From the NCBI RefSeq assembly GCF_004526345.1, contig NZ_CP038213.1:1922001-1986000 (forward strand): a stretch of 64,000 nt of DNA, written 5' to 3'. Position 1 is the stretch's first letter, and the number at the start of each line of letters is the position of its first letter. The position numbers and the translations under genes were made by a program. This document shows, piece by piece, positions 1-64,000 of the stretch. Source of the DNA: Ornithinimicrobium flavum (GTDB lineage Bacteria; Actinomycetota; Actinomycetes; Actinomycetales; Dermatophilaceae). The notes beneath the pieces are model-generated. The model made no database searches. It worked only from the letters and a program-made list of their open reading frames with translations, and was not told where the DNA came from.

Positions 1-1
1 G

Positions 2-805
2 GACAAGGTGCTGGAGGAGATGGCCGCCTGGTCCTCCCGTCCGCTGCAACCGGTGTACGCGGCCATCTTCATCGATGCGATCTACGTCAAGGTGCGCGAC
101 GGGCAGGTCGGCAACCAGCCCTTCTACGCCGCGATCGGTGTCGACCTGAACGGCCGGCGAGACGTCCTCGGGCTGTGGGCAGGGCAGGGCGGTGGTGAGT
201 CGGCGAAGTTCTGGATGAATGTGCTGGCCGACCTGAAGAACCGCGGCGTGCGGGACGTGTTCTTCATCGTCTGCGACGGCCTCAAAGGACTGCCCGACAG
301 CGTCAACGCCGTCTTCCCGCAGGCGATCGTGCAGGCCTGCGTGATCCACCTCATCCGGGCGACGCTGCGCTACGCCAGCCGGAAGTACTGGGACCAGCTG
401 TCCAAGGACCTGCGCCGCATCTACACCGCCCCCTCGGTCGAGGCGGCGTGGGCGGCGTTCGAGGAGCTCGAGGAAAAATGGGGCAAGCCCTACCCAGCCA
501 TCCCCAAGATGTGGAGAGCAGCGTGGGAGGAGTTCATCCCCTTCCTGGCCTACGACGTGGAGATCCGCCGCGTGCTGTTCTCCACCAACGCCATCGAGTC
601 CCTGCACGCCAGGTACCGGCGCGCGGTCACCGTGCGCGGGCACTTCCCGACCGAGCAGGCCGCCCTGAAGTGCCTCTACCTGGTGACCCGCGGGCTGGAC
701 CCCAAGGGCACGGGGCAGGCACGATGGACCATGCGGTGGAAGCCCGCGCTCAACGCTTTCGCCGTCACCTTCGCCGACCGCATGCCGGCCGCGGAGAACC
801 TCTGA
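2..805 (+). CDS. IS256-family transposase, 3' part (cut by window edge)
   Basis: Mutator/IS256-type DDE transposase. The reading frame is open to the first base, so the N-terminal part lies outside the window. Numbering from the GTG at base 8, the catalytic residues are Asp23 (FIDAIYVKVRDG), Asp90 (IVCDGLKGLPDS) and Glu197 in STNAIESLHARYRR, the family's signature C-terminal block. About 267 residues are visible of a usual ~400. The product binds the element's terminal inverted repeats and moves it by copy-out/paste-in. The frame looks intact, so the copy may be functional, but the left end cannot be seen. Confidence 0.93.
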   Translation, partial: DKVLEEMAAWSSRPLQPVYAAIFIDAIYVKVRDGQVGNQPFYAAIGVDLNGRRDVLGLWAGQGGGESAKFWMNVLADLKNRGVRDVFFIVCDGLKGLPDSVNAVFPQAIVQACVIHLIRATLRYASRKYWDQLSKDLRRIYTAPSVEAAWAAFEELEEKWGKPYPAIPKMWRAAWEEFIPFLAYDVEIRRVLFSTNAIESLHARYRRAVTVRGHFPTEQAALKCLYLVTRGLDPKGTGQARWTMRWKPALNAFAVTFADRMPAAENL

Positions 806-817
806 GATGAACGCCAG

Positions 818-842
818 AAACACCGTTCATCGGACAGACCCC
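818..842 (+). repeat. Right terminal inverted repeat of the IS256-family element
   Basis: Thirteen bases after the transposase stop the sequence reads AACACCGTTCATCGGACAGA followed by CCCC, the usual form of an IS256-family right end. The left end is outside the window, so the pairing was not verified. The element stops 17 bases before a LexA-like box, so it sits directly upstream of the next gene's control region. Confidence 0.6.
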
Positions 843-858
843 TCACCTCTTGCGCAGT

Positions 859-874
859 TCGAACAGGTGTTCTA
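859..874. promoter_or_regulatory. LexA (SOS) box upstream of the DUF222/HNH gene
   Basis: TCGAAC-AGGT-GTTCTA matches the actinobacterial SOS box TCGAAC-N4-GTTCGA at 11 of 12 conserved positions. It is followed at once by TAGTAT, a good -10 hexamer. SOS boxes in front of 13E12-repeat/DUF222-HNH genes are known in mycobacteria. The box therefore supports DNA-damage control of the gene downstream. Confidence 0.7.
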
Positions 875-881
875 GTATGGG

Positions 882-3677
882 GTGATCGAGCAGCTCTTGG
901 TGGGGACCGGGGGCGCGGGGGATCTGAGGGGGGTGCGGGGTTTGAGGAAGGAACCGGGGAGGGCGTCGTCCTCCGGTGGGGACTCCGGTACCGGGCCTGG
1001 GCCCGTGCCCGCTCCGGCTGCCCGGGAGGTGCTGCGGGCGGCCCTGGTGGGGGTGGGGCTGGACGAGGCCGCGGCGGCGGCGATCGGGGATGCGGCGGTG
1101 GTGCTGGGTGCGGTGGGCCGTGGCCGGCGGGTCGATCCCGGCGACCTCAGCTCCGCCGAGGCCAGGACGGCGCAGGGGCCGGGGCCGGATGCCTCCGGGG
1201 TGCCGGGGCAGGGTGGGGCCGGGGTGACGGGGTCGGTGGGGGCGTGCCTGGGGGAGGCGGACGTGGCGTTGGCGGCGATGGAGGCGCTCGCGCAGGCCTC
1301 GATGCGGCTGGACGCGGCCCTGGTGCTCACGGCGCGCAGCAGTCGACCGCGATCGGGGCGGCGTTGCTGGCGCAGCGGGACGTGGCCGACCCGGGGGAGC
1401 TGTCGGTGACCGCGCGGGAGCGGTGGCGGGCCCGGGCCAAGGCCCGCACGGGGCGAGATCGCCCCGGCGATCGGGTGGACCCCGGGGGAGACGGTCCACC
1501 TGGTCGCGTTGGCGTGCGCCCCGGCCGCCTTCCGGGCCCCGGTGGTGGACCAGATGGCCGGGGGGTGCTGCCGTGGCGGTTGGCGCGGTCGTTGTGGCGG
1601 GCCTGCCAGGGGTTGCCCGTGGCCGAGGCGGTGCACGTGGCCACGGTGATGTGCGGCGACGACCCCGACACGTGCGTGCCGGAACGGTTGACCCCCGAGG
1701 GCACCGTGGCGACCGGGCCGTGGGAGCACCGGGCGTTCTACGCCGCGCTGGAGCGGGAGGTCGCCAAGCTCACCCACGCCGACGACACCGACCCGCAGGA
1801 CCGTGCGGCGGCGCGGGCGGTGCGGGACGCGGCGTGGGCCGGGCGGGGCGTGATCGCCCGGGTCGACCAGGACGGCACCGGCACCCTGACCGTGATCACC
1901 TCGGCGTTGTGGGTCGCCGGGATCAAGGACCGCCTGTCCGGGGCCGCCCGCACCGCCCGCGCCGCGGGCGACGGGCGCACCCTGGCCCAGCTGGAGTCCG
2001 ACATCGCCCGCACCCTGCTCGCCCACGCCACCGTCGGCTTCGCCGACCAACCCCTACCCACCCCGACCACCCCACCCGACCAGGACACCCCCGCCGGCGG
2101 TAATGCTCCCGCCGGGGCCGGTGACACCCCCGCTGCCCAGGACGCTCCCGCGGTTCAGGGTGCTGTCGTCGGGGCGGGTCCTGCTGCGCAGGACCTGGCG
2201 CGGGCGGGGTGGAGCCCGCAGCTGATCCAGGCCCTGTCCGGGCTGCCGGCGGCCACCCTGCAGGTCATCGTGCCCCTGATCGGGCTGCACGACCCCGCCA
2301 CCGCGCACACCCTGCCCACCCTGGGCCGCACCAGCACCCGCCCCATTGACCCCGACGGGTCCGGCGGGCCCGGGGACGACTATTCCCTCGGGCGCGACCC
2401 TGCCCTCGGGCAGGACCCGGGTGGCGGGCAGGACCCGGGTGGCGGGCACACGGGCCGGCCGGGATGCCCCGGCTGCCTGCCCAGCACCCGCCGCGACCAC
2501 ACCACCCGTGACCGCACCCGGAACCCCGATCCCGAGGAGAGCTCTGCCCACGAGGAAGCCCCTGCTCACCGGGATGGCCCTGCCACCGAGGGCGACTGCG
2601 CCCACGGGGAGGACTCTGCCCAGCAGGACGGTGAGGTCCAGGAGGGCGTCTGTGTCTGCGGGGGAGGTGGGGGCGGGCCCGGTGGGGACCCACCGGGCCA
2701 GGACCGCACCGGCACGGCCGGAGGCCGCCGGTTGTGGGTGGGAGAGCTGCTCGGCTCGTTCGGCACGTTCGTCTCCCCCGAGCAGGTCCGGGCCCTGGCC
2801 CTGGAACCAGGGACCACGATGGCCCGGCTGCTGGTCGACCCCGCCGACGGGCGGTGCGTGGAACGCTCCCTGACCACCTACCGGATGGACGCGGCGATGC
2901 GGGCCCAGCTGCTGGCCGCCGACGTGACCTGCCGCGCCCCCGGCTGCACCCGCACCGGCACCGTCTGCCAGGTCGACCACGTCACCGAGTACGGCACCCC
3001 CGGCGGGGCCACCGCCGAGACCAACGCCCAGCTGCTGCATACCGGCCACCACGAACCCAAGACCGCCAAGGACTGGGACGCCCACCTCGCCGCCAACCGG
3101 GACCTGACCTGGACCAGCCTGCTGGGCCGGATCTACCGCACCCGCGCCTGGGACTACCGCCGCTACCTCACCCTGCTCGTCGACGCCCTGGACACCGTCC
3201 ACGACACCGCCCCCAGGACCGCGCCGACGAGATCAACCACCAGATCTACCTCGCCCTGACCCACCACGACCTCACCGAACCGCTCAACCCCGGCGACGAC
3301 GACCCCGAACCCGACCTCATCCGGTACGGCGGATGGGCCCTGATCCAGCTCACCCACCGCGACCCCACCACCGGCCAACGCCTCCCCGGCCCCTCACCCC
3401 AGGCCACCACCCACGCCCTGGCCCACCACGCCACCGCCACCCCACCCCCCACCGGCCAGGAGCACACGCCCGCGACCGATACCCGCGGGACCAGCACCGG
3501 CGGCCCGGGCACGGGCAGGAGCCGCACGGGCCGGACAAGGGCGGCGGGCAGACGGGCGAGAAGACCAAGGAGCCACCCCGCCGGTGGGGCATGCAGTCCA
3601 TGGACCGCTCCGGCGACGACAGAGCAGCCGAGGCCGCCTGGCGACTCATGACCGACGAAGACATCCCGCCCTTCTAA
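882..3677 (+). pseudogene. DUF222 / HNH endonuclease (13E12-repeat family), multiply frameshifted
   Basis: The family joins an N-terminal helical DUF222 domain to a C-terminal HNH nuclease domain; the cellular role is poorly known. Homology-like text hops between frames. An N-terminal part (ALAQASMRLDAALV) is in one frame to about 1325. The next stretch (TAIGAALLAQRDVADPGEL) is in a second frame. The DUF222 block (VALACAPAAFRAPVVDQMAG) returns to the first near 1490-1560. A long second-frame stretch from about 1570 carries the HNH motif (CRAPGCTRTG, CQVDHV, NAQLLHTGHHEPKT, about 2930-3070). The C-terminus is in a third frame at 3225-3480, and the last residues (WRLMTDEDIPPF) are in the first frame. 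A Gly/Asp/Pro-rich linker with GQDPGG repeats lies near 2390-2450. At least five shifts make this either a decayed gene or badly sequenced GC-rich DNA. Start chosen as the GTG just after the LexA/-10 region. Confidence 0.75.
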
Positions 3678-3737
3678 GGAGCAGCGATGGGATCGGACGA
3701 CGGGCACTGCGGCCTGGGGACCTGCGGCCGGGACCTC

Positions 3738-5204
3738 TCAGGTGCCGCAGAAGGTAAGGTATGCGGCAGCGACGTCGGTGGGGGCCGGCTCGGCATACCG
3801 TTCGAGGCCGGGACGCTCCCGGTAGGGATCTGTGACCGCGCCCAGGAGCCGGGTCACGGGCTCCAGGTCTCCCTTCGTGCCGGCGGCCAGAGCCTCCTCG
3901 ACGAGATGGTTGCGGGGGATGTAGACGGGATTGACGCGATCCATCAGCTCCCCGTCCGGAGCGAGGGTCCGCCAACGGGCCAGCCACCGGTCGAGAGCCG
4001 GTCGGTCGAGGACGAGGCTCCGCACAGGTTCGGTGTCCCCACGGGCTGCGACCCCCAGGGATCGGTAGAACGAGGTGTGGTCGACACGGTTGGCCTCGAG
4101 GACCTGCAGCAGGTCATCGGCGAGCGTCGAGACGGTCGCGTCGGTCGCGGACCCGTCGAGGCCGAGCTTGCTGCGCATCCCACGGAGCCACGCTCCGGCG
4201 TAGGTCTCGGGGAATGCCTCCAGGCACTCCGTGGCCAGCTCGACGGCACGCGACTCGTCGTCGTCCAGCAACGGCAGGAGTGCCTCGGCCAGACGCGCGA
4301 GGTTCCACCGGGCGATGACGGGCTGGTTGCCGTAGGCGTAGCGACCCTGGTCGTCGATGGAGCTGTAGACGGTCCTCGGGTCGAAAGCCTCGAGGAAGGC
4401 GCAGGGTCCGTAGTCGATGGTCTCTCCGGAGATCGTCGTGTTGTCCGTGTTCATCACCCCGTGGACGAAGCCGACGAGCATCCACCGCGCCACGAGTTCC
4501 GCCTGCGACGCGACGACGGAGCGCAGCAGGGCGAGGTAGGGCTGCTCGCTCGGTCCGTCGGGCGGACCATGACGGTCACGGGCGTGGTCGGCCAGGCGCC
4601 GCAGCAGCTCGAGGTCTCCGGTCGCCCGGGCGTACTGGAACGTCCCTACCCGGAGATGACTCGACGCGACCCTGCTCAGCACCGCCCCCGGCAGCATCCG
4701 CTCCCGGACCACGGGCCGTCCGGTGGCGACCACCGCCAGCGACCGTGTCGTGGGGATGCCGAGCGCGTGCATGGCCTCGCTGACGACATACTCGCGGAGC
4801 ATCGGACCGACCGCGGCCAGGCCGTCCCCGCCCCGTGCGAACGGGGTGCGCCCCGACCCCTTGAGGTGGAGGTCCCGCAACCGTCCCTCCCGGTCGGTCA
4901 GCTCGCCCAGCAGGAGGGCCCGACCGTCCCCCAGCCGGGGGGAGTAGCCGCCGAACTGGTGGCCGGCGTAGGCCTGGGCGACAGGGGACGCCCCCTCGGG
5001 GACGAGCCGACCGATGAGCAGGCGCACGCCCTCGGGGCTGCTCAGCCAGCGCGGATCCAGCCCCAGCTCTTCCGCGAGGCCCTCGTTGAGCAGCAGCAGC
5101 CGGGGGTCGGGGGCGTCCACGGCCTGCCACGGCACCCCCAGCTCCGGCAGCTCGCGGGCGAAACGGGCCTCGAGCACGACGTCCGGCGGGGTGAGCACAC
5201 TCAT
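3738..5204 (-). CDS. selO: SelO-type protein AMPylase (YdiU family)
   Basis: 488 residues. SelO is a pseudokinase-fold enzyme that transfers AMP from ATP to Ser/Thr/Tyr of target proteins and has been linked to redox stress. The visible family blocks are [16 protein letters not shown] (81-96), the phosphate-binding [14 protein letters not shown] (115-128), and the catalytic/metal region HGVMNTDN (248-255) with DYG (264-266). The tail ends in FCGT, so the antepenultimate residue is an ordinary Cys, as in bacterial SelO; there is no sign of a selenocysteine. The ATG was chosen because a TACCGT hexamer lies exactly 7 nt upstream (5212-5217), fitting a leaderless transcript. It is divergent from pup, where dop might be expected in other actinobacteria. 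Confidence 0.93.
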
Positions 5205-5260
5205 CCTGGCCACGGTACGCCAGCCGTCACCGGGAGGACCGACGGTGAGAGGATGGCCCC

Positions 5261-5461
5261 ATGTCGCAGCAGCAGTTCGACCGCCGTCGGGACGACGCGG
5301 GCGGGGACGCCCCGGAGCCGGAGGCGCCGCCGGCCGCACCGGCGGCCCAGAGCGCCGAGCGGGACGCCGCCCTCGACTCGCTCCTGGACGAGATCGACGG
5401 GGTCCTGGAGAAGAACGCCTCCGACTTCGTGCACGGCTTCGTGCAGAAGGGCGGGCAGTGA
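5261..5461 (+). CDS. pup: Prokaryotic ubiquitin-like protein Pup
   Basis: 66 residues, the expected size. Pup is an intrinsically disordered modifier joined through its C-terminus to lysines of target proteins. The C-terminal half has the conserved coil ([19 protein letters not shown]) that is recognised by PafA, Dop and Mpa, and the chain ends GGQ. The terminal Gln must be deamidated to Glu by Dop before ligation. The N-terminus is Gln/Arg/Pro-rich and variable, as usual. pafA follows after 20 bases, so the two are probably one transcript. dop and the proteasome genes prcBA are not adjacent. Confidence 0.97.
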
Positions 5462-5481
5462 GCCCGCAGGAGGCCTGACCC

Positions 5482-6879
5482 GTGGACCGGCGGATCATGG
5501 GGGTCGAGACCGAGTTCGGGGTCAACGCCACCTTCCGCGGCACCTCGCGGCTCTCCCCCGAGGAGGTGGCCCGCTACCTCTTCCGCAAGGTCGTGGCCTG
5601 GGGGCGGTCATCCAACGTCTTCCTGGCCAACGGCTCCCGGCTGTACCTCGACGTCGGATCGCACCCGGAGTACGCCACGGCCGAGTGCGCCGACCTGCTC
5701 GACCTGATCGCCCACGACCGGGCGGGGGAGCTCGTCGTCCAGGACCTCGCCGACGACGCGGAGCAGCGGCTCGCCGAGGAGGGTTTCGACGCGACCGTCT
5801 ACGTCCTCAAGAACAACGTCGACTCCCGCGGCAACTCCTACGGGTCCCACGAGAACTACCTGATCGAGCGGAAGGGTCGGCTCGAGCGCATCACCGACAC
5901 CCTCGTGCCGTTCCTGGTCACACGTCAGCTGGTGACGGGCGCCGGCCGGCTGCACGTGGTGGGGGAGCGGGCCACCTACCTCGTCTCCCAGCGTGCCGAC
6001 CACATGTGGGAGGGGCTCTCCTCGGCGACCACCCGCTCGCGCCCGATCATCAACACCCGCGACGAGCCGCACGCCGACCCCGAGAAGCACCGCCGCCTGC
6101 ACGTCATCGTCGGCGACTCCACGATGAGCCAGACGACGACCCTCATGCGGTTCGGCATGACCGACCTGGTCCTGCGCATGCTCGAGGCGGGGACGATCGT
6201 GCCCGACCTCACCCTGGCCAACCCGATCCAGGCGATCCGCGACGTGAGCCGCGACCGCACCGGGCGCCGCCCGATCCCTCTCGCGGACGGCACCACGATC
6301 ACCGCCCTGGGTATGCAGCAGCGCCTGCTGGAGCTGGCCACCCGGCACGCGCAGGGGGCCGGCATCGCCGAGGTGCCGCCCTTCCGGGACGTGCTGGAGC
6401 TGTGGGGACGCACCCTGCAGGCGGTCGAGAGCGAGCAGCTGCACCTCGTCGACACCGAGATCGAGTGGGTGATGAAGAAGAAGCTGCTCGACCGGTATGC
6501 CGAGCGGCACGGTCTCGCGCCGCACGACGAGCGGCTGCAGCAGCTGGACCTGGCCTGGCACGACGTGCATCCGCAGCGCGGTCTGGTGCGCCTGCTGGAG
6601 CGGGCCGGGCAGGCACGCACACTGGTCGACGACGCGCGGATCCAGCGCGCCATGAGCGAGCCCCCGCAGACCCGGGCCAAGCTGCGCGGCGACTTCGTCC
6701 GTGCCGCCCAGGAGCACCGCCGCGACTTCACCGTGGACTGGGTGCACCTCAAGCTCAATGACGTCGCCGCCCGCACGGTCATCTGCAAGGACCCCTTCGC
6801 CAGCGTCGACCCCAGGGTGGACGAGCTCGTCGAGCACATCCGCACCAGCGGTCCTCCCGGCACCCCGCGCGGCGTCTGA
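5482..6879 (+). CDS. pafA: Pup--protein ligase PafA
   Basis: 465 residues, a glutamine-synthetase-like ligase. It phosphorylates the C-terminal Glu of Pup with ATP and forms an isopeptide bond to a target lysine. The N-terminal [12 protein letters not shown] carries the Mg/ATP-binding Glu9, and [18 protein letters not shown] carries the catalytic-base Asp57. These features and the length separate it from the paralogue Dop, which has an extra loop after this region. It is directly downstream of pup with no prcB/prcA between them, so this locus can make pupylated proteins but does not itself show how they are degraded or depupylated. Confidence 0.97.
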
Positions 6880-6972
6880 TCAGCGTCCTCGGACCCCGGC
6901 GGTGCACGGGTCACCCAGAGACGGACGATAGAGTGCGACGGTTTGCACCCCCGAGTAGCAAAGGATGCGCGC

Positions 6973-8022
6973 GTGCGCTCACCCCGGTTCAGGTTCCTCG
7001 CGGCTGCGGCCGCCCCCCTCCTGCTCGTCGTCGCGGCCTGCAGCCCCGGCACCGACGGTGACGACGTCGCCGCCACGAGCGGGGACGACGCGGCCGTGAC
7101 CTCCGCCGGGCCCGCCGCGAGCCTGGCCGACGTCTCCGTCGAGAAGGACGGCGACACCCCCACCCTCACCTGGGACGGGCAGCCCTTCGCCGAGGGCGAC
7201 CTGCCCTTCGTCACCTACGAGACCCAGACCGAGCAGGTCGCCGCGGGCGACGGCGACGAGGTGCCGGAGACCGCCGAGGTGGAGGTGCGCTACCTCGCGG
7301 TCAACGGGGCCAACGGTGAGCAGATCGTCTCCACGTTCGAGAACGAGGAGACGGTGACGATGGACCTCAACAACGAGTCCCTCTTCCCCGCCTTCCTGGA
7401 GAACCTGCCGGGCACCCAGGTCGGGGAGGCGCTGCTGATGGCACTGCCGGCGAGCGAGGCCTTCGGCCCGGCGGGCAACCCGCAGTTCGGCGTCGGCCCC
7501 GAGGACACGATGGTGTTCTACCTGGAGATCGAGGAGGCCAACGAGCCCCTGACCCAGGCCGAGGGGGAGCAGGTCGAGCCCGAGGACGGCCTGCCCACCG
7601 TCGAGGCGGACGGCCAGAGCCCCGCGCAGATCGACGTCGAGGGCGCCGACGCCCCCGAGGAGCTCGTCGTGCAGCCGCTCATCGAGGGCGAGCGCAAGGA
7701 GGTCCAGCCCGGTCAGCTGGTCCGCGTCCACTACACGGGCGTGACGCTCTCGGACGGTGAGCAGTTCGACACCTCCTACGAGCGCGGCGAGCCCTTCGAG
7801 TTCCAGGTCGGCGCCGGCCGGGTCATCCCCGGCTGGGAGGAGGGTCTGATCGGCCAGACCGTCGGCTCCCGCGTCCTGCTCGTCATCCCGGCGGCCCAGG
7901 CCTACGGCGAGGCCCCCGAGGGTGCCGACGACGCCGGCAGCACCGCGACCGCCGACCCCCAGGCCCACCCGCTCGAGGGTGAGGACCTGGTCTTCGTCGT
8001 CGACATCCTCGGCGCCTACTGA
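6973..8022 (+). CDS. Secreted lipoprotein with two FKBP-type peptidyl-prolyl isomerase domains
   Basis: 349 residues. The N-terminus is a lipoprotein signal: basic RSPRFRF, a hydrophobic stretch, then the lipobox VAAC with the Cys that would be acylated. A Thr/Asp/Ala-rich linker follows. A first, degenerate FKBP-like domain spans about 60-195 (LPGTQVGEALLMALPASEAFG). A canonical one spans about 235-349 (VRVHYTGVTLSDGEQFDTSY, VIPGWEEGLIGQTVGSRVLLVIP, AYGEA). Such proteins catalyse proline isomerisation in exported proteins. The GTG start was chosen because AAAGGA lies 8 nt upstream and the signal peptide begins there. FKBP genes commonly sit between pafA and pafBC in actinobacteria. Confidence 0.9.
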   Translation: MRSPRFRFLAAAAAPLLLVVAACSPGTDGDDVAATSGDDAAVTSAGPAASLADVSVEKDGDTPTLTWDGQPFAEGDLPFVTYETQTEQVAAGDGDEVPETAEVEVRYLAVNGANGEQIVSTFENEETVTMDLNNESLFPAFLENLPGTQVGEALLMALPASEAFGPAGNPQFGVGPEDTMVFYLEIEEANEPLTQAEGEQVEPEDGLPTVEADGQSPAQIDVEGADAPEELVVQPLIEGERKEVQPGQLVRVHYTGVTLSDGEQFDTSYERGEPFEFQVGAGRVIPGWEEGLIGQTVGSRVLLVIPAAQAYGEAPEGADDAGSTATADPQAHPLEGEDLVFVVDILGAY

Positions 8023-8072
8023 CCGAGGCGTCCGCGCCACCCGCCCTCACCGCATACCCGAAGGAGACACCC

Positions 8073-8471
8073 ATGACCGACTCCCCGTTCGGCAACGTCA
8101 AGAAGGCCAAGCCCGAGATCGACTTCCCGGGTGAGGCCCCGCCCGCCGAGCTCGTGCTCGAGGACATCGAGGTGGGCTCCGGCGCCGAGGCCACGGCCGG
8201 CGCCCAGATCTCGGCCCACTACGTGGGTGTCGCCTGGTCCACCGGCGAGGAGTTCGACGCCTCGTGGAACCGCGGCGAGCCGCTCACCTTCACCGTCGGT
8301 GTCGGCCAGGTCATCCAGGGCTGGGACCAGGGTCTGCTCGGGATGAAGGTCGGTGGCCGTCGCAAGATCGTCATCCCGCCGCACCTGGGCTACGGCGACC
8401 GCGGCGCCGGTGGCGCCATCAAGGGCGGCGAGACGCTGATCTTCGTCGTGGACCTCGTCGAGGTCCGCTGA
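8073..8471 (+). CDS. FKBP-type peptidyl-prolyl cis-trans isomerase (cytoplasmic)
   Basis: 132 residues, a single FKBP domain without signal peptide. Conserved elements are ISAHYVGVAWSTGEEFDASW, the binding-pocket stretch VGQVIQGWDQGLLGMKVGGRR, IPPHLGYGDRGAGG and the last strand ETLIFVVDLVEV. It accelerates proline isomerisation during folding. An AAGGAG ribosome site sits 8 nt before the ATG. The preceding lipoprotein gene carries the same fold, so the pair may be co-transcribed, with one acting outside and one inside the cell. Confidence 0.95.
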   Translation: MTDSPFGNVKKAKPEIDFPGEAPPAELVLEDIEVGSGAEATAGAQISAHYVGVAWSTGEEFDASWNRGEPLTFTVGVGQVIQGWDQGLLGMKVGGRRKIVIPPHLGYGDRGAGGAIKGGETLIFVVDLVEVR

Positions 8472-8491
8472 CCCTGGCTTCCGGGCACTCC

Positions 8492-8527
8492 TGCGCCCCC
8501 GTCACCCGTCGCGGTGGCGGGGGCGCA
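8492..8527. terminator. Bidirectional hairpin terminator between fkbp and glutaminase genes
   Basis: TGCGCCCCCG at 8492-8501 pairs with CGGGGGCGCA at 8518-8527, and CACC/GGTG extend the stem inside. The glutaminase stop codon falls inside the hairpin. There is no T-run, as is common in actinobacteria. The site lies between convergent genes. Confidence 0.55.
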
Positions 8528-9440
8528 GCACGTGCAGGTCGAGCTCGGTGGACAGCTCCTCGAAGATGCGGGCGCCCCGCACGGAGTTGCCGTGCTCGTC
8601 CAGACGCGGGGAGTATGCGGCGATCCCGCCGCGTCCGGGGGAGGCGCCGATGATCCCGCCGCTGATGCCGCTCTTCGCGGGGATGCCGACAGTGGAGACC
8701 CAGTCACCCGCGGAGTCGTACATGCCGCAGGTCAGCATGACCGAGAGCACGTGCCGGGCGGCGACGTGGCTCAGCGCCCGGGTCTCGGTCCCCGGGACGA
8801 GCCCGTCGTTGGCGAGGGTCCCGGCGATGCGGGCCAGGTCGATCGTGCTCACGGCGATGGAGCACTGCCGGGAGTAGCCGTCCACGACGTCGTGGGGCTC
8901 GTCGGGCAGCTCAGCCAGCGCCCGCACCATGTGGGCGATCCCCAGGTTGCGGTCGGCGTTCTCCATCTCCTGGCGGTAGCACTCCTCGTCCAGCTCCAGC
9001 TCCCGCCCGGCCATGGTCGACAGCAGCTCGTGGATGCGGGCGTAGCGCTGCTCGGCGTCCGGCCCTCGCACCAGCGAGTGGGCGACGAGCGCGCCGGCGT
9101 TGATCATCGGGTTGTCCGGGCGGCGGGACCCCGGGTCCAGGCTGATCCGGTTGAAGGCGTCGCCGGACGGCTCGACGTCGATGTGCCGGAGCACCTCGTC
9201 CATCCCGACGTCGTCGACGGCCAGCCCGTAGACGAGAGCCTTGCTCATCGACTGGATGGGGAAGCGGTGCTCCGCGTCCCCGGCGCTGAACGTCTCACCC
9301 CCGTTGTCGACGACCGCCACGGCGAGCCGGTCCAGGTCGGCGGTGGCGTGGACCGGCAGCTCGTGGGGCTCGCCCGCGTCATCGTCCCGGACCCGGTCCA
9401 GGACGTCCTGCAGGATGGCGGTCACGTCGCGCTGGGTCAT
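8502..9440 (-). CDS. glsA: Glutaminase (beta-lactamase-fold family)
   Basis: 312 residues. Hydrolyses L-glutamine to L-glutamate and ammonia in the cytosol. The serine-hydrolase motif S-x-x-K is at 64-67 (QSMSKALV). Other family blocks are RRPDNPMINAGA, ENADRNLGIAHM, YSRQCSIAVSTIDLARIAGTLANDGL, and the C-terminal GIPAKSGISGGIIG that contains the second catalytic region. A TAGGCT hexamer lies 6 nt upstream of the ATG on the coding strand, which suggests a leaderless mRNA. It is inserted between the FKBP genes and the DUF3866-pafBC block. Confidence 0.95.
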   Translation of the reverse strand: MTQRDVTAILQDVLDRVRDDDAGEPHELPVHATADLDRLAVAVVDNGGETFSAGDAEHRFPIQSMSKALVYGLAVDDVGMDEVLRHIDVEPSGDAFNRISLDPGSRRPDNPMINAGALVAHSLVRGPDAEQRYARIHELLSTMAGRELELDEECYRQEMENADRNLGIAHMVRALAELPDEPHDVVDGYSRQCSIAVSTIDLARIAGTLANDGLVPGTETRALSHVAARHVLSVMLTCGMYDSAGDWVSTVGIPAKSGISGGIIGASPGRGGIAAYSPRLDEHGNSVRGARIFEELSTELDLHVLRPRHRDG

Positions 9441-9574
9441 GGCGTCAGCCTACGGAGTGCTGCCCCGGCGCAGCCGGAGGACTCCACGAGCGAGACGCCG
9501 GCCGCGGCACGGCGGTGGCGCACCGGCAGCGGCGTGCCGTCCGGTGGCTGTGAGATCGGCGACGTCCCCGTCGG

Positions 9575-10705
9575 CTAGCCGAGGAGCTCCCGTGCGTGGA
9601 CGCCCGCGACCGCCGCCGCCAGGAAGGCGGCCGGGTCCTCCGCCAGGCCTCGACCCATGGTCGACATCCGGACGGGCGCGTCGGCGAGGGCCTCCAGGAT
9701 CCCGTCCGTGGCGACCTCGACCAGCCGGAGGTGCGGGGCCCTCCGCACGAGGTCGGACGCCTGCTCCCGGACCAGGGCCAGGCAGTCCCCGAGCCGGGCG
9801 TCGTCGGGTGGGACGGGAGCCACGAGGTCGGCGGGGCGGGCCAGGACGCGGCCGAAGGCGGTGCGGCTGTGGTGGGACAGGCCGCGGTGCCGCGGGCGGG
9901 CGTCGGCCTGGGAGACCCGGAGCGCGGCGACCGGGCGCCCGCCCAGCACCGCCGCCGCGTTGAGCGCCTCCCCGGCGGCGACGCCGGAGAAGCCCCACCG
10001 GGTGCCCGTGCCGAGGTTGCCCGGGCCCTGGGCGACGACGGCCAGGTCAGCCCCCAGGACGTGCCGGGCCGCCAGCAGCGCGGTGTGCACGGTGACGGCC
10101 TCGAGGTCGCCGCCGTAGGCCTGGCCGCAGGTGATCGACGCCGACATCCACCTCGCCTCCCGGAGGGCGGCGACAGTCCGGGAGAAGGCCAGGGGCAGCG
10201 CGCCTCCGTCGGTCATCACGTAGGCGATCCGGGGGGCCGCGGCACCCCGTCGCGACGCGGCCAGCCGGGCCCCGGCGAGCACGGCCGGGAGGGCGCTGTG
10301 CAGGTCGGCGGCCACGACCGGCATACCGTCGAGGGAGTCCGCCTCCTCCAGCACGGCGTGGTGCGCACCCTCCGGGTCGTCGACCCCGAGGACCATCGTC
10401 TGCAGCGGGGTGTAGCGCGCCTTGACGAGGTGCCCGGGTCGCTCGGGGTCGGTGGCCCAGCCCGCGGGCCACGCGCCGGGCCGGTCGGGGATCGCCGCCA
10501 CCAGGGCGTAGCCGCCCGTGCCCAGGCCCCGGTCCAGCGCCGTCGTGTTCAGCAGCACCCGGTCGCCCGCCTCGGGCACCCCGACCACCTCGGTGTAGGA
10601 GAGGGCGCGCACGAGGCCGCTGCCGGCGACCTCAACGTCAACCTCGACGACCCCGGACCACCCCTCCCGGACCTCGCGCACCACGCCCTCACGCCACCGG
10701 ATCAC
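9575..10705 (-). CDS. DUF3866 family protein
   Basis: 376 residues. A conserved actinobacterial protein of unknown function that usually neighbours pafBC. The N-terminal ~80 residues look like a small beta domain (VVREVREGWSGVVEVDVEV, GDRVLLNTTALDRGLGTGGYALV). The remainder is alternating alpha/beta with Gly-rich loops (YVMTDGGALPLAFSRTVAAL, GQAYGGDLEAVTVHTALLAARH, VAQGPGNLGTGTRWGFSG). A TAGCCT hexamer 6 nt before the GTG start fixes the start as probably leaderless. It is divergent from pafB with 64 bp between them. No catalytic motif was recognised. Confidence 0.85.
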   Translation of the reverse strand: MIRWREGVVREVREGWSGVVEVDVEVAGSGLVRALSYTEVVGVPEAGDRVLLNTTALDRGLGTGGYALVAAIPDRPGAWPAGWATDPERPGHLVKARYTPLQTMVLGVDDPEGAHHAVLEEADSLDGMPVVAADLHSALPAVLAGARLAASRRGAAAPRIAYVMTDGGALPLAFSRTVAALREARWMSASITCGQAYGGDLEAVTVHTALLAARHVLGADLAVVAQGPGNLGTGTRWGFSGVAAGEALNAAAVLGGRPVAALRVSQADARPRHRGLSHHSRTAFGRVLARPADLVAPVPPDDARLGDCLALVREQASDLVRRAPHLRLVEVATDGILEALADAPVRMSTMGRGLAEDPAAFLAAAVAGVHARELLG

Positions 10706-10769
10706 CCGGCAAGGCTAGCGGTGCGGGTCGTCCCGCCACGGCTCCCGGCAGCGGGTAGCCTCGGGGACC

Positions 10770-11786
10770 ATGGCCCGCCCGTCACCGGCCGCCGCGAAGA
10801 CCGAGCGGCTGCTCAACCTCGTCATCGCGCTGCTGCACACGCGCCAGCCGCTGTCCAAGGCGAGGCTGCGCCAGGCGGTGCCGGACTACGCGCAGGGCGG
10901 CGACGAGGCCTTCGAGCGGATGTTCGAGCGGGACAAGGACGAGCTCCGAGCCCTCGGGGTGCCCTTGCGCACCGAGCCCATCGACCCCTTCTTCGACGAC
11001 GAGCCGGGTTACCGCATCGACCAGCGCGAGTACGCCCTCCCGCAGATCGACTTCGCCCCCGACGAGCTGGCGGTGCTGGGGCTGGCCAGCCGTGCGTGGA
11101 GCCAGGCGAGCCTGGCCGGCCCGGCCGCGCAGGCGCTTCGCAAGCTGGAGGCGGCGGGTCTCGTGCGCGACGAGAGCTCGGTCGCGGGCATCGAGCCGCT
11201 GCTGCACACCCGCGAGCCGGCCTTCGAGCCGGTGCGCGACGCCGTCCTGTCCCGGACCCCGCTGACCTTCGACTACCGCGGGGGCTCCGGCGACCTGGGG
11301 GAGCGGCACGTCCAGCCCTGGGGCCTGACCAGCTGGCACGGCCGGTGGTACCTCACCGCCCACGACCTCGACCGGGACGCCCCGCGGGTCTTCCGCCTCG
11401 ACCGGATCGGGGATCCCCGGCGGGCCGGCCGGGCGGGCGGGTATGACGTGCCCCCCTCCCACGACGCGGTCACCATGATCCGGTCCTCGGTGGGGGACGA
11501 CGCTGCGGCCCCCTCCACGACCGCACGGCTGCTCGTGCGGGAGGGTGTCGCGGCCTCGCTGCGCAAGCGGGGGGCGGAGGCCGCCGAGGAGGCGCCGGAG
11601 GGGTGGGACCTGGTCGAGGTCCCGACCGGGTCGCTGGTCGCGCTGGCCCAGGAGGTCGCGGCCTACGGGCCGGACGTGCGGGTGGTGGACCCGGCCGAGC
11701 TGGGCGAGCTGGTCGCCGAGCGGCTGCGGGCGGTCCTGCTCGCCCACGGGGGCGACCCGGCCCGGGGGGAGGGCGGCCGATGGTGA
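10770..11786 (+). CDS. pafB: PafB, WYL-domain transcriptional regulator
   Basis: 338 residues. It has an N-terminal winged helix-turn-helix (about 10-75: TERLLNLVIALLHTRQPLSKARLRQAV), then a WYL domain (about 150-230: RTPLTFDYRGG, HVQPWGLTSWHGRWYLTAHDLDR) and a C-terminal extension domain. PafB and PafC act as a heterodimer that activates a LexA-independent DNA-damage response in mycobacteria; they are not part of the pupylation chemistry despite the name. TAGCCT at 10756-10761 suggests a leaderless start. The stop overlaps the pafC start by 7 bases, so translation is probably coupled. Confidence 0.95.
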   Translation: MARPSPAAAKTERLLNLVIALLHTRQPLSKARLRQAVPDYAQGGDEAFERMFERDKDELRALGVPLRTEPIDPFFDDEPGYRIDQREYALPQIDFAPDELAVLGLASRAWSQASLAGPAAQALRKLEAAGLVRDESSVAGIEPLLHTREPAFEPVRDAVLSRTPLTFDYRGGSGDLGERHVQPWGLTSWHGRWYLTAHDLDRDAPRVFRLDRIGDPRRAGRAGGYDVPPSHDAVTMIRSSVGDDAAAPSTTARLLVREGVAASLRKRGAEAAEEAPEGWDLVEVPTGSLVALAQEVAAYGPDVRVVDPAELGELVAERLRAVLLAHGGDPARGEGGRW

Positions 11787-12739
11787 CCTTCGAGAGCGCC
11801 ACCTCGCGCCTGTCGCGACTGCTGACGATGGTGCCGTGGCTGCTCAACCGGCAGGGGATCGACCTCGCGCGCGCGGCCGTCGAGCTCGGCGTGAGCGAGG
11901 AGCAGGTCGTCGACGACCTCCAGCTGCTCTTCGTGTGCGGTCTGCCGGGGCACTACCCCGACGACCTCATCGAGGCCTCGTGGGAGGACGGCCGCGTCTT
12001 CGTCGGCAACGTCACGCAGGACACGATCGCCCGCCCGCTGCGGCTCGGCCGGGACGAGGCGCTGGCGCTCATCGTCGCCCTCCGGGCCCTGGCGGCCACG
12101 CCCGGTCTGGCGGAGCGGGACGCGATCGACCGGGCGCTGGCCAAGCTCGAGGCGGCCGCCGGGGACGCCGCAGCCTCCGCGGACCAGGTGCGGGTCGACC
12201 TGGAGCAGCCCCTGGACCCCGAGCTCGCCGGCCGCATCCGCACGGCGCTGACGCAGGGGCGCCGGCTGCACCTCACCTACACCTCCGCCAGCCGCGACCA
12301 GACGACCGAGCGCGACGTGGACCCCCTGCGGGCGCTGTCGGTCGACGGTCGCTGGTACCTCGAGGCGTGGTGCCACCGGGCCCAGGGCCTGCGGACCTTC
12401 CGACTCGACAGGGTCGAGGACGCCCGGGTCCTCGACGAGCCCGCCACCCCGCCGTCCGACCTGCCGGACACCGACGTGCGGCCGGGCGTCTTCCGCGGCG
12501 CCCCCGACGACCTCGTCGTCACCCTCGAGCTGGCTCCCGCGGCGGCATGGGTCGCCGAGTCGGTCCCCTCCGAGACGGTCGAGGAGCACGAGGACGGCAG
12601 CCGCACCATGGTGCTCCGCGTGGCCGACCCGTCCTGGCTGCAGCGGCTGGTCTGGCGCGAGGCCGGAGCGGTGCGCGTCGTGGACCCCCCGGAGCTGGTG
12701 CGGGCGGTCCGGGAGGGTGCGGCCCGGGCGCTAGACTGA
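11780..12739 (+). CDS. pafC: PafC, WYL-domain transcriptional regulator
   Basis: 319 residues, partner of PafB. It has the same layout: N-terminal HTH (SRLSRLLTMVPWLLNRQGIDLARAAVEL), central WYL domain (RRLHLTYTSASRDQTTERDVDPLRALSVDGRWYLE cut at the usual places; the WYL-equivalent is W-Y-L in GRWYLEAWC) and a C-terminal ligand/regulatory domain. The ATG overlapping the end of pafB was chosen; a GTG one codon later is possible. The gene ends within 60 bp of tatA, the usual actinobacterial order. Confidence 0.94.
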   Translation: MVTFESATSRLSRLLTMVPWLLNRQGIDLARAAVELGVSEEQVVDDLQLLFVCGLPGHYPDDLIEASWEDGRVFVGNVTQDTIARPLRLGRDEALALIVALRALAATPGLAERDAIDRALAKLEAAAGDAAASADQVRVDLEQPLDPELAGRIRTALTQGRRLHLTYTSASRDQTTERDVDPLRALSVDGRWYLEAWCHRAQGLRTFRLDRVEDARVLDEPATPPSDLPDTDVRPGVFRGAPDDLVVTLELAPAAAWVAESVPSETVEEHEDGSRTMVLRVADPSWLQRLVWREAGAVRVVDPPELVRAVREGAARALD

Positions 12740-12796
12740 CCAGGTCCCCGTCCACGCGACGGGCGGGGGGTACCGAACCGAGAGCGAGCCGCACCC

Positions 12797-13051
12797 ATGC
12801 GCATCCAGATCTGGCACGTCGTCGTCCTGATCGTCGCCTTCGTCCTGCTCTTCGGCTGGAAGAACCTCCCCAACATCGCCCGCTCGATGGGGGAGTCCAT
12901 GCGGGTCTTCAAGTCCGAGGTCGACCAGATGAAGGACGAGGGGCAGGCGCGCAACGCGGAGAAGACCAGGCCGGCGATCGAGGACGAGGACACCGCCATG
13001 CGGGAGTACCGCGAGGCGAACGAGCGCCGTCCCGACGAGCCCCGCGCCTGA
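12797..13051 (+). CDS. tatA: Twin-arginine translocase subunit TatA
   Basis: 84 residues. One N-terminal membrane helix (about 6-22, IWHVVVLIVAFVLLFG), the hinge GWKNLP, an amphipathic helix (NIARSMGESMRVFKSEVD), then a charged disordered tail. TatA multimerises to form the passage for folded proteins carrying RR signal peptides. A TAGACT hexamer at 12732-12737 probably drives the tatA-tatC pair; the leader is about 50 nt. tatC follows after 34 bp; no tatB is nearby. Confidence 0.95.
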   Translation: MRIQIWHVVVLIVAFVLLFGWKNLPNIARSMGESMRVFKSEVDQMKDEGQARNAEKTRPAIEDEDTAMREYREANERRPDEPRA

Positions 13052-13085
13052 GACGGGCCCTCCGAGCCCGGCACCGCACCGTTCC

Positions 13086-13928
13086 GTGGCGCGCACCCGC
13101 ACCCGTTCCCGCACCCGCCGGGTCAGGGACCCGGAAGGACGCATGTCCCTGGCCGAGCACCTCCGGGAGCTCCGCAACCGGCTGACCGTCTCCGTGCTGG
13201 CGGTCCTCGCGCTGGCCGTCGTCGGCTGGTACTTCTACGACCAGATCTTCGCCTGGGTCAACGCCCCCATCGTCGCCGTCGCGCAGGCCCGCGGCGAGGA
13301 CGAGGTGATGCTGCGCTTCCAGAACATCACCGAACCCTTCGCCATGCAGCTCCGGGTGGCGGTCTTCAGCGGGATCATCCTGGCCAGCCCGGTGTGGCTG
13401 TGGCAGGCGTGGGCCTTCCTCCTGCCCGGCCTGACGCCGAAGGAGCGCAAGGTCTCGCTGGCCTACTTCTTCGTCGCGATCCCGCTCTTCTTCGCCGGTG
13501 CCGGCCTGGCCGCCTACACCTTCCCGCGCCTGGTGGCGATCCTGCTCGGCTTCACCCCGGAGGGGGCGGCCAACCTGCCGGGCGCCCAGGACTTCCTGTC
13601 CCTGTGGCTCTACTTCATGCTCGCCTTCGGGCTGGCCTTCCTCCTGCCCGTGGTGCTGGTGGGGCTGAACCAGATCGGCATCCTGCCCGCGCGGGCGATG
13701 CTGCGCAGCTGGCGGATCACCCTGTTCCTCATCCTCGTCTTCTCCGCCTTCATGACCCCCGACCCGAGCGCCTGGACCATGCTGGCCATGGCCGCCCCTG
13801 TCTTCTTCCTCTTCTGGTGCGCGGTGGGCTTCTCCTTCCTCCTCGAGCGGCGGCGGCGCCGCCGCGGGGACGACCCGCGCGACCGCTACGCGGGTCTGTC
13901 GCCGGGCGAGGCCACCCCCCTGCCATGA
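13086..13928 (+). CDS. tatC: Sec-independent protein translocase TatC
   Basis: 280 residues, six membrane helices. TatC is the receptor for twin-arginine signal peptides. Conserved features: the cytoplasmic N-terminal MSLAEHLRELRNRL, the F-x-P-type loop around LRFQNITEPFAMQLRVAVFSG, SPVWLWQAWAFLLPGLTPKERK, and helix-5 GLAFLLPVVL. A basic Arg-rich segment precedes the domain and another follows the last helix. Start is a GTG 34 bp after tatA. The stop overlaps the next ATG (ATGA), so the downstream lipid-kinase-like gene is probably translationally coupled. Confidence 0.96.
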   Translation: MARTRTRSRTRRVRDPEGRMSLAEHLRELRNRLTVSVLAVLALAVVGWYFYDQIFAWVNAPIVAVAQARGEDEVMLRFQNITEPFAMQLRVAVFSGIILASPVWLWQAWAFLLPGLTPKERKVSLAYFFVAIPLFFAGAGLAAYTFPRLVAILLGFTPEGAANLPGAQDFLSLWLYFMLAFGLAFLLPVVLVGLNQIGILPARAMLRSWRITLFLILVFSAFMTPDPSAWTMLAMAAPVFFLFWCAVGFSFLLERRRRRRGDDPRDRYAGLSPGEATPLP

Positions 13929-14830
13929 GGTATGCCGTCGCGCGGGGCCGGCGGACGCGCCGCCACCGCGGGGGCACGGCCGCGCTGGGGGCCGCGGCGG
14001 CCGCCCGGCTGCGCAGCGCCGGGCACGAGGTCACCGAGGTGGTGACCGACTCCCTGGAGCACGCCCGGGCGCGGTGCGGCGCGCTGGTCGCCGACGGCCT
14101 GGACGTGCTGGCGGTGGCCGGTGGCGACGGGGCCGTCAGCCTGGGGGCCGACCTGTGCGCCGTGACGTCCACGGCCCTGGCGATCCTGCCCTCGGGCACC
14201 GGCAACGACAGCGCCCGGTCGCTGGGGCTGGTCGGCGGGCAGCAGGGCACGGGCCCGCTGCAGGCGCTCATGGACGACCGCCGGCGGCGGATCGACACCC
14301 TGCACGTCCCCGAATTGGACCGGCACGTCCTGGGGTCGGTGCCGGCGGCGCTCGACGCCCGGATCTCGGCCCGCGCCAACGCCTGGCCCCGCCACCTGGG
14401 GCCGTTGACCTACACGCTCTCGGCCCTGGTGGAGATCGCACTGCTGCGGCGGCAGCCCCCGCTGCGCTACACCCTGACGGTCGACGACCGGCGCAGCGAG
14501 CTGGAGGCGCTGGTGGTCGTCCCGGCCAACCTGCCCTACTTCGGCGGCGGCCTGCCGATCGCCCCGGACGCCGACCCCGCCGACGGCCTGCTCGACCTGG
14601 TCGTCATCACCCCGGTGGCGCCGCTGGAGGCGCTGCGGCTGCTGCGGGCCGTCCGCGCCGGTCGGCACGCCGACCACCCGGCCGTGACGATCACCCGGGC
14701 CCGGCGGGTGCACCTCGAGGGACCGTCCGACATCGTCGCGCAGGCCGACGGGGACGAGCTGGGCCCGCTCCCGCTGACGGTGCAGGTCAGCCCCTCGTCC
14801 CTCCAGGTGGTGGCGCCCCCGCTGACGTAG
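13925..14830 (+). CDS. Diacylglycerol/lipid kinase family protein
   Basis: 301 residues. The DAGK catalytic fold binds ATP through GGDGAVSLGA and PSGTGNDSARSLGL. C-terminal blocks (VVVPANLPYFGGGLPIAPDADPADGLLDL and ADGDELGPLPLTVQ) also fit DgkB/YegS-like kinases that phosphorylate diacylglycerol or related lipids. The extreme N-terminus (VARGRRTRRHRGG) lacks the usual N-P-x-S-G-x-G motif, so either the family member is divergent or a small indel lies near 13935-13980. The start overlaps the tatC stop by 4 bases. Confidence 0.85.
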   Translation: MRYAVARGRRTRRHRGGTAALGAAAAARLRSAGHEVTEVVTDSLEHARARCGALVADGLDVLAVAGGDGAVSLGADLCAVTSTALAILPSGTGNDSARSLGLVGGQQGTGPLQALMDDRRRRIDTLHVPELDRHVLGSVPAALDARISARANAWPRHLGPLTYTLSALVEIALLRRQPPLRYTLTVDDRRSELEALVVVPANLPYFGGGLPIAPDADPADGLLDLVVITPVAPLEALRLLRAVRAGRHADHPAVTITRARRVHLEGPSDIVAQADGDELGPLPLTVQVSPSSLQVVAPPLT

Positions 14831-14839
14831 CCTGGGATC

Positions 14840-17709
14840 ATGTCCAGCCCCGCCGAGCGTTACGCCCGTTCCCGCGAGCGAGGGGCCTGGCAGTCCTCGC
14901 CGGCCGGCCGCTTCGCGAGCTCGCTGGACTTCGAGCTGGATCCCTTCCAGCGCGAGGGGATCGTGGCGGTCCAGGAGGGGCACGGGGTCCTCGTGGCCGC
15001 GCCGACCGGGGCCGGCAAGACGGTCGTGGGGGAGTTCGCCGTGGCCCTGGGGCTGGAGACCGGGCGCAAGACCTTCTACACGACCCCCATCAAGGCGCTG
15101 TCCAACCAGAAATACCACGACCTCGTGGCCCGCCACGGCGTCGGCAACGTCGGCCTGCTGACCGGTGACGCGTCGGTCAACGGCGAGGCGCCGGTGGTCG
15201 TCATGACCACCGAGGTGCTGCGCAACATGATGTATGCCGCCTCGCCCACCCTCACCGGGCTCGGCTACGTGGTCATGGACGAGGTGCACTACCTCGCCGA
15301 CCGCTGGCGCGGTGCGGTCTGGGAGGAGGTCATCATCCACCTCCCCGCCTCGGTGCAGGTCGTCTCGCTGTCGGCGACGGTGAGCAACGCCGAGGAGTTC
15401 GGCGACTGGCTGCGCACCGTGCGCGGTGACGACACGCGGGTCATCGTCTCCGAGCACCGGCCGGTGCCCCTGTGGCAGCACATGATGGTCGGCAAGCAGC
15501 TCCTCGACCTGTTCGTCACCGACGGCAGCGGGGGAGGGACGGCGGCCCAGGGCGGCACGACGCGGGTCAACCCCCAGCTGCTGGAGCGGATCTCCGGCGC
15601 CGAGCGGGCCGCCCAGTCCCAGGGGTGGCGGCGCGAGGACGCCGGCGGTCCGCGGGGCCGTCGGGGGGCACCCCGCGGGCGCTCCCGGGGCACGGACTCC
15701 CGCGAACGCGGAGGTCGCGGCGGCACGGCATACCGGGACGACTCCCGGGCGGCGACCGGTTCCCTGCCCGGCGGTGCGCCGACCCGGGCGGAGGTCATCG
15801 ACCAGCTCGACCGGCACGGCCTCCTGCCGGCGATCACGTTCATCTTCAGCCGGGCGGGGTGCGACGCCGCGGTGCAGCAGCTCCTCGGGCGCGGGGTGCG
15901 GCTGATCCCCGAGGAGGAGGGGCAGGCCGTCCGCGACCTCGTCACCCGCCGGGTGGCCGAGGTCGACCCCGCTGACCTGGGGGTCCTCGGCTATCACGAC
16001 TTCGCCGAGGGGCTGGCCCGCGGGTATGCCGCCCACCACGCCGGGATGCTGCCGCTCTTCCGGGAGATCGTCGAGGAGCTCTTCACCGCCGGGCGCGTCA
16101 AGGCGGTCTTTGCCACCGAGACCCTCGCCCTGGGGATCAACATGCCGGCCCGCTCGGTGGTGCTGGAGAAGCTCGTCAAGTTCAACGGCGAGACCCACGC
16201 CCCGGTGACGCCCGCGGAGTACACCCAGCTCACCGGCCGCGCCGGGCGGCGCGGCATCGACGTGGAGGGCCATGCGGTCGTGCTGTGGCGCCGCGGGGTG
16301 GACCCGATGGACGTCGCCGGGCTGGCCTCCACCCGGACCTACCCGCTGCGCTCCTCCTTCCGGCCCAGCTCCAACATGGCCGTCAACCTGGTCTCGCAGT
16401 ACGGCCGGGAGCGGGCCCACGAGCTGCTCCAGAGCTCGTTCGCGCAGTTCCAGGCCGACCGCTCGGTGGTCGGCCTGACCACCCAGGTCAGGGAGAACCT
16501 CGTCGCGCTCGACGGCTACGCCGAGGCGATGACCTGCGAGCGCGGCGACTTCCGGGAGTACGGCCGGCTGCGGCACGAGCTCTCCGAGCTGGAGAAGATG
16601 CAGGCCCGGCGTCTGCAGGCGCAGCGCCGGGCCGACATCGCCAGCGCGTTGGAGGAGCTCGAGCCCGGCCAGGTGATCCAGCTCGACGGGGGACGCAAGG
16701 GCTCCATGGCCGTCGTGCTGCGCGGGGCCCGCCGGACGGCGTCCCCGGAGCCGTCGGTCATCACCTCCAACGGGAGCCTGCAGCGGCTGACCGTCGCCGG
16801 CTTCCGCGACGTGCCCGAGGTGATCGGCACCCTGCGCGTCCCCGCGCACTTCAACCCGCGCAGTCCCAAGGCGCGCAAGGACCTCGCCTCCGCCCTGCGG
16901 GACACCGTCCGCGAGCCCCGGCCCGGCCGGGGCGGGCCGGGAGGAGGGGGGTGAAGGGCCGGGGGTGTCCCCGGGCAGCATCGAGGGTCAGGTGCAGGAC
17001 CTGCGGGCCCGGATGCGGGCCCACCCCTGCCACAGCTGCCCCGAGCGGGAGGACCACGCGCGGTGGGCGGCACGGTGGTGGTCGCTGCGCAAGGAGACCG
17101 ACGACCTGCAGCGGGGGTGGCGCACCGGACCAACACCGTGGCCACCACCTTCGAGCGGATCTGCGACCTGCTGAGCTCGATGGGCTACCTCACCGCCGAC
17201 GGCCGGCACGTCACGCCCGAGGGGAGCACCTGCGGCGCATCTACACCGAGCTCGACCTGGTGGTCGCCGAGGCCGTGCGCCGCGGCGCCTGGCGCCGGCT
17301 CACCCCCGCCGACCTGGCGGCCGTGGTCTCGGCGCTCGTGCACGAGGCCCGCTCCGACGAGGTGAGCGACCCGCCCGTGCCCAGCGTCGAGGTGGCCGAG
17401 GCGCTCGGCGAGATGGAGGCCATCTGGCGGGAGGTGCAGGCCCGCAAGAGCGAGCACGACCTCACCGGTGACCGCGAGCTCGACCCCGGGATCTCCTGGA
17501 TGGTCCACCGCTGGGCCTCCGGCCGCGGCCTCGAGGAGGTCCTGCGCGGCGGGGACCTGTCCGCCGGGGACTTCGTGCGCCGTGCGAAGCAGGTGGTCGA
17601 CCTGCTGGGCCAGATCGCGCACGCCAGCGCCGGCGAGCTGTCGCGGACGGCGCGGGCGGCCTCCGACGCCGTGCTGCGCGGGGTCGTGGCCGCCGACCGT
17701 CTCGACTGA
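14840..17709 (+). CDS. helY: HelY/Ski2-like DEAD/DEAH-box RNA helicase (C-terminal part frameshifted in this sequence)
   Basis: The first 704 residues are in one frame. They contain motif I (AAPTGAGKTVVGEFA), TTPIKALSNQKY, motif II with the box D-E-V-H (VVMDEVHYLADRWRG), motif III (LSATVSNAEEF), an Arg/Gly-rich insert at about 270-310, and motif VI (QLTGRAGRRGID). At a six-G run (16946-16951) the frame ends early. The rest continues as QVQDLRARMRAHPCHSCPEREDH in a second frame (about 16980-17110), TNTVATTFERICDLLSSMGYLT in a third (about 17125-17215), and LRRIYTELDLVVAEAVRRGAW to the stop in a fourth segment. Joined, this gives ~955 residues, the normal size, with the DSHCT domain at the end. 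Likely role: RNA unwinding/degradation. TAGCCT 6 nt before the ATG supports the start. Confidence 0.88.
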
Positions 17710-17732
17710 GGGCGCACGCCTAGACTCGCGGC

Positions 17733-18940
17733 ATGACCGACGTCGTGATCTGCTCACCCCTGCGGACCCCGGTGGGGGGCTACCTGGGCTCGTTGTCCTC
17801 GCTGTCCGCCGCCGAGCTCGGCACCCAGCTGCTCACCGAGCTCCTGCGCCGCACCGGCCTGCAGGACGGGCAGGTCGACGACGTCATCGTCGGCAACGCC
17901 AACCCCTCCGGGGAGATCCCGGCGCTCGGCCGGATCCTGGCGCTCAACACCGGCCTGGACCGCGCCCGGGGATGCAGCTGGACCGCCGCTGCGGCTCCGG
18001 CCTGCAGGCGGTGCTCACCGCGGCGACCCAGGTCCGGGCCGGCGCCGCGCGCCTGGTCGTGGCGGGCGGCGCGGAGTCGATGAGCCAGGTCGAGCACTAC
18101 GCCCTGCTGCGCCGGGGGGTCTCCGGCACCGGCGTGGAGCTGGCCGACCGGCTGGCGCGGGCCCGGACCACCGCCGGGGGCACCCACCACCCCATCCCCG
18201 GCGGGATGATCGAGACGGCGGAGAACCTCCGCCGCGACTACGGCATCACCCGCGAGGCCCAGGACGAGCTGGCGCTCCGGTCCCACCAGCGGGCCGCCGC
18301 GGCCCAGGCGGAGGGCCGCTTCGCCGAGGAGCTGGTCCCCGTCGAGGTGGCCACCCGCCGGGGGACGACGGTGGTCGACACCGACGAGCACGTGCGGCCC
18401 GACACCAGCCTGGAGGCCCTCGCGGGTCTCCGGCCGATCCTGGGCCGTCAGGACCCGGAGGCGACCGTGACCGCGGGCAACGCCAGCGGCCAGAACGACG
18501 CGGCCGCCCTGTGCGTCGTCACCACCCGCAGCCACGCGGAGAGCCTCGGCCTCACCCCGCTGCTGGCCCTGCGCTCCTGGGCCGTGGCCGGCGTCGCGCC
18601 CGAGACGATGGGCATCGGCCCGGTCCCCGCCAGCGCCGAGGCGCTGGCCCGGGCCGGTCTCTCCCTGGACGACATGGACCTCATCGAGCTCAACGAGGCC
18701 TTCGCGGCGCAGGCCCTGGCCGTCCTGGCCGAGTGGGGCATGGGCGACCCCTCCACCTGGGACCGGCTCAACGTCAACGGCTCGGGGATCTCCCTGGGGC
18801 ATCCCGTCGGGGCCACCGGTGCCCGCATCCTGGCCACCGTGGCGCACGAGCTGCACCGCCGACAGGGGCGGTACGCCCTGGAGACGATGTGCATCGGTGG
18901 CGGGCAGGGCCTCGCCGCCGTCCTGGAACGGGTCGCCTAG
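17733..18940 (+). CDS. Acetyl-CoA C-acetyltransferase (thiolase), one frameshift
   Basis: About 402 residues once joined. Thiolases condense or cleave acyl-CoA in beta-oxidation and acetoacetyl-CoA metabolism. The N-terminal 80 residues (VVICSPLRTPVGGYLGSL, VDDVIVGNANPSGE) are in one frame; from about 17970 the remainder is in another, with the break at the GGGG run 17968-17971. The nucleophilic Cys is in LDRRCGSGLQAV, the His block is NGSGISLGHPVGATGARI and the second Cys lies in ETMCIGGGQGLA, so all catalytic parts are encoded. TAGACT lies 6 nt before the ATG (leaderless). Confidence 0.9.
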
Positions 18941-18953
18941 GGGAGCACGGTCG

Positions 18954-20258
18954 ATGCGTCTGGGTCGTCGTCACACCGCCGCCGTGATCGTCGGGGTCGC
19001 GGGGCTCGCCGGCGCCTTCCTGCTCGTGCCCGACGCCCCGGAGGTGGTGACGGTCTCGCCCGTGCCCGGCGAGGCGGCATACACCTCGGTCCAGGAGGCG
19101 GTCGACTCCCTGGGCCCGCGCGGGGGGACCGTGGAGGTGCACGAGGGGACGTATGCCGAGCGGCTCGTGCTGGACGGCCGGCGGGGCGTGTCCGTGCAGG
19201 CCCGCACCGGTGACCGGGTGGTGCTGGACGCCACCGGGACCGAGCCCCCCGAGGGCCTGAGCGGGGTCGTGGAGGTCCGGGGCGGAGGTCTGGTCGAGCT
19301 GGTCGGCCTGGAGCTGCGGGGCTACCGCACCGAGCGGACGGGCGCTGTCCCCGTGGGTCTGCTGGTGACCGGCAGCGTGGAGGGGTTGACGGTCGAGGAC
19401 CTGGTCGTGCGCGAGCTGGGGACGACGGCCGGGGCCGGGTCGCAGGCCCACGGGGTCGCGGTCGTCGGCGACGAGCTGCGGGAGGCCACGACCGACCTGG
19501 TCCTCACCGGTGCCTACCTGAGCAACCTCTCGCTGGGGGAGGGGGCCGGCATCCTGGTGGACGGCAACGTCATGGGTTGGGAGGTCACCCGCAACCGGGT
19601 GCACCAGGTCGACCACGACGGGATCCGGGTGAGCGCCCCCGACGCGGCTCCGGACGCCTCCGCGGAGGACCCCCCGGTGCCACGACCCCGGGACGGGCTG
19701 CTGACCGGCAACAGCGTGGTCGACGTCGCCGGGGCGACCAACCTGGCCTACGGCCCGGAGGGCTGCGTGTGCGCCGCCGGCCTCAGCATCGCGGGGGGCC
19801 TGGACCTCACGCTCACCGACAACACCGTCTCCCGGGCCGACGTGGGGATCGAGGTGCGCGGCGACGGGACCACCGGGACCACCGAGGGCCTCGACGTCCT
19901 GGAGAACGTCGTGGAGGACGCCCGCCACGCGGCCATGGTGATCGGTGCCGACGAGGCCGGTGAGGGAGCCGTCACCCGGGTCCTGGCGAGGGGCAACCAC
20001 CTGCGGGGAGCCACCACCGAGGTGATGGTCCTCCTGGGTCACGGGCTCGCGGACACGAGGTTCAGCAGCAACGACGTCGTCGTGGCCGAGCCCGGGCCGG
20101 TGCTGGTGCAGCTGGCCGGGACGGGGCCGGCGCTGGACCACAACAGCTATGTGGCCCCGTCACCGGTCTTCCGGCTGGGGCAGCGCGAGGTGGGGGAGCT
20201 GCGGGCCTGGCAGCTGCTCACCGGCGAGGAGTCGGTCAGCTCGCTGCGCTCGCCGTGA
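18954..20258 (+). CDS. Secreted right-handed parallel beta-helix protein
   Basis: 434 residues. A basic N-terminus and hydrophobic segment (AAVIVGVAGLAGAFLLV) form a signal peptide or anchor. The body is a run of short beta-strand repeats with N-x-V and G-I/V patterns (GTVEVHEGTYAERLVLDG, ILVDGNVMGWEVTRNRVHQVDHDGIRV, LTLTDNTVSRADVGIEV), as in pectate-lyase/NosD-like folds. Two close cysteines (GCVCAAG) sit near residue 275. Such folds bind or cleave extracellular polysaccharides, but no catalytic residues could be assigned. Its 3' end overlaps the convergent PAP2 gene by 23 bp. Confidence 0.8.
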   Translation: MRLGRRHTAAVIVGVAGLAGAFLLVPDAPEVVTVSPVPGEAAYTSVQEAVDSLGPRGGTVEVHEGTYAERLVLDGRRGVSVQARTGDRVVLDATGTEPPEGLSGVVEVRGGGLVELVGLELRGYRTERTGAVPVGLLVTGSVEGLTVEDLVVRELGTTAGAGSQAHGVAVVGDELREATTDLVLTGAYLSNLSLGEGAGILVDGNVMGWEVTRNRVHQVDHDGIRVSAPDAAPDASAEDPPVPRPRDGLLTGNSVVDVAGATNLAYGPEGCVCAAGLSIAGGLDLTLTDNTVSRADVGIEVRGDGTTGTTEGLDVLENVVEDARHAAMVIGADEAGEGAVTRVLARGNHLRGATTEVMVLLGHGLADTRFSSNDVVVAEPGPVLVQLAGTGPALDHNSYVAPSPVFRLGQREVGELRAWQLLTGEESVSSLRSP

Positions 20259-20865
20259 CCGTCTCGCCGTGACCGGAGGCCTGGACCAGCAGCCCGGTGC
20301 CCCACCCGATCATGCCCACGCACGCCGAGGCGGCGATGTCGCTCAGCCGATGGTGGCCCAGGGTGATGAGCAGCAGGCCCATGACCCCCACCGCCGCGCT
20401 GCCCAGGATCAGCACGGCGCCTCGGGCCGACCGGGGGACAACCACCAGCAACGCGCACACCAGGGCCGCCACCGCGGCCGCGTGGCCGCTGGGCAGGGAG
20501 TTGGGCAGTGGCCACGGGTCCGCGAGCTGGGGCCGGGGCAGCGCCAGCTTGAGAACCTGCGGCGTGACCAGGCACACCACCGCGCCGGCGCCCGCCCCGA
20601 GCGCGGTGCGCCAGCCCCGCCGGAGCCCGGCCAGGCACACGAGCGCGCACAGGACGATCATGACCACCGGGCCGGCGAGCGTCAGCAGGGGCAGCAGCCG
20701 CTCCGCCAAGGCGGTGTCGGCCTCCAGCCGCCACAGCACGGCGTTGTCCAGCCGCTGGCCGGAGACGGTGCGCACCGCGAGCAGGTAGAGGCCCAGCAGT
20801 CCCGCCGTGCCCCCGGTGATGAGGACCCACGGGAGGGCCGGGGGCGGCAGGTCGTGGTCTGGCAT
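20236..20865 (-). CDS. PAP2-superfamily membrane phosphatase
   Basis: 209 residues with about six membrane helices. The phosphatase signature is present in three parts: K-x6-RP as KLALPRPQ, PSGH in NSLPSGHAAAV, and the last part HHRLSDIAAS with the catalytic His and Asp. Likely substrates are lipid phosphates such as phosphatidic acid or undecaprenyl pyrophosphate; the sequence does not separate these. A TACCCT hexamer lies upstream of the ATG. It is convergent and slightly overlapping with the beta-helix gene. Confidence 0.87.
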   Translation of the reverse strand: MPDHDLPPPALPWVLITGGTAGLLGLYLLAVRTVSGQRLDNAVLWRLEADTALAERLLPLLTLAGPVVMIVLCALVCLAGLRRGWRTALGAGAGAVVCLVTPQVLKLALPRPQLADPWPLPNSLPSGHAAAVAALVCALLVVVPRSARGAVLILGSAAVGVMGLLLITLGHHRLSDIAASACVGMIGWGTGLLVQASGHGETVTASAAS

Positions 20866-20930
20866 GGCCGGACCAGGGTAGGTCCAGGCGCTGGGAGCAA
20901 GGTGGACGGCGCGCCGGACGGGCGGTCGGG

Positions 20931-21872
20931 TCAGGGTCGGATCCCGAGGGCCTGCAGCAGCCGACCGACGGGGCTGCCCAGGTCGTAGGTCTCGACCAGC
21001 TGCTGGAGCGTCTCGGGGTCGGCCAGCTCCCGGGGCAGGGTGAGCGGGACGTCGGCGACCGGGGCGTCGGGGGCCACCAGGACCACGAGCGGAGCGACGT
21101 CGAGGTAGGACGCGCCGGCCTCCAGGTTGGCGCGCCGGGCACCCTTGAGGGCCGGGTCCCCGGAGTCCACCGCGGCCCGCAGCGCCTCGAGCGAGCCGTA
21201 GTCGCGCAGCAGCTGGGCAGCCGTCTTGTCCCCGATCCCCTTCACCCCCGGCAGCCCGTCGCTGGCGTCGCCGCGCAGCATCGCCATCTCGGCGTACGCC
21301 CGACCGGTCGGCACGCCATACCGGGTGCGCAGGTCCTCCTGGGTGATGACCTCGGCGTCCCGCACCCCCGCCTTGGCGGTGTAGATGACGCGGACGGGGG
21401 CCTCGTCGTCGACCAGCTGGAAGAGGTCCCGGTCGCCGGTGACGATGTCGACCGGCATCCTGCCCCGGTGCCGCGCTGTGAGGGTGCCGATGACGTCGTC
21501 GGCCTCGTAGCCGGGCACCCCCAGCACCGGCAGCCCGAAGGCCTCGAGCGCGCACCGCAGGATCGGGACCTGCACCTCCAGCTCGGCCGGTGCCTCCTCC
21601 TTCTCCAGCGACCCCTCGACCAGGCGGTGCGCCTTGTAGGACGGGATCGCCTGCACCCGGAAGTCGGGTCGCCAGTCGTCGTCCCAGCAGCACACCAGGT
21701 GGGTGGGGGAGAAGCGCGTGGTCAGGGTGGCCACCATGTCGAGCAGCCCGCGCACGGCGTTGGTCGGGGTGCCGTCCGGCGCGGGCCGCTGCTCCTTCAT
21801 GCCGAAGAAGGCCCGGAAGTACAGGCTCGCGGTGTCGAGCAGGAGCAGGCGCGCGGGAGGGGTGGGGCTCAT
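20931..21872 (-). CDS. 5'-3' exonuclease (FEN/Pol I N-domain-like)
   Basis: 313 residues, a stand-alone version of the DNA polymerase I 5' nuclease. Acidic metal-binding motifs are in LLLLDTASLYFRAFFGM, CCWDDDWR, GYEADDVIGTLT and DIVTGDRDLFQLV. The helix-hairpin-helix is in DGLPGVKGIGDKTAAQLLRDYGS. It probably removes RNA primers or flaps. TACGCT lies 7 nt before the ATG on the coding strand, supporting this start over longer in-frame options that run back into other genes. Confidence 0.93.
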   Translation of the reverse strand: MSPTPPARLLLLDTASLYFRAFFGMKEQRPAPDGTPTNAVRGLLDMVATLTTRFSPTHLVCCWDDDWRPDFRVQAIPSYKAHRLVEGSLEKEEAPAELEVQVPILRCALEAFGLPVLGVPGYEADDVIGTLTARHRGRMPVDIVTGDRDLFQLVDDEAPVRVIYTAKAGVRDAEVITQEDLRTRYGVPTGRAYAEMAMLRGDASDGLPGVKGIGDKTAAQLLRDYGSLEALRAAVDSGDPALKGARRANLEAGASYLDVAPLVVLVAPDAPVADVPLTLPRELADPETLQQLVETYDLGSPVGRLLQALGIRP

Positions 21873-21923
21873 GGCGGTCAGCGTAGTCGCGGCCGGCGGG
21901 CCCGACTGGGTTACGGTGGCGCC

Positions 21924-22316
21924 GTGACTGCACGGGAGACCTCGCTGCGCGACCGGCTGCCGTGGATCGCGGTCCTGGTCGCGCTGGGGACGGCTGCCGC
22001 CCTGCTCCTCGGGCCGCTGTGGGACGACGCGCGGGGTGAGAACCCCCTGCTGCGTCCGCCCGGGCCCGACTGGGAGGCCATCCTGCGCCTGGGCCTGCCG
22101 ACGGTGATCGTGGCCGCCTGCTTGGCGCTCGCGCTCATGCTGCCCCGCCGACCCCTCGTCGGGGTCGGGGCGCTGCTCGTGCTCGGGTATGCCGTCGTGC
22201 AGGCGCCCGGGGTCATGACGCTGTGGTTCGTCCCCACGCTGCTGCTGGCGGGGGCCGGGTGGCTGGTGGCCTTGCTCGACCGGGGCCGGGGCCGTCGGGA
22301 GCCGGGGCGGGTCTAG
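21924..22316 (+). CDS. Small hypothetical membrane protein
   Basis: 130 residues. Three to four hydrophobic segments (WIAVLVALGTAAALLLGPL, LPTVIVAACLALALML, VGVGALLVLGYAVVQAPGV, WFVPTLLLAGAGWLVALL) are separated by short charged turns, and the tail is Arg-rich. No family recognised. The GTG start leaves 51 bp to the divergent exonuclease gene. It ends 9 bp before the Lrp gene, but that gene seems to have its own -10 hexamer. Confidence 0.7.
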   Translation: MTARETSLRDRLPWIAVLVALGTAAALLLGPLWDDARGENPLLRPPGPDWEAILRLGLPTVIVAACLALALMLPRRPLVGVGALLVLGYAVVQAPGVMTLWFVPTLLLAGAGWLVALLDRGRGRREPGRV

Positions 22317-22325
22317 GCTTCGGCC

Positions 22326-22787
22326 ATGGAGGCGCTCGACCGGCACATCGTCCAGGTCCTGGCCCAGGACGGGCGGATCAGCTTCGCCGACCTCGGCCGG
22401 CAGGTCGGGCTGTCCACCTCGGCGGTGCACCAGCGGGTCAAGCGGCTCGAGGAGCGGGGGATCATCACCGGCTACCGGGCCGTCGTCGACTACACCAAGG
22501 TCGGTCTTCCGCTCACGGCCCTGATGTCGGTCAAGCCCTTCGACCCCGCCGCCGACGACGACGTCCCCGAGCGGTTGCACGACATCGAGGAGATCGTCGC
22601 CTGCTGGTCGGTCGCCGGCGACGAGAACTACGTGCTCCTCCTGCGCGTCGCCCGACCGCAAGACCTCGAGGAGCTCTTCGCCCGCATCCGCCAGCAGGCC
22701 TCCGTCTCCACCAACACCACCATCGTGCTGTCCACCCCCTGGGAGGACCGCCTGGGCCGCCTGCCGGACCCGCCCCCGCCCATCTGA
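22326..22787 (+). CDS. Lrp/AsnC-family transcriptional regulator
   Basis: 153 residues. The N-terminal HTH (ALDRHIVQVLAQDGRISFADLGRQVGLSTSAVHQRVKRLEE, about 3-45) is followed by an RAM/effector domain (about 60-145) that binds an amino acid and assembles dimers or octamers. TAGGCT 6 nt before the ATG suggests a leaderless mRNA. The nearest amino-acid locus is the lysine aminomutase cluster 1.0 kb downstream, so control of lysine breakdown is a reasonable but unproven guess. A 32-bp tandem array begins almost directly after its stop. Confidence 0.92.
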   Translation: MEALDRHIVQVLAQDGRISFADLGRQVGLSTSAVHQRVKRLEERGIITGYRAVVDYTKVGLPLTALMSVKPFDPAADDDVPERLHDIEEIVACWSVAGDENYVLLLRVARPQDLEELFARIRQQASVSTNTTIVLSTPWEDRLGRLPDPPPPI

Positions 22788-22788
22788 C

Positions 22789-22971
22789 CCACCGGCCGCC
22801 TCGCGTGGTTGCCCCCAGCCCCACCGGCCGCCTCGCGTGGTTGCCCCCAGCCCCACCGGCCGCCTCGCGTGGTTGCCCCCAGCCCCACCGGCCGCCTCGC
22901 GTGGTTGCCCCCAGCCCCACCGGCCGCCTCATGTGGTTGCCCCCAGCCCCACCGGCCGCCTCATGTGGTTG
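22789..22971 (+). repeat. Tandem array of a 32-bp repeat, six copies (left, inverted relative to the right array)
   Basis: Copies begin at 22791, 22823, 22855, 22887, 22919 and 22951, an exact 32-bp period. Each unit starts ACCGGCCGCCTCGCGTGGTT; the last two copies have TCATG in place of TCGCG. Four of the six units are identical. The reverse complement of the unit matches the core of the array on the other side of ybaK. No spacers are present, so this is not CRISPR. Confidence 0.95.
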
Positions 22972-22997
22972 GCGCGGGCACGGCATACCCTGTGGCC

Positions 22998-23495
22998 GTG
23001 GCCAAGAAGAGGCATCCGACCGGCGGCACCCCCGCGACCGTGGCCCTGGACCGCGCCGGAGTCGCGTATGCCGTGCGGGCCTACGAGCACGACCCGGCGG
23101 CGCAGTCCTACGGGCTGGAAGCTGCCCAGGCGCTCGGCGTCGAACCTGCTCGCGTGTTTAAGACGCTCCTGGTCGACACCGAACAGGGGCTCGGCGTCGG
23201 GATCGTTCCGGTCGACGCGCTGCTCGACCTCAAGGCGATCGCCGCGTCGCTGTCGATGAAGAAGGTGACGATGGCCGACCCGAAGGTTGCCGAACGCACG
23301 ACGGGTTACGTAGTGGGCGGCATCAGCCCGGTCGGTCAGAAGAAGGCGCTGCCGACGGTGCTCGACGAGTCGGCGACGACCTTCGAGACGATCCTGGTCA
23401 GCGGGGGCAAGCGCGGACTGGACATCGAGATCGCGCCGAAGGATCTGCTTCGCGTCACCGGGGGAAGGACGGCGTCGATCGCGCGACGCGGTTAG
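22998..23495 (+). CDS. ybaK: YbaK/EbsC-type Cys-tRNA(Pro)/Cys-tRNA(Cys) deacylase
   Basis: 165 residues. The family hydrolyses misacylated Cys-tRNA(Pro). Conserved blocks: VFKTLLVD, VGIVPVDALLDLKAIAASLSMKKV (with the catalytic Lys region), and the GYVVGGISPVGQKKALPTVLDE motif. Start is the GTG before AKKRHPT; a GTG two codons earlier is also possible. Codon use differs from its neighbours: many more A/T-ending codons appear from 23080 on (for example GTTTAA, GTTGCC, TACGTA stretches). This suggests a recent origin elsewhere. It lies between two inverted 32-bp arrays. Confidence 0.92.
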   Translation: MAKKRHPTGGTPATVALDRAGVAYAVRAYEHDPAAQSYGLEAAQALGVEPARVFKTLLVDTEQGLGVGIVPVDALLDLKAIAASLSMKKVTMADPKVAERTTGYVVGGISPVGQKKALPTVLDESATTFETILVSGGKRGLDIEIAPKDLLRVTGGRTASIARRG

Positions 23496-23498
23496 CCC

Positions 23499-23754
23499 AA
23501 CCACACGACGCGGCCAGTGGGCGAGAGGTCAACCACACGGCGCGGCCAGTGGGCGAGAGGTCAACCACACGGCGCGGCCGGTGGGGCAGAGGCCAACCAC
23601 ACGGCGCGGCCAGTGGGCGAGAGGCCAACCACGCGAGGCGGCCAGTGGGGCAGAGACCAACCACACGACGCGGCCAGTGGGGGAGAAGCCAACCACGCGA
23701 GGCGGCCGGTGGGGCAGAGACCAACCACACGAGGCGGCCGGTGGGAGGGGTAGC
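23499..23754 (-). repeat. Tandem array of a 32-bp repeat, eight copies (right array)
   Basis: Copies begin at 23499, 23531, 23563, 23595, 23627, 23659, 23691 and 23723, again exactly 32 bp apart. Units start AACCACACGAGGCGGCCGGT with small variants (CGCGAGG, CGACGCGG, GGCGCGG; CCAGT or CCGGT), so copies have diverged more than in the left array. Each unit holds a CCAC...GTGG dyad around CGGCCGG. The array fills the whole gap between the convergent ybaK and kamA genes, so it may also act in transcription termination. Confidence 0.95.
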
Positions 23755-23756
23755 CG

Positions 23757-25229
23757 TCAGCCCAGCTGGTCGACGGACGCCTGGCGGGAGGCGGCGGCGG
23801 CGGCCACGGCCTTCTGCTCGTGCGCCGTGACGTCCTCGCCGTGGATCTCGGTGCTGTGCTGGCGCCACCAATCCTGGCCGCTGGCGGGCAGGGTGTCGAT
23901 CGGGTCGTAGTAGACGTACTCCGCGCTGGTGACGTCGACGTCCTCGCCCTCGATGGAGGTGCGGTAGTTCTTGCGCCAGTAGGAGATCCCGCGCTCGGTG
24001 TCGTAGGTGTCGACCTGGTGGACCCAACGCTTGCCGACGAAGGGCACGTCGCAGACGATCCGCGGGGTGGAGAACCCGGGCAGGTAGCCCAGCAGCGAGT
24101 GCTGGAGGTGCTGGGCGTGCGCCAGCGACACCCGCCAGTGCTCGCTGAAGGGGATCATGTCGCACATGTAGAAGTAGTAGGGGGTGATCATCGCGTCGTC
24201 GGCCAGCGCGAAGCACAGGTCGAGCAGCTGGTGGCTGTCGTCGTTGACGCCTCGCATGAGCACGCCCTGGTTGCGGACGTCGCGGATGCCCGCGTCGAGC
24301 ATGGCACGGGAGGCCTGCGCGACGAGCGGCGTCACCGACTGCGCCGCGTTGACGTGCGTGTGGATGGCCAGGCCGACACCGCGAGCCCGGGCCTTGCCCG
24401 CCACGCGGGCCACACCCTCGACCACGTCCGGGGCCAACCAGTGCTGCGGCATGCCCATGAGGGCCTTGGTGGCCAGCCGCACGTCGCGGATGTTCTCGAT
24501 CTCGAGCAGCTGGTCCAGCCACGCCTCGAGGTTCTTCCACGGCATGTTCGCCACGTCGCCGCCCGAGACCACGACGTCGCGGACCGACGGGGTCGACCGC
24601 AGGTAGTCCAGGATCGCGGTGTGCCGGTCCACCGGCTTGCCGGCCAGCTTGAGCTTGGTGACGGTCGGCGTGGAGTTGCCGACCAGGTCCATGCGGGTGC
24701 AGTGCCCGCAGTACTGCGGGCAGGTCGGCAGCATCTCGGCCAGCACCTTGGTGGGGTAGCGGTGCGTCAGACCCTCCGCCACCCACATGTCGTGCTCGTG
24801 CAGGCTGTCACGGGCGGCGTAGGGGTGGTTGGGCCAGTCGGTGCGGCGGTCGCTGAAGACCGGCAGCATGTAGCGCCGCACCGGGTCGGCGTAGAACGCC
24901 GCGGTGAACTCGGCGCCCGCCGCCGGCATCCGGCCGTCGGCCCAGGTGACCTCGCTGACCATCGTATTGAGCATCTGCGGGGGGACGAGCATCGACATCG
25001 TGGCCCGCTCGGCCTGGTCGCGCTCCAGGTCGGCGTAGAAGTCCTCGGTCAGCAGGTCGCCCATGACGGTGCGCAGCTGGCGGAGGTTCTTCACGCAGCT
25101 CACCCGCTGCCACTGCACGTCCGCCCACTGCTCGGCGGTGATCTCGCGCCAGCCGGGGAACCGGGTCCAGTCCGGCTCGACGAGCTCGCGCCGCCGGTAG
25201 GCGTAGGGCTGATCGATCTGAGAGGTCAT
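23757..25229 (-). CDS. kamA: Lysine 2,3-aminomutase (radical SAM)
   Basis: 490 residues. Converts L-lysine to L-beta-lysine using a 4Fe-4S cluster, S-adenosylmethionine and PLP. The radical-SAM cysteines are C170-x3-C174-x2-C177 in LPTCPQYCGHCTRMD. Further family blocks are DVVVSGGDVANMPWKNLEAWLD, AIHTHVNAAQSVTPLV, NQGVLMRGVND, and PYYFYMCDMIPFSEHWRVSL. The ATG chosen has TAGCAT exactly 7 nt upstream (25237-25242), so a leaderless start fits; the in-frame ATG three codons earlier overlaps that hexamer. It is divergent from kdd-kamDE-kal and starts the same pathway. Confidence 0.95.
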   Translation of the reverse strand: MTSQIDQPYAYRRRELVEPDWTRFPGWREITAEQWADVQWQRVSCVKNLRQLRTVMGDLLTEDFYADLERDQAERATMSMLVPPQMLNTMVSEVTWADGRMPAAGAEFTAAFYADPVRRYMLPVFSDRRTDWPNHPYAARDSLHEHDMWVAEGLTHRYPTKVLAEMLPTCPQYCGHCTRMDLVGNSTPTVTKLKLAGKPVDRHTAILDYLRSTPSVRDVVVSGGDVANMPWKNLEAWLDQLLEIENIRDVRLATKALMGMPQHWLAPDVVEGVARVAGKARARGVGLAIHTHVNAAQSVTPLVAQASRAMLDAGIRDVRNQGVLMRGVNDDSHQLLDLCFALADDAMITPYYFYMCDMIPFSEHWRVSLAHAQHLQHSLLGYLPGFSTPRIVCDVPFVGKRWVHQVDTYDTERGISYWRKNYRTSIEGEDVDVTSAEYVYYDPIDTLPASGQDWWRQHSTEIHGEDVTAHEQKAVAAAAASRQASVDQLG

Positions 25230-25244
25230 GCGTGACATGCTACG

Positions 25245-25284
25245 GACATCATCCGGCAGAATGAAAGATCTGCAGGAAGATGTC
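25245..25284. promoter_or_regulatory. 40-bp palindromic operator in the kamA/kdd divergent region
   Basis: Left arm GACATCATCCGGCAGA (25245-25260) and right arm TCTGCAGGAAGATGTC (25269-25284) are inverted copies that agree at 14 of 16 positions, separated by ATGAAAGA. The site begins three bases upstream of the kamA -10 hexamer and ends 27 bp before the kdd start codon. It is therefore placed to control both directions at once. A candidate binder is the Lrp-type protein encoded at 22.3 kb. Confidence 0.7.
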
Positions 25285-25311
25285 TTGTCAGAGGCTCGAA
25301 AGTGAGGACAG

Positions 25312-26448
25312 ATGACGGCCACGACCGCCCATTCGCCGTTCGGCATCCACCGGGTGCTGGAGCCGCGGGGCGACGCGGTGACCCTGCCGCAGACCGCGCT
25401 GCGGCTCGACCCGAGCCCGGACCTCGCGCCCGACGAGGTGCGGGTCGACGTCGAGGTGCTCAACCTCGACGCGGCCTCCTACCGCCAGCTGCGTGACAAG
25501 CACACCGGCCCCACCGGCCACGTGCACGGGCACTCCGTCCGCTCCGAGGTCCTGGAGATCATCGAGGACCGCGGCAAGATGCAGAACCCGGTCACCGGGT
25601 CCGGCGGGATGCTCATCGGCACCGTCGCGGAGGTGGGTCCGGAGAGCCCGCTCGGCCTGCAGGTGGGTGACCGGGTCGCGACCCTGGTCTCGCTCTCCCT
25701 CACCCCGCTGGCGGTCTCCGACCGGCTGGAGCGCTGGGACGGCCTGTCCGAGCGCGTGCCCACCGCCGGTCACGCCATCCTGTTCGGCCGCTCGATCGCC
25801 GCGGTCCTCCCCGAGGACATGGACCCCGAGCTGGCCCTCATGGTCATGGACGTCTGCGGGGCGCCGGCCATGGTCCGTCGGGTCGTGCAGGGGTATGCCG
25901 CACTCGGCCAGCGGGCGAGCGTGGCCGTCATCGGGGCGGCCGGCAAGTCCGGCTCGCTCTCGCTCGCCGCGGCCCGGGACGCCGGCGGCGGCCGGCTGGT
26001 CGGGGTGGTCCCTGTCCAGGGGGAGGCGGACGTGCTGGAGCGCAGCGGCCTCGCCGACCACGTCGTCCTGGCCGACGCGCGCCGGCCGATCGGGCTGAGC
26101 GAGGCGCTGGCCGGGGTGGGAGGACCGGTCGACGTCACCGTCGTCTGCGTCGACGTCCCGGGGGCCGAGCAGCCGGCGCTCCTCATCACCAAGCAGGGCG
26201 GCACCGTCATCTACTTCTCGATGGCCACCAGCTTCGCCGCGGCGGCCCTCGGGGCCGAGGGGCTGGCCGCCGACGTGACGATGCTCATCGGCAACGGCTA
26301 CACCCCGGGTCACGCCGACTACGCCGTCGGGCTGGTGCGCGAGGTGCCCGCCGTGCGGCAGATCTTCGAGGACCGGCTCGCCTCCGAGCGCAGGGCCCAC
26401 GTCCAGGACGGCGGCTCCGTCAGCGGCCACGTGGAGGTGGAGGCATGA
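25312..26448 (+). CDS. kdd: L-erythro-3,5-diaminohexanoate dehydrogenase
   Basis: 378 residues. Oxidatively deaminates 3,5-diaminohexanoate, made from lysine by the two aminomutases, to 5-amino-3-oxohexanoate with NAD(P)+. The N-terminal block is FGIHRVLEPRGDAV; the dinucleotide-binding turn is VAVIGAAGKSGSLSLAAARDAG. C-terminal ITKQGGTVIYFSMATSFAAAALGAEGLAADVTMLIGNGY fits the Kdd family rather than ordinary alcohol dehydrogenases. GAGGAC lies 5-6 nt before the ATG. The stop overlaps the kamD start (ATGA), the first of a series of coupled genes. Confidence 0.93.
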   Translation: MTATTAHSPFGIHRVLEPRGDAVTLPQTALRLDPSPDLAPDEVRVDVEVLNLDAASYRQLRDKHTGPTGHVHGHSVRSEVLEIIEDRGKMQNPVTGSGGMLIGTVAEVGPESPLGLQVGDRVATLVSLSLTPLAVSDRLERWDGLSERVPTAGHAILFGRSIAAVLPEDMDPELALMVMDVCGAPAMVRRVVQGYAALGQRASVAVIGAAGKSGSLSLAAARDAGGGRLVGVVPVQGEADVLERSGLADHVVLADARRPIGLSEALAGVGGPVDVTVVCVDVPGAEQPALLITKQGGTVIYFSMATSFAAAALGAEGLAADVTMLIGNGYTPGHADYAVGLVREVPAVRQIFEDRLASERRAHVQDGGSVSGHVEVEA

Positions 26449-28045
26449 GCCCCGCCACCCCGCCCCTGCTCGACCTCGACCCGAAGGTCGTGCGCAAGGC
26501 CCGCCGGCTGTCCGAGCGCCTGGGCCGCCCCGTCGTCGACCTGGCGCGCTCGCACACGACGGTCTCGGTGGAACGGGCGACGCTGCGCCTGGCCGGCCTC
26601 GCCGGCGCCGACCACGAGCGGGTCCCGTGGGTGAACCACCTCGTCGACGCGGTGCGCGAGCAGGTCGGCCTGGAGCACGGCGTGACCACGCCGGTCTGGG
26701 ACGCCCTGCGGCGCGAGGAGGCCCCCGACCTGCTCACGCTCGCCCAGAAGGCCTCCACCGGGTCGGTGCGCTTCCGCATACCGGTGCGGAAGGGGGAGCG
26801 CAGCCGCGCCCGGCGCGCGGCGACCGCCGCCGTGCGTCCCGGCGTCCGGCAGATCGACCGCCAGCGGGCGGTCCGGGACCGGATGGTCGCCCGGCTGGGC
26901 GACCCGCCGCAGCGACCCTGGGTCTACCTCATCGTCGCCACCGGCGACATCTACGAGGACATCCCGCAGGCCCAGGCGGCGGCCCGCGCGGGGGCCGACG
27001 TCATCGCGGTCATCCGCTCCACCGGCCAGTCGTTGCTCGACTACGTGCCCGAGGGCGCCACCCGGGAGGGGTTCGCCGGCACCTACGCGACCCAGGAGAA
27101 CTTCCGCCTCATGCGGGCCGCGCTGGACGAGGTGAGCAAGGAGCTGGGCCGCTACGTGCGGCTCACCAACTACGCCTCCGGGCTGTGCATGCCGGAGATC
27201 GCCGCGCTGGCCGGCCTGGAGCGGCTGGACATGATGCTCAACGACTCGATGTACGGCATCCTCTTCCGCGACATCAACCCGATCCGCACCTTCGTGGACC
27301 AGCGTTTCTCGCGTCAGGTGCACGCCCGGGCCGGGATCATCATCAACACCGGCGAGGACAACTACCTCACCACCGCCGACGCGGTCGAGGCGGCGCACAC
27401 GGTGACCGTCAGCCAGCTGATGAACGAGTACTTCGCCCGCGAGGCCGGCCTGCCCGACGAGCTCATGGGCCTGGGCCACGCCTTCGAGATCAACCCGGAG
27501 GTGCCGGAGAGCTTCCGGATGGAGCTGGCCCACGCCCTCCTGGCCCGCCAGCTCTTCCCGGACGCGCCCCTGAAGTGGATGCCGCCCACCAAGCACATGA
27601 CCGGCGACATCTTCATGGGCTACCTGCTGGACGGCTTCTTCAACCTCGTGGCGCCATGACGGGGCAGTCGATCCTGCTGGTCGGCATGATGACCGAGGCG
27701 GTCGTGACCCCCTGGCTCTCGGACCGCGACCTGGCGCTGCAGAACGTCCGCTACGTGCAGCGGGCCGCCGGCGGGCTCACCGAGGACTTCCACCCGCCCC
27801 GCGACGGCTTCATCCAGACGCGCGCCCGGCAGGTGCTCTCCGAGGCGGTCGACCTGCTCGAGCAGATCCTCGACGACACGCCGGGGGAGGTCGCACGCGG
27901 GGTCCCGCTGCTGCAGGCCATCGCCGACGGCACCTTCGGCCACATGAAGCGCCCCGCGGACCGGGGGAAGGGCCTGGACGGGGTGGCCGAGCACGCCGAG
28001 GACTACCACAACCCCGTGGTCGAGCTGCTGGAGGAGAAGCCATGA
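26445..28045 (+). CDS. kamD: Lysine 5,6-aminomutase alpha subunit (one frameshift near the C-terminus)
   Basis: Catalytic subunit of the adenosylcobalamin- and PLP-dependent mutase acting on beta-lysine/D-lysine. The first 404 residues are in one frame (WVYLIVATGDIYEDIPQAQAAARAGADVIAVIRSTGQSLLDY, RLTNYASGLCMPEIAA, MYGILFRDINP, HMTGDIFMGYLLDGFFNLVAP). The stop there is followed in another frame by 130 residues, SILLVGMMTEAVVTPWLSDRDLAL to DGVAEHAEDYHNPVVELL. This second part is the normal KamD C-terminus, and together they reach ~535 residues, near the family's usual length. The break is at about 27655 beside an ATGAC that mimics an overlapping start. A natural split into two chains is possible but less likely. 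Confidence 0.88.
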
Positions 28046-28780
28046 GCCAGGATCCGCCCCTACGGCGACACCACCGGGGACGGGATGGTCCAGGTGTCCT
28101 TCACCCTCCCGGTCCCGCACGACAAGCGGGCGGAGGGGCCGCGCTGCAGCTCGCCGGCAAGATGGGCCTGTCCCCCGCCCTGCTGGTGCACGCCAAGGCG
28201 GTCGGTCCGGCGCACACCTTCTTCGTCGTCTACGGCTCGGTCACCCACCTGGTCGAGCTGGACAAGGTCCAGGTGCACGAGCGCGACTTCCCCCTACTGG
28301 CGGCCAAGGAGATCAACGGGGCCATCAAGAAGGCGCTGCGCCGCCCGCTGGTCGTCGTCGGCGCGTGCATCGGCACGGACGCCCACACCGTGGGGATCGA
28401 CGCGATCCTCAACATCAAGGGGTTCGCGGGGGAGAAGGGCCTGGAGTACTACTCCGAGATCCGGGTCGTGAACCTCGGGGCCCAGGTGCTCGTGCCCGAG
28501 CTGGTGGAGCGGGCCCGGGCCGAGCAGGCCGACGCCGTGCTGGTGTCCCAGGTCGTCACCCAGCGGGACGCGCACATCGCGAACACGACGCAGATGTCCG
28601 CCGCCTTCCGGGGCCTACCCCGCCGGGCAGGTCCCGCTGCTCGTCGTGGGCGGCCCCCGCTTCGAGGAGGGGACCGCCCCGGCGCTCGGCGTCGACCGCA
28701 TCTTCGGCAAGGGCACCACGCCCGCGGAGGTGGCCTCATACCTCGTCCACGCCCTGTGCACCTCGAAGGAGCCCCGATGA
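28042..28780 (+). CDS. kamE: Lysine 5,6-aminomutase beta subunit (three frameshifts in this sequence)
   Basis: Cobalamin-binding subunit, ~246 residues when joined. Segments: IRPYGDTTGDGMVQVSFTLP (frame 2, 28052-28135), AALQLAGKMGLSPALLVHAKAVG through SQVVTQRDAHIANTTQMSAAF (frame 1, to about 28610), then AYPAGQVPLLVVGGPRFEEGT to CTSKEPR (frame 2). The cobalt-ligand motif D-x-H-x-x-G is present as GTDAHTVGIDAI. Each break is at or next to a run of four C or G (28057-28060, 28135-28138, 28610-28613). The stop overlaps the kal start by 4 bases. Confidence 0.85.
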
Positions 28781-29205
28781 GCACGACCCCCGGCACCTCG
28801 CACGACCCGGCTGCCCGACCCGCCGCCGTGGGGATGGGCGTCACGCACGCCCGCTACGTGCCCTACTCCCACGCCCACTACGCGGGCAACCTGGTGGACG
28901 GCGCCTACAGCCTCGCGCTGTTCGGCGACGTCGCGACGGAGCTGTGCATCCGCACCGACGGGGACGAGGGTCTGTTCGCCAGCTACAGCGACGTGCAGTT
29001 CCTCGCTCCCGTGCGGGCGGGGGACTGCCTGGAGGTCAGCGCCGTGCTGGCCCGGGTCGGGAGCCGCTCCCGCGAGATGGACTTCGAGGTGCGGGTGGTC
29101 GCGCGTGGCACCCCCGAGGCGGGAGTGTCGGCCGCCGAGGTCCTGGACCCCCCGGTGGTCGCCACCCGGGCCCGCGGCACCGTCGTGGTGCCCCCGGCCG
29201 GCTGA
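28777..29205 (+). CDS. kal: 3-aminobutyryl-CoA ammonia-lyase
   Basis: 142 residues, hot-dog fold. Removes ammonia from L-3-aminobutyryl-CoA to give crotonyl-CoA, a late step of aminomutase-type lysine breakdown. Recognised by context and by ARYVPYSHAHYAGNLVDGAYSLALFGDVATELCIRTDGDEGL and DVQFLAPVRAGDCLEVSA, typical of the Kal subgroup. It is the last gene of kdd-kamD-kamE-kal and is followed by a strong hairpin. The cleavage enzyme kce, needed between Kdd and Kal, is not in the window. Confidence 0.88.
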   Translation: MSTTPGTSHDPAARPAAVGMGVTHARYVPYSHAHYAGNLVDGAYSLALFGDVATELCIRTDGDEGLFASYSDVQFLAPVRAGDCLEVSAVLARVGSRSREMDFEVRVVARGTPEAGVSAAEVLDPPVVATRARGTVVVPPAG

Positions 29206-29237
29206 TCCCGCGGCCCCCACCGGAGCCTTGTGTCGCA

Positions 29238-29268
29238 CCCCGGCGTGTCGCCTCCCGACACGCCGGGG
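29238..29268 (+). terminator. Hairpin terminator after the lysine operon
   Basis: CCCCGGCGTGTCG (29238-29250) and CGACACGCCGGGG (29256-29268) form a perfect 13-bp stem with a CCTCC loop. No T-run follows. It stands 32 bp after the kal stop, marking the end of kdd-kamDE-kal. Confidence 0.75.
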
Positions 29269-29557
29269 CCGGACACACATCACACCCCGAGGTGCCCGGA
29301 GCGAGCGGCGCGGTGACCTGCATACTTGCTGAAAACCGCAGGTCAGGGGGCTGTTGACAGGTCCGGGCCGACGGCCTAAGTTCGTCGAGTCCCTACACCC
29401 GCTCCGGCGAGCGGCCAGGGAGCCAGGGCCCCGTGCACCGAGTAGACAACGGGTCCGTGACGTCCGCCCGACGCCCCGGACCCGGCCCCAAAGGTGCCGG
29501 GGCCCGGCCGTCTCCCCGGCGTGCCACGGGCCCGGGGCCGCCGCGTACACTGGCCGG
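29269..29557. other. Intergenic region between kal and lnt
   Basis: No gene seen. It contains one good promoter (described separately) and otherwise C/G-rich sequence without recognisable RNA structure. The lnt GTG directly follows GCGTACACTGGCCGG, where TACACT gives a second possible, leaderless promoter. Confidence 0.5.
29354..29382 (+). promoter_or_regulatory. Sigma-70-type promoter upstream of lnt
   Basis: TTGACA (29354-29359), a 17-bp spacer, then TAAGTT (29377-29382). The -35 is a perfect consensus, rare in this window. It would give a leader of about 170 nt to the lnt start codon. Confidence 0.5.
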
Positions 29558-31098
29558 GTGCTGCCCCTCCGCCTGCTCCTCGCCGCGCTGGGCGGGGTGG
29601 CCCTGCTGCTGGCCTTCCCGGGGTACGACCAGTGGTGGCTGGCCGTCGTCGGTCCGCTGGCCCTGGCCCTGGCCACCGCAGGGGCCCGTCCTGGCACCGG
29701 GGTGCTCGCCGGCTTCCTGCTGGGGCTGACCTGGTTCACCCCGATGTTCACCTGGGCCGGCACCTACGCGGGCCCGTGGCCGTGGCTGGCCATGAGTGTC
29801 GCCTCCGCCCTCTACCCGGCGGCCCTCGGGGGTCTCCTGGCGCTCCTCCAGCGCGGGGGTGCCGTCCGACCGGTCGTCGGCGCCGGCGCCTGGGTGCTCA
29901 TGGAATACGCCCGCTCGGTCACCCCGTTCGGCGGCTTCCCCTGGGGGCGGCTGGCCTTCAGCCAGGGCGACTCGCCGATGCTCGGCGCGGTCGCCTGGGT
30001 GTCCGTCCTCGGGCTCGGGTTCCTCGTCGCCCTCGTCGGGGGAGTGCTCGCCCGGGCGCTCCAGCTCGGTATGCGGCGCGGCACCCGGTCCCGCGGTCGG
30101 GCCGGCCGCGCCGTCGGCCTCGTCGCCCTCGCCGGCGCCCTGGTGCTGGCGCCGCTCCTGCTGCCGCGACCCACGGGCGGGGACACGGTGCGCGTCGCGG
30201 CGGTCCAGGGCGAGCTGCCCGACGACTTCACCCGGACCCTCACCGCCGAGCGGGGTGCCCTGCTGGAGCGCTACCTGGACCAGACCGGCGCGCTGGCCGA
30301 GGAGGTGGACGCCGGCCTGACCTCGCGGCCGGACCTGGTGCTGTGGCCCGAGGGGGCCAGCGACCTGGACCCCGTCTCGGCCGCCTCGGGGGAGGAGACG
30401 GTGGGGCGCATCCAGGAGGTCGTCGACGCGCTGGAGGCGCCGCTGCTCCTGGGCGCAACCTCCCGGACCGAGCAGGGCGCGCCGCGCAACATGGTCTACG
30501 GGATCGCCCCCGGGGAGGGGCTGGTGTCGGAGTACCAGAAGGTCTACCTGGCGCCCTTCGGCGAGTTCATGCCGCTGCGTCCCCTGATGCGGCACCTGTC
30601 ACCGTGGGTGGACCGGATCCCCGACTGGGACGCGGGGGAGGAGGCCGGCGTGGTGCCCGTGACCCTCGCGGACGGCCGACAGCTCGATGTCGGCGTGGCC
30701 ATCTGCTTCGAGAACGTCATGGACCAGGCCGTGCGGGACCTGGCCCTGGGTGGGGCGCAGCTGGTCGTCGTCCCCACCAGCAACGCCTGGTTCGGGGACG
30801 GCCACCAGTCCGTGGAGCACCTGGGGATCTCCCGGGTGCGGGCGGTGGAGCTGGGGCGCTCGGTGGTGCACATCAGCAACGTCGGTGTGTCCGGCCTCAT
30901 CACCCCACCGGACGGCACGGTGCACGAGAGGACGGAGCTGTTCACCCAGGCGCTCCTGGAGGGGGAGCTCCCGGTCCGGGGGCGATCACCCCCGCGGTGC
31001 GGGTCGGGCCCTGGGTGCCGCCGGTGGCGCTGGTCCTGGTGCTGGCCGGGCTGGGAACCGCGTGGCGCCGGGGCGGGGCCGCCCGGGCCGCCGGATAG
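29558..31098 (+). CDS. lnt: Apolipoprotein N-acyltransferase (frameshift near the end)
   Basis: ~512 residues when joined. N-acylates the N-terminal Cys of lipoproteins at the membrane. About six N-terminal helices (LLLAALGGVALLLAFPGYDQWW onwards) precede a nitrilase domain. Its catalytic triad is visible as Glu in LWPEGASDLDP, Lys in SEYQKVYLAPFGEFMP and Cys in VAICFENVMD. At the GGGGG run 30978-30982 the frame changes, and the last membrane helix (WVPPVALVLVLAGLGTAWRR) is read in the next frame to a stop at 31098. The GTG start is preceded by TACACT. dpm follows at once; in mycobacteria the two activities are joined in Ppm1. Confidence 0.9.
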
Positions 31099-31107
31099 GC
31101 TGGTCCG

Positions 31108-31952
31108 ATGACCTCCCCGGCCCAGGACCCCGCGTCCGCGCCCCCGGACCGCGGCCCGCTGGAGCGGGTTCTGGTCTGCGTGCCGACCTACGACGAACGC
31201 TCGTCGCTGCCCCGGGTCGTCGCCCGCATCCGGGCCAGCGTCCCGGGCGCGGACATCCTGGTCCTGGACGACAACAGCCCCGACGGCACCGGTGAGGTGG
31301 CCGACGCGCTCGCCGCCGCCGACCCGCACGTCCACGTGCTGCACCGCCCCGGCAAGCAGGGGCTGGGCCCGGCCTACCTCGCGGGGTTCGCCTGGGCGGA
31401 CCGTCGCGGCTACGACGCGGTCGTCGAGATGGACGCGGACGGCTCGCACCAGCCCGAGCAGCTGCCCTCCCTCCTGGCCGCCGCCCAGGAGAGGAGGGTG
31501 CCGACCTGGTGATCGGGTCGCGGTGGGTCCCCGGGGGCTCGGTGCACCGCTGGCCGGCCCGGCGCAAGGCCCTGTCGGTGGGTGCCAACATCTACGCACG
31601 TTACGCCCTGGGGATCCCCGTGCGGGACGCCACCGCGGGCTACCGCGTCTACCGGCTCCCGGCGCTGCGCTCGATGGACACCGAGGCCGTCGCCTCGCAG
31701 GGCTACTGCTTCCAGATCGACCTCACCGTGCGGGCGATCGAGCGCGGGCTGCGGGTCGTGGAGGTGCCCATCGCCTTCGTGGAGCGGGAGGAGGGCACGT
31801 CCAAGATGAACGACGCCATCGTGCGTGAGGCCGTGGTCCGGGTCGGGGTATGGGGCCTCCGCCGGCGTGCGGCGCAGCTGCGGGCGATGCTGGGGGAACA
31901 GCGGGCACGCCGCAGCCGTTCACGTTGGCGAGACCTCGAGGAGGCCCGATGA
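31108..31952 (+). CDS. Polyprenol monophosphomannose synthase (one frameshift)
   Basis: ~281 residues when joined. A GT2-fold enzyme that transfers mannose from GDP-mannose to polyprenyl phosphate, the donor for lipomannan and protein O-mannosylation. First part: VLVCVPTYDERSSLP, ILVLDDNSPDGTG, AVVEMDADGSHQPEQLP (donor/metal residues). The frame is lost at about 31495; the rest resumes as LVIGSRWVPGGSVHRWPARRK to RDLEEAR. TAGGCT sits 6 nt before the ATG. The stop overlaps the fxsA start (ATGA). Confidence 0.9.
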
Positions 31953-32503
31953 CACCGGGGAGCACCGCCCACCGTCCGCCCCGTCGGCGGGGCGTCCTGC
32001 GCTGGGTCCTGCTGGCGCTGCTCCTGCTCCCGTTCCTCGAGGTGGCCGTGCTGGTCCTCGTGGGCCGGGCCATCGGCTTCTGGTGGACCTTCGCGCTGGT
32101 CGTGGTGCTGGCCGTGGCCGGCCTCGCGCTGGCGCGACGGGAGACGGGTCGGACCTACCGCGCCCTCCAGCAGGCACTCACCTCCGGGCGGATGCCGGGG
32201 GACGAGGTCACCGACGCCATCCTGGTCATGGTCGGGGGAGCCCTGCTCGTCCTGCCCGGTTTCGTCAGCGACGTCGTGGGGCTGCTGCTCGTGCTGCCCT
32301 TCACGCGTCCCCTCGCCCGACGCCTGCTGCAGCTGATCGTGGCCCAGCGCGCGGTGTCCGCCCTCGGTGCGCAGGGCTCCCGTCCCACCCAGGGGGCTCA
32401 GCGTGCTCCCGGGCGGGGCCAGGTCATCGAGGGTGAGGTGGTCTCCGAGACACCGCCCCCCGGCCGCCCCGCCGACGGGACACCTCCGCACCTCGGCCCC
32501 TGA
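31949..32503 (+). CDS. fxsA: FxsA-family membrane protein
   Basis: 184 residues. FxsA proteins are small inner-membrane proteins; E. coli FxsA suppresses F-plasmid exclusion of phage T7. Membrane segments: VLLALLLLPFLEVAVLVLVG, FWWTFALVVVLAVAGLALA and AILVMVGGALLVLPGFVSDVVGLLLVL. The family's ARRETGRTYR loop and PGFVSDVVGLLLVLPFTRP block are clear. The last 60 residues are a Gly/Pro/Gln-rich cytoplasmic tail. Confidence 0.9.
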   Translation: MTPGSTAHRPPRRRGVLRWVLLALLLLPFLEVAVLVLVGRAIGFWWTFALVVVLAVAGLALARRETGRTYRALQQALTSGRMPGDEVTDAILVMVGGALLVLPGFVSDVVGLLLVLPFTRPLARRLLQLIVAQRAVSALGAQGSRPTQGAQRAPGRGQVIEGEVVSETPPPGRPADGTPPHLGP

Positions 32504-32602
32504 CCTGCGCGACTGGCCCGCGACGCCGGACCTCGCTACCATGACATGTCCCCCTCCTGGCAGCCGGCCCGTCCACCGGAACGCGCCGGACCGCGCCCCG
32601 GG

Positions 32603-32628
32603 GGGAACACCGGCACGTGCACGGCGTT
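32603..32628 (+). promoter_or_regulatory. Candidate SigR/SigH-type (redox ECF) promoter of rbpA
   Basis: GGGAACA at 32603-32609, 16 bp later GTT at 32626-32628 (in CGTTG). This resembles the GGAAY-N17/18-GTT promoters of SigR (Streptomyces) and SigH (mycobacteria), and rbpA belongs to the SigR regulon in Streptomyces. The spacer is within one base of the usual. A TACCAT hexamer near 32536 could be a second, housekeeping promoter. Confidence 0.4.
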
Positions 32629-32728
32629 GAACAACGCAGGGCACGACGCACCATCTGCGAGCCCACGGCACCGACCACCCACCACCCGGATCAGCCGTGT
32701 CCCGGGACACGATAGGGAGTGCACACAT

Positions 32729-33085
32729 ATGGCAGAGAGGTCCCTGCGCGGAACCAACCTGAGCTGGCTGTCCTTCGAGAGCGACGAGGGCGTCACCTTC
32801 AGCGAGCGGGCGATCAGCCGCTACGTCTGCCCGGACGGGCACGTCAGCGAGCTGCCCTTCTCGTCGAGCCGAGATCCCGCCGCTGTGGGAGTGCCGTTGC
32901 GGCCTGGACGCCAAGCTGGAGAACGGCCCCGAGCCGGAGCTGAAGGCGACCAAGCCCCAGCGCACCCACTGGGACATGCTGCTGGAGCGTCGCTCCATCC
33001 CCGAGCTGGAGGAGCTGCTCGAGGAGCGGCTGGGCGTCCTGCGCGAGATGCGCGGTGAGAGCCCTCCCGCAAGCGCAGCGCCTGA
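32729..33085 (+). CDS. rbpA: RNA polymerase-binding protein RbpA (two frameshifts)
   Basis: ~118 residues when joined. RbpA binds RNA polymerase and the principal sigma factor and stabilises open complexes; it is essential or near-essential in actinobacteria. Segments: SLRGTNLSWLSFESDEGV, YVCPDGHVSELPFSSS (frame 2), then AEIPPLWECRCGLDAKLENG, THWDMLLERRSIPELEELL and REMRGES (frame 0), and a final RKRSA-stop back in frame 2. Breaks are near 32867 and 33066. The CPDGH...CRC pattern may hold zinc. Because the gene is so rarely dispensable, the breaks are most likely sequence errors. Confidence 0.88.
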
Positions 33086-33103
33086 GCGCACCGCATACCC
33101 CCC

Positions 33104-33137
33104 GACGGGCGTCACCTGCACCAGGTGGCGCCCCGTC
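33104..33137 (+). terminator. Hairpin terminator after rbpA
   Basis: GACGGGCGTCACCT pairs with AGGTGGCGCCCCGTC with one small bulge; loop GCACC. It lies 19 bp after the reconstructed rbpA stop, between convergent genes. Confidence 0.55.
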
Positions 33138-33144
33138 GTCGTCC

Positions 33145-33187
33145 CACCGGACGCGCGTTCCTGCCACACCGGACGCGCGTTCCTGCC
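33145..33187. repeat. Two direct copies of a 21-bp sequence after rbpA
   Basis: CACCGGACGCGCGTTCCTGC plus C at 33145-33165 is repeated without change at 33167-33187 (22-bp pitch). It fills the gap up to the convergent transporter gene and is a short counterpart of the longer arrays around ybaK. Confidence 0.85.
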
Positions 33188-33189
33188 GG

Positions 33190-34585
33190 TCAGACCAGGC
33201 GCGGCTGCTCGTTGCCGGCCATCTCGATGCCCTTGCGCATGTCCACCCGCGTCAGGATGAGGCCACCGACGACGAAGAACGCGATCGTGACCAGGATGGC
33301 CGGCCGGTAGTCGCGGGTCAGCTGGTAGACGAGACCGAACGCCAGGGTGCCGAACCAGCTCGTACCGCGCTCCATCACCTGGTAGAAGCTGAAGAACTCC
33401 GACTCCTTGCCCGGTGGACGAGCTGGGAGTAGAGGGACCGGGACAGCGCCTGGGTGCCGCCCATGACCAGTCCGATGCCCACCGCGCAGACCAGCCACAC
33501 GGTGAACGCCCCCTCGGGCACGAAGTAGGCGAAGCTCACCACCAGGGTCCACAGGACGATGCCGGCGAGGACCGTGCGCCGGGCCCCGACCCGGGAGGCG
33601 ACGGCACCGAAGAGCAGGGCGCCTCCGAACGCCACGAACTGCACGAGCAGGATCGTGATGATCATCTGGCTGGTCTCGAACTTGAGGGCCTCGATGCCGT
33701 AGAGGCTGGCGGAGGCGATGACGGTCTGGATGCCGTCGTTGTAGAAGAGGTAGGCCAGCAGGAAGAGCAGGGTCTGCGGGTAGTGGCGCAGCTCGCGGAA
33801 GGTGGAGCCCAGCTGGCGCAGGGTGCCCCCGACCACGCCCGCCGACCGGTCCACGGGGTGGCGGTGGTGCCCACGATGCGCCGCATGCCGAGCACCGGGA
33901 TGATGGTGAACACCCCCCACCACAGCCCCGCCGATAGCAGGCTGAGCCGGATGGCCATCTCGTAGCTCAGGCCGAGGGACTCGTACGTCGTCATAACGCC
34001 GAGGTTGAGCGCCAGCAGCAGGCCGCCGCCCAGGTAGCCGAGCGCCCAGGCGCGGGAGGAGACCCTGTCCCGGTCGTCCGGCTCGGCGACGCGGATGAGC
34101 AGCGCGTCGTAGACCACCTGGGAGGCGCCCAGGCACAGGTTGGCCACGACCACCAGGAGCACGCCGAGCTGCCAGTTGCTGCCGGAGAGGAAGAACATGA
34201 GGCTGGCGGCGACCGCACCCGTCCAGGCCAGCCCGCCGAGGAGCCGCACCGGGCGGGGGTGCCGGTCGGCGATCGCCCCGACGAAGAGCAGGGCCAGTGC
34301 CGAGACGACCGTGGCGACGGTGATGGTGTACGGCGCCAGGGCCCCCACCGCGATGGGCACGCCCAGCACGGACAGGTCGGTGGTGCACTCCGCGCCCGAC
34401 GGCAGGTCGGGGCAGGCGTCGGCGCGCGCCAGCGCCGTGAGGTAGGGCGAGATGAGGACCGTACCCGTGGTGGTGACGTAGGCGGAGTTGGCCCAGTCGT
34501 ACCACCCGAAGGCCCGCTGGTGGGCCCGGGTGCGTTCGCGGGAGGGGTCGGCCTTGAGCACCGGGACGGGGGCGGTCATGGGCAT
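33190..34585 (-). CDS. MFS transporter of the UMF1/Atg22-like family (two frameshifts)
   Basis: ~465 residues when joined, about 12 membrane helices. Read from the ATG: FGWYDWANSAYVTTTGTVLISPYL is the family's hallmark N-terminus, followed by VGAIADRHPRPVRLLGG and CLGASQVVYDALLIRVAEPDDRDRVSSRAWALGYLGGGLL. The frame changes near 33855 (then LRQLGSTFRELRHYPQTLLFLLAYLFYNDG, GGTQALSRSLYSQLV) and again near 33412 (then GKESEFFSFYQVMERGTSWFG to the stop). The substrate is unknown; relatives export amino acids. ATG alternatives are MPMTAPV or two codons later. Confidence 0.85.
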
Positions 34586-34681
34586 GACTGTCCCACACCG
34601 GGGGACGCTTCCGGTTGCGGCGCGGCAACGAGCACGGAAAGGTGGAGGGGTATCGCCCGACCACCACCTTCAGGAGGACAC

Positions 34682-34864
34682 ATGGGTCTCGGAGACAAGA
34701 TCTCGAACGCCGCGCAGGATGCCAAGGGCAAGATCAAGGAAGGCACCGGCGACGCGATCGACAACGAGCAGATGGAGGCCGAGGGCAAGATGGACCAGGT
34801 CTCGGCCGACGCCAAGCAGGCCGGCGAGAACGTCAAGGACGGGTTCCGCGACGCGACCCGCTGA
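34682..34864 (+). CDS. CsbD family stress protein
   Basis: 60 residues, hydrophilic and helical, with the family repeat pattern GLGDKISNAAQDAKGKIKEGTGDAIDNEQMEAEGKM. CsbD-like proteins are abundant general-stress proteins of unknown action, controlled by SigB in Bacillus. AGGAGG lies 6 nt before the ATG, the strongest ribosome site seen in this window, fitting high expression. A perfect terminator follows after 10 bp. Confidence 0.93.
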   Translation: MGLGDKISNAAQDAKGKIKEGTGDAIDNEQMEAEGKMDQVSADAKQAGENVKDGFRDATR

Positions 34865-34874
34865 CCTCCGACGA

Positions 34875-34908
34875 GAAGAGGCACCCACCGCCCGGTGGGT
34901 GCCTCTTC
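34875..34908. terminator. Perfect 15-bp hairpin terminator after csbD
   Basis: GAAGAGGCACCCACC (34875-34889), loop GCCC, GGTGGGTGCCTCTTC (34894-34908), then CTTGTAT. It serves csbD and probably the convergent AI-2E family gene that ends 22 bp further on. Confidence 0.9.
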
Positions 34909-34930
34909 CTTGTATGGGGTGTGGGAGGGC

Positions 34931-36466
34931 TCAGGGGGAGGGCCGGGGCTCGTCCTCCTCGGGCTGCGGCCCGGTGTCCCGGTCGCCGTCCCGCCTCAGG
35001 ATGGGGGACAGGAGCCGGTCGCGCAGCGAGGTGGCCAGGTCGGTCGTCCGCTCGAACATCGCCACCCGCGCCGCTCCCCGCTCACCCTCGGCCTGGAGGT
35101 AGGCACGCTTGGCGCGCATCTGGAACACCGGGGCGGACTGCTCGGCCAGGGCTGCGGCCTGGGCCCCCTCGGGGGTCAGGCTCCTGACCTCCTCGGCGTG
35201 CTTCTCGCCGGTGCGCAGGTCCAGCTGCTCGCTGCCGTAGCGGATGACCGAGAGCACGCACGCGATGATCGGCACCGCGAGGAACGCGCCGAGGATGCCC
35301 CAGATCGTGCCGCCGGCGGCCACGCCGAGCAGGACGAGCACGGGGTGGATGGACACGGCTCGGCTCTGCACGGTGGGGGAGACGAACGTGGACTCGGCCT
35401 GCTGGACGAAGAGGACGACCGCCAGGGTCCACAGCGCGGTCGTGAAGCCCTGCGAGACCAGGGCCACGAGCACGGCCAAGGCCCCCGCCACGACGGCACC
35501 CACGATCGGGATGAAGGACAGGAAGAAGGTGATGATCGCCAGGGGGATGGCCAGGGGCACCCCCAGGATGACCAGACCGATGCCGATGAAGACGGCGTCG
35601 ATCGCCGCCACGATGGCCTGGCCGCGCAGGAAGCCACCGAGCGTGGTCCACACCCGGGTCAGGGCCTCGGTGAGGTGGCGGCCGGCCGTGCGCCCGGTGA
35701 TCCGCCGCACGAACGGGAGGAAGCCCGGACCGTCCTTGAGGAAGAAGAAGGTGAGCACCAGGGCCAGCAGGAAGGTGGTGACGGCCGAGCCGACCGTCGT
35801 GAGGGTCGAGAGGGCGCCCGAGGCCAGGGCGCTGGCCTGGGACTGCAGCCAGGTGGTGACCTGCTCGACATACCCGTCCAGCTGGTCGCTCTGCAGGTTG
35901 ACCGGGGGGCCCGCCAGCCAGGCGAGGATGGAGTCGAGGCCCTCGCCGGCCTGCGCGGCGACCTCCCGGCTCTGACCGGCCACGGAGGGGCTGATCCCGG
36001 CGATGATGGCCGCGAAGACCCCCAGGGCGCCCAGGAGCACCACGACGGAGGCCAGTCCGGCGGGGACCCGGTGGCCGCGCAGCCACCGCACGGGCGGCCA
36101 CAGCACCGAGCTGATGATGAGGGCCAGCAGGATCGGGAGGACCCCGACCCAGACCTGGGCGATGACGTAGAGGATGACGGCCAGGGCGGCCACGACGAGC
36201 AGGAAGCGCCACGACCAGGCGGCGACCCCCCGCAGCCCCTCCAGGATGAGGGCACCACGGTCGACCGTGTCATCACCCTCGGCGTGCAGGTCCTGCTCCC
36301 CGGGGTCGCTCACGGTGCCGTCCGGGACGTCGTCGTCCACCGTGCGGGGCGGTTCGGCCTCCGGCGGCGGCCGCTCCTCCTGCGACGGCCGCACCTCGTC
36401 CGGCGTCCGCGCCGCCTCGGTGTCGCCGTCGACCGGGTGCGCCCCGGCCCTCGTCTCGTCCTGCAT
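34931..36466 (-). CDS. AI-2E family transporter (TqsA/PerM-like)
   Basis: 511 residues. An acidic, Pro/Glu-rich N-terminal ~75 residues come first, then about eight membrane helices of the AI-2E exporter family (FLLVVAALAVILYVIAQVWVGVLPILLALIISSVLWPPVRWL, TFLLALVLTFFFLKDGPGF, GFLRGQAIVAAIDAVFIGIGLVILGVPLAIPLAIITFFLSFIPIVGA, each read with breaks). The C-terminal cytoplasmic tail carries coiled charged segments. The substrate cannot be inferred; related proteins act as Na+/H+ or small-molecule exporters. Start chosen at the ATG before QDETRAG, since upstream in-frame sequence is low-complexity and overlaps the epimerase gene. Confidence 0.88.
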   Translation of the reverse strand: MQDETRAGAHPVDGDTEAARTPDEVRPSQEERPPPEAEPPRTVDDDVPDGTVSDPGEQDLHAEGDDTVDRGALILEGLRGVAAWSWRFLLVVAALAVILYVIAQVWVGVLPILLALIISSVLWPPVRWLRGHRVPAGLASVVVLLGALGVFAAIIAGISPSVAGQSREVAAQAGEGLDSILAWLAGPPVNLQSDQLDGYVEQVTTWLQSQASALASGALSTLTTVGSAVTTFLLALVLTFFFLKDGPGFLPFVRRITGRTAGRHLTEALTRVWTTLGGFLRGQAIVAAIDAVFIGIGLVILGVPLAIPLAIITFFLSFIPIVGAVVAGALAVLVALVSQGFTTALWTLAVVLFVQQAESTFVSPTVQSRAVSIHPVLVLLGVAAGGTIWGILGAFLAVPIIACVLSVIRYGSEQLDLRTGEKHAEEVRSLTPEGAQAAALAEQSAPVFQMRAKRAYLQAEGERGAARVAMFERTTDLATSLRDRLLSPILRRDGDRDTGPQPEEDEPRPSP

Positions 36467-36524
36467 ACCGACCTGCCTGACCCCGCTGCCGCCGCCCGTG
36501 CCCGTCACGAACGCCCCCAGGGTG

Positions 36525-37370
36525 TCACGACGCGTCACCGGTCCGCACCGCGAGGCGGAAACCCACCTGCACGGAGCCATCAGGAGGGACCTCCAGGGCG
36601 TGGATCCCCGTCGCCGCCACCTCGACGCAGACGAAGTCCCGCCACAGACCGGGCCCGACGTCGTCGACCTCCGCCGCCTGGTCGGGGCCGGGGTTCCACA
36701 CCACCGTCTGGGTCGTCCCGAACGGGGTGATCGCCATCCGACGGCCACCTCCGTCCAGGAGGACCGGTCGGGGTTCACCGGGGGAGTCGTAGACGTTGTC
36801 GGTCTCGCCGCGGAACAGGACGGGGCCCTCCTGCACCCGCCTGCTCCCCGCCACCTTGTCGAGGTAGGGCGCCCCGTCCAGGCCGTGCACCTCGGCGGCG
36901 TCCAGGTCCGCCACCGCGAGGTAGGTGTGCAGGGCCACCTCCGCCCGGTACGCGACCGAGCCCGGGTTGTGCACCGACATCCGGAGGGTCACCTCGCCAT
37001 CACCCAGGGACACCGCGGAACGCAGGCGGAACGGGCCGGGCAGGTGCTCCGCCCCCGGCACGTGGGCGACGTCCTCCGAGCTCAGAGCCCACGCCCACAC
37101 CTCCCCGTCCTCGGTCGCGGAGGGACGCCAGGTGGCGGTCCGCACGACACCGTGGCTGGGGCGGAGGTCACCCGTCGGCCCGTCGGCGAACCACGGGAAG
37201 CAGATCGGCACCCCACCCCGGATGGCTCGGGTCCCGTCCAGCACGGCCCGTGGGCTCAACCAGATCACCGGGCGCCCGTCCAGCTCCCAGGAGGCCAGCG
37301 TGGCCCCGTGGTCGTAGGCGACCAGGCGGGACCGGCCGTCCTCGTGGGTGCGGGGCTGCAGGGCGCTCAT
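36525..37370 (-). CDS. Aldose-1-epimerase-like protein (D-hexose-6-phosphate mutarotase)
   Basis: 281 residues, galactose-mutarotase fold. Family blocks: RLVAYDHGATLASWELDGRPVIWLSP, RAIRGGVPICFPWFAD, RPSHGVVRTATWRP with the catalytic His, VALHTYLAVADL, and VVWNPGPDQAAEVDDVGPGLWRDFVCVE with the catalytic Glu region. It interconverts anomers of hexose 6-phosphates. TACCCT 6 nt before the ATG supports the start. Confidence 0.9.
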   Translation of the reverse strand: MSALQPRTHEDGRSRLVAYDHGATLASWELDGRPVIWLSPRAVLDGTRAIRGGVPICFPWFADGPTGDLRPSHGVVRTATWRPSATEDGEVWAWALSSEDVAHVPGAEHLPGPFRLRSAVSLGDGEVTLRMSVHNPGSVAYRAEVALHTYLAVADLDAAEVHGLDGAPYLDKVAGSRRVQEGPVLFRGETDNVYDSPGEPRPVLLDGGGRRMAITPFGTTQTVVWNPGPDQAAEVDDVGPGLWRDFVCVEVAATGIHALEVPPDGSVQVGFRLAVRTGDAS

Positions 37371-37432
37371 GGGCCCAGGGTAGACACCCCCACCGACGGG
37401 TGGTGCCGCTCGACGGTCGCCGCAGGTCCCGG

Positions 37433-37852
37433 TCACTCGGTCAGGTCGACCGACCGCAGCGCGCTGGCCTCGACCTCGTAGCGGGAGACGGCGCCCGAGC
37501 CGGTGCGGAAGAAGCGGCGACGCAGGGCGCCCTCGACCTGGACCCCCGACCCGTCGGTCAGTCGCAGCGCAGCAGCGCGGGTCCGGGCGGTCCAGCAGGC
37601 GACGTCGATGGTGTCGACCTGCCGGCGGGTGCCGGTGCTCCCGGTGGTGTCCCGGGACCGGGCTCTGCGGAGCGGGCGCGGGACGACCACCCGCAGCTGG
37701 ACCAGGCGGTCGCCGCTGGGCATCTCCCGCTCCGTGGGCTCTCCGCTCACCCGCCCGGTGAGCTGCACCTCGTTGGCCGGTGCCGCCGTCTGCCTGGACA
37801 TGGACCCGACCGTGCTGCGCCGGCGCCCACTCCGGAAGGGCAGCTCATCCAC
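37433..37852 (-). CDS. Single-stranded DNA-binding (SSB-like) OB-fold protein
   Basis: 139 residues. One OB-fold: NEVQLTGRVSGEPTEREMPSGDRLVQLRVVVPR, TIDVACWTARTRAAALRL and GSGVQVEGALRRRFFRTGSGAVSRYEVEASAL. It lacks the acidic C-terminal tip of housekeeping SSB, so it is a paralogue. The start is uncertain: ATG at 37852 or at 37801 (before SRQTAAP); neither has a clear ribosome site. Confidence 0.8.
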   Translation of the reverse strand: MDELPFRSGRRRSTVGSMSRQTAAPANEVQLTGRVSGEPTEREMPSGDRLVQLRVVVPRPLRRARSRDTTGSTGTRRQVDTIDVACWTARTRAAALRLTDGSGVQVEGALRRRFFRTGSGAVSRYEVEASALRSVDLTE

Positions 37853-37909
37853 CTGTGGGCGAGGCGGTGCGCCGGAGCCCCCGGTGTGGACGAGGGTGCA
37901 CGGCGGGGC

Positions 37910-39898
37910 TCAGGCCCGCCCGGCCCGTCTCCGGCCGGCGACCTCGAGGAAGGGGGTCAGCAGGTCCGGGTCGTCCACGGCGGTGCGCTGGAGCACGCTG
38001 TCGGGGTCGGCGCCCTGCAGGATGCGCTTGACCGGCACCTCCAGACGCTTGCCGGTCCGGGTGTGCGGCAGCGCCGGCACCTGGATGATCTCGTCCGGGA
38101 CGTGGCGCGGGGACACCCGGTGCCGGATCGCGTCGGTGATGCGGCCCCGCAGCCCGGCGTCCAAGGACGCGGCGTCGGCCAGGACGACGAACAGGGGCAT
38201 CCAGTACCCCCCGTCCGGCTCCTCGACCCCCAGCACCAGGGACTCGAGCACCCCCTCCACGTCCTCCACGGCGTGGTAGATGTCGGCGCTGCCCATTCGG
38301 ACACCGTGCCGGTTCAGCGTGGCGTCCGAGCGTCCGTGGATGACCACGCTGTCCCGGTCGGTGATGGTGATCCAGTCCCCGTGCCGCCACACGCCGGGGT
38401 AGGTCTCGAAGTAGGACTCGCGGTAGCGCTCCCCGTCGGGGTCGTCCCAGAAGAACACCGGCATCGACGGCAGCGGGCGCGTCATGACCAGCTCGCCGAC
38501 CTCGCCGCGTAGCGGCCGGCCCTCGGGGTCCCACGCGTCCATCGCCACGCCCAGGTGGCGCACCGAGAGCTCGCCCGGCCACACCGGGACGGTCCGCAGC
38601 CCCCCGCAGAAGCCGCTGCAGATGTCGGTGCCGCCGCTGATGGAGTAGACCGGGAGGCCACCGGTGGAGGCCACGGCCCAGGCGTGGGTGGCCGGCCCGA
38701 TGGGTGCGCCGGTCGTGGCGACGGCACGCAGCGCGGACAGGTCGAGGTCCCGACCGGGCTCGATCCCCGTGGCCCGGGACGCGTCGAGGTAGCCGGGGCT
38801 GCAGCCGAAGACGGTCACGCCGTGGTCGGCCGCCAACCGCCACAGGCGGGTGGCGTCGGGATGGTGCGGTGCGCCGTCGACGCAGACGATCGAGGCCCCC
38901 GTCGCCAGGGCGGAGGCCTGGATGTTCCACATCACCCAGGACGGGGAGGTGAACCAGAAGAGGCGGTCCCGGGGCCCGAGATCGAGGTGGAGGCCCAGCA
39001 GCTTGAGCTGCTCGATCAGGATGCCGCCGTGGGACTGGACGATGCCCTTGGGCCGCCCGGTCGTGCCGGAGGAGAAGAGCACCCAGAGCGGGTCGTCGAA
39101 GCCGACCGGCTCGAAGGACGGCTCCGCCTGCCCCGCCACCACCCGGGCCCAGTCGTGCGCCGACACCCCGTCGAGTCGCTCGCCGTCCTCGCCGGACCTG
39201 CGGACCATCACCACGTCGGTGACCGTGGGCAGCGAGCCCAGGACCTCCCGGACCGCCGCCCGGCGGTCGACGTCCCGTCCCCCATACCGATAGCCCTCCG
39301 CCGCGACGAGCACCGTGGCCTCCAGCGGCCCCAGCCGGTCCACGACGGCCGCGGGGGAGTAGTCCTGACCCACGCTGGACCAGACCGCGCCGACCGAGGC
39401 GGTGGCGAGCAGGGCGACCACGGCCTCGGGGACGTTGGGCAGGTAGCCGACGACCCGGTCCCCGCGGCCCACCCCGTGCTCCCGCAGCCACCGCGCCAGG
39501 ACGGCGACCTCCTGACGGAGCCGACCCCACGTCATACCGGAGGTCGCGCCCGTCTCGTCGACGCCCACGACCGCCACGTCCTGGTCCCGGCCGCGGGACA
39601 GGACGTACTGCGCATAGTTGACGCGCACGTCAGGGAACCACGTCGACCCCGGCATGCGCTCCTGCGTCAGGACGCGCCCGTGGTCACCGAAGACGGTGCC
39701 CAGCTCGAAGAAGTCCCACACCGCGGCCCAGAACTCCTCCAGCTCGGTCGTGGACCACGTCCACAGCTGGTCGTACGTCGCGAAGCTGCGACCGGTGCGC
39801 TCCGCGGCGAATGTCGCGAAGGCCGTCACCCGGGCCTCCGCGACGTCCTCCGCGGTGGGCTCCCACAGGGGAGCGGGGGAGTGGGGGTCGGCTGCCAT
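37910..39898 (-). CDS. Acetoacetate--CoA ligase
   Basis: 662 residues, acyl-adenylate enzyme. Activates acetoacetate with ATP and CoA. AMP-binding motif: VLFSSGTTGRPKGIVQSHGG; further blocks VYSISGGTDICSGFCGG, GEVGELVMTRPLPSMPVFFWDD, and C-terminal RTGKRLEVPVKRIL with the adenylation Lys. The substrate is assigned from length and N-terminal layout (FATYDQLWTWSTTELEEFW, acetoacetyl-CoA synthetase type). AAGGAG lies 8 nt before the ATG, an unusually clear ribosome site here. It could join the thiolase at 17.7 kb and products of lysine breakdown in acetoacetyl-CoA metabolism. Confidence 0.9.
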   Translation of the reverse strand: MAADPHSPAPLWEPTAEDVAEARVTAFATFAAERTGRSFATYDQLWTWSTTELEEFWAAVWDFFELGTVFGDHGRVLTQERMPGSTWFPDVRVNYAQYVLSRGRDQDVAVVGVDETGATSGMTWGRLRQEVAVLARWLREHGVGRGDRVVGYLPNVPEAVVALLATASVGAVWSSVGQDYSPAAVVDRLGPLEATVLVAAEGYRYGGRDVDRRAAVREVLGSLPTVTDVVMVRRSGEDGERLDGVSAHDWARVVAGQAEPSFEPVGFDDPLWVLFSSGTTGRPKGIVQSHGGILIEQLKLLGLHLDLGPRDRLFWFTSPSWVMWNIQASALATGASIVCVDGAPHHPDATRLWRLAADHGVTVFGCSPGYLDASRATGIEPGRDLDLSALRAVATTGAPIGPATHAWAVASTGGLPVYSISGGTDICSGFCGGLRTVPVWPGELSVRHLGVAMDAWDPEGRPLRGEVGELVMTRPLPSMPVFFWDDPDGERYRESYFETYPGVWRHGDWITITDRDSVVIHGRSDATLNRHGVRMGSADIYHAVEDVEGVLESLVLGVEEPDGGYWMPLFVVLADAASLDAGLRGRITDAIRHRVSPRHVPDEIIQVPALPHTRTGKRLEVPVKRILQGADPDSVLQRTAVDDPDLLTPFLEVAGRRRAGRA

Positions 39899-39931
39899 GT
39901 CGTGTTCTCCTTGCACCGTCGGGGCTCGGGC

Positions 39932-41044
39932 CTAGTCTGGCGACGACCGACCGCCACGCTCGCGACCGACCCGGTCGAAGCGGGGGTCGAGCTCGGGGAT
40001 GAGCGAGCCGGTGACCTGGTGGTGCGGCCACTCGAGAGTATGTGGTGCGCTCATCGTGACGTAGTTGGGCTGTTCCTTCGCGTGGACGGTGTCCGGGTGC
40101 ACCGGCACGTGCGCCGCCGGCGGGTTGGCGGTCCACGCCGCGACGAACAGCAGCCAGCGCAGCGCCAGGTTGAGGGTGACCAGCACCGTGGCGACGGCGG
40201 CGAAGGTGGACAGCAGCGGGCCGGCGGAGATCGCACCGACCAGGGAGGTGCCACCCACCCGCAGCAGTCCGAAGCCCACGGCGCCCATGACCATGCCCTG
40301 CCGCATGTCCTCCCAGGGCACGCGCACCTTGCTCGTCACCCGGATGACCAGCCAGACCAGCAGGGCGTCCAGGACGGCGACGAGGACCAGGGCGGACCCC
40401 GCCACCAGCCACCCGGCCACCGAGCTGCGCAGGCCCAGCCAGTCCATGGCCGTGGTCCCCAGGAGGGTCACGGCCGACACGGCCGCGGACGAGGCGAGGA
40501 AGGTGAGGGCGATGAGGAAGAAGCCCCAGAGGTCGATGAGCTTGCCCCGGACGAAGCGGAGCGGGGCCCCGCCGAGGCCGAACATCTGGCGCACGGTCCG
40601 CCGCAGCCCGGTCATGACCGCCATCGCCGTCCAGACGATGACGACGGTGGACACCGCCGTGGTCCAGCCCCAGCTCCCGTCACGGATGAGCTGGTCGGGC
40701 CGGATCAGACCGTCGTTGCCGCCGTCGTCGATGATCCCGGGGATGACCGAGTTGACGACCGCGATGACCTCGCCGACCAGCTCGGGTCGGTCACCGAGGA
40801 AGGCCCGCGCGATGTTGACGATGATCGTCAGCGCGGCCGTGAGCGACAGCATCGCCGTGAACGTGACCCCACCGGCGCCGAGGTGCCCCCAGGCCACGAC
40901 ATACCGGAGGGCGGCCCGCACGAGGCGGGGCTGCCGGCCCACGTCGAGCAGGTCGTACCAGCGCTCACGCAGCCGAGCGCGCCGGTCCGGGCTCGGTGGA
41001 CCGTCGTCCCAGCTTGCCTCGGGGTCCTTGCGCGGCTCAGACAT
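39932..41044 (-). CDS. YihY/BrkB-family membrane protein
   Basis: 370 residues. A cytoplasmic N-terminus is followed by six membrane helices typical of YihY (former 'ribonuclease BN'), e.g. GGVTFTAMLSLTAALTIIVNIARAFLG, TAVSTVVIVWTAMAVMTGLRRTVRQMFG, FFLIALTFLASSAAVSAVTLLG, MVMGAVGFGLLRVGGTSLVG and NLALRWLLFVAAW. Function unknown; a transporter role is suspected. The C-terminal ~60 residues are hydrophilic. It is the last gene before the accessory island. Confidence 0.88.
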   Translation of the reverse strand: MSEPRKDPEASWDDGPPSPDRRARLRERWYDLLDVGRQPRLVRAALRYVVAWGHLGAGGVTFTAMLSLTAALTIIVNIARAFLGDRPELVGEVIAVVNSVIPGIIDDGGNDGLIRPDQLIRDGSWGWTTAVSTVVIVWTAMAVMTGLRRTVRQMFGLGGAPLRFVRGKLIDLWGFFLIALTFLASSAAVSAVTLLGTTAMDWLGLRSSVAGWLVAGSALVLVAVLDALLVWLVIRVTSKVRVPWEDMRQGMVMGAVGFGLLRVGGTSLVGAISAGPLLSTFAAVATVLVTLNLALRWLLFVAAWTANPPAAHVPVHPDTVHAKEQPNYVTMSAPHTLEWPHHQVTGSLIPELDPRFDRVGRERGGRSSPD

Positions 41045-41185
41045 GGGCCCATTGTCACGGCTGGTGGGCGAGACTCGGGGAGGCAGACGTCCCTGCGGGG
41101 ATGCCGGGGGCCGGTGGGCGTTATGTCAAATAGAAGACGCCTGGCAGCGGCGCGTATACCGAAAACTGCAGATACGGTTCCGCCC

Positions 41186-41522
41186 ATGGACGAGAGCACC
41201 GTGCAGCAGGCCTGCATCGACGCCTACCTGTCAGGGGCTGACGCGAGGCCGGATCACCTCGCCTACGGGGCCGTCCTGGTTCTCGCCGGCCTGGCCGACA
41301 ACGCCGGCCTGGTGGGCGGCATCGGTGAGCTGCTCATCACAGAGTCTCCGGGCGCCATCGTCGATGGTGTGGCGGGCTGCGCGGCTTCGACCTGATCGAC
41401 GTCGCGGACCTGGTGGAACGCGCCACGGGCGAGTACCGCGCCGTATGCGTCCCACCGGTGAGGAGGAGATCGGCGCGGACGGAAGGATCGACGAGGCGAT
41501 CACTCGGACGCTGCGGCGGTGA
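41186..41522 (+). pseudogene. Small hypothetical gene, frameshifted remnant
   Basis: Three frames join into a plausible ~112-residue helical protein: STVQQACIDAYLSGADARP and VLAGLADNAGLVGGIGELL (to about 41375), LRGFDLIDVADLVERATGEYRA (to about 41447), and RPTGEEEIGADGRIDEAITR (to the TGA at 41520). No family recognised. It marks the start of the AT-richer island and may be decayed. Confidence 0.4.
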
Positions 41523-41850
41523 GAGAACGCCGATAAGCAACATTATGTAAAGTGTTGCCAAGATCGCCCTGCTCACGACACAGGCGCCGGTGTCGCCCGC
41601 CAAGACGCATGGCAGTACTGCCACCTAATCGGTCAGTTCGGGATTCTGGGCTTCTGTGTCACGGCAAGCGTCAAAGGCTTAACGGTCCCGTGGTCTCTAT
41701 GTCGTCGATCTCGGCCTCAAGGGCGGTGGAAGCTTCCTCATCGCTCGAAACGGACGCGGCGACAGCTCAGCCTTCGCCATTGACTACGTACAGATCCACG
41801 AGACCGGCACCTCCTTAACGACCCAAGTTCGACGCCCGAGCACCGCACCG
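41523..41850. other. Intergenic region with a gene fragment
   Basis: No intact gene. From about 41684 to 41817 the + strand encodes GLYVVDLGLKGGGSFLIARN and DSSAFAIDYVQIHETGTSL, which look like part of a lost protein, with a stop codon directly before and no start. GC content is lower than in the flanking core genes. Confidence 0.4.
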
Positions 41851-41852
41851 CC

Positions 41853-41911
41853 CAGGTCGAGGGCGCGGGTCCGTACCGTGACGCCGAGGGGTTCAAGGAG
41901 GCTCTGACGTC
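41853..41911 (+). repeat. Truncated copy of the start of the 42716 gene
   Basis: 59 bases match 42721-42780 with two substitutions and one missing base. Both encode VEG(A/T)GPYRD(A/V)EGFKEALTS. The copy lacks the ATG and, after the match, runs in the same frame to a TAG at 41997. It is a remnant of a second copy of the partner gene, directly upstream of the module's promoter. Confidence 0.8.
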
Positions 41912-41972
41912 CGAGCTTGCTGTGTCACGGGCGCGAGCCGGGCGGCTCCCCCGCGCTCTGGCATGCAGGGAC

Positions 41973-42002
41973 TTGACGGTCCTAGTTTGGGACCGTTAGT
42001 GT
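41973..42002 (+). promoter_or_regulatory. Promoter with internal palindromic operator for the zinc-ribbon/HTH gene
   Basis: TTGACG (41973-41978), 18-bp spacer, TAGTGT (41997-42002). Inside and overlapping the -35 lies ACGGTCC-TAGTTTG-GGACCGT (41976-41996), a perfect 7-bp inverted repeat with a 7-bp centre. A repressor bound there would block polymerase, as expected for an autoregulated antitoxin or Aca-type protein. Confidence 0.65.
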
Positions 42003-42056
42003 AAGACGCAGGTCACGGCACCAGGCCACGACCGACTCCCATGAAGGGGCGCATAC

Positions 42057-42719
42057 ATGAGCCATCAGTTCACGTCTTGCCCGCAGTGCGCGAGCAATGA
42101 CATCAAGACCGACATGTTCCGGGTGCGGTGCGGGGGGTGCGGTTGGTCGCTCCAGGACCCCGACCCTCAGTACGAGGCACACGTCCAGGAACTTGGATGG
42201 GCGAACATCGAACCCAACACACCAATCATCCGAGCCATCGACGCTCTGCCGCCCGATTTCGGCGCGAGCCTGACAACGACCCGAAGCGCATTCCCGGCGA
42301 ACCATCCCGTCCACGCCGATTGGCCCTCGCTGACGGCAGCAGAGTTTCGAATCCGCCGAGAGACTTTCGGGCTCAGTGCAGAGTGGCTTGCCGAACGTCT
42401 GGGCGTGGCCCTCAAGACCGTCCAGAGATGGGAGAACGGCCACCGACCCATTCCCGACGGGGTCGCGGAGGACATGGATCTGATTTCCACGGCGATGGGT
42501 GAGGTCGCGGCACGCAACTGCGCTGAGCACCTGCTCAGGACCGAAGACCCCGTCATGAGTATTCCTCGTGCCGGGACCCATTTCGGGTTCCCCGCCTCCT
42601 GGTACCGCGCCTTGGTGGATCAGGTCAGACATCTCCTCATGGCCGAGTATGGCGATCCCGGCCTTGCCGCCGCCACCTTTCGGGTTGTTTACTTCGACGA
42701 GGGGGGCGACCAGTCATGA
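42057..42719 (+). CDS. Zinc-ribbon and helix-turn-helix regulator (MqsA/Aca-like layout)
   Basis: 220 residues. Zinc ribbon with two CxxC pairs at C8/C11 and C25/C28 (SCPQCAS, RCGGCGW). An Xre-like HTH follows at about 92-140 (LTAAEFRIRRETFGLSAEWLAERLGVALKTVQRWENG cut at the usual turn), and a C-terminal region has SWYRALVDQVRHLL. The order zinc ribbon then HTH resembles MqsA/YgiT antitoxins, though this protein is longer. It is coupled to the next gene by ATGA overlap and its promoter holds a palindrome, so autoregulation is likely. Codon use is more A/T-rich than in core genes, suggesting acquisition. Ribosome site: AAGGGG 8 nt before the ATG. Confidence 0.75.
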   Translation: MSHQFTSCPQCASNDIKTDMFRVRCGGCGWSLQDPDPQYEAHVQELGWANIEPNTPIIRAIDALPPDFGASLTTTRSAFPANHPVHADWPSLTAAEFRIRRETFGLSAEWLAERLGVALKTVQRWENGHRPIPDGVAEDMDLISTAMGEVAARNCAEHLLRTEDPVMSIPRAGTHFGFPASWYRALVDQVRHLLMAEYGDPGLAAATFRVVYFDEGGDQS

Positions 42720-43414
42720 CCAGGGTCGAGGGCACGGGTCCGTACCGTGACGTCGAGGGGTTCAAGGAGGCTCTGACGTCGCTGCGATCCATGACCAGGG
42801 GCGACGACGCCCGACCGGCTATGCGCTCTCCCGTCCAACTGATCACCCACCTTGCGTGGCGGTCACCGGACGACACCGTCAGCTGGTACGAGAGCAGCAC
42901 CCCGCAGAGCGTCATGGACTACGCCGACTTCCTCGCGGTGGGCACGGGAACCGTGATCCGTGAGGCCATGGAGGTCGCCCTCAGGCACGCCGAGGCTGCG
43001 ACCAAGGACGGACAGGCCGAAGGCGTGGCCGTCCTGGCCGGGATCATCCGTCAGCACGGGGCTGACCCCGACGGCACGACCAGCAGACACCCTGGTGCGA
43101 CTCCGAGGCAGGCACCGAGTCCGCCACTGGGGCGGACCGACCACACGGAGCTGGGGGTTTACGAGGGAGAAGGCTTGGTCGAAGGTGACGATGTCCGCAA
43201 GTCTCGAGGGCTGCACCACAGGATCTACCCCTACATGGAGTCCGTGACGCAGTACGCCAACGACCGGGGCAAGGACGTTGGACCCTGGGTAGTCAGGGAC
43301 AGGTCCACCGCCCTCCGCGCCGAGCGGCGCGGCAGGGGCCGTGCGATGGTCCGCGTGTGGGGCCCGAGCGCGTGGGCCTACGTAAACGATGGGTCGGAGT
43401 CAGAGCACGGATGA
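42716..43414 (+). CDS. Hypothetical protein, partner of the zinc-ribbon/HTH gene
   Basis: 232 residues, no family recognised. The N-terminal half is helical (VEGFKEALTSLRSM, VQLITHLAWRSPDDTVSWYESS, VMDYADFLAVGTGTVIREAMEVALRHAEAATK). A Pro/Gly-rich linker at about 120-150 leads to a basic C-terminal half (HHRIYPYMESVTQYAND, RSTALRAERRGRGRAMVRVWG). No signal peptide or membrane helix. It overlaps the regulator stop by 4 bases and a truncated copy of its start lies 0.86 kb upstream, so this gene belongs to a repeated, mobile or modular unit. A toxin or effector role is only an inference from context. Confidence 0.65.
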   Translation: MTRVEGTGPYRDVEGFKEALTSLRSMTRGDDARPAMRSPVQLITHLAWRSPDDTVSWYESSTPQSVMDYADFLAVGTGTVIREAMEVALRHAEAATKDGQAEGVAVLAGIIRQHGADPDGTTSRHPGATPRQAPSPPLGRTDHTELGVYEGEGLVEGDDVRKSRGLHHRIYPYMESVTQYANDRGKDVGPWVVRDRSTALRAERRGRGRAMVRVWGPSAWAYVNDGSESEHG

Positions 43415-43777
43415 TCGTCCACGTCGTCTCCGCGCTCACCGTCACGGCATGGGTCGCCATGTGGTCATGACCGGGCCGGGGCCAGTCTGAGCGGCAGCGG
43501 TGACGGACACGCGCTCAGGCGAAAGCCCCATCCGTCGCGCGAGCGTGAGCGTGGCCCTTCGGCCCTGTGACACTTTCTGTCACTTCTCCATAGGGAACTC
43601 CTGGCGACACCACTTGACATCAGCGGTGTAGCGAACGTGACCGGACGGGATCATGACATGTTAAATGGCAGATGATCCGACGGACTTGTGCCAATCAACG
43701 CGTCATCTCGGTGTAGAACACTGACGTTTGTATTGGCGGGCGACAGCCGGCTCGGTGCGCACGACTCCCCTCCCCGC
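43415..43777. other. Intergenic region after the two-gene module
   Basis: No gene seen. Contains GTGACA-CTTTC-TGTCAC (43567-43583), a perfect 6-bp inverted repeat of operator size, and an isolated TTGACA at 43614-43619 without a convincing -10. It is among the more A/T-rich parts of the window. Confidence 0.4.
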
Positions 43778-44090
43778 TCACACCGGTCGGCTCTCCTCCC
43801 GCAGCCGCGGCTCGACGCGCAGCTCGGGCCGGAATCCTGCCTTGTCGGCGTAGAACGCCCGGATGCAGTCCATGTCGGCAGGGACGTCCCCGGTCAGCTC
43901 CAGGGTCGGGCCCAGGCCGGTCGTCATGGTGGTGCGGTCGACGTAGCCGAGCGTCACCGGCATACCCGTCTCCCGGGCGATGCGGTAGCAGCCGGACTTC
44001 CAGCGGCTGTGGCCCCCACGGGTCCCGTCCTTGGTGACCACGAGGCCGAAGACCTCGCCCGAGCGGATGCGTCCGCACCGGACGCTACGT
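43778..44090 (-). pseudogene. C-terminal fragment of a PlsC-like acyltransferase
   Basis: About 100 residues, RIRSGEVFGLVVTKDGTRGG, WKSGCYRIARETGMPVTLGYVDRTT and GPTLELTGDVPADMDCIRAFYADKAG. These match the C-terminal half of the 1-acylglycerol-3-phosphate acyltransferase superfamily (the usual P-E-G-T-R is here T-K-D-G-T-R). The N-terminal half with the H-x4-D catalytic motif is absent and a TAA stands in frame just upstream. It is a truncated gene left in the accessory island. Confidence 0.7.
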
Positions 44091-44137
44091 TAAGCGAGGG
44101 TCCGGCACCAGTCGAGATCCCCATCCAGGGGGCCATC

Positions 44138-44254
44138 ATGCGCAAGAAGACCATCGCTGCCGCCGTGATCGCGCTGGCCCTCGCCGCCACGGCGCTCCCC
44201 GCGACGGCGGCAGCGCGCGGTCCCGTCGTCAACGGGTACGTGAGCGGCGTCTGA
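44138..44254 (+). CDS. Very short secreted peptide (38 residues)
   Basis: Basic MRKK, a hydrophobic core (IAAAVIALALAATALPA) and an A-x-A cleavage site before RGPVVNGYVSGV. Processing would release a peptide of about 12 residues. No clear ribosome site is seen in the 15 nt before the ATG (CCAGGGGGCCATC). It may be a genuine exported peptide or the start of a gene truncated when the neighbouring fragment arose. Confidence 0.45.
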   Translation: MRKKTIAAAVIALALAATALPATAAARGPVVNGYVSGV

Positions 44255-44300
44255 GGTCCTGCGGACGTCACCTGTCCGCCATCTCCCCCATGCTGGGCTC

Positions 44301-45629
44301 ATGAGCGAGCACGCGGGGCCGTTGACGGCGCGAGAGTTCCAGCTGGCGGGGGGCACCGGGGACTGGAGGGTGCTCGGGTCGGGGGCCAGCGCCTGGTATG
44401 CCGCCTCCTCCCACCGCGCCGGTGCTGCGCTCGCGGCGGCGGTGACCGAGCTGGATCTCGCCGTAGACCTCGACCTCGACGTCCGGGCCACCGGGGTCCG
44501 GGCTCGCCTTCCCCTCGGCCCGCAGGACGGAGGTTTCCGGGCCGAGCATGTCGAGGCCGCCCGCGCCGTGGCGCGGGCGGCCGAGGGTGTCGGCCTCGCG
44601 GCCGACCCCACGGTCCTGCAGGACGTCCAGCTGACCTTCGACGTGCTCGACCAGGCGACCGTGAGCGCCTTCTGGGAGGCCGCCCTCGGCTACGTCCAGG
44701 TCGGGGACGAGGACGTGATGGACCCCGGTCGGCGCCATCCGCCCATCTGGTTCCAGGACATGGACGCGCCACGACCCCTGCGCAACCGGATCCACCTCGA
44801 CGCGGTGACGACCCAGCCGGTCGCGGCCGCGACGCTCGGGAGCCTTCGCACCGGGCCGGCCCGGCACGTCGCCGAGCACGGCTACTACGCCACCGTCGCG
44901 GACGCCGAGGGCAACGAGGTGGACGTGCTCCCCCTGCCGGAGGGGTCCGACCGCTGGGAGGGGCAGGACACCGAGGACTGGCGGCTGCCGTTCGCGGCGA
45001 TGGCCTGCTACCCCGTCCCCACGCCCCGAGCGGCCGCGCAGCTCACGGAGGCGGTCGCCGCCCTGGCCGACGAGGCGAACCTGCCCGTCGGGATCGACGT
45101 GCGGCCGGGTCTGGTCACGATCGACACCGGCAAGGACCGCTGGGAGATGCACGAGGGCTACCGGCCCCTGGCGGCCAGGATCCAGCAGGCCGCCCGGGAC
45201 CTGGGTCTGACCGCGGACGTCACGCTCCCCCGCTTCGTCCAGGTGGGCGTCGACGCCGTCGACATCCCCGCGGTCCGATCCTTCTGGCGGGCCGCGCTGG
45301 CCTACGAGGAGGACCCTCGCCCCGGTGTCACCGACCTCGTCGACCCGCGTCGGCTCAACGTCGTGCTCTTCCTCCAGGACCTCGACCCGGCCGACGAGGC
45401 GCGCCGGAGCCAGCGCAACCGCATACACCTCGACGTCTTCGTCCCCGACGACCGCGTCACCGAGAGGGTGGCCACAGCCGTCGCCGCCGGCGGGCGTGTG
45501 GTCCGCGAGGCGGTCGAGGACGGCTGCTGGACGATCGCCGACCCGGAGGGCAACGAGCTCGACATCGCGGTCTCCCCGGGTCGGGAGGAGGCGTGGCGCG
45601 CGAGGCAGGAGGCGCTGCGGGCAGACTGA
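44301..45629 (+). CDS. Duplicated pterin-dehydratase-like / VOC (glyoxalase-like) protein
   Basis: 442 residues in two similar halves. Each half has a ~90-residue domain resembling 4a-hydroxytetrahydrobiopterin dehydratase (first: LTAREFQLAGGTGDWRVL; second: MACYPVPTPRAAAQLTEAVAALADEANLP), then a glyoxalase/VOC-like domain. The VOC parts show the same pattern twice: FWEAALGYVQVGDEDVMDP, IWFQDMD, RNRIHLDAV, DAEGNEVDVLPL and FWRAALAYEEDPRPGVTDLVDP, LFLQDLD, RNRIHLDVF, DPEGNELDIAV. Enzymatic activity is unknown. The 4-bp gap to the LLM oxidoreductase suggests one transcript. Confidence 0.8.
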   Translation: MSEHAGPLTAREFQLAGGTGDWRVLGSGASAWYAASSHRAGAALAAAVTELDLAVDLDLDVRATGVRARLPLGPQDGGFRAEHVEAARAVARAAEGVGLAADPTVLQDVQLTFDVLDQATVSAFWEAALGYVQVGDEDVMDPGRRHPPIWFQDMDAPRPLRNRIHLDAVTTQPVAAATLGSLRTGPARHVAEHGYYATVADAEGNEVDVLPLPEGSDRWEGQDTEDWRLPFAAMACYPVPTPRAAAQLTEAVAALADEANLPVGIDVRPGLVTIDTGKDRWEMHEGYRPLAARIQQAARDLGLTADVTLPRFVQVGVDAVDIPAVRSFWRAALAYEEDPRPGVTDLVDPRRLNVVLFLQDLDPADEARRSQRNRIHLDVFVPDDRVTERVATAVAAGGRVVREAVEDGCWTIADPEGNELDIAVSPGREEAWRARQEALRAD

Positions 45630-45633
45630 CCGG

Positions 45634-46587
45634 ATGGACCTGAGGATCTTCACCGAGCCGCAGCAGGGAGCGACCTACGAGGACCAGCTGCGCCTGGCCC
45701 GCACGGCCGAGGACTGCGGCTACTCCGCCTTCTTCCGCTCTGACCACTTCCTCGCGATGGGCCGCGACGGGAGCCCCGGGCCCACGGACTCGTGGATCAC
45801 CCTCGGCGCCCTGGCGCGCGAGACGAGCACCATCAGGCTGGGCACCCTGGTCACGTCGGTCACCTTCCGGCACCCGGGTCTGCTCGCGGTCGGCGTCGCT
45901 CAGGTCGACCAGATGAGCGGGGGCCGGGTCGAGCTGGGACTGGGCGCCGGGTGGTACGCCGAGGAGCACGAGGCCTACGGCGTGCCGTTCCCGGACGCGC
46001 GGGGACGTTTCGACCTGCTCGAGGACGCTCTGGAGGTCATCACCGGGATGTGGGGCACCCCGCCGGGTCAGCACTACGACTACGCGGGGCGCACGCTGAG
46101 GATCAGCCACTCCCCCGCCCTGCCCAAGCCGGTCCAGGACCCCCGGCCGCCCATCGTCATGGGCGGCGGGGGCAGACGGCGCACCCCCGAGCTGACGGCA
46201 CGCTTCGCCGACGAGTTCAACATGGCGTTCCCCACGATCGAGGCGACCGTCGCGCAGTACCGCCGGGTCGACGAGGCCTGCCGGGCCGTGGGCCGTGACC
46301 CCGCCAGCGTCCTACGCTCGGTCGCGCTCGTGGCCTGCGTCGGTCGCGACGAGGCCGAGCTCCGCCGACGCGCGAAGGCCATCGGCCGCGACCTGGGAGA
46401 GCTGCGTGACAACGGCCTGGCCGGCACCCCCTCGGAGGTCGTCGACCGCCTCGGGGTGTGGCGCGAGCGGACCGGCGCCGAGCGGGTCTACCTGCAGATG
46501 CTCGACCTGTCCGACCTCGCCCACACCGAGCTCGTCGCCTCCGAGGTCGTGCCGCAGCTGGACGGTGCCCGCCGCCCGCCCACGTAG
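45634..46587 (+). CDS. LLM-class F420-dependent oxidoreductase
   Basis: 317 residues, luciferase-like TIM barrel. Blocks: LRIFTEPQQGATYEDQLRLARTAEDCGYSAFFRSDHF, TSTIRLGTLVTSVTFRHPGLLAVGVAQVDQMSGGRVELGLGAGWY (read with breaks), AYGVPFPDARGRFDLLEDALEVI and PPIVMGGGGRRRTPELTARFADEFN. Such enzymes use coenzyme F420 (or FMN) for hydride transfer; the substrate is unknown. It directly follows the duplicated VOC-like gene and precedes an alpha/beta hydrolase. Confidence 0.9.
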   Translation: MDLRIFTEPQQGATYEDQLRLARTAEDCGYSAFFRSDHFLAMGRDGSPGPTDSWITLGALARETSTIRLGTLVTSVTFRHPGLLAVGVAQVDQMSGGRVELGLGAGWYAEEHEAYGVPFPDARGRFDLLEDALEVITGMWGTPPGQHYDYAGRTLRISHSPALPKPVQDPRPPIVMGGGGRRRTPELTARFADEFNMAFPTIEATVAQYRRVDEACRAVGRDPASVLRSVALVACVGRDEAELRRRAKAIGRDLGELRDNGLAGTPSEVVDRLGVWRERTGAERVYLQMLDLSDLAHTELVASEVVPQLDGARRPPT

Positions 46588-46596
46588 GGTTCGCCC

Positions 46597-47364
46597 ATGC
46601 GGTGGCGAACGATCGAGACCTTCCGGCACGGCGACCGCACCATGCTCGTCCACCGGCCCCCGCACGAGAGCGACACCGGGCCACACTTCGTGCTGGTGCA
46701 CGGCATCGGCGTCTCGGCGCTCTACCACGCGCGGCTCGCCCGGGCCCTGGCGCCGTCCGGGAGCGTGCACGTCGTCGACCTCCCCGGTTTCGGCCAGGCA
46801 CCCCGCCCGGGCAGGCCGCTGGGCATCGAGGACCACGCCGGGGTGCTGAACGCCTACGTCCGGACGGCCGGACTCCCCCACCCGCACCTCGTCGGTCACT
46901 CGATGGGAACGCAGGTGGTCGTGGAGGCGGCCCTGCAGGAGCCTGACCTGTATGCAGGTGTCGTGGCGATCGGCGGCGTCGTCGACCCCGAGGCGCGGTC
47001 TGCGGCCCGCCAGGCCCTGCGGCTCGCCCACGACGTGCTGCGCGAGCCGCCGACGACCAACTGGACGGTTCTGAGCGGCTACGCGAGGACCGGCCTGCGG
47101 TGGTATCTCCGGACGCTCCCGGTCATGCTCGACTACCGGACCGAGGAGGCCCTGCCCCGCCTGCGCGTCCCGCTGCTCGTGGTGCGGGGGGACCGCGACC
47201 CGATCGCCACCGGGCCCTGGGCCGCACACATGGGCCGCCTGGCGGGCACCCGGGTCGTGGAGATCGAGGGTGCCGCGCACGTCGCGATGCACACCCACCC
47301 CGACCAGGTCGCCTCCGCCGTCCTCGAGCACGCCCGGGCGGTGGCCGGGCAGTGTCCGGCGTGA
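46597..47364 (+). CDS. Alpha/beta hydrolase
   Basis: 255 residues. Oxyanion block LVHGIGVSALYHARLARAL; nucleophile elbow GHSMG (LVGHSMGTQVVVEAAL); acidic residue in VVRGDRDPIATG; catalytic His in IEGAAHVAMHTHPDQVA. No signal peptide, so cytosolic. TAGGGT 6 nt before the ATG indicates a leaderless mRNA. The stop overlaps the GTG of the next hydrolase gene. Confidence 0.9.
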   Translation: MRWRTIETFRHGDRTMLVHRPPHESDTGPHFVLVHGIGVSALYHARLARALAPSGSVHVVDLPGFGQAPRPGRPLGIEDHAGVLNAYVRTAGLPHPHLVGHSMGTQVVVEAALQEPDLYAGVVAIGGVVDPEARSAARQALRLAHDVLREPPTTNWTVLSGYARTGLRWYLRTLPVMLDYRTEEALPRLRVPLLVVRGDRDPIATGPWAAHMGRLAGTRVVEIEGAAHVAMHTHPDQVASAVLEHARAVAGQCPA

Positions 47365-48142
47365 GGGGCTTCGGCGCCCTGCACCGCCACGCGTGGTCGT
47401 GGCTGCTGGACTACGGGTATGTCGTGCGCCACCAGGTGGCGGGACTGGTCCGGCGCTCCGACCCGGCCGCCTATCTCGAGGGCCGCTCCCCCACCGCCGC
47501 GCCCCCGTCCTGCTGCTGCCCGGCATCTACGAGCGGTGGCAGTTCCTGCGGCCCGTGGCCGACCTGCTGTCGGAGGCCGGTCATCCGGTGCACGTCCTGA
47601 CCCGGCTGCGGTGGAACACCGCACCGGTCGCCGCGAGCGCCGCCCACGTGGCGGCATACCTGCGGGAGCACGACCTCCGGGACGTCCTGGTCGTCGCCCA
47701 CAGCAAGGGCGGGCTCATCGGCAAGTACGCCATGCTGCACGAGGACCCCGAGGGCAGGATCGCACGCATGATCGCCATCGCGAGCCCCTTCGCGGGCTCG
47801 CTCTACGCCCGGTTCCTCCCGCACCCGCACCTGCGCCCCTTCTCGCCGCGGGACGCGACGGTGCGCTCCCTCGGCGAGCAGGTCGACCTCAACGCCCGGA
47901 TCACCTCCATATGGGGTGCTTTCGACCCGCACATCCCCGGCGGCAGCCGCCTGCCGCGAGCGGTGAACCTGCCGCTGCGCACGTCCGGTCACTTCCGGAT
48001 CATCGGCCAGCCCGAGCTGCTCGACGCGGTGGCCCGTGCCGCGGCCGACGTCCCAGGAGCGTCACCCGGCCCTGCCGGGGGCGCCCCGGGGCGGTCACGG
48101 CCCGGGATGCGCTCCCGTGCCGCTCGCCCTACCGTCGGACCC
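47361..48142 (+). CDS. Second alpha/beta hydrolase (one frameshift; no stop before the next gene)
   Basis: ~260 residues. The first 47 residues (HAWSWLLDYGYVVRHQVAGLV, DPAAYLEGRSPTA) are in one frame. After the CCCCC run 47502-47506 the rest is in another: APVLLLPGIYERWQFLRPVADLLSEAG, the serine motif AHSKGGL in LVVAHSKGGLIGKYAML, IASPFAGSLYARFL, and TSGHFRIIGQPEL with the probable catalytic His. The frame stays open through the start of the copper-storage-like gene, so the end given is a working choice at that gene's ATG. Either the two are fused or a stop was lost to a base error in the G/C runs at 48078-48097. Confidence 0.75.
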
Positions 48143-48529
48143 ATGGACGACATCCTCAGCACCCACCCGGCCAAGGACACCTTCGACCTGCCGCAGCTGC
48201 GGGCCGCCATCGAGGCCGCGGCCCGGTGCGCCTCCAGCTGCGCGACGTGCGCGGACGCCTGCCTGCACGGGGACCACGTGGAGCACATGGTCCGCTGCAT
48301 CGACCTCGACAACCAGTGCGCGGAGATCTGCCGCACGACCGCCGACGTCCTGTCCCGCCCCGGTCCGAACGGCGACTCCTGGGAGGAGATCGTGCGCGCC
48401 TGCATCGCCGTCTGTCGCGAGTGCGCGGCGGAGTGTGGCCAGCACGAGCACGACCACTGCCAGATGTGCGCCCGGGACTGCACGGCCTGCGCCGACGCCT
48501 GCGAGGCCCTGCTCTCCGTCGCCGACTGA
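48143..48529 (+). CDS. Four-helix-bundle copper-storage-like protein (DUF326)
   Basis: 128 residues with 16 cysteines spaced along four helices (ARCASSCATCADAC, MVRCIDLDNQCAEIC, IVRACIAVCRECAAEC, HCQMCARDCTACADAC), the Csp1/Csp3-type pattern in which thiolates facing the core hold many Cu(I) ions. No signal peptide, so it resembles the cytosolic Csp3 group. TACCGT 7 nt before the ATG supports an independent leaderless start, although the upstream hydrolase frame reads into it without a stop. Confidence 0.88.
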   Translation: MDDILSTHPAKDTFDLPQLRAAIEAAARCASSCATCADACLHGDHVEHMVRCIDLDNQCAEICRTTADVLSRPGPNGDSWEEIVRACIAVCRECAAECGQHEHDHCQMCARDCTACADACEALLSVAD

Positions 48530-48531
48530 CC

Positions 48532-48564
48532 GGGAACACCGCGGGAACACTCCCTCCCTACGTT
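48532..48564 (+). promoter_or_regulatory. SARP-type promoter: two GGGAACA boxes and TACGTT -10
   Basis: GGGAACA at 48532-48538 and again at 48543-48549, exactly 11 bp apart, then 9 bp to TACGTT (48559-48564). Heptamer direct repeats at 11-bp pitch set just upstream of the -10 are the known binding layout of AfsR/SARP regulators. The same arrangement, base for base in the boxes, occurs at 52131-52163 on the other side of the SARP-like gene. Confidence 0.75.
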
Positions 48565-48608
48565 CCTCCTACCGGCACGGTGCCGGGGAGGAACCGAGGG
48601 AGGACGAC

Positions 48609-49214
48609 ATGGACAACTACTCGACCGGGGTGAGGTCGGCGGCGGTCGCGGCGGCGTTGGCGATGACGGGAGTGACGGCGGCGGCCGGCGGCGCAGCAGC
48701 GGCCCCGCCGGACCCCTGCACCCGGGGATCCGCCCAGCAGGTCGTCAACGCGGGCATCGTGGCGGCCAACCAGATCCGCGAGGGGCGGACCCACACAGGC
48801 ATCGTCACCTCATACCGGGAGTGTGCCTACACCCTCTACGAGGACGGGGCCACCTACACCTTCTCCGACGACGACGTCTTCGCCGGGGTGACCGCCTTCA
48901 CCTGGTGGCGGTGGGAGGAGGAGGACGGGATGACGCGCGACGAGGTCGTGGACATCATTGCGGGGACGGACTACCGCGTGGAGCTGGCGCAGGTCTCGCC
49001 CGACGGGACCGTCGGGGACCTCGTCGAGGTCCCAGTCCTGCGGCCTCCGGTGCGGTTCCACCCGATGCTCGGGCAGGGACTGACCGCCTACCAGACGGCC
49101 GGGGTTATCCTCGACCTCGACCCCGGCACCTACGTGAGCCGGTTCGAGGCGGTCTTCCCGGACCTCGAGGACGAGATCTTCAGCGCCGAGGTCACCCTGG
49201 TGGTGACGGACTGA
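48609..49214 (+). CDS. Secreted hypothetical protein, predicted SARP target
   Basis: 201 residues. Signal peptide (RSAAVAAALAMTGVTAAAGGAAAAP, read with a break, cleavage near Ala32). The mature part has one likely disulphide (PDPCTRGSA and SYRECAYTLYED) and a beta-rich body (TYTFSDDDVFAGVTAFTWWRW, YRVELAQVSPDGTVGDLVEVPVLRP, TAGVILDLDPGTYVSRFEAVFPD). No family recognised. GGAGG lies 6 nt before the ATG. A CCGGCA-CGG-TGCCGG hairpin lies in the leader (48572-48586). Its promoter carries the GGGAACA box pair. Confidence 0.8.
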   Translation: MDNYSTGVRSAAVAAALAMTGVTAAAGGAAAAPPDPCTRGSAQQVVNAGIVAANQIREGRTHTGIVTSYRECAYTLYEDGATYTFSDDDVFAGVTAFTWWRWEEEDGMTRDEVVDIIAGTDYRVELAQVSPDGTVGDLVEVPVLRPPVRFHPMLGQGLTAYQTAGVILDLDPGTYVSRFEAVFPDLEDEIFSAEVTLVVTD

Positions 49215-49280
49215 CCGACGGGCGTCGCGCCGGGGTCGGCGCACCCTGCCGTGCCCCCGCCGCGCCGCTAGGCTCGGCCC

Positions 49281-52160
49281 ATGGCTCCGGCGGGGGCCGG
49301 TAGGACCCTCGAGGTCCGACTGGTCGGCAGGGTGGCGGTCCGCACCACGGCTGGGTGGCGCGACGACTGGCCGCGCCCGGCTGCCCGTCGCCTCGTAGCC
49401 CTCCTGGCTCTCTCCCCCACCCGTTCCGTGCCGCGCGAGGTGGTGGCCGACCGTCTCTTCGGGCACCTGCCGCCGGAGCGGGGGCTGCGCAACGTCTCCA
49501 AGGCACTGAGCCAGGCCCGGGTGGTGCTCGGGCCCGGACTGCTCGAGGGAGACTCGGCCACCGTGTGGATCACCGGGTCGGTGCAGGTGCGCACCGACCT
49601 TGACTCTGACGTGGCCCTGGCCGAACGCGTCCTGGACGGACGCGCGGGGCCGGTGGAGTGGGCCGATCTGCGGGCGGTGTTGGCGCGTGCCGACCAGCTG
49701 CTCTCCGAGGATCTCTACGAGGACTGGGCCCAGGAGCCGCGGCGCAGGCACGAGGCCCTCATCAGCGAGGCCGCGCTCGCCCTCGCCCGCGGCAGCGGCC
49801 TGGCCAGCGACTGGGGCCGGGTGCTGACCCTCGAGCCCTGCCACGTCGAGGCCTGGTCGGAGGTGCTGGACGCCGCGGCCGCCCGCGGTGCCTCCGAGCT
49901 GGGCATCGCCTGGGAGGAGTGCCGCCTGGTGCACGCCCAGGAGCTGCAGCGGCCCCCACCGCCGGAGTTGCGCCGCCTGGCGGACCGGCTGCGCTCCGGC
50001 CCCGGCAGCCCCGCCGCCGTCGACCCCACGGTGGGTCACCGGGACGAGCTGCGGTGGATCGAGGCCCGGCTGCCGACGACGGCCCGGGGCGGCGACAGCT
50101 GGGTGCTCTTCGGGCCGGCGGGCATCGGCAAGACCCACCTCCTGCGACGCGCCGTCGACGGTCTGCGCGAGCGCGGCTGCCTCGTGCTGCAGGCCACGTG
50201 CGTGAGCGAGGACGCGGGCGGGCCCTTCACCGCGCTCCTCCCGGCCCTCCGTCCGGCGGCACGGGCGGGATCCCACCCCCTGGTCGACGTCCTCGAGCGC
50301 GGAGGCTCCGGAGGACCTGAGGGGTGGTCGGCCGTGCGCCTCGCCGACGACGTGGCGGACCTGCTCGACGAATGCGCGGAGCCCCTGGTGCTGGTCGTGG
50401 ACGACGTGCACTGGGCGCACCCGGCGCTGCGCTCGCTGCTGTCCCGGCTGTGCGCGCTCGTGGCCGGGCGCCGCTGGAGCCTCGTCCTGGCCGGGCGCAG
50501 CGACGAGACGGACCACCCGCTGCCGAGCGTGCCCTCCGCGACGTTCGCACTCCGGGTCTCCCCGCTGAGCCCGCAGGACGCCTCCGAGCTGGCACGTCGG
50601 CTGCTCTGGGAGAACGACACGGACGACGCGGGGCGCGAGGGGGTGGTCTGCGAGCTGGTCGCGCGCAGCGCCGGCAACCCCTTCTTCCTCATCGAGCTCG
50701 CCCGCAGCGCGGGCAGCTCACCCGCCGGCGGCCACGACGTGCCGGAGCGGGTGCAGGAGCTGCTGCGCCGACGGCTGGCCGAGGTGGACGCGTCGTCCAG
50801 ACACACGCTCGTGCTCGTGGCGCTGTCCGGCGAGCGGGCCACGCTGCCCCTGCTCGCCAGGATGGTCGGCGAGGAGCGAGCCGAGCGGTCGGTCCGGGTG
50901 CTGCAGGCGCGCTCGTTGCTGACCTCGGGGCCGTCCGGCCCGCGCCCGATCCACCCCCTGCTCAGGGAGGTGGTCATCGCCGACCTGAGCGCGGTCGAGG
51001 CCTGCGCGGCGCACGACCAGCTGGCCGCGGCCCTTGGAGCACTTTCCCGGGAGTCCGGCCGGCCCGACCTGGAGGAGGCCGCGGCCGGCCACACCCTGAC
51101 GGCCTGGACCGCATACCCCTCCCCCGACCGGGCGCCCGGTGCCGCCGCGGCAGGCCTCGCGGCAGGCGGCCGGGCCCTGCGCTCCTTCGCCCCCGACACG
51201 GCGGCCGGCGTGCTGGAGCGAGCCCTGGCCGCCTTCGGGGAGAGCCCGCCCGAGGCTCGGGCCGCTCTGGTGCCGGCCGCGGTGGAGGGCTGGCTCGACC
51301 TGGCCCGGTGCCGGGAGCTGCTGGGGAACCCGGTGGGGGCCGAGGAGGCCCTGCGTGCCGGGCTGGCCCTCGCGGACCGGCCGCTGGACCGGGCCCGGTG
51401 CTCCCGGCGGCTGGCCGCGCTGCACTACCGCAGCGGGCGGATGGCGGACGCGGCCGGTGTCCTGGAGCTGGCTCTGGCCGAGACCACCGACGACCTGGCC
51501 AGGGCGATGCTCGAGACCGAGATCGGCTGGACCCTGCACCGCCGGGGGCGGGCCCGGGAGGCCCTGCCCCTGCTCCGGCGGGCCGCCCAGGTCTTCGAGG
51601 ACGGCGGCAGCTGGGACCTCGCGGCGTGGGCGCTGGACTACCTGGCCATGACCCACGTCGCCCTGGACGAGCCCGCACAGGGCCTGTCGGTCCTCGACCG
51701 GGCCCTGGCCCGCGACGGCGTCGGCCAGGACCACCTGCGGCGTGGTGTCATCGTCATCCACCGAGCGCGGGTGCTCCTCCTGCTCCGGCGGCCCGAGGAG
51801 GCCCTGGGGGCGGTGAACGAGGGGATGAGGATCCTGCGGCGCACGCGGGACCGCTACACCCTGAGCGTCGGCTGCCGGATCGCCGCCGACGTCCACGAGA
51901 CGCTGGGCGACCTGTCGTCCGCCGTGGCCGCGCGCACGGAGGAGATCGCCCTCCTGCGGGGGTCGCACAACGCCCGTCACCTCGCCGTGGCGCACGCGCA
52001 CCTGGCCAGCCTGCACCGGCGGCAGGGTCGCCACGCCGACAGCCGCACGGCGACGGCCGCCGCCCGGGCCGCGGTGGCGCAGGCCGGCGACGCGGACGTC
52101 GAGCAGGCCGTCTCCGCCCGGCTCGGCTCCGGGAACACCGCGGGAACACCCGGCTCCTAG
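49281..52160 (+). CDS. SARP-type regulator with ATPase and TPR-like regions (AfsR-like layout)
   Basis: 959 residues. An N-terminal winged-helix DNA-binding domain (about 8-105: LEVRLVGRVAVRT, RRLVALLALSPTRSVPREVVADRLF, NVSKALSQARVVLG) precedes a BTAD domain (about 108-240: SDVALAERVLDG, EAWSEVLDAAAARGASELGIAWEECR). A P-loop ATPase follows with Walker A GPAGIGKTH (278-286) and Walker B LVLVVDD (369-375). The last ~320 residues are helical TPR-like repeats. There is no C-terminal LuxR HTH, so DNA contact must come from the N-terminus. TAGGCT 6 nt before the ATG gives a leaderless start. It is flanked on both sides by promoters with SARP boxes, and the downstream one lies within its own 3' end. 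Confidence 0.9.
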   Translation: MAPAGAGRTLEVRLVGRVAVRTTAGWRDDWPRPAARRLVALLALSPTRSVPREVVADRLFGHLPPERGLRNVSKALSQARVVLGPGLLEGDSATVWITGSVQVRTDLDSDVALAERVLDGRAGPVEWADLRAVLARADQLLSEDLYEDWAQEPRRRHEALISEAALALARGSGLASDWGRVLTLEPCHVEAWSEVLDAAAARGASELGIAWEECRLVHAQELQRPPPPELRRLADRLRSGPGSPAAVDPTVGHRDELRWIEARLPTTARGGDSWVLFGPAGIGKTHLLRRAVDGLRERGCLVLQATCVSEDAGGPFTALLPALRPAARAGSHPLVDVLERGGSGGPEGWSAVRLADDVADLLDECAEPLVLVVDDVHWAHPALRSLLSRLCALVAGRRWSLVLAGRSDETDHPLPSVPSATFALRVSPLSPQDASELARRLLWENDTDDAGREGVVCELVARSAGNPFFLIELARSAGSSPAGGHDVPERVQELLRRRLAEVDASSRHTLVLVALSGERATLPLLARMVGEERAERSVRVLQARSLLTSGPSGPRPIHPLLREVVIADLSAVEACAAHDQLAAALGALSRESGRPDLEEAAAGHTLTAWTAYPSPDRAPGAAAAGLAAGGRALRSFAPDTAAGVLERALAAFGESPPEARAALVPAAVEGWLDLARCRELLGNPVGAEEALRAGLALADRPLDRARCSRRLAALHYRSGRMADAAGVLELALAETTDDLARAMLETEIGWTLHRRGRAREALPLLRRAAQVFEDGGSWDLAAWALDYLAMTHVALDEPAQGLSVLDRALARDGVGQDHLRRGVIVIHRARVLLLLRRPEEALGAVNEGMRILRRTRDRYTLSVGCRIAADVHETLGDLSSAVAARTEEIALLRGSHNARHLAVAHAHLASLHRRQGRHADSRTATAAARAAVAQAGDADVEQAVSARLGSGNTAGTPGS

Positions 52161-52163
52161 CGT
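52131..52163 (+). promoter_or_regulatory. SARP-type promoter: two GGGAACA boxes and TAGCGT -10
   Basis: GGGAACA at 52131-52137 and 52142-52148, 11-bp pitch, then 9 bp to TAGCGT (52158-52163). The box pair with its 4-bp spacer is identical to that at 48532-48549 (21 bases shared, CCGGGAACACCGCGGGAACA plus C). It overlaps the last codons of the SARP gene; the -10 contains its stop codon. Confidence 0.75.
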
Positions 52164-52206
52164 CCGAGGGACCCGGCACGACGCCGGGAGACCAGAAGGA
52201 GGAGCC

Positions 52207-52650
52207 ATGAGCATCCAGGAGACGCATCCCGTCCGGCGGGAGCAGTCCGTCGAGGAGACCCGGCGCGTGCTGGACGCCTACACGAGCAGCCACGATCCGT
52301 CGTTCATCGCCCCGGACGCGGTCTTCCACGACGTCGCATCCGGGCAGGACCACCTCGGGCGCGAGGCCGTGGCGGGGATGCTGCACCACGTCTACCACGT
52401 CGCGCTCGACGCCCGCGCCGAGACGGTCCGGACCACCGTGGGCGAGGGCGTCGCCGTCCTCGAGGCGGCCGTCGTGGGCACCCACACCGGGGACTTCGCG
52501 GGGGTCCCCGCGACCGGGCGCGAGGTCCGGATCCCCCTGGTGGTGAGCTACCGCATCGCGGGCGGGCTCGTGCAGGAGGGTCACGTCTACCTGCTGGTCG
52601 CCTCCTTCCTGCAGCAGGTCGGGGCCCTCGACGGGGGGCGGGCGTCATGA
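52207..52650 (+). CDS. SnoaL-like (ester cyclase/NTF2-fold) protein, predicted SARP target
   Basis: 147 residues. NTF2-like fold with VEETRRVLDAYTSSHDPSFIAPDAVFHDVASG, LGREAVAGMLHHVYHVAL and HTGDFAGVPATGREVRIPLVVSYRIAGGLVQEGHVYL, close to the SnoaL polyketide-cyclase-like family whose members often have other or no activity. AAGGAGGAG lies 4-5 nt before the ATG. The leader has a CCCGGC-ACGAC-GCCGGG hairpin (52172-52188), in the same place as in the other SARP-box leader. The stop overlaps the next gene's ATG. Confidence 0.85.
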   Translation: MSIQETHPVRREQSVEETRRVLDAYTSSHDPSFIAPDAVFHDVASGQDHLGREAVAGMLHHVYHVALDARAETVRTTVGEGVAVLEAAVVGTHTGDFAGVPATGREVRIPLVVSYRIAGGLVQEGHVYLLVASFLQQVGALDGGRAS

Positions 52651-53000
52651 TCGTGCGCCTCGTCGGCACGGCGGTACTCACCTGTGGTCTGGGCCTGGCG
52701 CCGGCGGTCCCGGCCGTGGCCGGCCCCGCACCCTCGTGGACGAACGAGCGGCTCCTGCAGTGCGAGGAGGGTGAGGTGCGCACCTTCCTCACACCGGCCG
52801 GTTTCGGCAGCCCCTTCCACGTGGTGGGCAGCACCGAGGTCATCGTCCCGAAGTACGTGGAGGTCGTCCTGCCCGGTGGCGAGGGTCCGTTCGTGACGGT
52901 GGACGTGCCCGGCTTCGACCCGACGGCCGACGGTGCCGTGCACTGCTGGTACGTCGACCCCGTGGGCCTGCAGGTCGACCTCCGGGGGCTGCGTCGCTAG
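52647..53000 (+). CDS. Small secreted hypothetical protein
   Basis: 117 residues. Signal peptide (VRLVGTAVLTCGLGLAPAVPAVAG) then a ~92-residue mature part with two cysteines (LLQCEEGEVRTFLTPAGFG and VHCWYVDPVGLQ) that could form a disulphide, and strands PKYVEVVLPGGEGPFVTVDVPG. No family recognised. ATGA overlap with the SnoaL-like gene indicates coupling, so it would share that gene's SARP-box promoter. Confidence 0.75.
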   Translation: MIVRLVGTAVLTCGLGLAPAVPAVAGPAPSWTNERLLQCEEGEVRTFLTPAGFGSPFHVVGSTEVIVPKYVEVVLPGGEGPFVTVDVPGFDPTADGAVHCWYVDPVGLQVDLRGLRR

Positions 53001-53054
53001 CTGCCTGCCGGAACAGGCAGCGCCGCGGGTCCGGTGACGGGCCGGGCCCGCGGC
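53001..53054. terminator. Two hairpins between convergent genes
   Basis: CTGCCTG-CCGGAA-CAGGCAG (53001-53020) begins right after the small secreted protein's stop. It is followed by GCCGCGGG (53022-53029) pairing with CCCGCGGC (53047-53054). They probably terminate transcription from both sides. Confidence 0.6.
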
Positions 53055-53058
53055 TCCC

Positions 53059-54711
53059 TCATCCCCCGACGGGGTCCTTCCGGTTGGCGGCGAAGGCCAC
53101 CCGGAGGCGGGCGCGGAAACCGGTGCCCTCCACGTCGAGGTACCACCCCGGTCGCGACTTGATCTCCTGCAGGTGCTGGACCGGGGCCTTGACGCCGAGG
53201 TGGGCCTGCTCAGCGGCGATCGCGGCCAGGGCCGCCGCGTCCTTGGCGTTGCGCTGCCCGAGGTACTGCTCGCCCGTGTGCAGGAACAGCTCGGCCCGCG
53301 TCTCGCCGGGGAACACCTGGACGTAGTACTGCTTGCGGAAGATGACGTTGTCGGAGAAACCGATGCCGAATCCGTCGCGCTCCCCCACGTAGACGTCGAG
53401 CCGGAAGACGATGCCCTGCGAGGTGGACGGGCGGATCCGCCCGTCGATCCACCCCTCCCAGACCAGCCGGTCCGGACCGGCCCACCCCCGGGTGTCGTCA
53501 CCGCGCTCGGCGAGCGGCTTGCGCAGCTCGGTCGCCAGGTCGGGCAGCTCGTCAGCCAGGTCGCTGCGGCTGAAGGGGCCGTAGCAGTTCTCCGCCTCGG
53601 GGCTCTGGTGGAAGAGCTCGAAGTCGACGTACCGGGGCTTGATGCTGACGCCGAAGTAGAACTCGCTCTCCCCGAACCAGTCCTTCCCGCGCGTGATCTG
53701 CGCCTCCTCCAGCCACAGGCTCACCTTGTGGGTGCCGTGCAGGAAGCGCATCGCGATCTCGTAGGTCTCGCGGGAGTTGACGATGGAGTCGAGACCGCCG
53801 TGGCTCTTGTGCACGAAGGTGCGGGGAGCGCCCGGCAGCTGGGCCGAGGAGTGCTTGACCAGACCGTCGCTGCGGTTGGTCGCCAGCGTCCCCTCGTCCA
53901 TGAGGCTGGAGAGGCGGTTGAGCACGCTGGCCCCGCCGACGCTGTAGCTGCGGTGGTTGGTGCCGACGACGGTGAGGATCCGCTCCATCGGGAAGACCTT
54001 CTCGATCTCCCGGAAGCGGGTGCTCTCCGGGGAGAAGGAGACCAGCTCGTCCGAGCCCTCCCGGGCCCCGGGCAGCGAGGTGACCAGCCAGGCGGGCAGC
54101 CGCTGGAAGGCGATCCCCCGGTGCGGGGTGCCGAGGGTCACGATGCGGTGGACCAGGTCGGGCGCGGAACCGGGCCGGTCGGCCTCCATGGCCAGGAGCG
54201 CCTCGCGCATCACCAGGCCGCCCATGCTGTGGCACACCAGGTCGACCCCGGTGAAGGAGCCCGGCTCGCGTCGCTCGACCGCCTTGCGGATCAGCCCGAT
54301 GAGGTGGACCAGGCCCTCGCCGTAGCGCTGCAGCGACCTCGGGGACAGGTCGTAGAAGCGGTAGACCCACAGGGTGCCCTTGGTGGCCTCGGCCAGGACA
54401 CGCCGGGCCACGTGGTGGTCGATGACGACGGTCCCCTCGGTGTCCTCGGGATCCCAGCCGTCCAGGTCACCGCCGGGCGAGGTCACCGGGGAGGAGTAGT
54501 AGCCCACCACGTTGGTGGCGTCCTCGTAGGGATAGTCGCGGGACTTCAGGGCGCGCAGGAGGAAGCCCTCGTAGATGTAGTTGTCCCCGCGCCGCCCGGG
54601 GTAGACCGTCCCCTCGTTGAAACCCTGGTAGGCGTTGGCCTGCTCGGCCCCGATGTCCAGCCCCCCGAAACCCCGCACCAGGATCAGCGGCCGGGTGACC
54701 ACCTCGCTCAT
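53059..54711 (-). CDS. PGAP1/lipase-like alpha/beta hydrolase
   Basis: 550 residues, no signal peptide. N-terminal RPLILVRGFGGLDIG is the oxyanion region; the nucleophile elbow is VDLVCHSMGGLVMREALLAME; TLGTPHRGIAFQRLP is typical of PGAP1/lipase-class esterases. The C-terminal ~200 residues form a separate beta-rich domain (WLEEAQITRGKDWFGESEFYFGVSI, GIVFRLDVYVGERDGFG, YYVQVFPGETRAELFLHTGEQYLG) of unknown role. A perfect 8-bp inverted repeat lies directly before the ATG. Confidence 0.85.
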   Translation of the reverse strand: MSEVVTRPLILVRGFGGLDIGAEQANAYQGFNEGTVYPGRRGDNYIYEGFLLRALKSRDYPYEDATNVVGYYSSPVTSPGGDLDGWDPEDTEGTVVIDHHVARRVLAEATKGTLWVYRFYDLSPRSLQRYGEGLVHLIGLIRKAVERREPGSFTGVDLVCHSMGGLVMREALLAMEADRPGSAPDLVHRIVTLGTPHRGIAFQRLPAWLVTSLPGAREGSDELVSFSPESTRFREIEKVFPMERILTVVGTNHRSYSVGGASVLNRLSSLMDEGTLATNRSDGLVKHSSAQLPGAPRTFVHKSHGGLDSIVNSRETYEIAMRFLHGTHKVSLWLEEAQITRGKDWFGESEFYFGVSIKPRYVDFELFHQSPEAENCYGPFSRSDLADELPDLATELRKPLAERGDDTRGWAGPDRLVWEGWIDGRIRPSTSQGIVFRLDVYVGERDGFGIGFSDNVIFRKQYYVQVFPGETRAELFLHTGEQYLGQRNAKDAAALAAIAAEQAHLGVKAPVQHLQEIKSRPGWYLDVEGTGFRARLRVAFAANRKDPVGG

Positions 54712-54728
54712 CGGACGGGTCCCGTCCG
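54712..54728. promoter_or_regulatory. Perfect inverted repeat directly before the lipase start
   Basis: CGGACGGG-T-CCCGTCCG, 17 bases with no mismatch, ends at the base next to the ATG on the coding strand. As DNA it could be an operator; as RNA it would be a tight hairpin at the start codon. No ribosome site is visible. Confidence 0.5.
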
Positions 54729-54823
54729 CACCGCTGCTGCCATGACCGCTCCGCCCTCCGACGCGCCTGTCCTGCAGTATGGCGCCGCCACGTCACCCCC
54801 GGCAAGGGGTCGTGCCGGCCCGC

Positions 54824-55507
54824 TCAGGTGGGGTCGTCCGTGACCGCGCCCGCGGTCCGGACTCGCGCCGGCACCTGCTGGGACGCCGCGTAGGCAGGGC
54901 CGCGCAGGCGCTCCCAGGCAGGGTGCGTCCAGGTGCCGACGGGTGGGTGGCCGACGGGGTCGTGCCGGCGCGTGCAGTCGTCCTCGGTCCACCCGATCCG
55001 CAGCTCGCCCCGCTGGTGCCACGGCCGCCCGGGGGAGGCCACGAGCATCCGGTATGCGGTCGGCGGGCCGTCCGCCGCCCCGCCCCGCCCCACGGGGTCC
55101 AGGCGCACCAGCAGGGACCCCCGCGCCGTCTCCAGCGGCAGCAGCGTCGTCAGGGTGCCGTGCCGCCGGGGGCGCCGCAGGACCAGGAGGTGCCGTCCCA
55201 GCACGCCCGTCCCGGTCGAGGCGAGGAGCAGGTCACCCGCGCCGGTCCCCTGGAGCCGCAGCGCCAGCCCCTCGACGTCGAGGCCCTCCTGCCGCCCCGT
55301 GGCCCTTGACCACCGGACCTGGCACGGGTGCGGGCCGGGGTCGTCGAGCACGGCCACCCCGCTGGTCGGTCCGGGGGCCGTCGTCAGCACCCCGGTCCCG
55401 CAGACACCCACCGGGTGCAGGGCACGGGTGCCCCGCAGGCGTGCGGTGAGGCCGAACACGGCGGCGAACGCCGCTCCCCCGGCCCGGGCGAGCAGGTGGT
55501 GGCCCAT
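54824..55507 (-). CDS. Hypothetical protein with weak resemblance to small catalase-fold proteins
   Basis: 227 residues. Conserved-looking blocks: HHLLARAGGAAFAAVFGLTARLRG, LHPVGVCGTGVL, DVEGLALRLQGTGAGDLLLASTG, TLTTLLPLETARGSLLVRLDPVG and YRMLVASPGRPWHQRGELRIGW. The strand order and the GDLLLAST/ YRML blocks recall catalase-like barrel proteins, but the heme-binding residues were not identified. TACCCT 6 nt before the ATG supports the start. It is divergent from the AspT-like gene. Confidence 0.65.
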   Translation of the reverse strand: MGHHLLARAGGAAFAAVFGLTARLRGTRALHPVGVCGTGVLTTAPGPTSGVAVLDDPGPHPCQVRWSRATGRQEGLDVEGLALRLQGTGAGDLLLASTGTGVLGRHLLVLRRPRRHGTLTTLLPLETARGSLLVRLDPVGRGGAADGPPTAYRMLVASPGRPWHQRGELRIGWTEDDCTRRHDPVGHPPVGTWTHPAWERLRGPAYAASQQVPARVRTAGAVTDDPT

Positions 55508-55540
55508 CCGCCCAGGGTAGGCGGCCCGTCAGGTGCGAGC

Positions 55541-57115
55541 ATGTCGGTCATGCTCGACGTCCTGGCCGACACCCCCCTGCTGACGATCATGATCGTCCTC
55601 GCGCTCGGCACCCTCGTCGGTCTGGTCCCGTTCGGCCCGGTGCGCTTCGGCCCGGCGGGAGCCCTCTTCGTGGGGCTGGCGGTGGGAGGGCTGGACCCTC
55701 GGCTGGGTGAGGGCCTGGCCCTGCTCCAGACGCTCGGTCTGGCCCTGTTCGTCTACACGGTCGGCGTGGCCGCGGGCGCCGGTTTCTTCCGTGACCTGCG
55801 GCGGCAGTTGCCCCTCATGGGAGGCGGTGTGCTCGTCCTGGCCGTCGTCGCGGGCGTCGCCGTGGCCGGGGCCCGGGTGCTCGACCTGTCACCCGCCCTG
55901 ACGGCGGGGGCCTACGCGGGGTCGCTCACCTCCACACCCGCCCTGGCCGCGGCGGCCGCGCAGGCCGGCGGCCAGGAACCGGCCGTGGGCTACGCCATCT
56001 CCTACCCGGTCGGCGTGGTCGGGACGATCCTCGTGGTCTCCTGGGTCCTCGCCCGCCGGTGGCCCGCCCCCCGCGACCGGGACGCCGCCGCCGGCGAGGG
56101 GCTGGTCGACATCAGCGTTGAGGTGACGCGTCCCGGCCCCGTCGAGGCCGTGCCCGGGTCCCGGGACGGGACGGTGCGCTTCTCCTACCTGCGCCGGGAC
56201 GGCCGCACCCGGGTGGTCGGTGACGAGCACCTGCTCGTCGGTGACCGGGTCGTGGTCGTCGGCCCGGAGGACGCCGTGCGTCGCGCCGCGGACCACCTCG
56301 GCCACCGGGTCGACGAGCACCTGGCCCACGACCGTCGCGAGGTGGACTACCGGCGCTTCCTGGTCTCCCGGCCCGCCGTCGCCGGGCGCACGGTCGGTGA
56401 GCTCGACTTCCCGGCCCGGTTCGAGGGGGTGGTCACCCGGGTGCGGCGCGGGGACCTCGACCTGCTGGCCACCGACGACCTGGTGCTGGAGCTGGGCGAC
56501 CGCGTGCGCGTCGTGGTGCCACGGGGTCGGCTGCGTGACGTCAGCACCTTCCTGGGAGACTCCGAGCGTCGCGTGAGCGAGGTCGACGCCTTCTCCCTGG
56601 GGGTGGGCCTCGCGCTCGGCCTGGCGGTCGGCCTGGTCAGCATCCCCCTGCCCGGCGGCGTCACCCTCGCGCTCGGGTCCGCGGCCGGCCCGCTCGTGGT
56701 CGGGATGGTGCTCGGTCGCCTGGAGCGCACCGGGCCCCTCGTCTGGGGGTTGCCCGGGCCGGCGAACCTCACGATCCGCCAGCTCGGGCTGCTGCTCTTC
56801 CTCGGGGCCACGGGCCTGTCGGCCGGACAGGCCTTCACCTCCGAGGCGTTCACGCTGCTCGGGCTGCGCACGGCGATCCTGGCCGCGGCGGTCGTCGGGA
56901 CGGGCGCGCTCCTCATGGTCCTCGTGGCCCGCGTCGTGGGCGTCAGCCCGGCCCGGGCCGCCGGAGGTCTGGCCGGTCTCGTCGGGCAGCCGGCCATCCT
57001 GGCCTACGCCAACGGCCGCAGCGCCGATGAACGGATCGACTCCGGGTATGCGGCGCTCTTCGCCCTGGGGATCATCGTCAAGATCGTCCTGGTACAGGTG
57101 GTGGGCGCCTCCTGA
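55541..57115 (+). CDS. AspT/YbjL-type transporter with two TrkA-C domains
   Basis: 524 residues. Two repeats of about five membrane helices (first from LLTIMIVLALGTLVGLVPFG to VVGTILVVSWVLA; second from FSLGVGLALGLAVGLVSIPLPGGVTLALGSAAGPLVVG to LFALGIIVKIVLVQVVG, read with breaks) flank a cytoplasmic pair of RCK_C/TrkA-C domains at about 190-350. The duplicated GSLTSTPALAAA and GGLAGLVGQPAILAYA motifs are the family hallmark. Aspartate/alanine exchange is known for AspT; here the substrate is unknown. ATG at 55541 or three codons later. Confidence 0.9.
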   Translation: MSVMLDVLADTPLLTIMIVLALGTLVGLVPFGPVRFGPAGALFVGLAVGGLDPRLGEGLALLQTLGLALFVYTVGVAAGAGFFRDLRRQLPLMGGGVLVLAVVAGVAVAGARVLDLSPALTAGAYAGSLTSTPALAAAAAQAGGQEPAVGYAISYPVGVVGTILVVSWVLARRWPAPRDRDAAAGEGLVDISVEVTRPGPVEAVPGSRDGTVRFSYLRRDGRTRVVGDEHLLVGDRVVVVGPEDAVRRAADHLGHRVDEHLAHDRREVDYRRFLVSRPAVAGRTVGELDFPARFEGVVTRVRRGDLDLLATDDLVLELGDRVRVVVPRGRLRDVSTFLGDSERRVSEVDAFSLGVGLALGLAVGLVSIPLPGGVTLALGSAAGPLVVGMVLGRLERTGPLVWGLPGPANLTIRQLGLLLFLGATGLSAGQAFTSEAFTLLGLRTAILAAAVVGTGALLMVLVARVVGVSPARAAGGLAGLVGQPAILAYANGRSADERIDSGYAALFALGIIVKIVLVQVVGAS

Positions 57116-57197
57116 CCTGCTACCGCCAGGCGAAGAGGTCGGGCCGGGGAGCGCGGCAGGATCGTCGCGCACCGTCGTCGCACTACTGTGAGGGACC

Positions 57198-57629
57198 ATG
57201 GCGACCCTCTTCACCAAGATCATCGACGGCCAGATCCCCGGGCAGCTGGTGTGGAAGGACGACGTCTGCGCCGCCTTCCTCGACATCGAGCCGCTGACCC
57301 CGGGGCACGTCCTGGTCGTGACCCGGGAGGAGATCGACCACTGGGTGGATCTCCCGGAGGAGACCCTGGCGCACGTCATGGACGTCGCGGCCACCGTGGG
57401 CCGCGCCCAGCAGGCCGCCTTCGGCTCGGCCCGGGTCGGCCTCATCGTGCAGGGCTTCGAGATCCCGCACGCCCACGTGCACGTCTTCCCCGCGAACGAC
57501 CCGGGGGACTTCGAGCTGTCCCGTCGCCGGGCCCGCTCCCCGCAGGAGGTCGCGGAGGACGCGGACCGCATCCGCCGGGCGCTCCGGGACCAGGGCGCCG
57601 GGGCGCACGTGCCCGACGCCGCCACCTGA
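57198..57629 (+). CDS. HIT-family protein (histidine triad)
   Basis: 143 residues. The triad motif HAHVHVFP (91-98) contains the catalytic His; the N-terminal TLFTKIIDGQIPGQLVWKDD and LTPGHVLVVTREEIDHW are typical of HinT-like nucleotide phosphoramidate hydrolases. TACTGT lies 7 nt before the ATG, so the mRNA is probably leaderless. Confidence 0.95.
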   Translation: MATLFTKIIDGQIPGQLVWKDDVCAAFLDIEPLTPGHVLVVTREEIDHWVDLPEETLAHVMDVAATVGRAQQAAFGSARVGLIVQGFEIPHAHVHVFPANDPGDFELSRRRARSPQEVAEDADRIRRALRDQGAGAHVPDAAT

Positions 57630-57737
57630 CACCTGTCCCTGTCGCCTGCCCCTGTCACCGGCCCGCCGGGGGTCCGCGGCCGGGACACGCCGCGACCGCA
57701 GCCGTCAGCGGCGCCTGCCCGGTGCCACAGTGGTGCG

Positions 57738-58298
57738 ATGGACCGCGACCAGGACGTCCGCGGCGGCGCCGCGCACGACCCACGCCGCGACCCGACCGGT
57801 GACGCCTACCACCACGAGATCGACGACCCGCCGGCGTGGGACGACGACACCTACGCGGTGACGGGACCCGTGGAGGCCCACGGGCGGTCGCTCGACCTGG
57901 GGCTGCTGCTGCTCCGGCTGGCCGGTCTGCCGCTCGTGCTGCACGGCATCGCCAAGGCCGTGGACATGCCCGCCTTCACCCAGGTGGTGTCCGACAACCT
58001 CGTCGGCGGGCAGGCCCCCGACTTCTTCGCCTGGCTGGTCATGCTCTCCCAGGTCGCCCTCCCCCTGCTGGTCGCCATCGGCTTGTTCACGCGTCCGGCC
58101 GCCTTCCTGCTGGCGGGCATGATGTCGGCGATCTGGGCCCTCGTGGTCTACCTGGACCGCGACTACACGCTGGTCGGCGCCCAGGGCGAGCTCACCGGGG
58201 AGAACGCCCTGCTCTACGTCGGGCTGGCGCTGCCCCTGGTCTTCACCGGCGCCGGCCGGTGGTCGGTGGACGGCCTGCGCACCGGCGGCCGTCCCTGA
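57738..58298 (+). CDS. DoxX-family membrane protein
   Basis: 186 residues. An acidic hydrophilic N-terminus (about 50 residues) precedes four membrane helices: LDLGLLLLRLAGLPLVLHGIAKA, FFAWLVMLSQVALPLLVAIGL, AAFLLAGMMSAIWALVVYL and ALLYVGLALPLVFTG. DoxX proteins are small quinone- or redox-linked membrane proteins with several suggested roles; none can be assigned here. No clear ribosome site or -10 was seen. Confidence 0.85.
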   Translation: MDRDQDVRGGAAHDPRRDPTGDAYHHEIDDPPAWDDDTYAVTGPVEAHGRSLDLGLLLLRLAGLPLVLHGIAKAVDMPAFTQVVSDNLVGGQAPDFFAWLVMLSQVALPLLVAIGLFTRPAAFLLAGMMSAIWALVVYLDRDYTLVGAQGELTGENALLYVGLALPLVFTGAGRWSVDGLRTGGRP

Positions 58299-58329
58299 GC
58301 GTCGGAGCCGCGGCCCTAGGCTGACGCCC

Positions 58330-59514
58330 GTGCAGTGCGACTACTTCGACGCCGGACGGTGCCGCTCGTGCACCCTCATGGGAGTCCCGTACGCCGCACA
58401 GCTCGCGTCCGGGCAGCGGCGGGTCGCCGAGACCCTCGAGCGCCACGTGCCGGCCGAGGTCTGGCTGCCGCCGGTCAGCGGCCCCGAGTCGCACTTCCGC
58501 AACAAGGCCAAGCTGGTGGTGGGCGGCCGCAAGGGGGCCCCGACCCTCGGCATCCTCGACGACGGGGGCCGTGGGGTCGACCTGCGGCACTGCGGCCTGC
58601 ACGAGGAGCCGTTGCACCGGGCGATCCTCGCCCTGGCCGACCTGCTTCCCGGATCCGGTCTGACGCCCTACGACGTGCCCTCGCGCCAGGGCGAGCTCAA
58701 GCACGTCCTGCTGTCGGTCTCGCCGGACGCCGAGCTCATGGCCCGCTTCGTGCTCCGCTCCCCCGGCCAGCGGGCGCGGGTCGAGGAGCTGTTGGCGCGG
58801 CTGCGGACCGCCCTGCCGGGGCTGCGGGTCGCCAGCATCAACCTGCAGCCCGAGCACAAGGCCGTGCTGGAGGGGCCCGAGGAGGTCGTCCTCACCCCGG
58901 AGCGGACCCTGCCGATGCGGGTGGGAGCCATGACCCTCCACCTGGGCACCCGCAGCTTCTTCCAGACCAACACGCAGGTGGCCGGGGCGCTCTACGCCCA
59001 GGTGGCGCAGTGGGTCGCGGCGGAGCGACCGAGGTCGGTGTGGGACCTGTACTGCGGCGTGGGCGGCTTCGCCCTGGCCTGCGCCACGGCGGCCCCCGGG
59101 TGGACCCCTGACGTGCTGGGGGTGGAGGTCTCGGCCGAGGCGGTCGCGAGCGCCCGGCTCGGGGCGGAGCAGCTCGGTCTCACCGACCACGTCCACTTCC
59201 GCACCGGTGACGCGACCGCCCAGCTCGACGCGGCCGCCCCGCTCGACGCCGACGCCGGTCCTGATCCTGAGGCGGGCCGCGCGGATCCGCAGACGCTGGT
59301 GGTGAACCCACCCCGTCGCGGGATCGGCCCCCGCCTGGCGGGCGCGCTGGAACGGTCCGGGGCGGCGACGGTCGTCTACTCCAGCTGCAACCCGTCGTCC
59401 CTGGCCACGGACCTGTCGCGGCTGCCGTCGTGGCGGGTCGAGCGGGCCAGGCTCTTCGACATGTTCCCGCAGACGTCGCACCACGAGGTCGCCGTCCTGC
59501 TGCACCGTCGCTGA
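58330..59514 (+). CDS. rlmC: 23S rRNA (uracil-C5)-methyltransferase RlmC
   Basis: 394 residues. Methylates U747 of 23S rRNA using SAM. The 4Fe-4S ligands are C3, C11, C14 (QCDYFDAGRCRSC) and C88 (LRHCGLH), as in RlmC; there is no TRAM domain, which separates it from RlmD. SAM-binding block VWDLYCGVGGFALACA, NPPRRGIG, and nucleophilic Cys in YSSCNPSSLATDL. The GTG start has TAGGCT 7 nt upstream and places C3 where the family has it. Confidence 0.92.
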   Translation: MQCDYFDAGRCRSCTLMGVPYAAQLASGQRRVAETLERHVPAEVWLPPVSGPESHFRNKAKLVVGGRKGAPTLGILDDGGRGVDLRHCGLHEEPLHRAILALADLLPGSGLTPYDVPSRQGELKHVLLSVSPDAELMARFVLRSPGQRARVEELLARLRTALPGLRVASINLQPEHKAVLEGPEEVVLTPERTLPMRVGAMTLHLGTRSFFQTNTQVAGALYAQVAQWVAAERPRSVWDLYCGVGGFALACATAAPGWTPDVLGVEVSAEAVASARLGAEQLGLTDHVHFRTGDATAQLDAAAPLDADAGPDPEAGRADPQTLVVNPPRRGIGPRLAGALERSGAATVVYSSCNPSSLATDLSRLPSWRVERARLFDMFPQTSHHEVAVLLHRR

Positions 59515-59603
59515 CGGCCCCTGCCCGAGCCTGCGGGCCCTCTGTCATGATGTGGGAGCACGACGACGCCGTCCCCGCAGACACCGAAGGTGGCCCGACA
59601 CCC

Positions 59604-59930
59604 ATGCCGAACACGTTCGACGCCGTTCCCGAGTCCCGACACGAGCGCAGCGTGGCCTTCCTGCCGCTGGACCAGCCCGCCGAGCGGCTGGAGACCATCA
59701 TGGAGGAGGCGCAGCTGCACCGCGGGTCGCTGCGGGAGCAGGACGGCTACACGATCCCCTTCCGCGAGGGTGGACAGGTGCGGATCAAGGTGGAGCAGGA
59801 GGGCCGGTCCGGCCTCCGCTTCGAGGTCGACGCACCGACGCAGGAGCGCCGGACCTACATCGAGCGCGACATCGTCGAGACCGCCCGCACCCAGCTCGGC
59901 GCGCAGACCGACCTGGAGTGGCAGCACTGA
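59604..59930 (+). CDS. Hypothetical protein
   Basis: 108 residues, hydrophilic: ERSVAFLPLDQPAERLETIMEEAQLHRG, YTIPFREGGQVRIKVEQEGRSGLRFEVDAP and RRTYIERDIVETARTQLG. It looks like a small alpha/beta protein; no family recognised. An in-frame ATG 19 codons upstream (59547) is an alternative start. It is convergent with the persulfide dioxygenase gene. Confidence 0.7.
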   Translation: MPNTFDAVPESRHERSVAFLPLDQPAERLETIMEEAQLHRGSLREQDGYTIPFREGGQVRIKVEQEGRSGLRFEVDAPTQERRTYIERDIVETARTQLGAQTDLEWQH

Positions 59931-59941
59931 CCTGGAGCTGA

Positions 59942-59975
59942 GGGCCGGGCCCGGACCCCTCGGGGACCCCGGCCC
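59942..59975. terminator. GC-rich hairpin between convergent genes
   Basis: GGGCCGGG (59942-59949) pairs with CCCGGCCC (59968-59975), with an inner CCCC/GGGG stem. It sits 3 bp before the stop of the convergent persulfide dioxygenase gene. Confidence 0.5.
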
Positions 59976-59978
59976 CCG

Positions 59979-61663
<1,685 letters not shown>

Positions 61664-61691
61664 CCCCCGGTCCGCCGCGTCAGAGGGCGGC

Positions 61692-62312
61692 TCAGCCGAA
61701 CGGCGAGGGGTCCCCCGAGCCCACCCGCACCACCTCGGCATACCCGCTGGAGAGGTCGACGACGGTGGTCGGCTCGCACCCGGTCTGGTCGCCGTCCACG
61801 ACCACGTCGACCACGTGGTCCAGCCGTTCCTTGACCTCCCACCCGAAGGCGAGGGGCTCCTCGTCGCCGGGGAGCAGCAGCGAGCTGGTCAGCAGCGGCT
61901 CTCCCATGGCGGCGAGCAGGGCCTGGCAGAACGGGTGGTCGGGGATGCGCACGCCCACGGTCTTCTTCTTGGGGTGCATCAGCCGGCGCGGCACCTCCCG
62001 CGTGGCGGGCAGGATGAAGGTGTAGCGACCGGGCGTGGCCGCCTTCACCGCCCGGAAGACCGCGTTGTCGAGCTGCACCAGCTGCCCGAGCTGGGAGAAG
62101 TCCGCGCACATGAGGGTGAAGTGGTGCCGCTCGTCGACGTGCCGGATCTCGCGGATGCGCTCCTTGGCGTCCGGGTCACCCAGACGGGCACCGAGGGTGT
62201 AGCAGGCGTCGGTCGGGAAGGCCGCCAGCCCACCCCCGTCCAGCACGTCCACGACCTGCTGGACCAGCCGGGGCTGCGGGTCGACCGGGTGGATGTCGAG
62301 GAATCGGGCCAC
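61692..62312 (-). CDS. Sua5/YciO/YrdC-family protein (threonylcarbamoyl-AMP synthase-like)
   Basis: 206 residues. FPTDACYTLGARLGDPDAKERI, the KRxxxx-equivalent R-H-V-D-E-R-H-H-F, TLMCADFSQLGQ, PGRYTFILPATREVPRRL, KKKTVGVRIPDH and TSSLLLPGDEEP. The layout is YciO-like rather than TsaC, so a role in t6A tRNA modification is possible but not certain. TAGGGT 6 nt before the GTG supports the start. Confidence 0.85.
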   Translation of the reverse strand: MARFLDIHPVDPQPRLVQQVVDVLDGGGLAAFPTDACYTLGARLGDPDAKERIREIRHVDERHHFTLMCADFSQLGQLVQLDNAVFRAVKAATPGRYTFILPATREVPRRLMHPKKKTVGVRIPDHPFCQALLAAMGEPLLTSSLLLPGDEEPLAFGWEVKERLDHVVDVVVDGDQTGCEPTTVVDLSSGYAEVVRVGSGDPSPFG

Positions 62313-62350
62313 GTCGGCACCCTACGCCCGGGGCGGGCGGTCCCGCCCGC

Positions 62351-63151
62351 TCACTGGTGCAGGAAGTGCCGGACGGCCGCCGTGAAGGTCTCGGGCTGCT
62401 GGGAGTGCACCCAGTGCCCGGCGCCCTTGACCGTCAGCAGCACCGTCCTCGGGAAGAGCCTGCGCATGGTCGGCGACTGCTCCGCGGTGACGTAGGGCGA
62501 GTCGGCGCCGGCGACCCAGAGCACCGGACCCTCGAAGGGCACCGTCTCCTCCCCAGCCGCGGAGGGTATGTCGTCGGTGACGGTGCCGAGGTCGCGCAGG
62601 AGCAGCTCCAGGTTGGGCTGCCAGCCGAAGGCCCGGGTCGTGCGGTCCCGGCGCAGGTTCTGCAGCAGGAAACCCCGCAGCGAGGGCTGGGGCACGTCCC
62701 GGGCCAGCTGCCGGTCGGCCTCGCCGAGGCTGGCCAGGCCCTCCAGGTCGATCCGGCGCAGAGAGGTCAGCAGGTGCTCGAACTCGCTCACCTCGCCGGA
62801 CCCCGTCGGGCTGATGTCGACGACCACGAGTCGGTCGACGAGGTCGGGGTGGGTGAGGGCGAGCTCCATCGCGATCTTGCCGCCCATGGAGTGGCCCACC
62901 ACGTGGACCGGACCGTCGGCGGCCACCCCCGCGCGCAGGTGGTCGGCCACGAGACCCGCCGCGGTGGCGTAGTCGAAGCGGTCGGTCCAGACCGACCCGC
63001 CGTGGTCGGGCATGTCCAGCAGCAGCGAGCGGAAGTCGGGCCGCAGCGCCTTGGCGATCGAGGAGAAGTTACGGCCTCGCCCGAAGAGGCCGTGGCAGAA
63101 CACCACGACCGGGCCGTCGTCCCCGACGAGGGTCCCGGAGAGGTCGCTCAC
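62351..63151 (-). CDS. Alpha/beta hydrolase (MenH/YbfF-like)
   Basis: 266 residues. FCHGLFGRGRNFSSIAKAL, DMPDHGGS, nucleophile elbow VVGHSMGGKIAMELAL, VVVDISPTGS, acidic residue in WVAGADSPYVT, His in KGAGHWVHSQQPE. It resembles YbfF-type esterases and MenH. The GTG start overlaps the upstream GNAT gene's stop by 4 bases, so the two are probably co-translated. Confidence 0.9.
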   Translation of the reverse strand: MSDLSGTLVGDDGPVVVFCHGLFGRGRNFSSIAKALRPDFRSLLLDMPDHGGSVWTDRFDYATAAGLVADHLRAGVAADGPVHVVGHSMGGKIAMELALTHPDLVDRLVVVDISPTGSGEVSEFEHLLTSLRRIDLEGLASLGEADRQLARDVPQPSLRGFLLQNLRRDRTTRAFGWQPNLELLLRDLGTVTDDIPSAAGEETVPFEGPVLWVAGADSPYVTAEQSPTMRRLFPRTVLLTVKGAGHWVHSQQPETFTAAVRHFLHQ

Positions 63152-64000
63152 CCGCCCGGGACCGTCCGCCGCATGGAGGCGGTCTGGTGCTTGAGAGTGA
63201 AGCCCACCTTCTCGTAGAGGCGGGTGGCCCCGGTCGGGCTGTCGCTGTCGACGTCGAGCTCGATGAGGTCGTAGCGGCCCGAGCGGGCCGCCAGGCCCAG
63301 GGTCCGCGAGAGCGCCGCAGCCGCGACGCCCCGGCCCCGGGCGTGCGGAACGGTGCCGACGAGGTTGACGTAGGCCTGCCGGTCCACCCACTGGCCGACC
63401 ATGATGTAGGCCAGCACCTCACCCTCGCGCCAGCCGTCCACCTCACCACCGCGCGCGACGGCGATCGTCGACACCTCGGGGCGGGCGCTGCGGGAGGTCC
63501 AGTGGTCGTGCCAGCCCTCGGGCGTCGTGGGTCCGGAGCCGTAGTGGTCCTGGAAGGCGAGGTTGTGCGCCAGCAGCACCGCCTCCTCGTGCTCGGGCCC
63601 AGGGCTGATCAGCTCGATCCCGTCGAGGTCGGGGACCGCGGGCTCGTCCCCCACCGGCCGGCTGAGCAGGTTCCAGTACCGGTCCAGGGAGAACCCCCGG
63701 TCGGTCAGCAGCTCCCGGGCGGAGGACCCCTCCAGCCCGCCCCCGGCCGAGAGGTAGGCGGACCGACCCGGGTGACGCTCGCCGAGCAGGGCCAGGGCAC
63801 GGTCCTCCAGGCGGTCGAGCAGCTCCGTGCCCAGCCCCCGGCCCCGGTGGTCCTGGTGCACCCCTCCCCCGAGGTAGCCGCGCCCCTTCCCCTCGTGGTC
63901 GGGGGTGACGGGCACGAACGCGGCACCGAAACCGACCATCTGCCCGCCGTCCCAGACCGCCCAGGTGTCGATCGCCGGGTCGTGGTGCGGAGCGGCCAGC
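63148..64000 (-). CDS. GNAT-family acetyltransferase with two GNAT domains (cut by window edge)
   Basis: At least 283 residues; the frame is open to the last base, so the N-terminus lies outside. First domain: VGFGAAFVPVTPDHEG, acetyl-CoA loop VHQDHRGRGLGTELLDRLE. Second domain: YVNLVGTVPHARGRGVAAAALSRTLGLAARSG with the loop ARGRGVA, SDSPTGATRLYEKVGF. The two-domain layout resembles mycothiol synthase MshD and related proteins, but the substrate is not clear. Confidence 0.88.
   Translation of the reverse strand, partial: LAAPHHDPAIDTWAVWDGGQMVGFGAAFVPVTPDHEGKGRGYLGGGVHQDHRGRGLGTELLDRLEDRALALLGERHPGRSAYLSAGGGLEGSSARELLTDRGFSLDRYWNLLSRPVGDEPAVPDLDGIELISPGPEHEEAVLLAHNLAFQDHYGSGPTTPEGWHDHWTSRSARPEVSTIAVARGGEVDGWREGEVLAYIMVGQWVDRQAYVNLVGTVPHARGRGVAAAALSRTLGLAARSGRYDLIELDVDSDSPTGATRLYEKVGFTLKHQTASMRRTVPGG

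Follow-up and report, generated by a model that had tools for sequence, protein, structure and literature searches.

The gene of a large regulator (959 aa) in Ornithinimicrobium flavum is flanked on both sides by the same pair of repeats, each standing just before a -10-like hexamer, and this raises the question of whether the regulator acts on the genes behind these two sites. The window considered here, that is, the whole stretch of DNA that was analysed, comprises 64,000 nucleotides (NZ_CP038213.1, positions 1,922,001 to 1,986,000), and positions are counted from its first letter. With a probability of roughly 0.85, we read the locus as a small, two-promoter regulon under a divergent large SARP. 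According to the initial annotation, the gene encodes a regulator of the AfsR/SARP type whose operators lie at the two promoters flanking it, and at the level of sequence this proposal is supported by the exclusivity of the repeats, their co-occurrence with the regulator, a constraint on codons, the predicted fold and the AfsR-like geometry. The features are as follows:

48143-48529: DUF326 cysteine-rich protein gene, ending directly before operator 1
48532..48550, + strand: predicted operator 1, GGGAACAC-CGC-GGGAACAC, a direct repeat of 11-bp period, with one other exact copy in the genome
48559..48564, + strand: TACGTT, -10 hexamer of the predicted sec1 promoter, located 8 bp 3' of the 8-mer repeat
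48572..48586, + strand: GC hairpin at the predicted start of the sec1 leader (z -0.82 against shuffles)
48609..49214, + strand: sec1, 201 aa, of no known family, secreted as judged by eye, predicted target 1
49269..49274, + strand: TAGGCT, probable leaderless -10 of the regulator, 6 bp before the ATG, without boxes
49281..52160, + strand: large SARP-type regulator, 959 aa, with a SARP domain (about residues 1-240), AAA_16 (251-395) and a TPR-like C-terminal region
52131..52149, + strand: predicted operator 2, GGGAACAC-CGC-GGGAACAC, within the last codons of the regulator (GNTAGT)
52158..52163, + strand: TAGCGT, -10 hexamer of the predicted snoaL promoter, in which TAG is also the regulator stop codon
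52172..52188, + strand: GC hairpin at the predicted start of the snoaL leader (z -2.59 against shuffles)
52207..52650, + strand: snoaL, SnoaL-like protein, 147 aa (PF07366, E 1.7e-12), predicted target 2
52647..53000, + strand: sec2, 117 aa, secreted as judged by eye, overlapping the end of snoaL and predicted to share its transcript

An identical 21-mer occurs twice, at 48530-48550 and 52129-52149, its heptamers (48532-48538 and 48543-48549; 52131-52137 and 52142-52148) are 11 bp apart, and nine bases lie between the 3' heptamer and TACGTT or TAGCGT, all of which agrees with the initial annotation. The repeat unit shared by the two sites is the 8-mer GGGAACAC, so that the gap to the -10 is 8 bp at both and the two sites read GGGAACAC-N3-GGGAACAC-N8-TANNNT on the + strand. 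The distance from the end of the operator to the start of the gene is also similar, 58 bp for sec1 and 57 bp for snoaL, and the hexamer located 17 bp upstream of the -10 is ACACCG in both cases, unlike TTGACA. A scan for consensus promoters was uninformative (0 found, 0.1 expected). In the window, the bare pair with three mismatches allowed is ordinary (5 found, 4.2 expected), and perfect period-11 repeats of at least 8 on both strands show no excess over shuffled sequences (6 against 6.25). By contrast, perfect period-11 repeats of at least 7 that are followed 6-11 bp on by TANNNT are found twice, where 40 first-order shuffles gave 0.075 on average; the rarity of the two sites is therefore due to the pair being exact and standing before a -10.

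The core GGAAC could suggest another kind of promoter, as it resembles the common -35 element of ECF sigma factors, whose promoters usually have 16-17 bp between GGAAC and the CGT-type part of the -10. In the window this distance amounts to 12-13 bp, or to 23-24 when measured from the first copy, so neither site has the GGAAC-N16/17-CGT arrangement, and an exact second copy 11 bp upstream would be needless for an ECF promoter, which makes this explanation hardly credible.

The layout is that of SARP promoters. As described in PMC10936776, these carry direct repeats spaced by 11 or 22 bp, the 3' one lying 8 bp from the -10, and AfsR contacts 8 bp of each 11-bp repeat, leaving the last 3 uncontacted. 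On sequence, this AfsR/SARP layout corresponds to the 8-3-8-8 of the window sites. A regulator bound at such boxes might also act mainly by repressing or blocking both promoters, and boxes lying over the -35 region would suit a repressor too; we regard this as improbable, since neither promoter has a recognisable -35 that could be blocked (the hexamer at 17 bp is ACACCG) and SARPs with this geometry are described as activators in the same source (PMC10936776).

In the genome of 3.71 Mb, the motif extended by its -10 occurs twice without mismatch, on either side of the regulator, and a search on both strands returned nothing at one to three mismatches, as did the reversed control (0). Seven places with two mismatches to the bare pair were considered as further genomic boxes and dismissed, the reversed control giving six and the both-strand search that includes the -10 recovering only the two window sites. 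Across 186 genomes of the family, with up to two mismatches allowed, the extended motif is exact at six places in four genomes, which belong to one genus, probably Ornithinimicrobium. All six lie at the 3' end of the regulator or before sec1, and all six have the layout 8-3-8-8-TANNNT. Two more genomes of the family match with two mismatches, and the reversed control has matches in two genomes as well.

The co-occurrence of repeats and regulator is close. The exact bare pair is found in 4 of 97 relatives (own genome included), and the regulator in the same four and in G004, where it exists only as a fragment at a contig end; no exact pair was found in the 92 relatives without a regulator match. 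These observations bear on the idea that the repeats are the operator of some other transcription factor encoded elsewhere, with the SARP gene lying between them by chance. Homologs of sec1 do exist without a regulator match, in G022 and G024, as this idea would allow; these two diverged homologs, however, show no box, the pair is absent from all 92 genomes without the regulator, and the repeat geometry is that of SARP operators, so we find it unlikely.

On the snoaL side, the arrangement is constant: the motif is at the 3' end of the regulator, before snoaL, in all three relatives with a complete regulator gene, and snoaL then adjoins the regulator in 4/4 genomes, with sec2 present in three of these and absent from G023. 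On the sec1 side it is variable. G023 carries sec1 with the motif on another contig than the regulator, G001 has the box and no sec1 was found there, and the sole sec1 homolog found in G014 (62% identical) lies elsewhere without a box, though the regulator is present. The initial annotation had asked whether relatives of the regulator keep the repeats next to the same genes, and the answer is thus favourable for snoaL (3/3) and mixed for sec1, with the box kept in G023 and missing in G014. As the four snoaL sites are orthologous DNA, they do not count as separate trials, and the independent evidence consists of the two sec1 sites. Upstream of the G014 regulator, 37 nt are similar to the leader of sec1 (30/37 identical, E 6e-4) and the codons after it resemble, by eye, the end of sec1, which is suggestive of a deletion of sec1 at this place. 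A regulator 66% identical to that of the window was found in O. pekingense DSM 21552. A search of the order recovered the window's regulator in its own genome only, among 396 at E 1e-40 (two candidates scored per genome), and a single-sequence query against named genomes gave no match.

Site 2 has a further particularity, as it sits inside the 3' coding end of the regulator, and the first half of its -10 is formed by the regulator stop codon (52158-52160). In all four complete copies of the gene (own included), the stop codon is TAA or TAG followed by CGT, and one spacer base of operator 2 varies among them. These copies share 475 invariant residues, 160 of which (34%) have the same codon. A codon ending in A is identical in all four copies at only three of the 475, and two of these are the neighbouring GGA and ACA in the box; the presence of two of the three among the seven box codons has a p of 0.0006, in a test framed after the data had been seen. 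Pairwise identity is 96% in the box, compared with 69% over the preceding 60 nt of coding sequence. The box thus appears to be fixed at the DNA level, the -10 opens with the stop codon in all four copies, and the predicted operator accordingly dictates the last residues of the protein (GNTAGT). The alternative that the two sites are a recent duplication without function, site 2 being kept as code for the regulator C-terminus, would account for copies identical over 21 bases. We judge it very improbable, as site 1 is non-coding, sec1 of G023 is still preceded by the motif, rare A-ending codons are retained at site 2 and the distance to the -10 is constant while the sequence of the gap varies.

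We return to the reading of the two sites as operators of the regulator between them, for which the protein itself has to be of the SARP type. The initial annotation had described a winged helix with BTAD, ATPase and TPR-like regions. The ATPase is clear (Pfam AAA_16, E 3.5e-15, residues 251-395, with GPAGIGKT at 278 and LVLVVDDVHW at 369), and TPR_12 and TPR_2 are above cut-off, with their best stretches at 669-773, so that an ATPase/NOD and TPRs follow the SARP domain C-terminally, as in large SARPs of the AfsR type. The BTAD part has no Pfam match and is carried by a profile and a structure model. No BTAD was found by Pfam over the whole protein at E <= 0.1, residues 1-250 matched 0 families at E <= 10 (HMMER filters on), a BTAD family search of the genome at E 0.01 found none, and the five regulator copies gave a single BTAD match at 0.014 and a single Trans_reg_C match at 0.21. 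The SARP N-terminus is, by these sequence comparisons, divergent. A profile of the orthologs nevertheless has a match to the SARP chain of AfsR, at E 6e-5 and over residues 30-240. The AlphaFold model of residues 1-250, made from 24 sequences (pLDDT 84.9), has only six matches at E <= 0.001, which are three AfsR chains (8hvr, 8k60) and then three EmbR chains, with TM-scores by query length of 0.52-0.59; the best Foldseek match is AfsR 8hvr (E 4.8e-7, TM 0.58, rmsd 5.9). The modelled N-terminus accordingly has the ODB-BTA fold of the SARP family.

The AfsR residues Q48, W74, P79, T88, R94 and K95 contact DNA and are described as highly conserved in Streptomyces SARPs (PMC10936776). By alignment, their equivalents in the window's regulator are A34, F60, P65 (P/T/A among copies), K74, R80 and V81 (V/T), so that in this low-identity alignment only the phosphate-contacting R94 is clearly kept (as R80), with P79 retained in some copies. 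The base-reading T88 and R92 are replaced by K74 and Q78, which, as far as such an alignment can be followed, would fit a new operator sequence.

The predicted target genes give few clues on what the system does. The secretion of sec1 and sec2 products, claimed earlier, relies on signal-peptide-like N-termini seen by eye. The sec1 protein has no match in Pfam at E 0.1 and its best match among solved structures is at E 0.73; homologs were found in 5 of 31 genomes of the genus (own included). Homologs of sec2 were found in three of the 31 (own included), each beside the regulator, and across 394 genomes of the class in its own genome only (11 candidates scored per genome); a fold model from two sequences gave no usable fold (pLDDT 37). 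Among solved structures, the SnoaL-like protein has distant matches to chains of SnoL, AclR and ester cyclase, at E 1e-4 or weaker. The DUF326 protein encoded before operator 1, which we take to be four-helix copper-protein-like, has no tblastn match in the eight loci examined in relatives. That no biosynthetic genes are nearby, as stated by the initial annotation, holds for the few neighbours examined, among which none was seen.

A CGGC...GCCG hairpin with a loop of 3-6 nt occurs 7-9 nt after the -10 in all six boxed promoters, and a stem of at least 5 pairs is present in 6/6 leaders as compared with 16% of random 30-mers, four of the six being orthologous. Such leader hairpins could stabilise the 5' end of the mRNA. 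Directly after sec2, at 53000-53050, two strong consecutive hairpins without a U tract (z -3.6) are a possible terminator.

The locus had also been described as self-contained, and here a reservation is in order, as the start of the regulator has a separate, conserved -10 of the leaderless type: TA-N3-T stands six bases before the ATG in all five copies (own included), and no box is found there, so that the boxes need not control the regulator itself. The genes upstream of the regulator differ among relatives. In the window's genome, the gap between the end of sec1 and the regulator is 66 bp and no U-tailed terminator was found in this region, so that transcription starting at the sec1 promoter could run on into the regulator and add positive feedback.

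For the mechanism, we propose that two SARP domains would bind side by side on GGGAACAC-N3-GGGAACAC, where no -35 is recognisable, and that the bound SARP would deliver RNA polymerase, together with sigma region 4, to the TANNNT 8 bp downstream. This would switch on sec1 on one side and, on the other, snoaL and sec2, presumably as one transcript. We assume that the SARP domain is restrained by the ATPase and TPR parts until a signal arrives.

Such a scheme has close parallels. In Streptomyces coelicolor, afsS lies directly downstream of afsR. According to PMC10936776, AfsR has, like the regulator here, a SARP domain followed by ATPase/NOD and TPR, and two 11-bp direct repeats stand before its target gene, the sites of SARPs ending 8 bp before the -10. 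Unlike here, the AfsR repeat is CGTT(T/C)ATCGNN (PMC10972967); the ATPase of the window's regulator matches AAA_16 best, its base-reading positions appear to differ as described above, and it has two flanking predicted target promoters, one of them within its own 3' end. The SARP-LAL regulators PimR, SanG and PolR are also similar, with a SARP domain and a large ATPase-type part, heptamers with 4-nt spacers, two heptamers being sufficient for PimR binding, and, in PimR, no LAL C-terminal HTH, which is a further likeness (PMC5930380). They differ by the heptamer CGGCAAG and by regulating antibiotic clusters, and the main PimR site by its three repeats and the absence of -35 overlap (PMC5930380, PMC10972967). 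EmbR of Mycobacterium tuberculosis shares the ODB-BTA fold as judged from the structure match of the model (2fez), and it carries an FHA domain (PMC10936776) and not ATPase-TPR. As the mechanism and architecture would be those of AfsR and SARP-LAL, what is new is the operator sequence, the divergent recognition helix and the very small predicted regulon. No earlier description of this SARP/GGGAACA/SnoaL-like system was found in the open-licence literature of PubMed Central, subscription papers being mostly outside that search.

Using EDLYEDW and GWRDDW-type patterns, 39 loci were gathered, a selection that biases conservation at those residues. A period-11 scan of the 36 distant ones, leaving out the three close relatives L045-L047, gave 7 sites against 1.3 in shuffles; as between 0 and 5 sites were found with each of the other periods in the range 8 to 20, the overall enrichment is weak. 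At three loci (L048, L069 and L072), period-11 sites are near the regulator or its neighbour. At L072 (Desulfobacterales MAG), GTCAGTT pairs occur twice 8 bp before TANNNT (3844-3878 and 5371-5402), which is the geometry of SARP sites. They precede a gene with a weak match to condensation domains (E 2e-4, below cut-off) and one for an acyl carrier protein, and a BTAD-ATPase gene in which BTAD is C-terminal lies beside them. At L069 (Clostridiales bin, 4906-4939), a pair of CTGTAACG repeats, followed after 9 bp by TAACTT, stands before the gene of a 1363-aa protein, and the BTAD-type match begins about 1 kb from the pair.

L048 (also numbered L091), from a Rubrobacter MAG, has a perfect CGTAACA-N4-CGTAACA with TAGGCT 9 bp on, placed divergently from a BTAD-AAA_16 gene (BTAD at 7e-25) and before a SnoaL_2 gene, its predicted target. 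Of 396 genomes searched in the phylum, 112 had matches at E 1e-20, and nine of these, from one family and including L048's own, carry close copies (62-100% identical). A pair of 11-bp period with a TAGNCT -10 is located beside the regulator at 8 of these 9 loci (L091-L099). The family pattern, itself made from inspecting these loci, matches 7/9, the pair of L099 having one mismatch and that of L098 being degenerate and without a -10; a perfect pair of at least 7 is found at L048 alone. A strict scan of the 30 loci L091-L120 likewise has L048 as its one match, the remaining Rubrobacter-family sites having been recognised by inspection, and none of the 21 loci L100-L120 has a perfect pair within about 1.5 kb. 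These regulators resemble that of the window by a SARP domain with AAA_16 (at L048) and by a pair of 11-bp period beside the gene, and differ by the core CGTAAC, the often imperfect pairs, the divergent promoter, an identity of 25% to the window's protein and varying target genes. Behind the sites are SnoaL_2 (L048), a methyltransferase (L093), DUF1326 (L094 and L096) and small ORFs (L092 and L095), and the methyltransferase of L097 starts 187 nt after the site.

SnoaL-like proteins are thus predicted targets in two distant lineages. A tentative generalisation, to which we give somewhat less than even odds, is that BTAD-ATPase regulators well outside the Streptomyces antibiotic clusters may be widespread private switches, each lineage having its own 7-4-7 repeats at the adjoining promoter(s), with the operator long kept, the targets swapped (SnoaL-like, methyltransferase, DUF1326 or small secreted proteins) and the recognition helix changing together with the operator.

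With one regulator and two predicted promoters, the O. flavum locus offers a minimal test case for SARP activation outside Streptomyces, and one that adds a new operator sequence and a recognition helix that is probably divergent. None of the neighbours examined points to an antibiotic cluster. Taken with the sites of the Rubrobacter family, the locus suggests that the SARP operator geometry may be used beyond the regulation of antibiotics and, if this is true, the targets of uncharacterised BTAD-ATPase regulators would be predictable from sequence.
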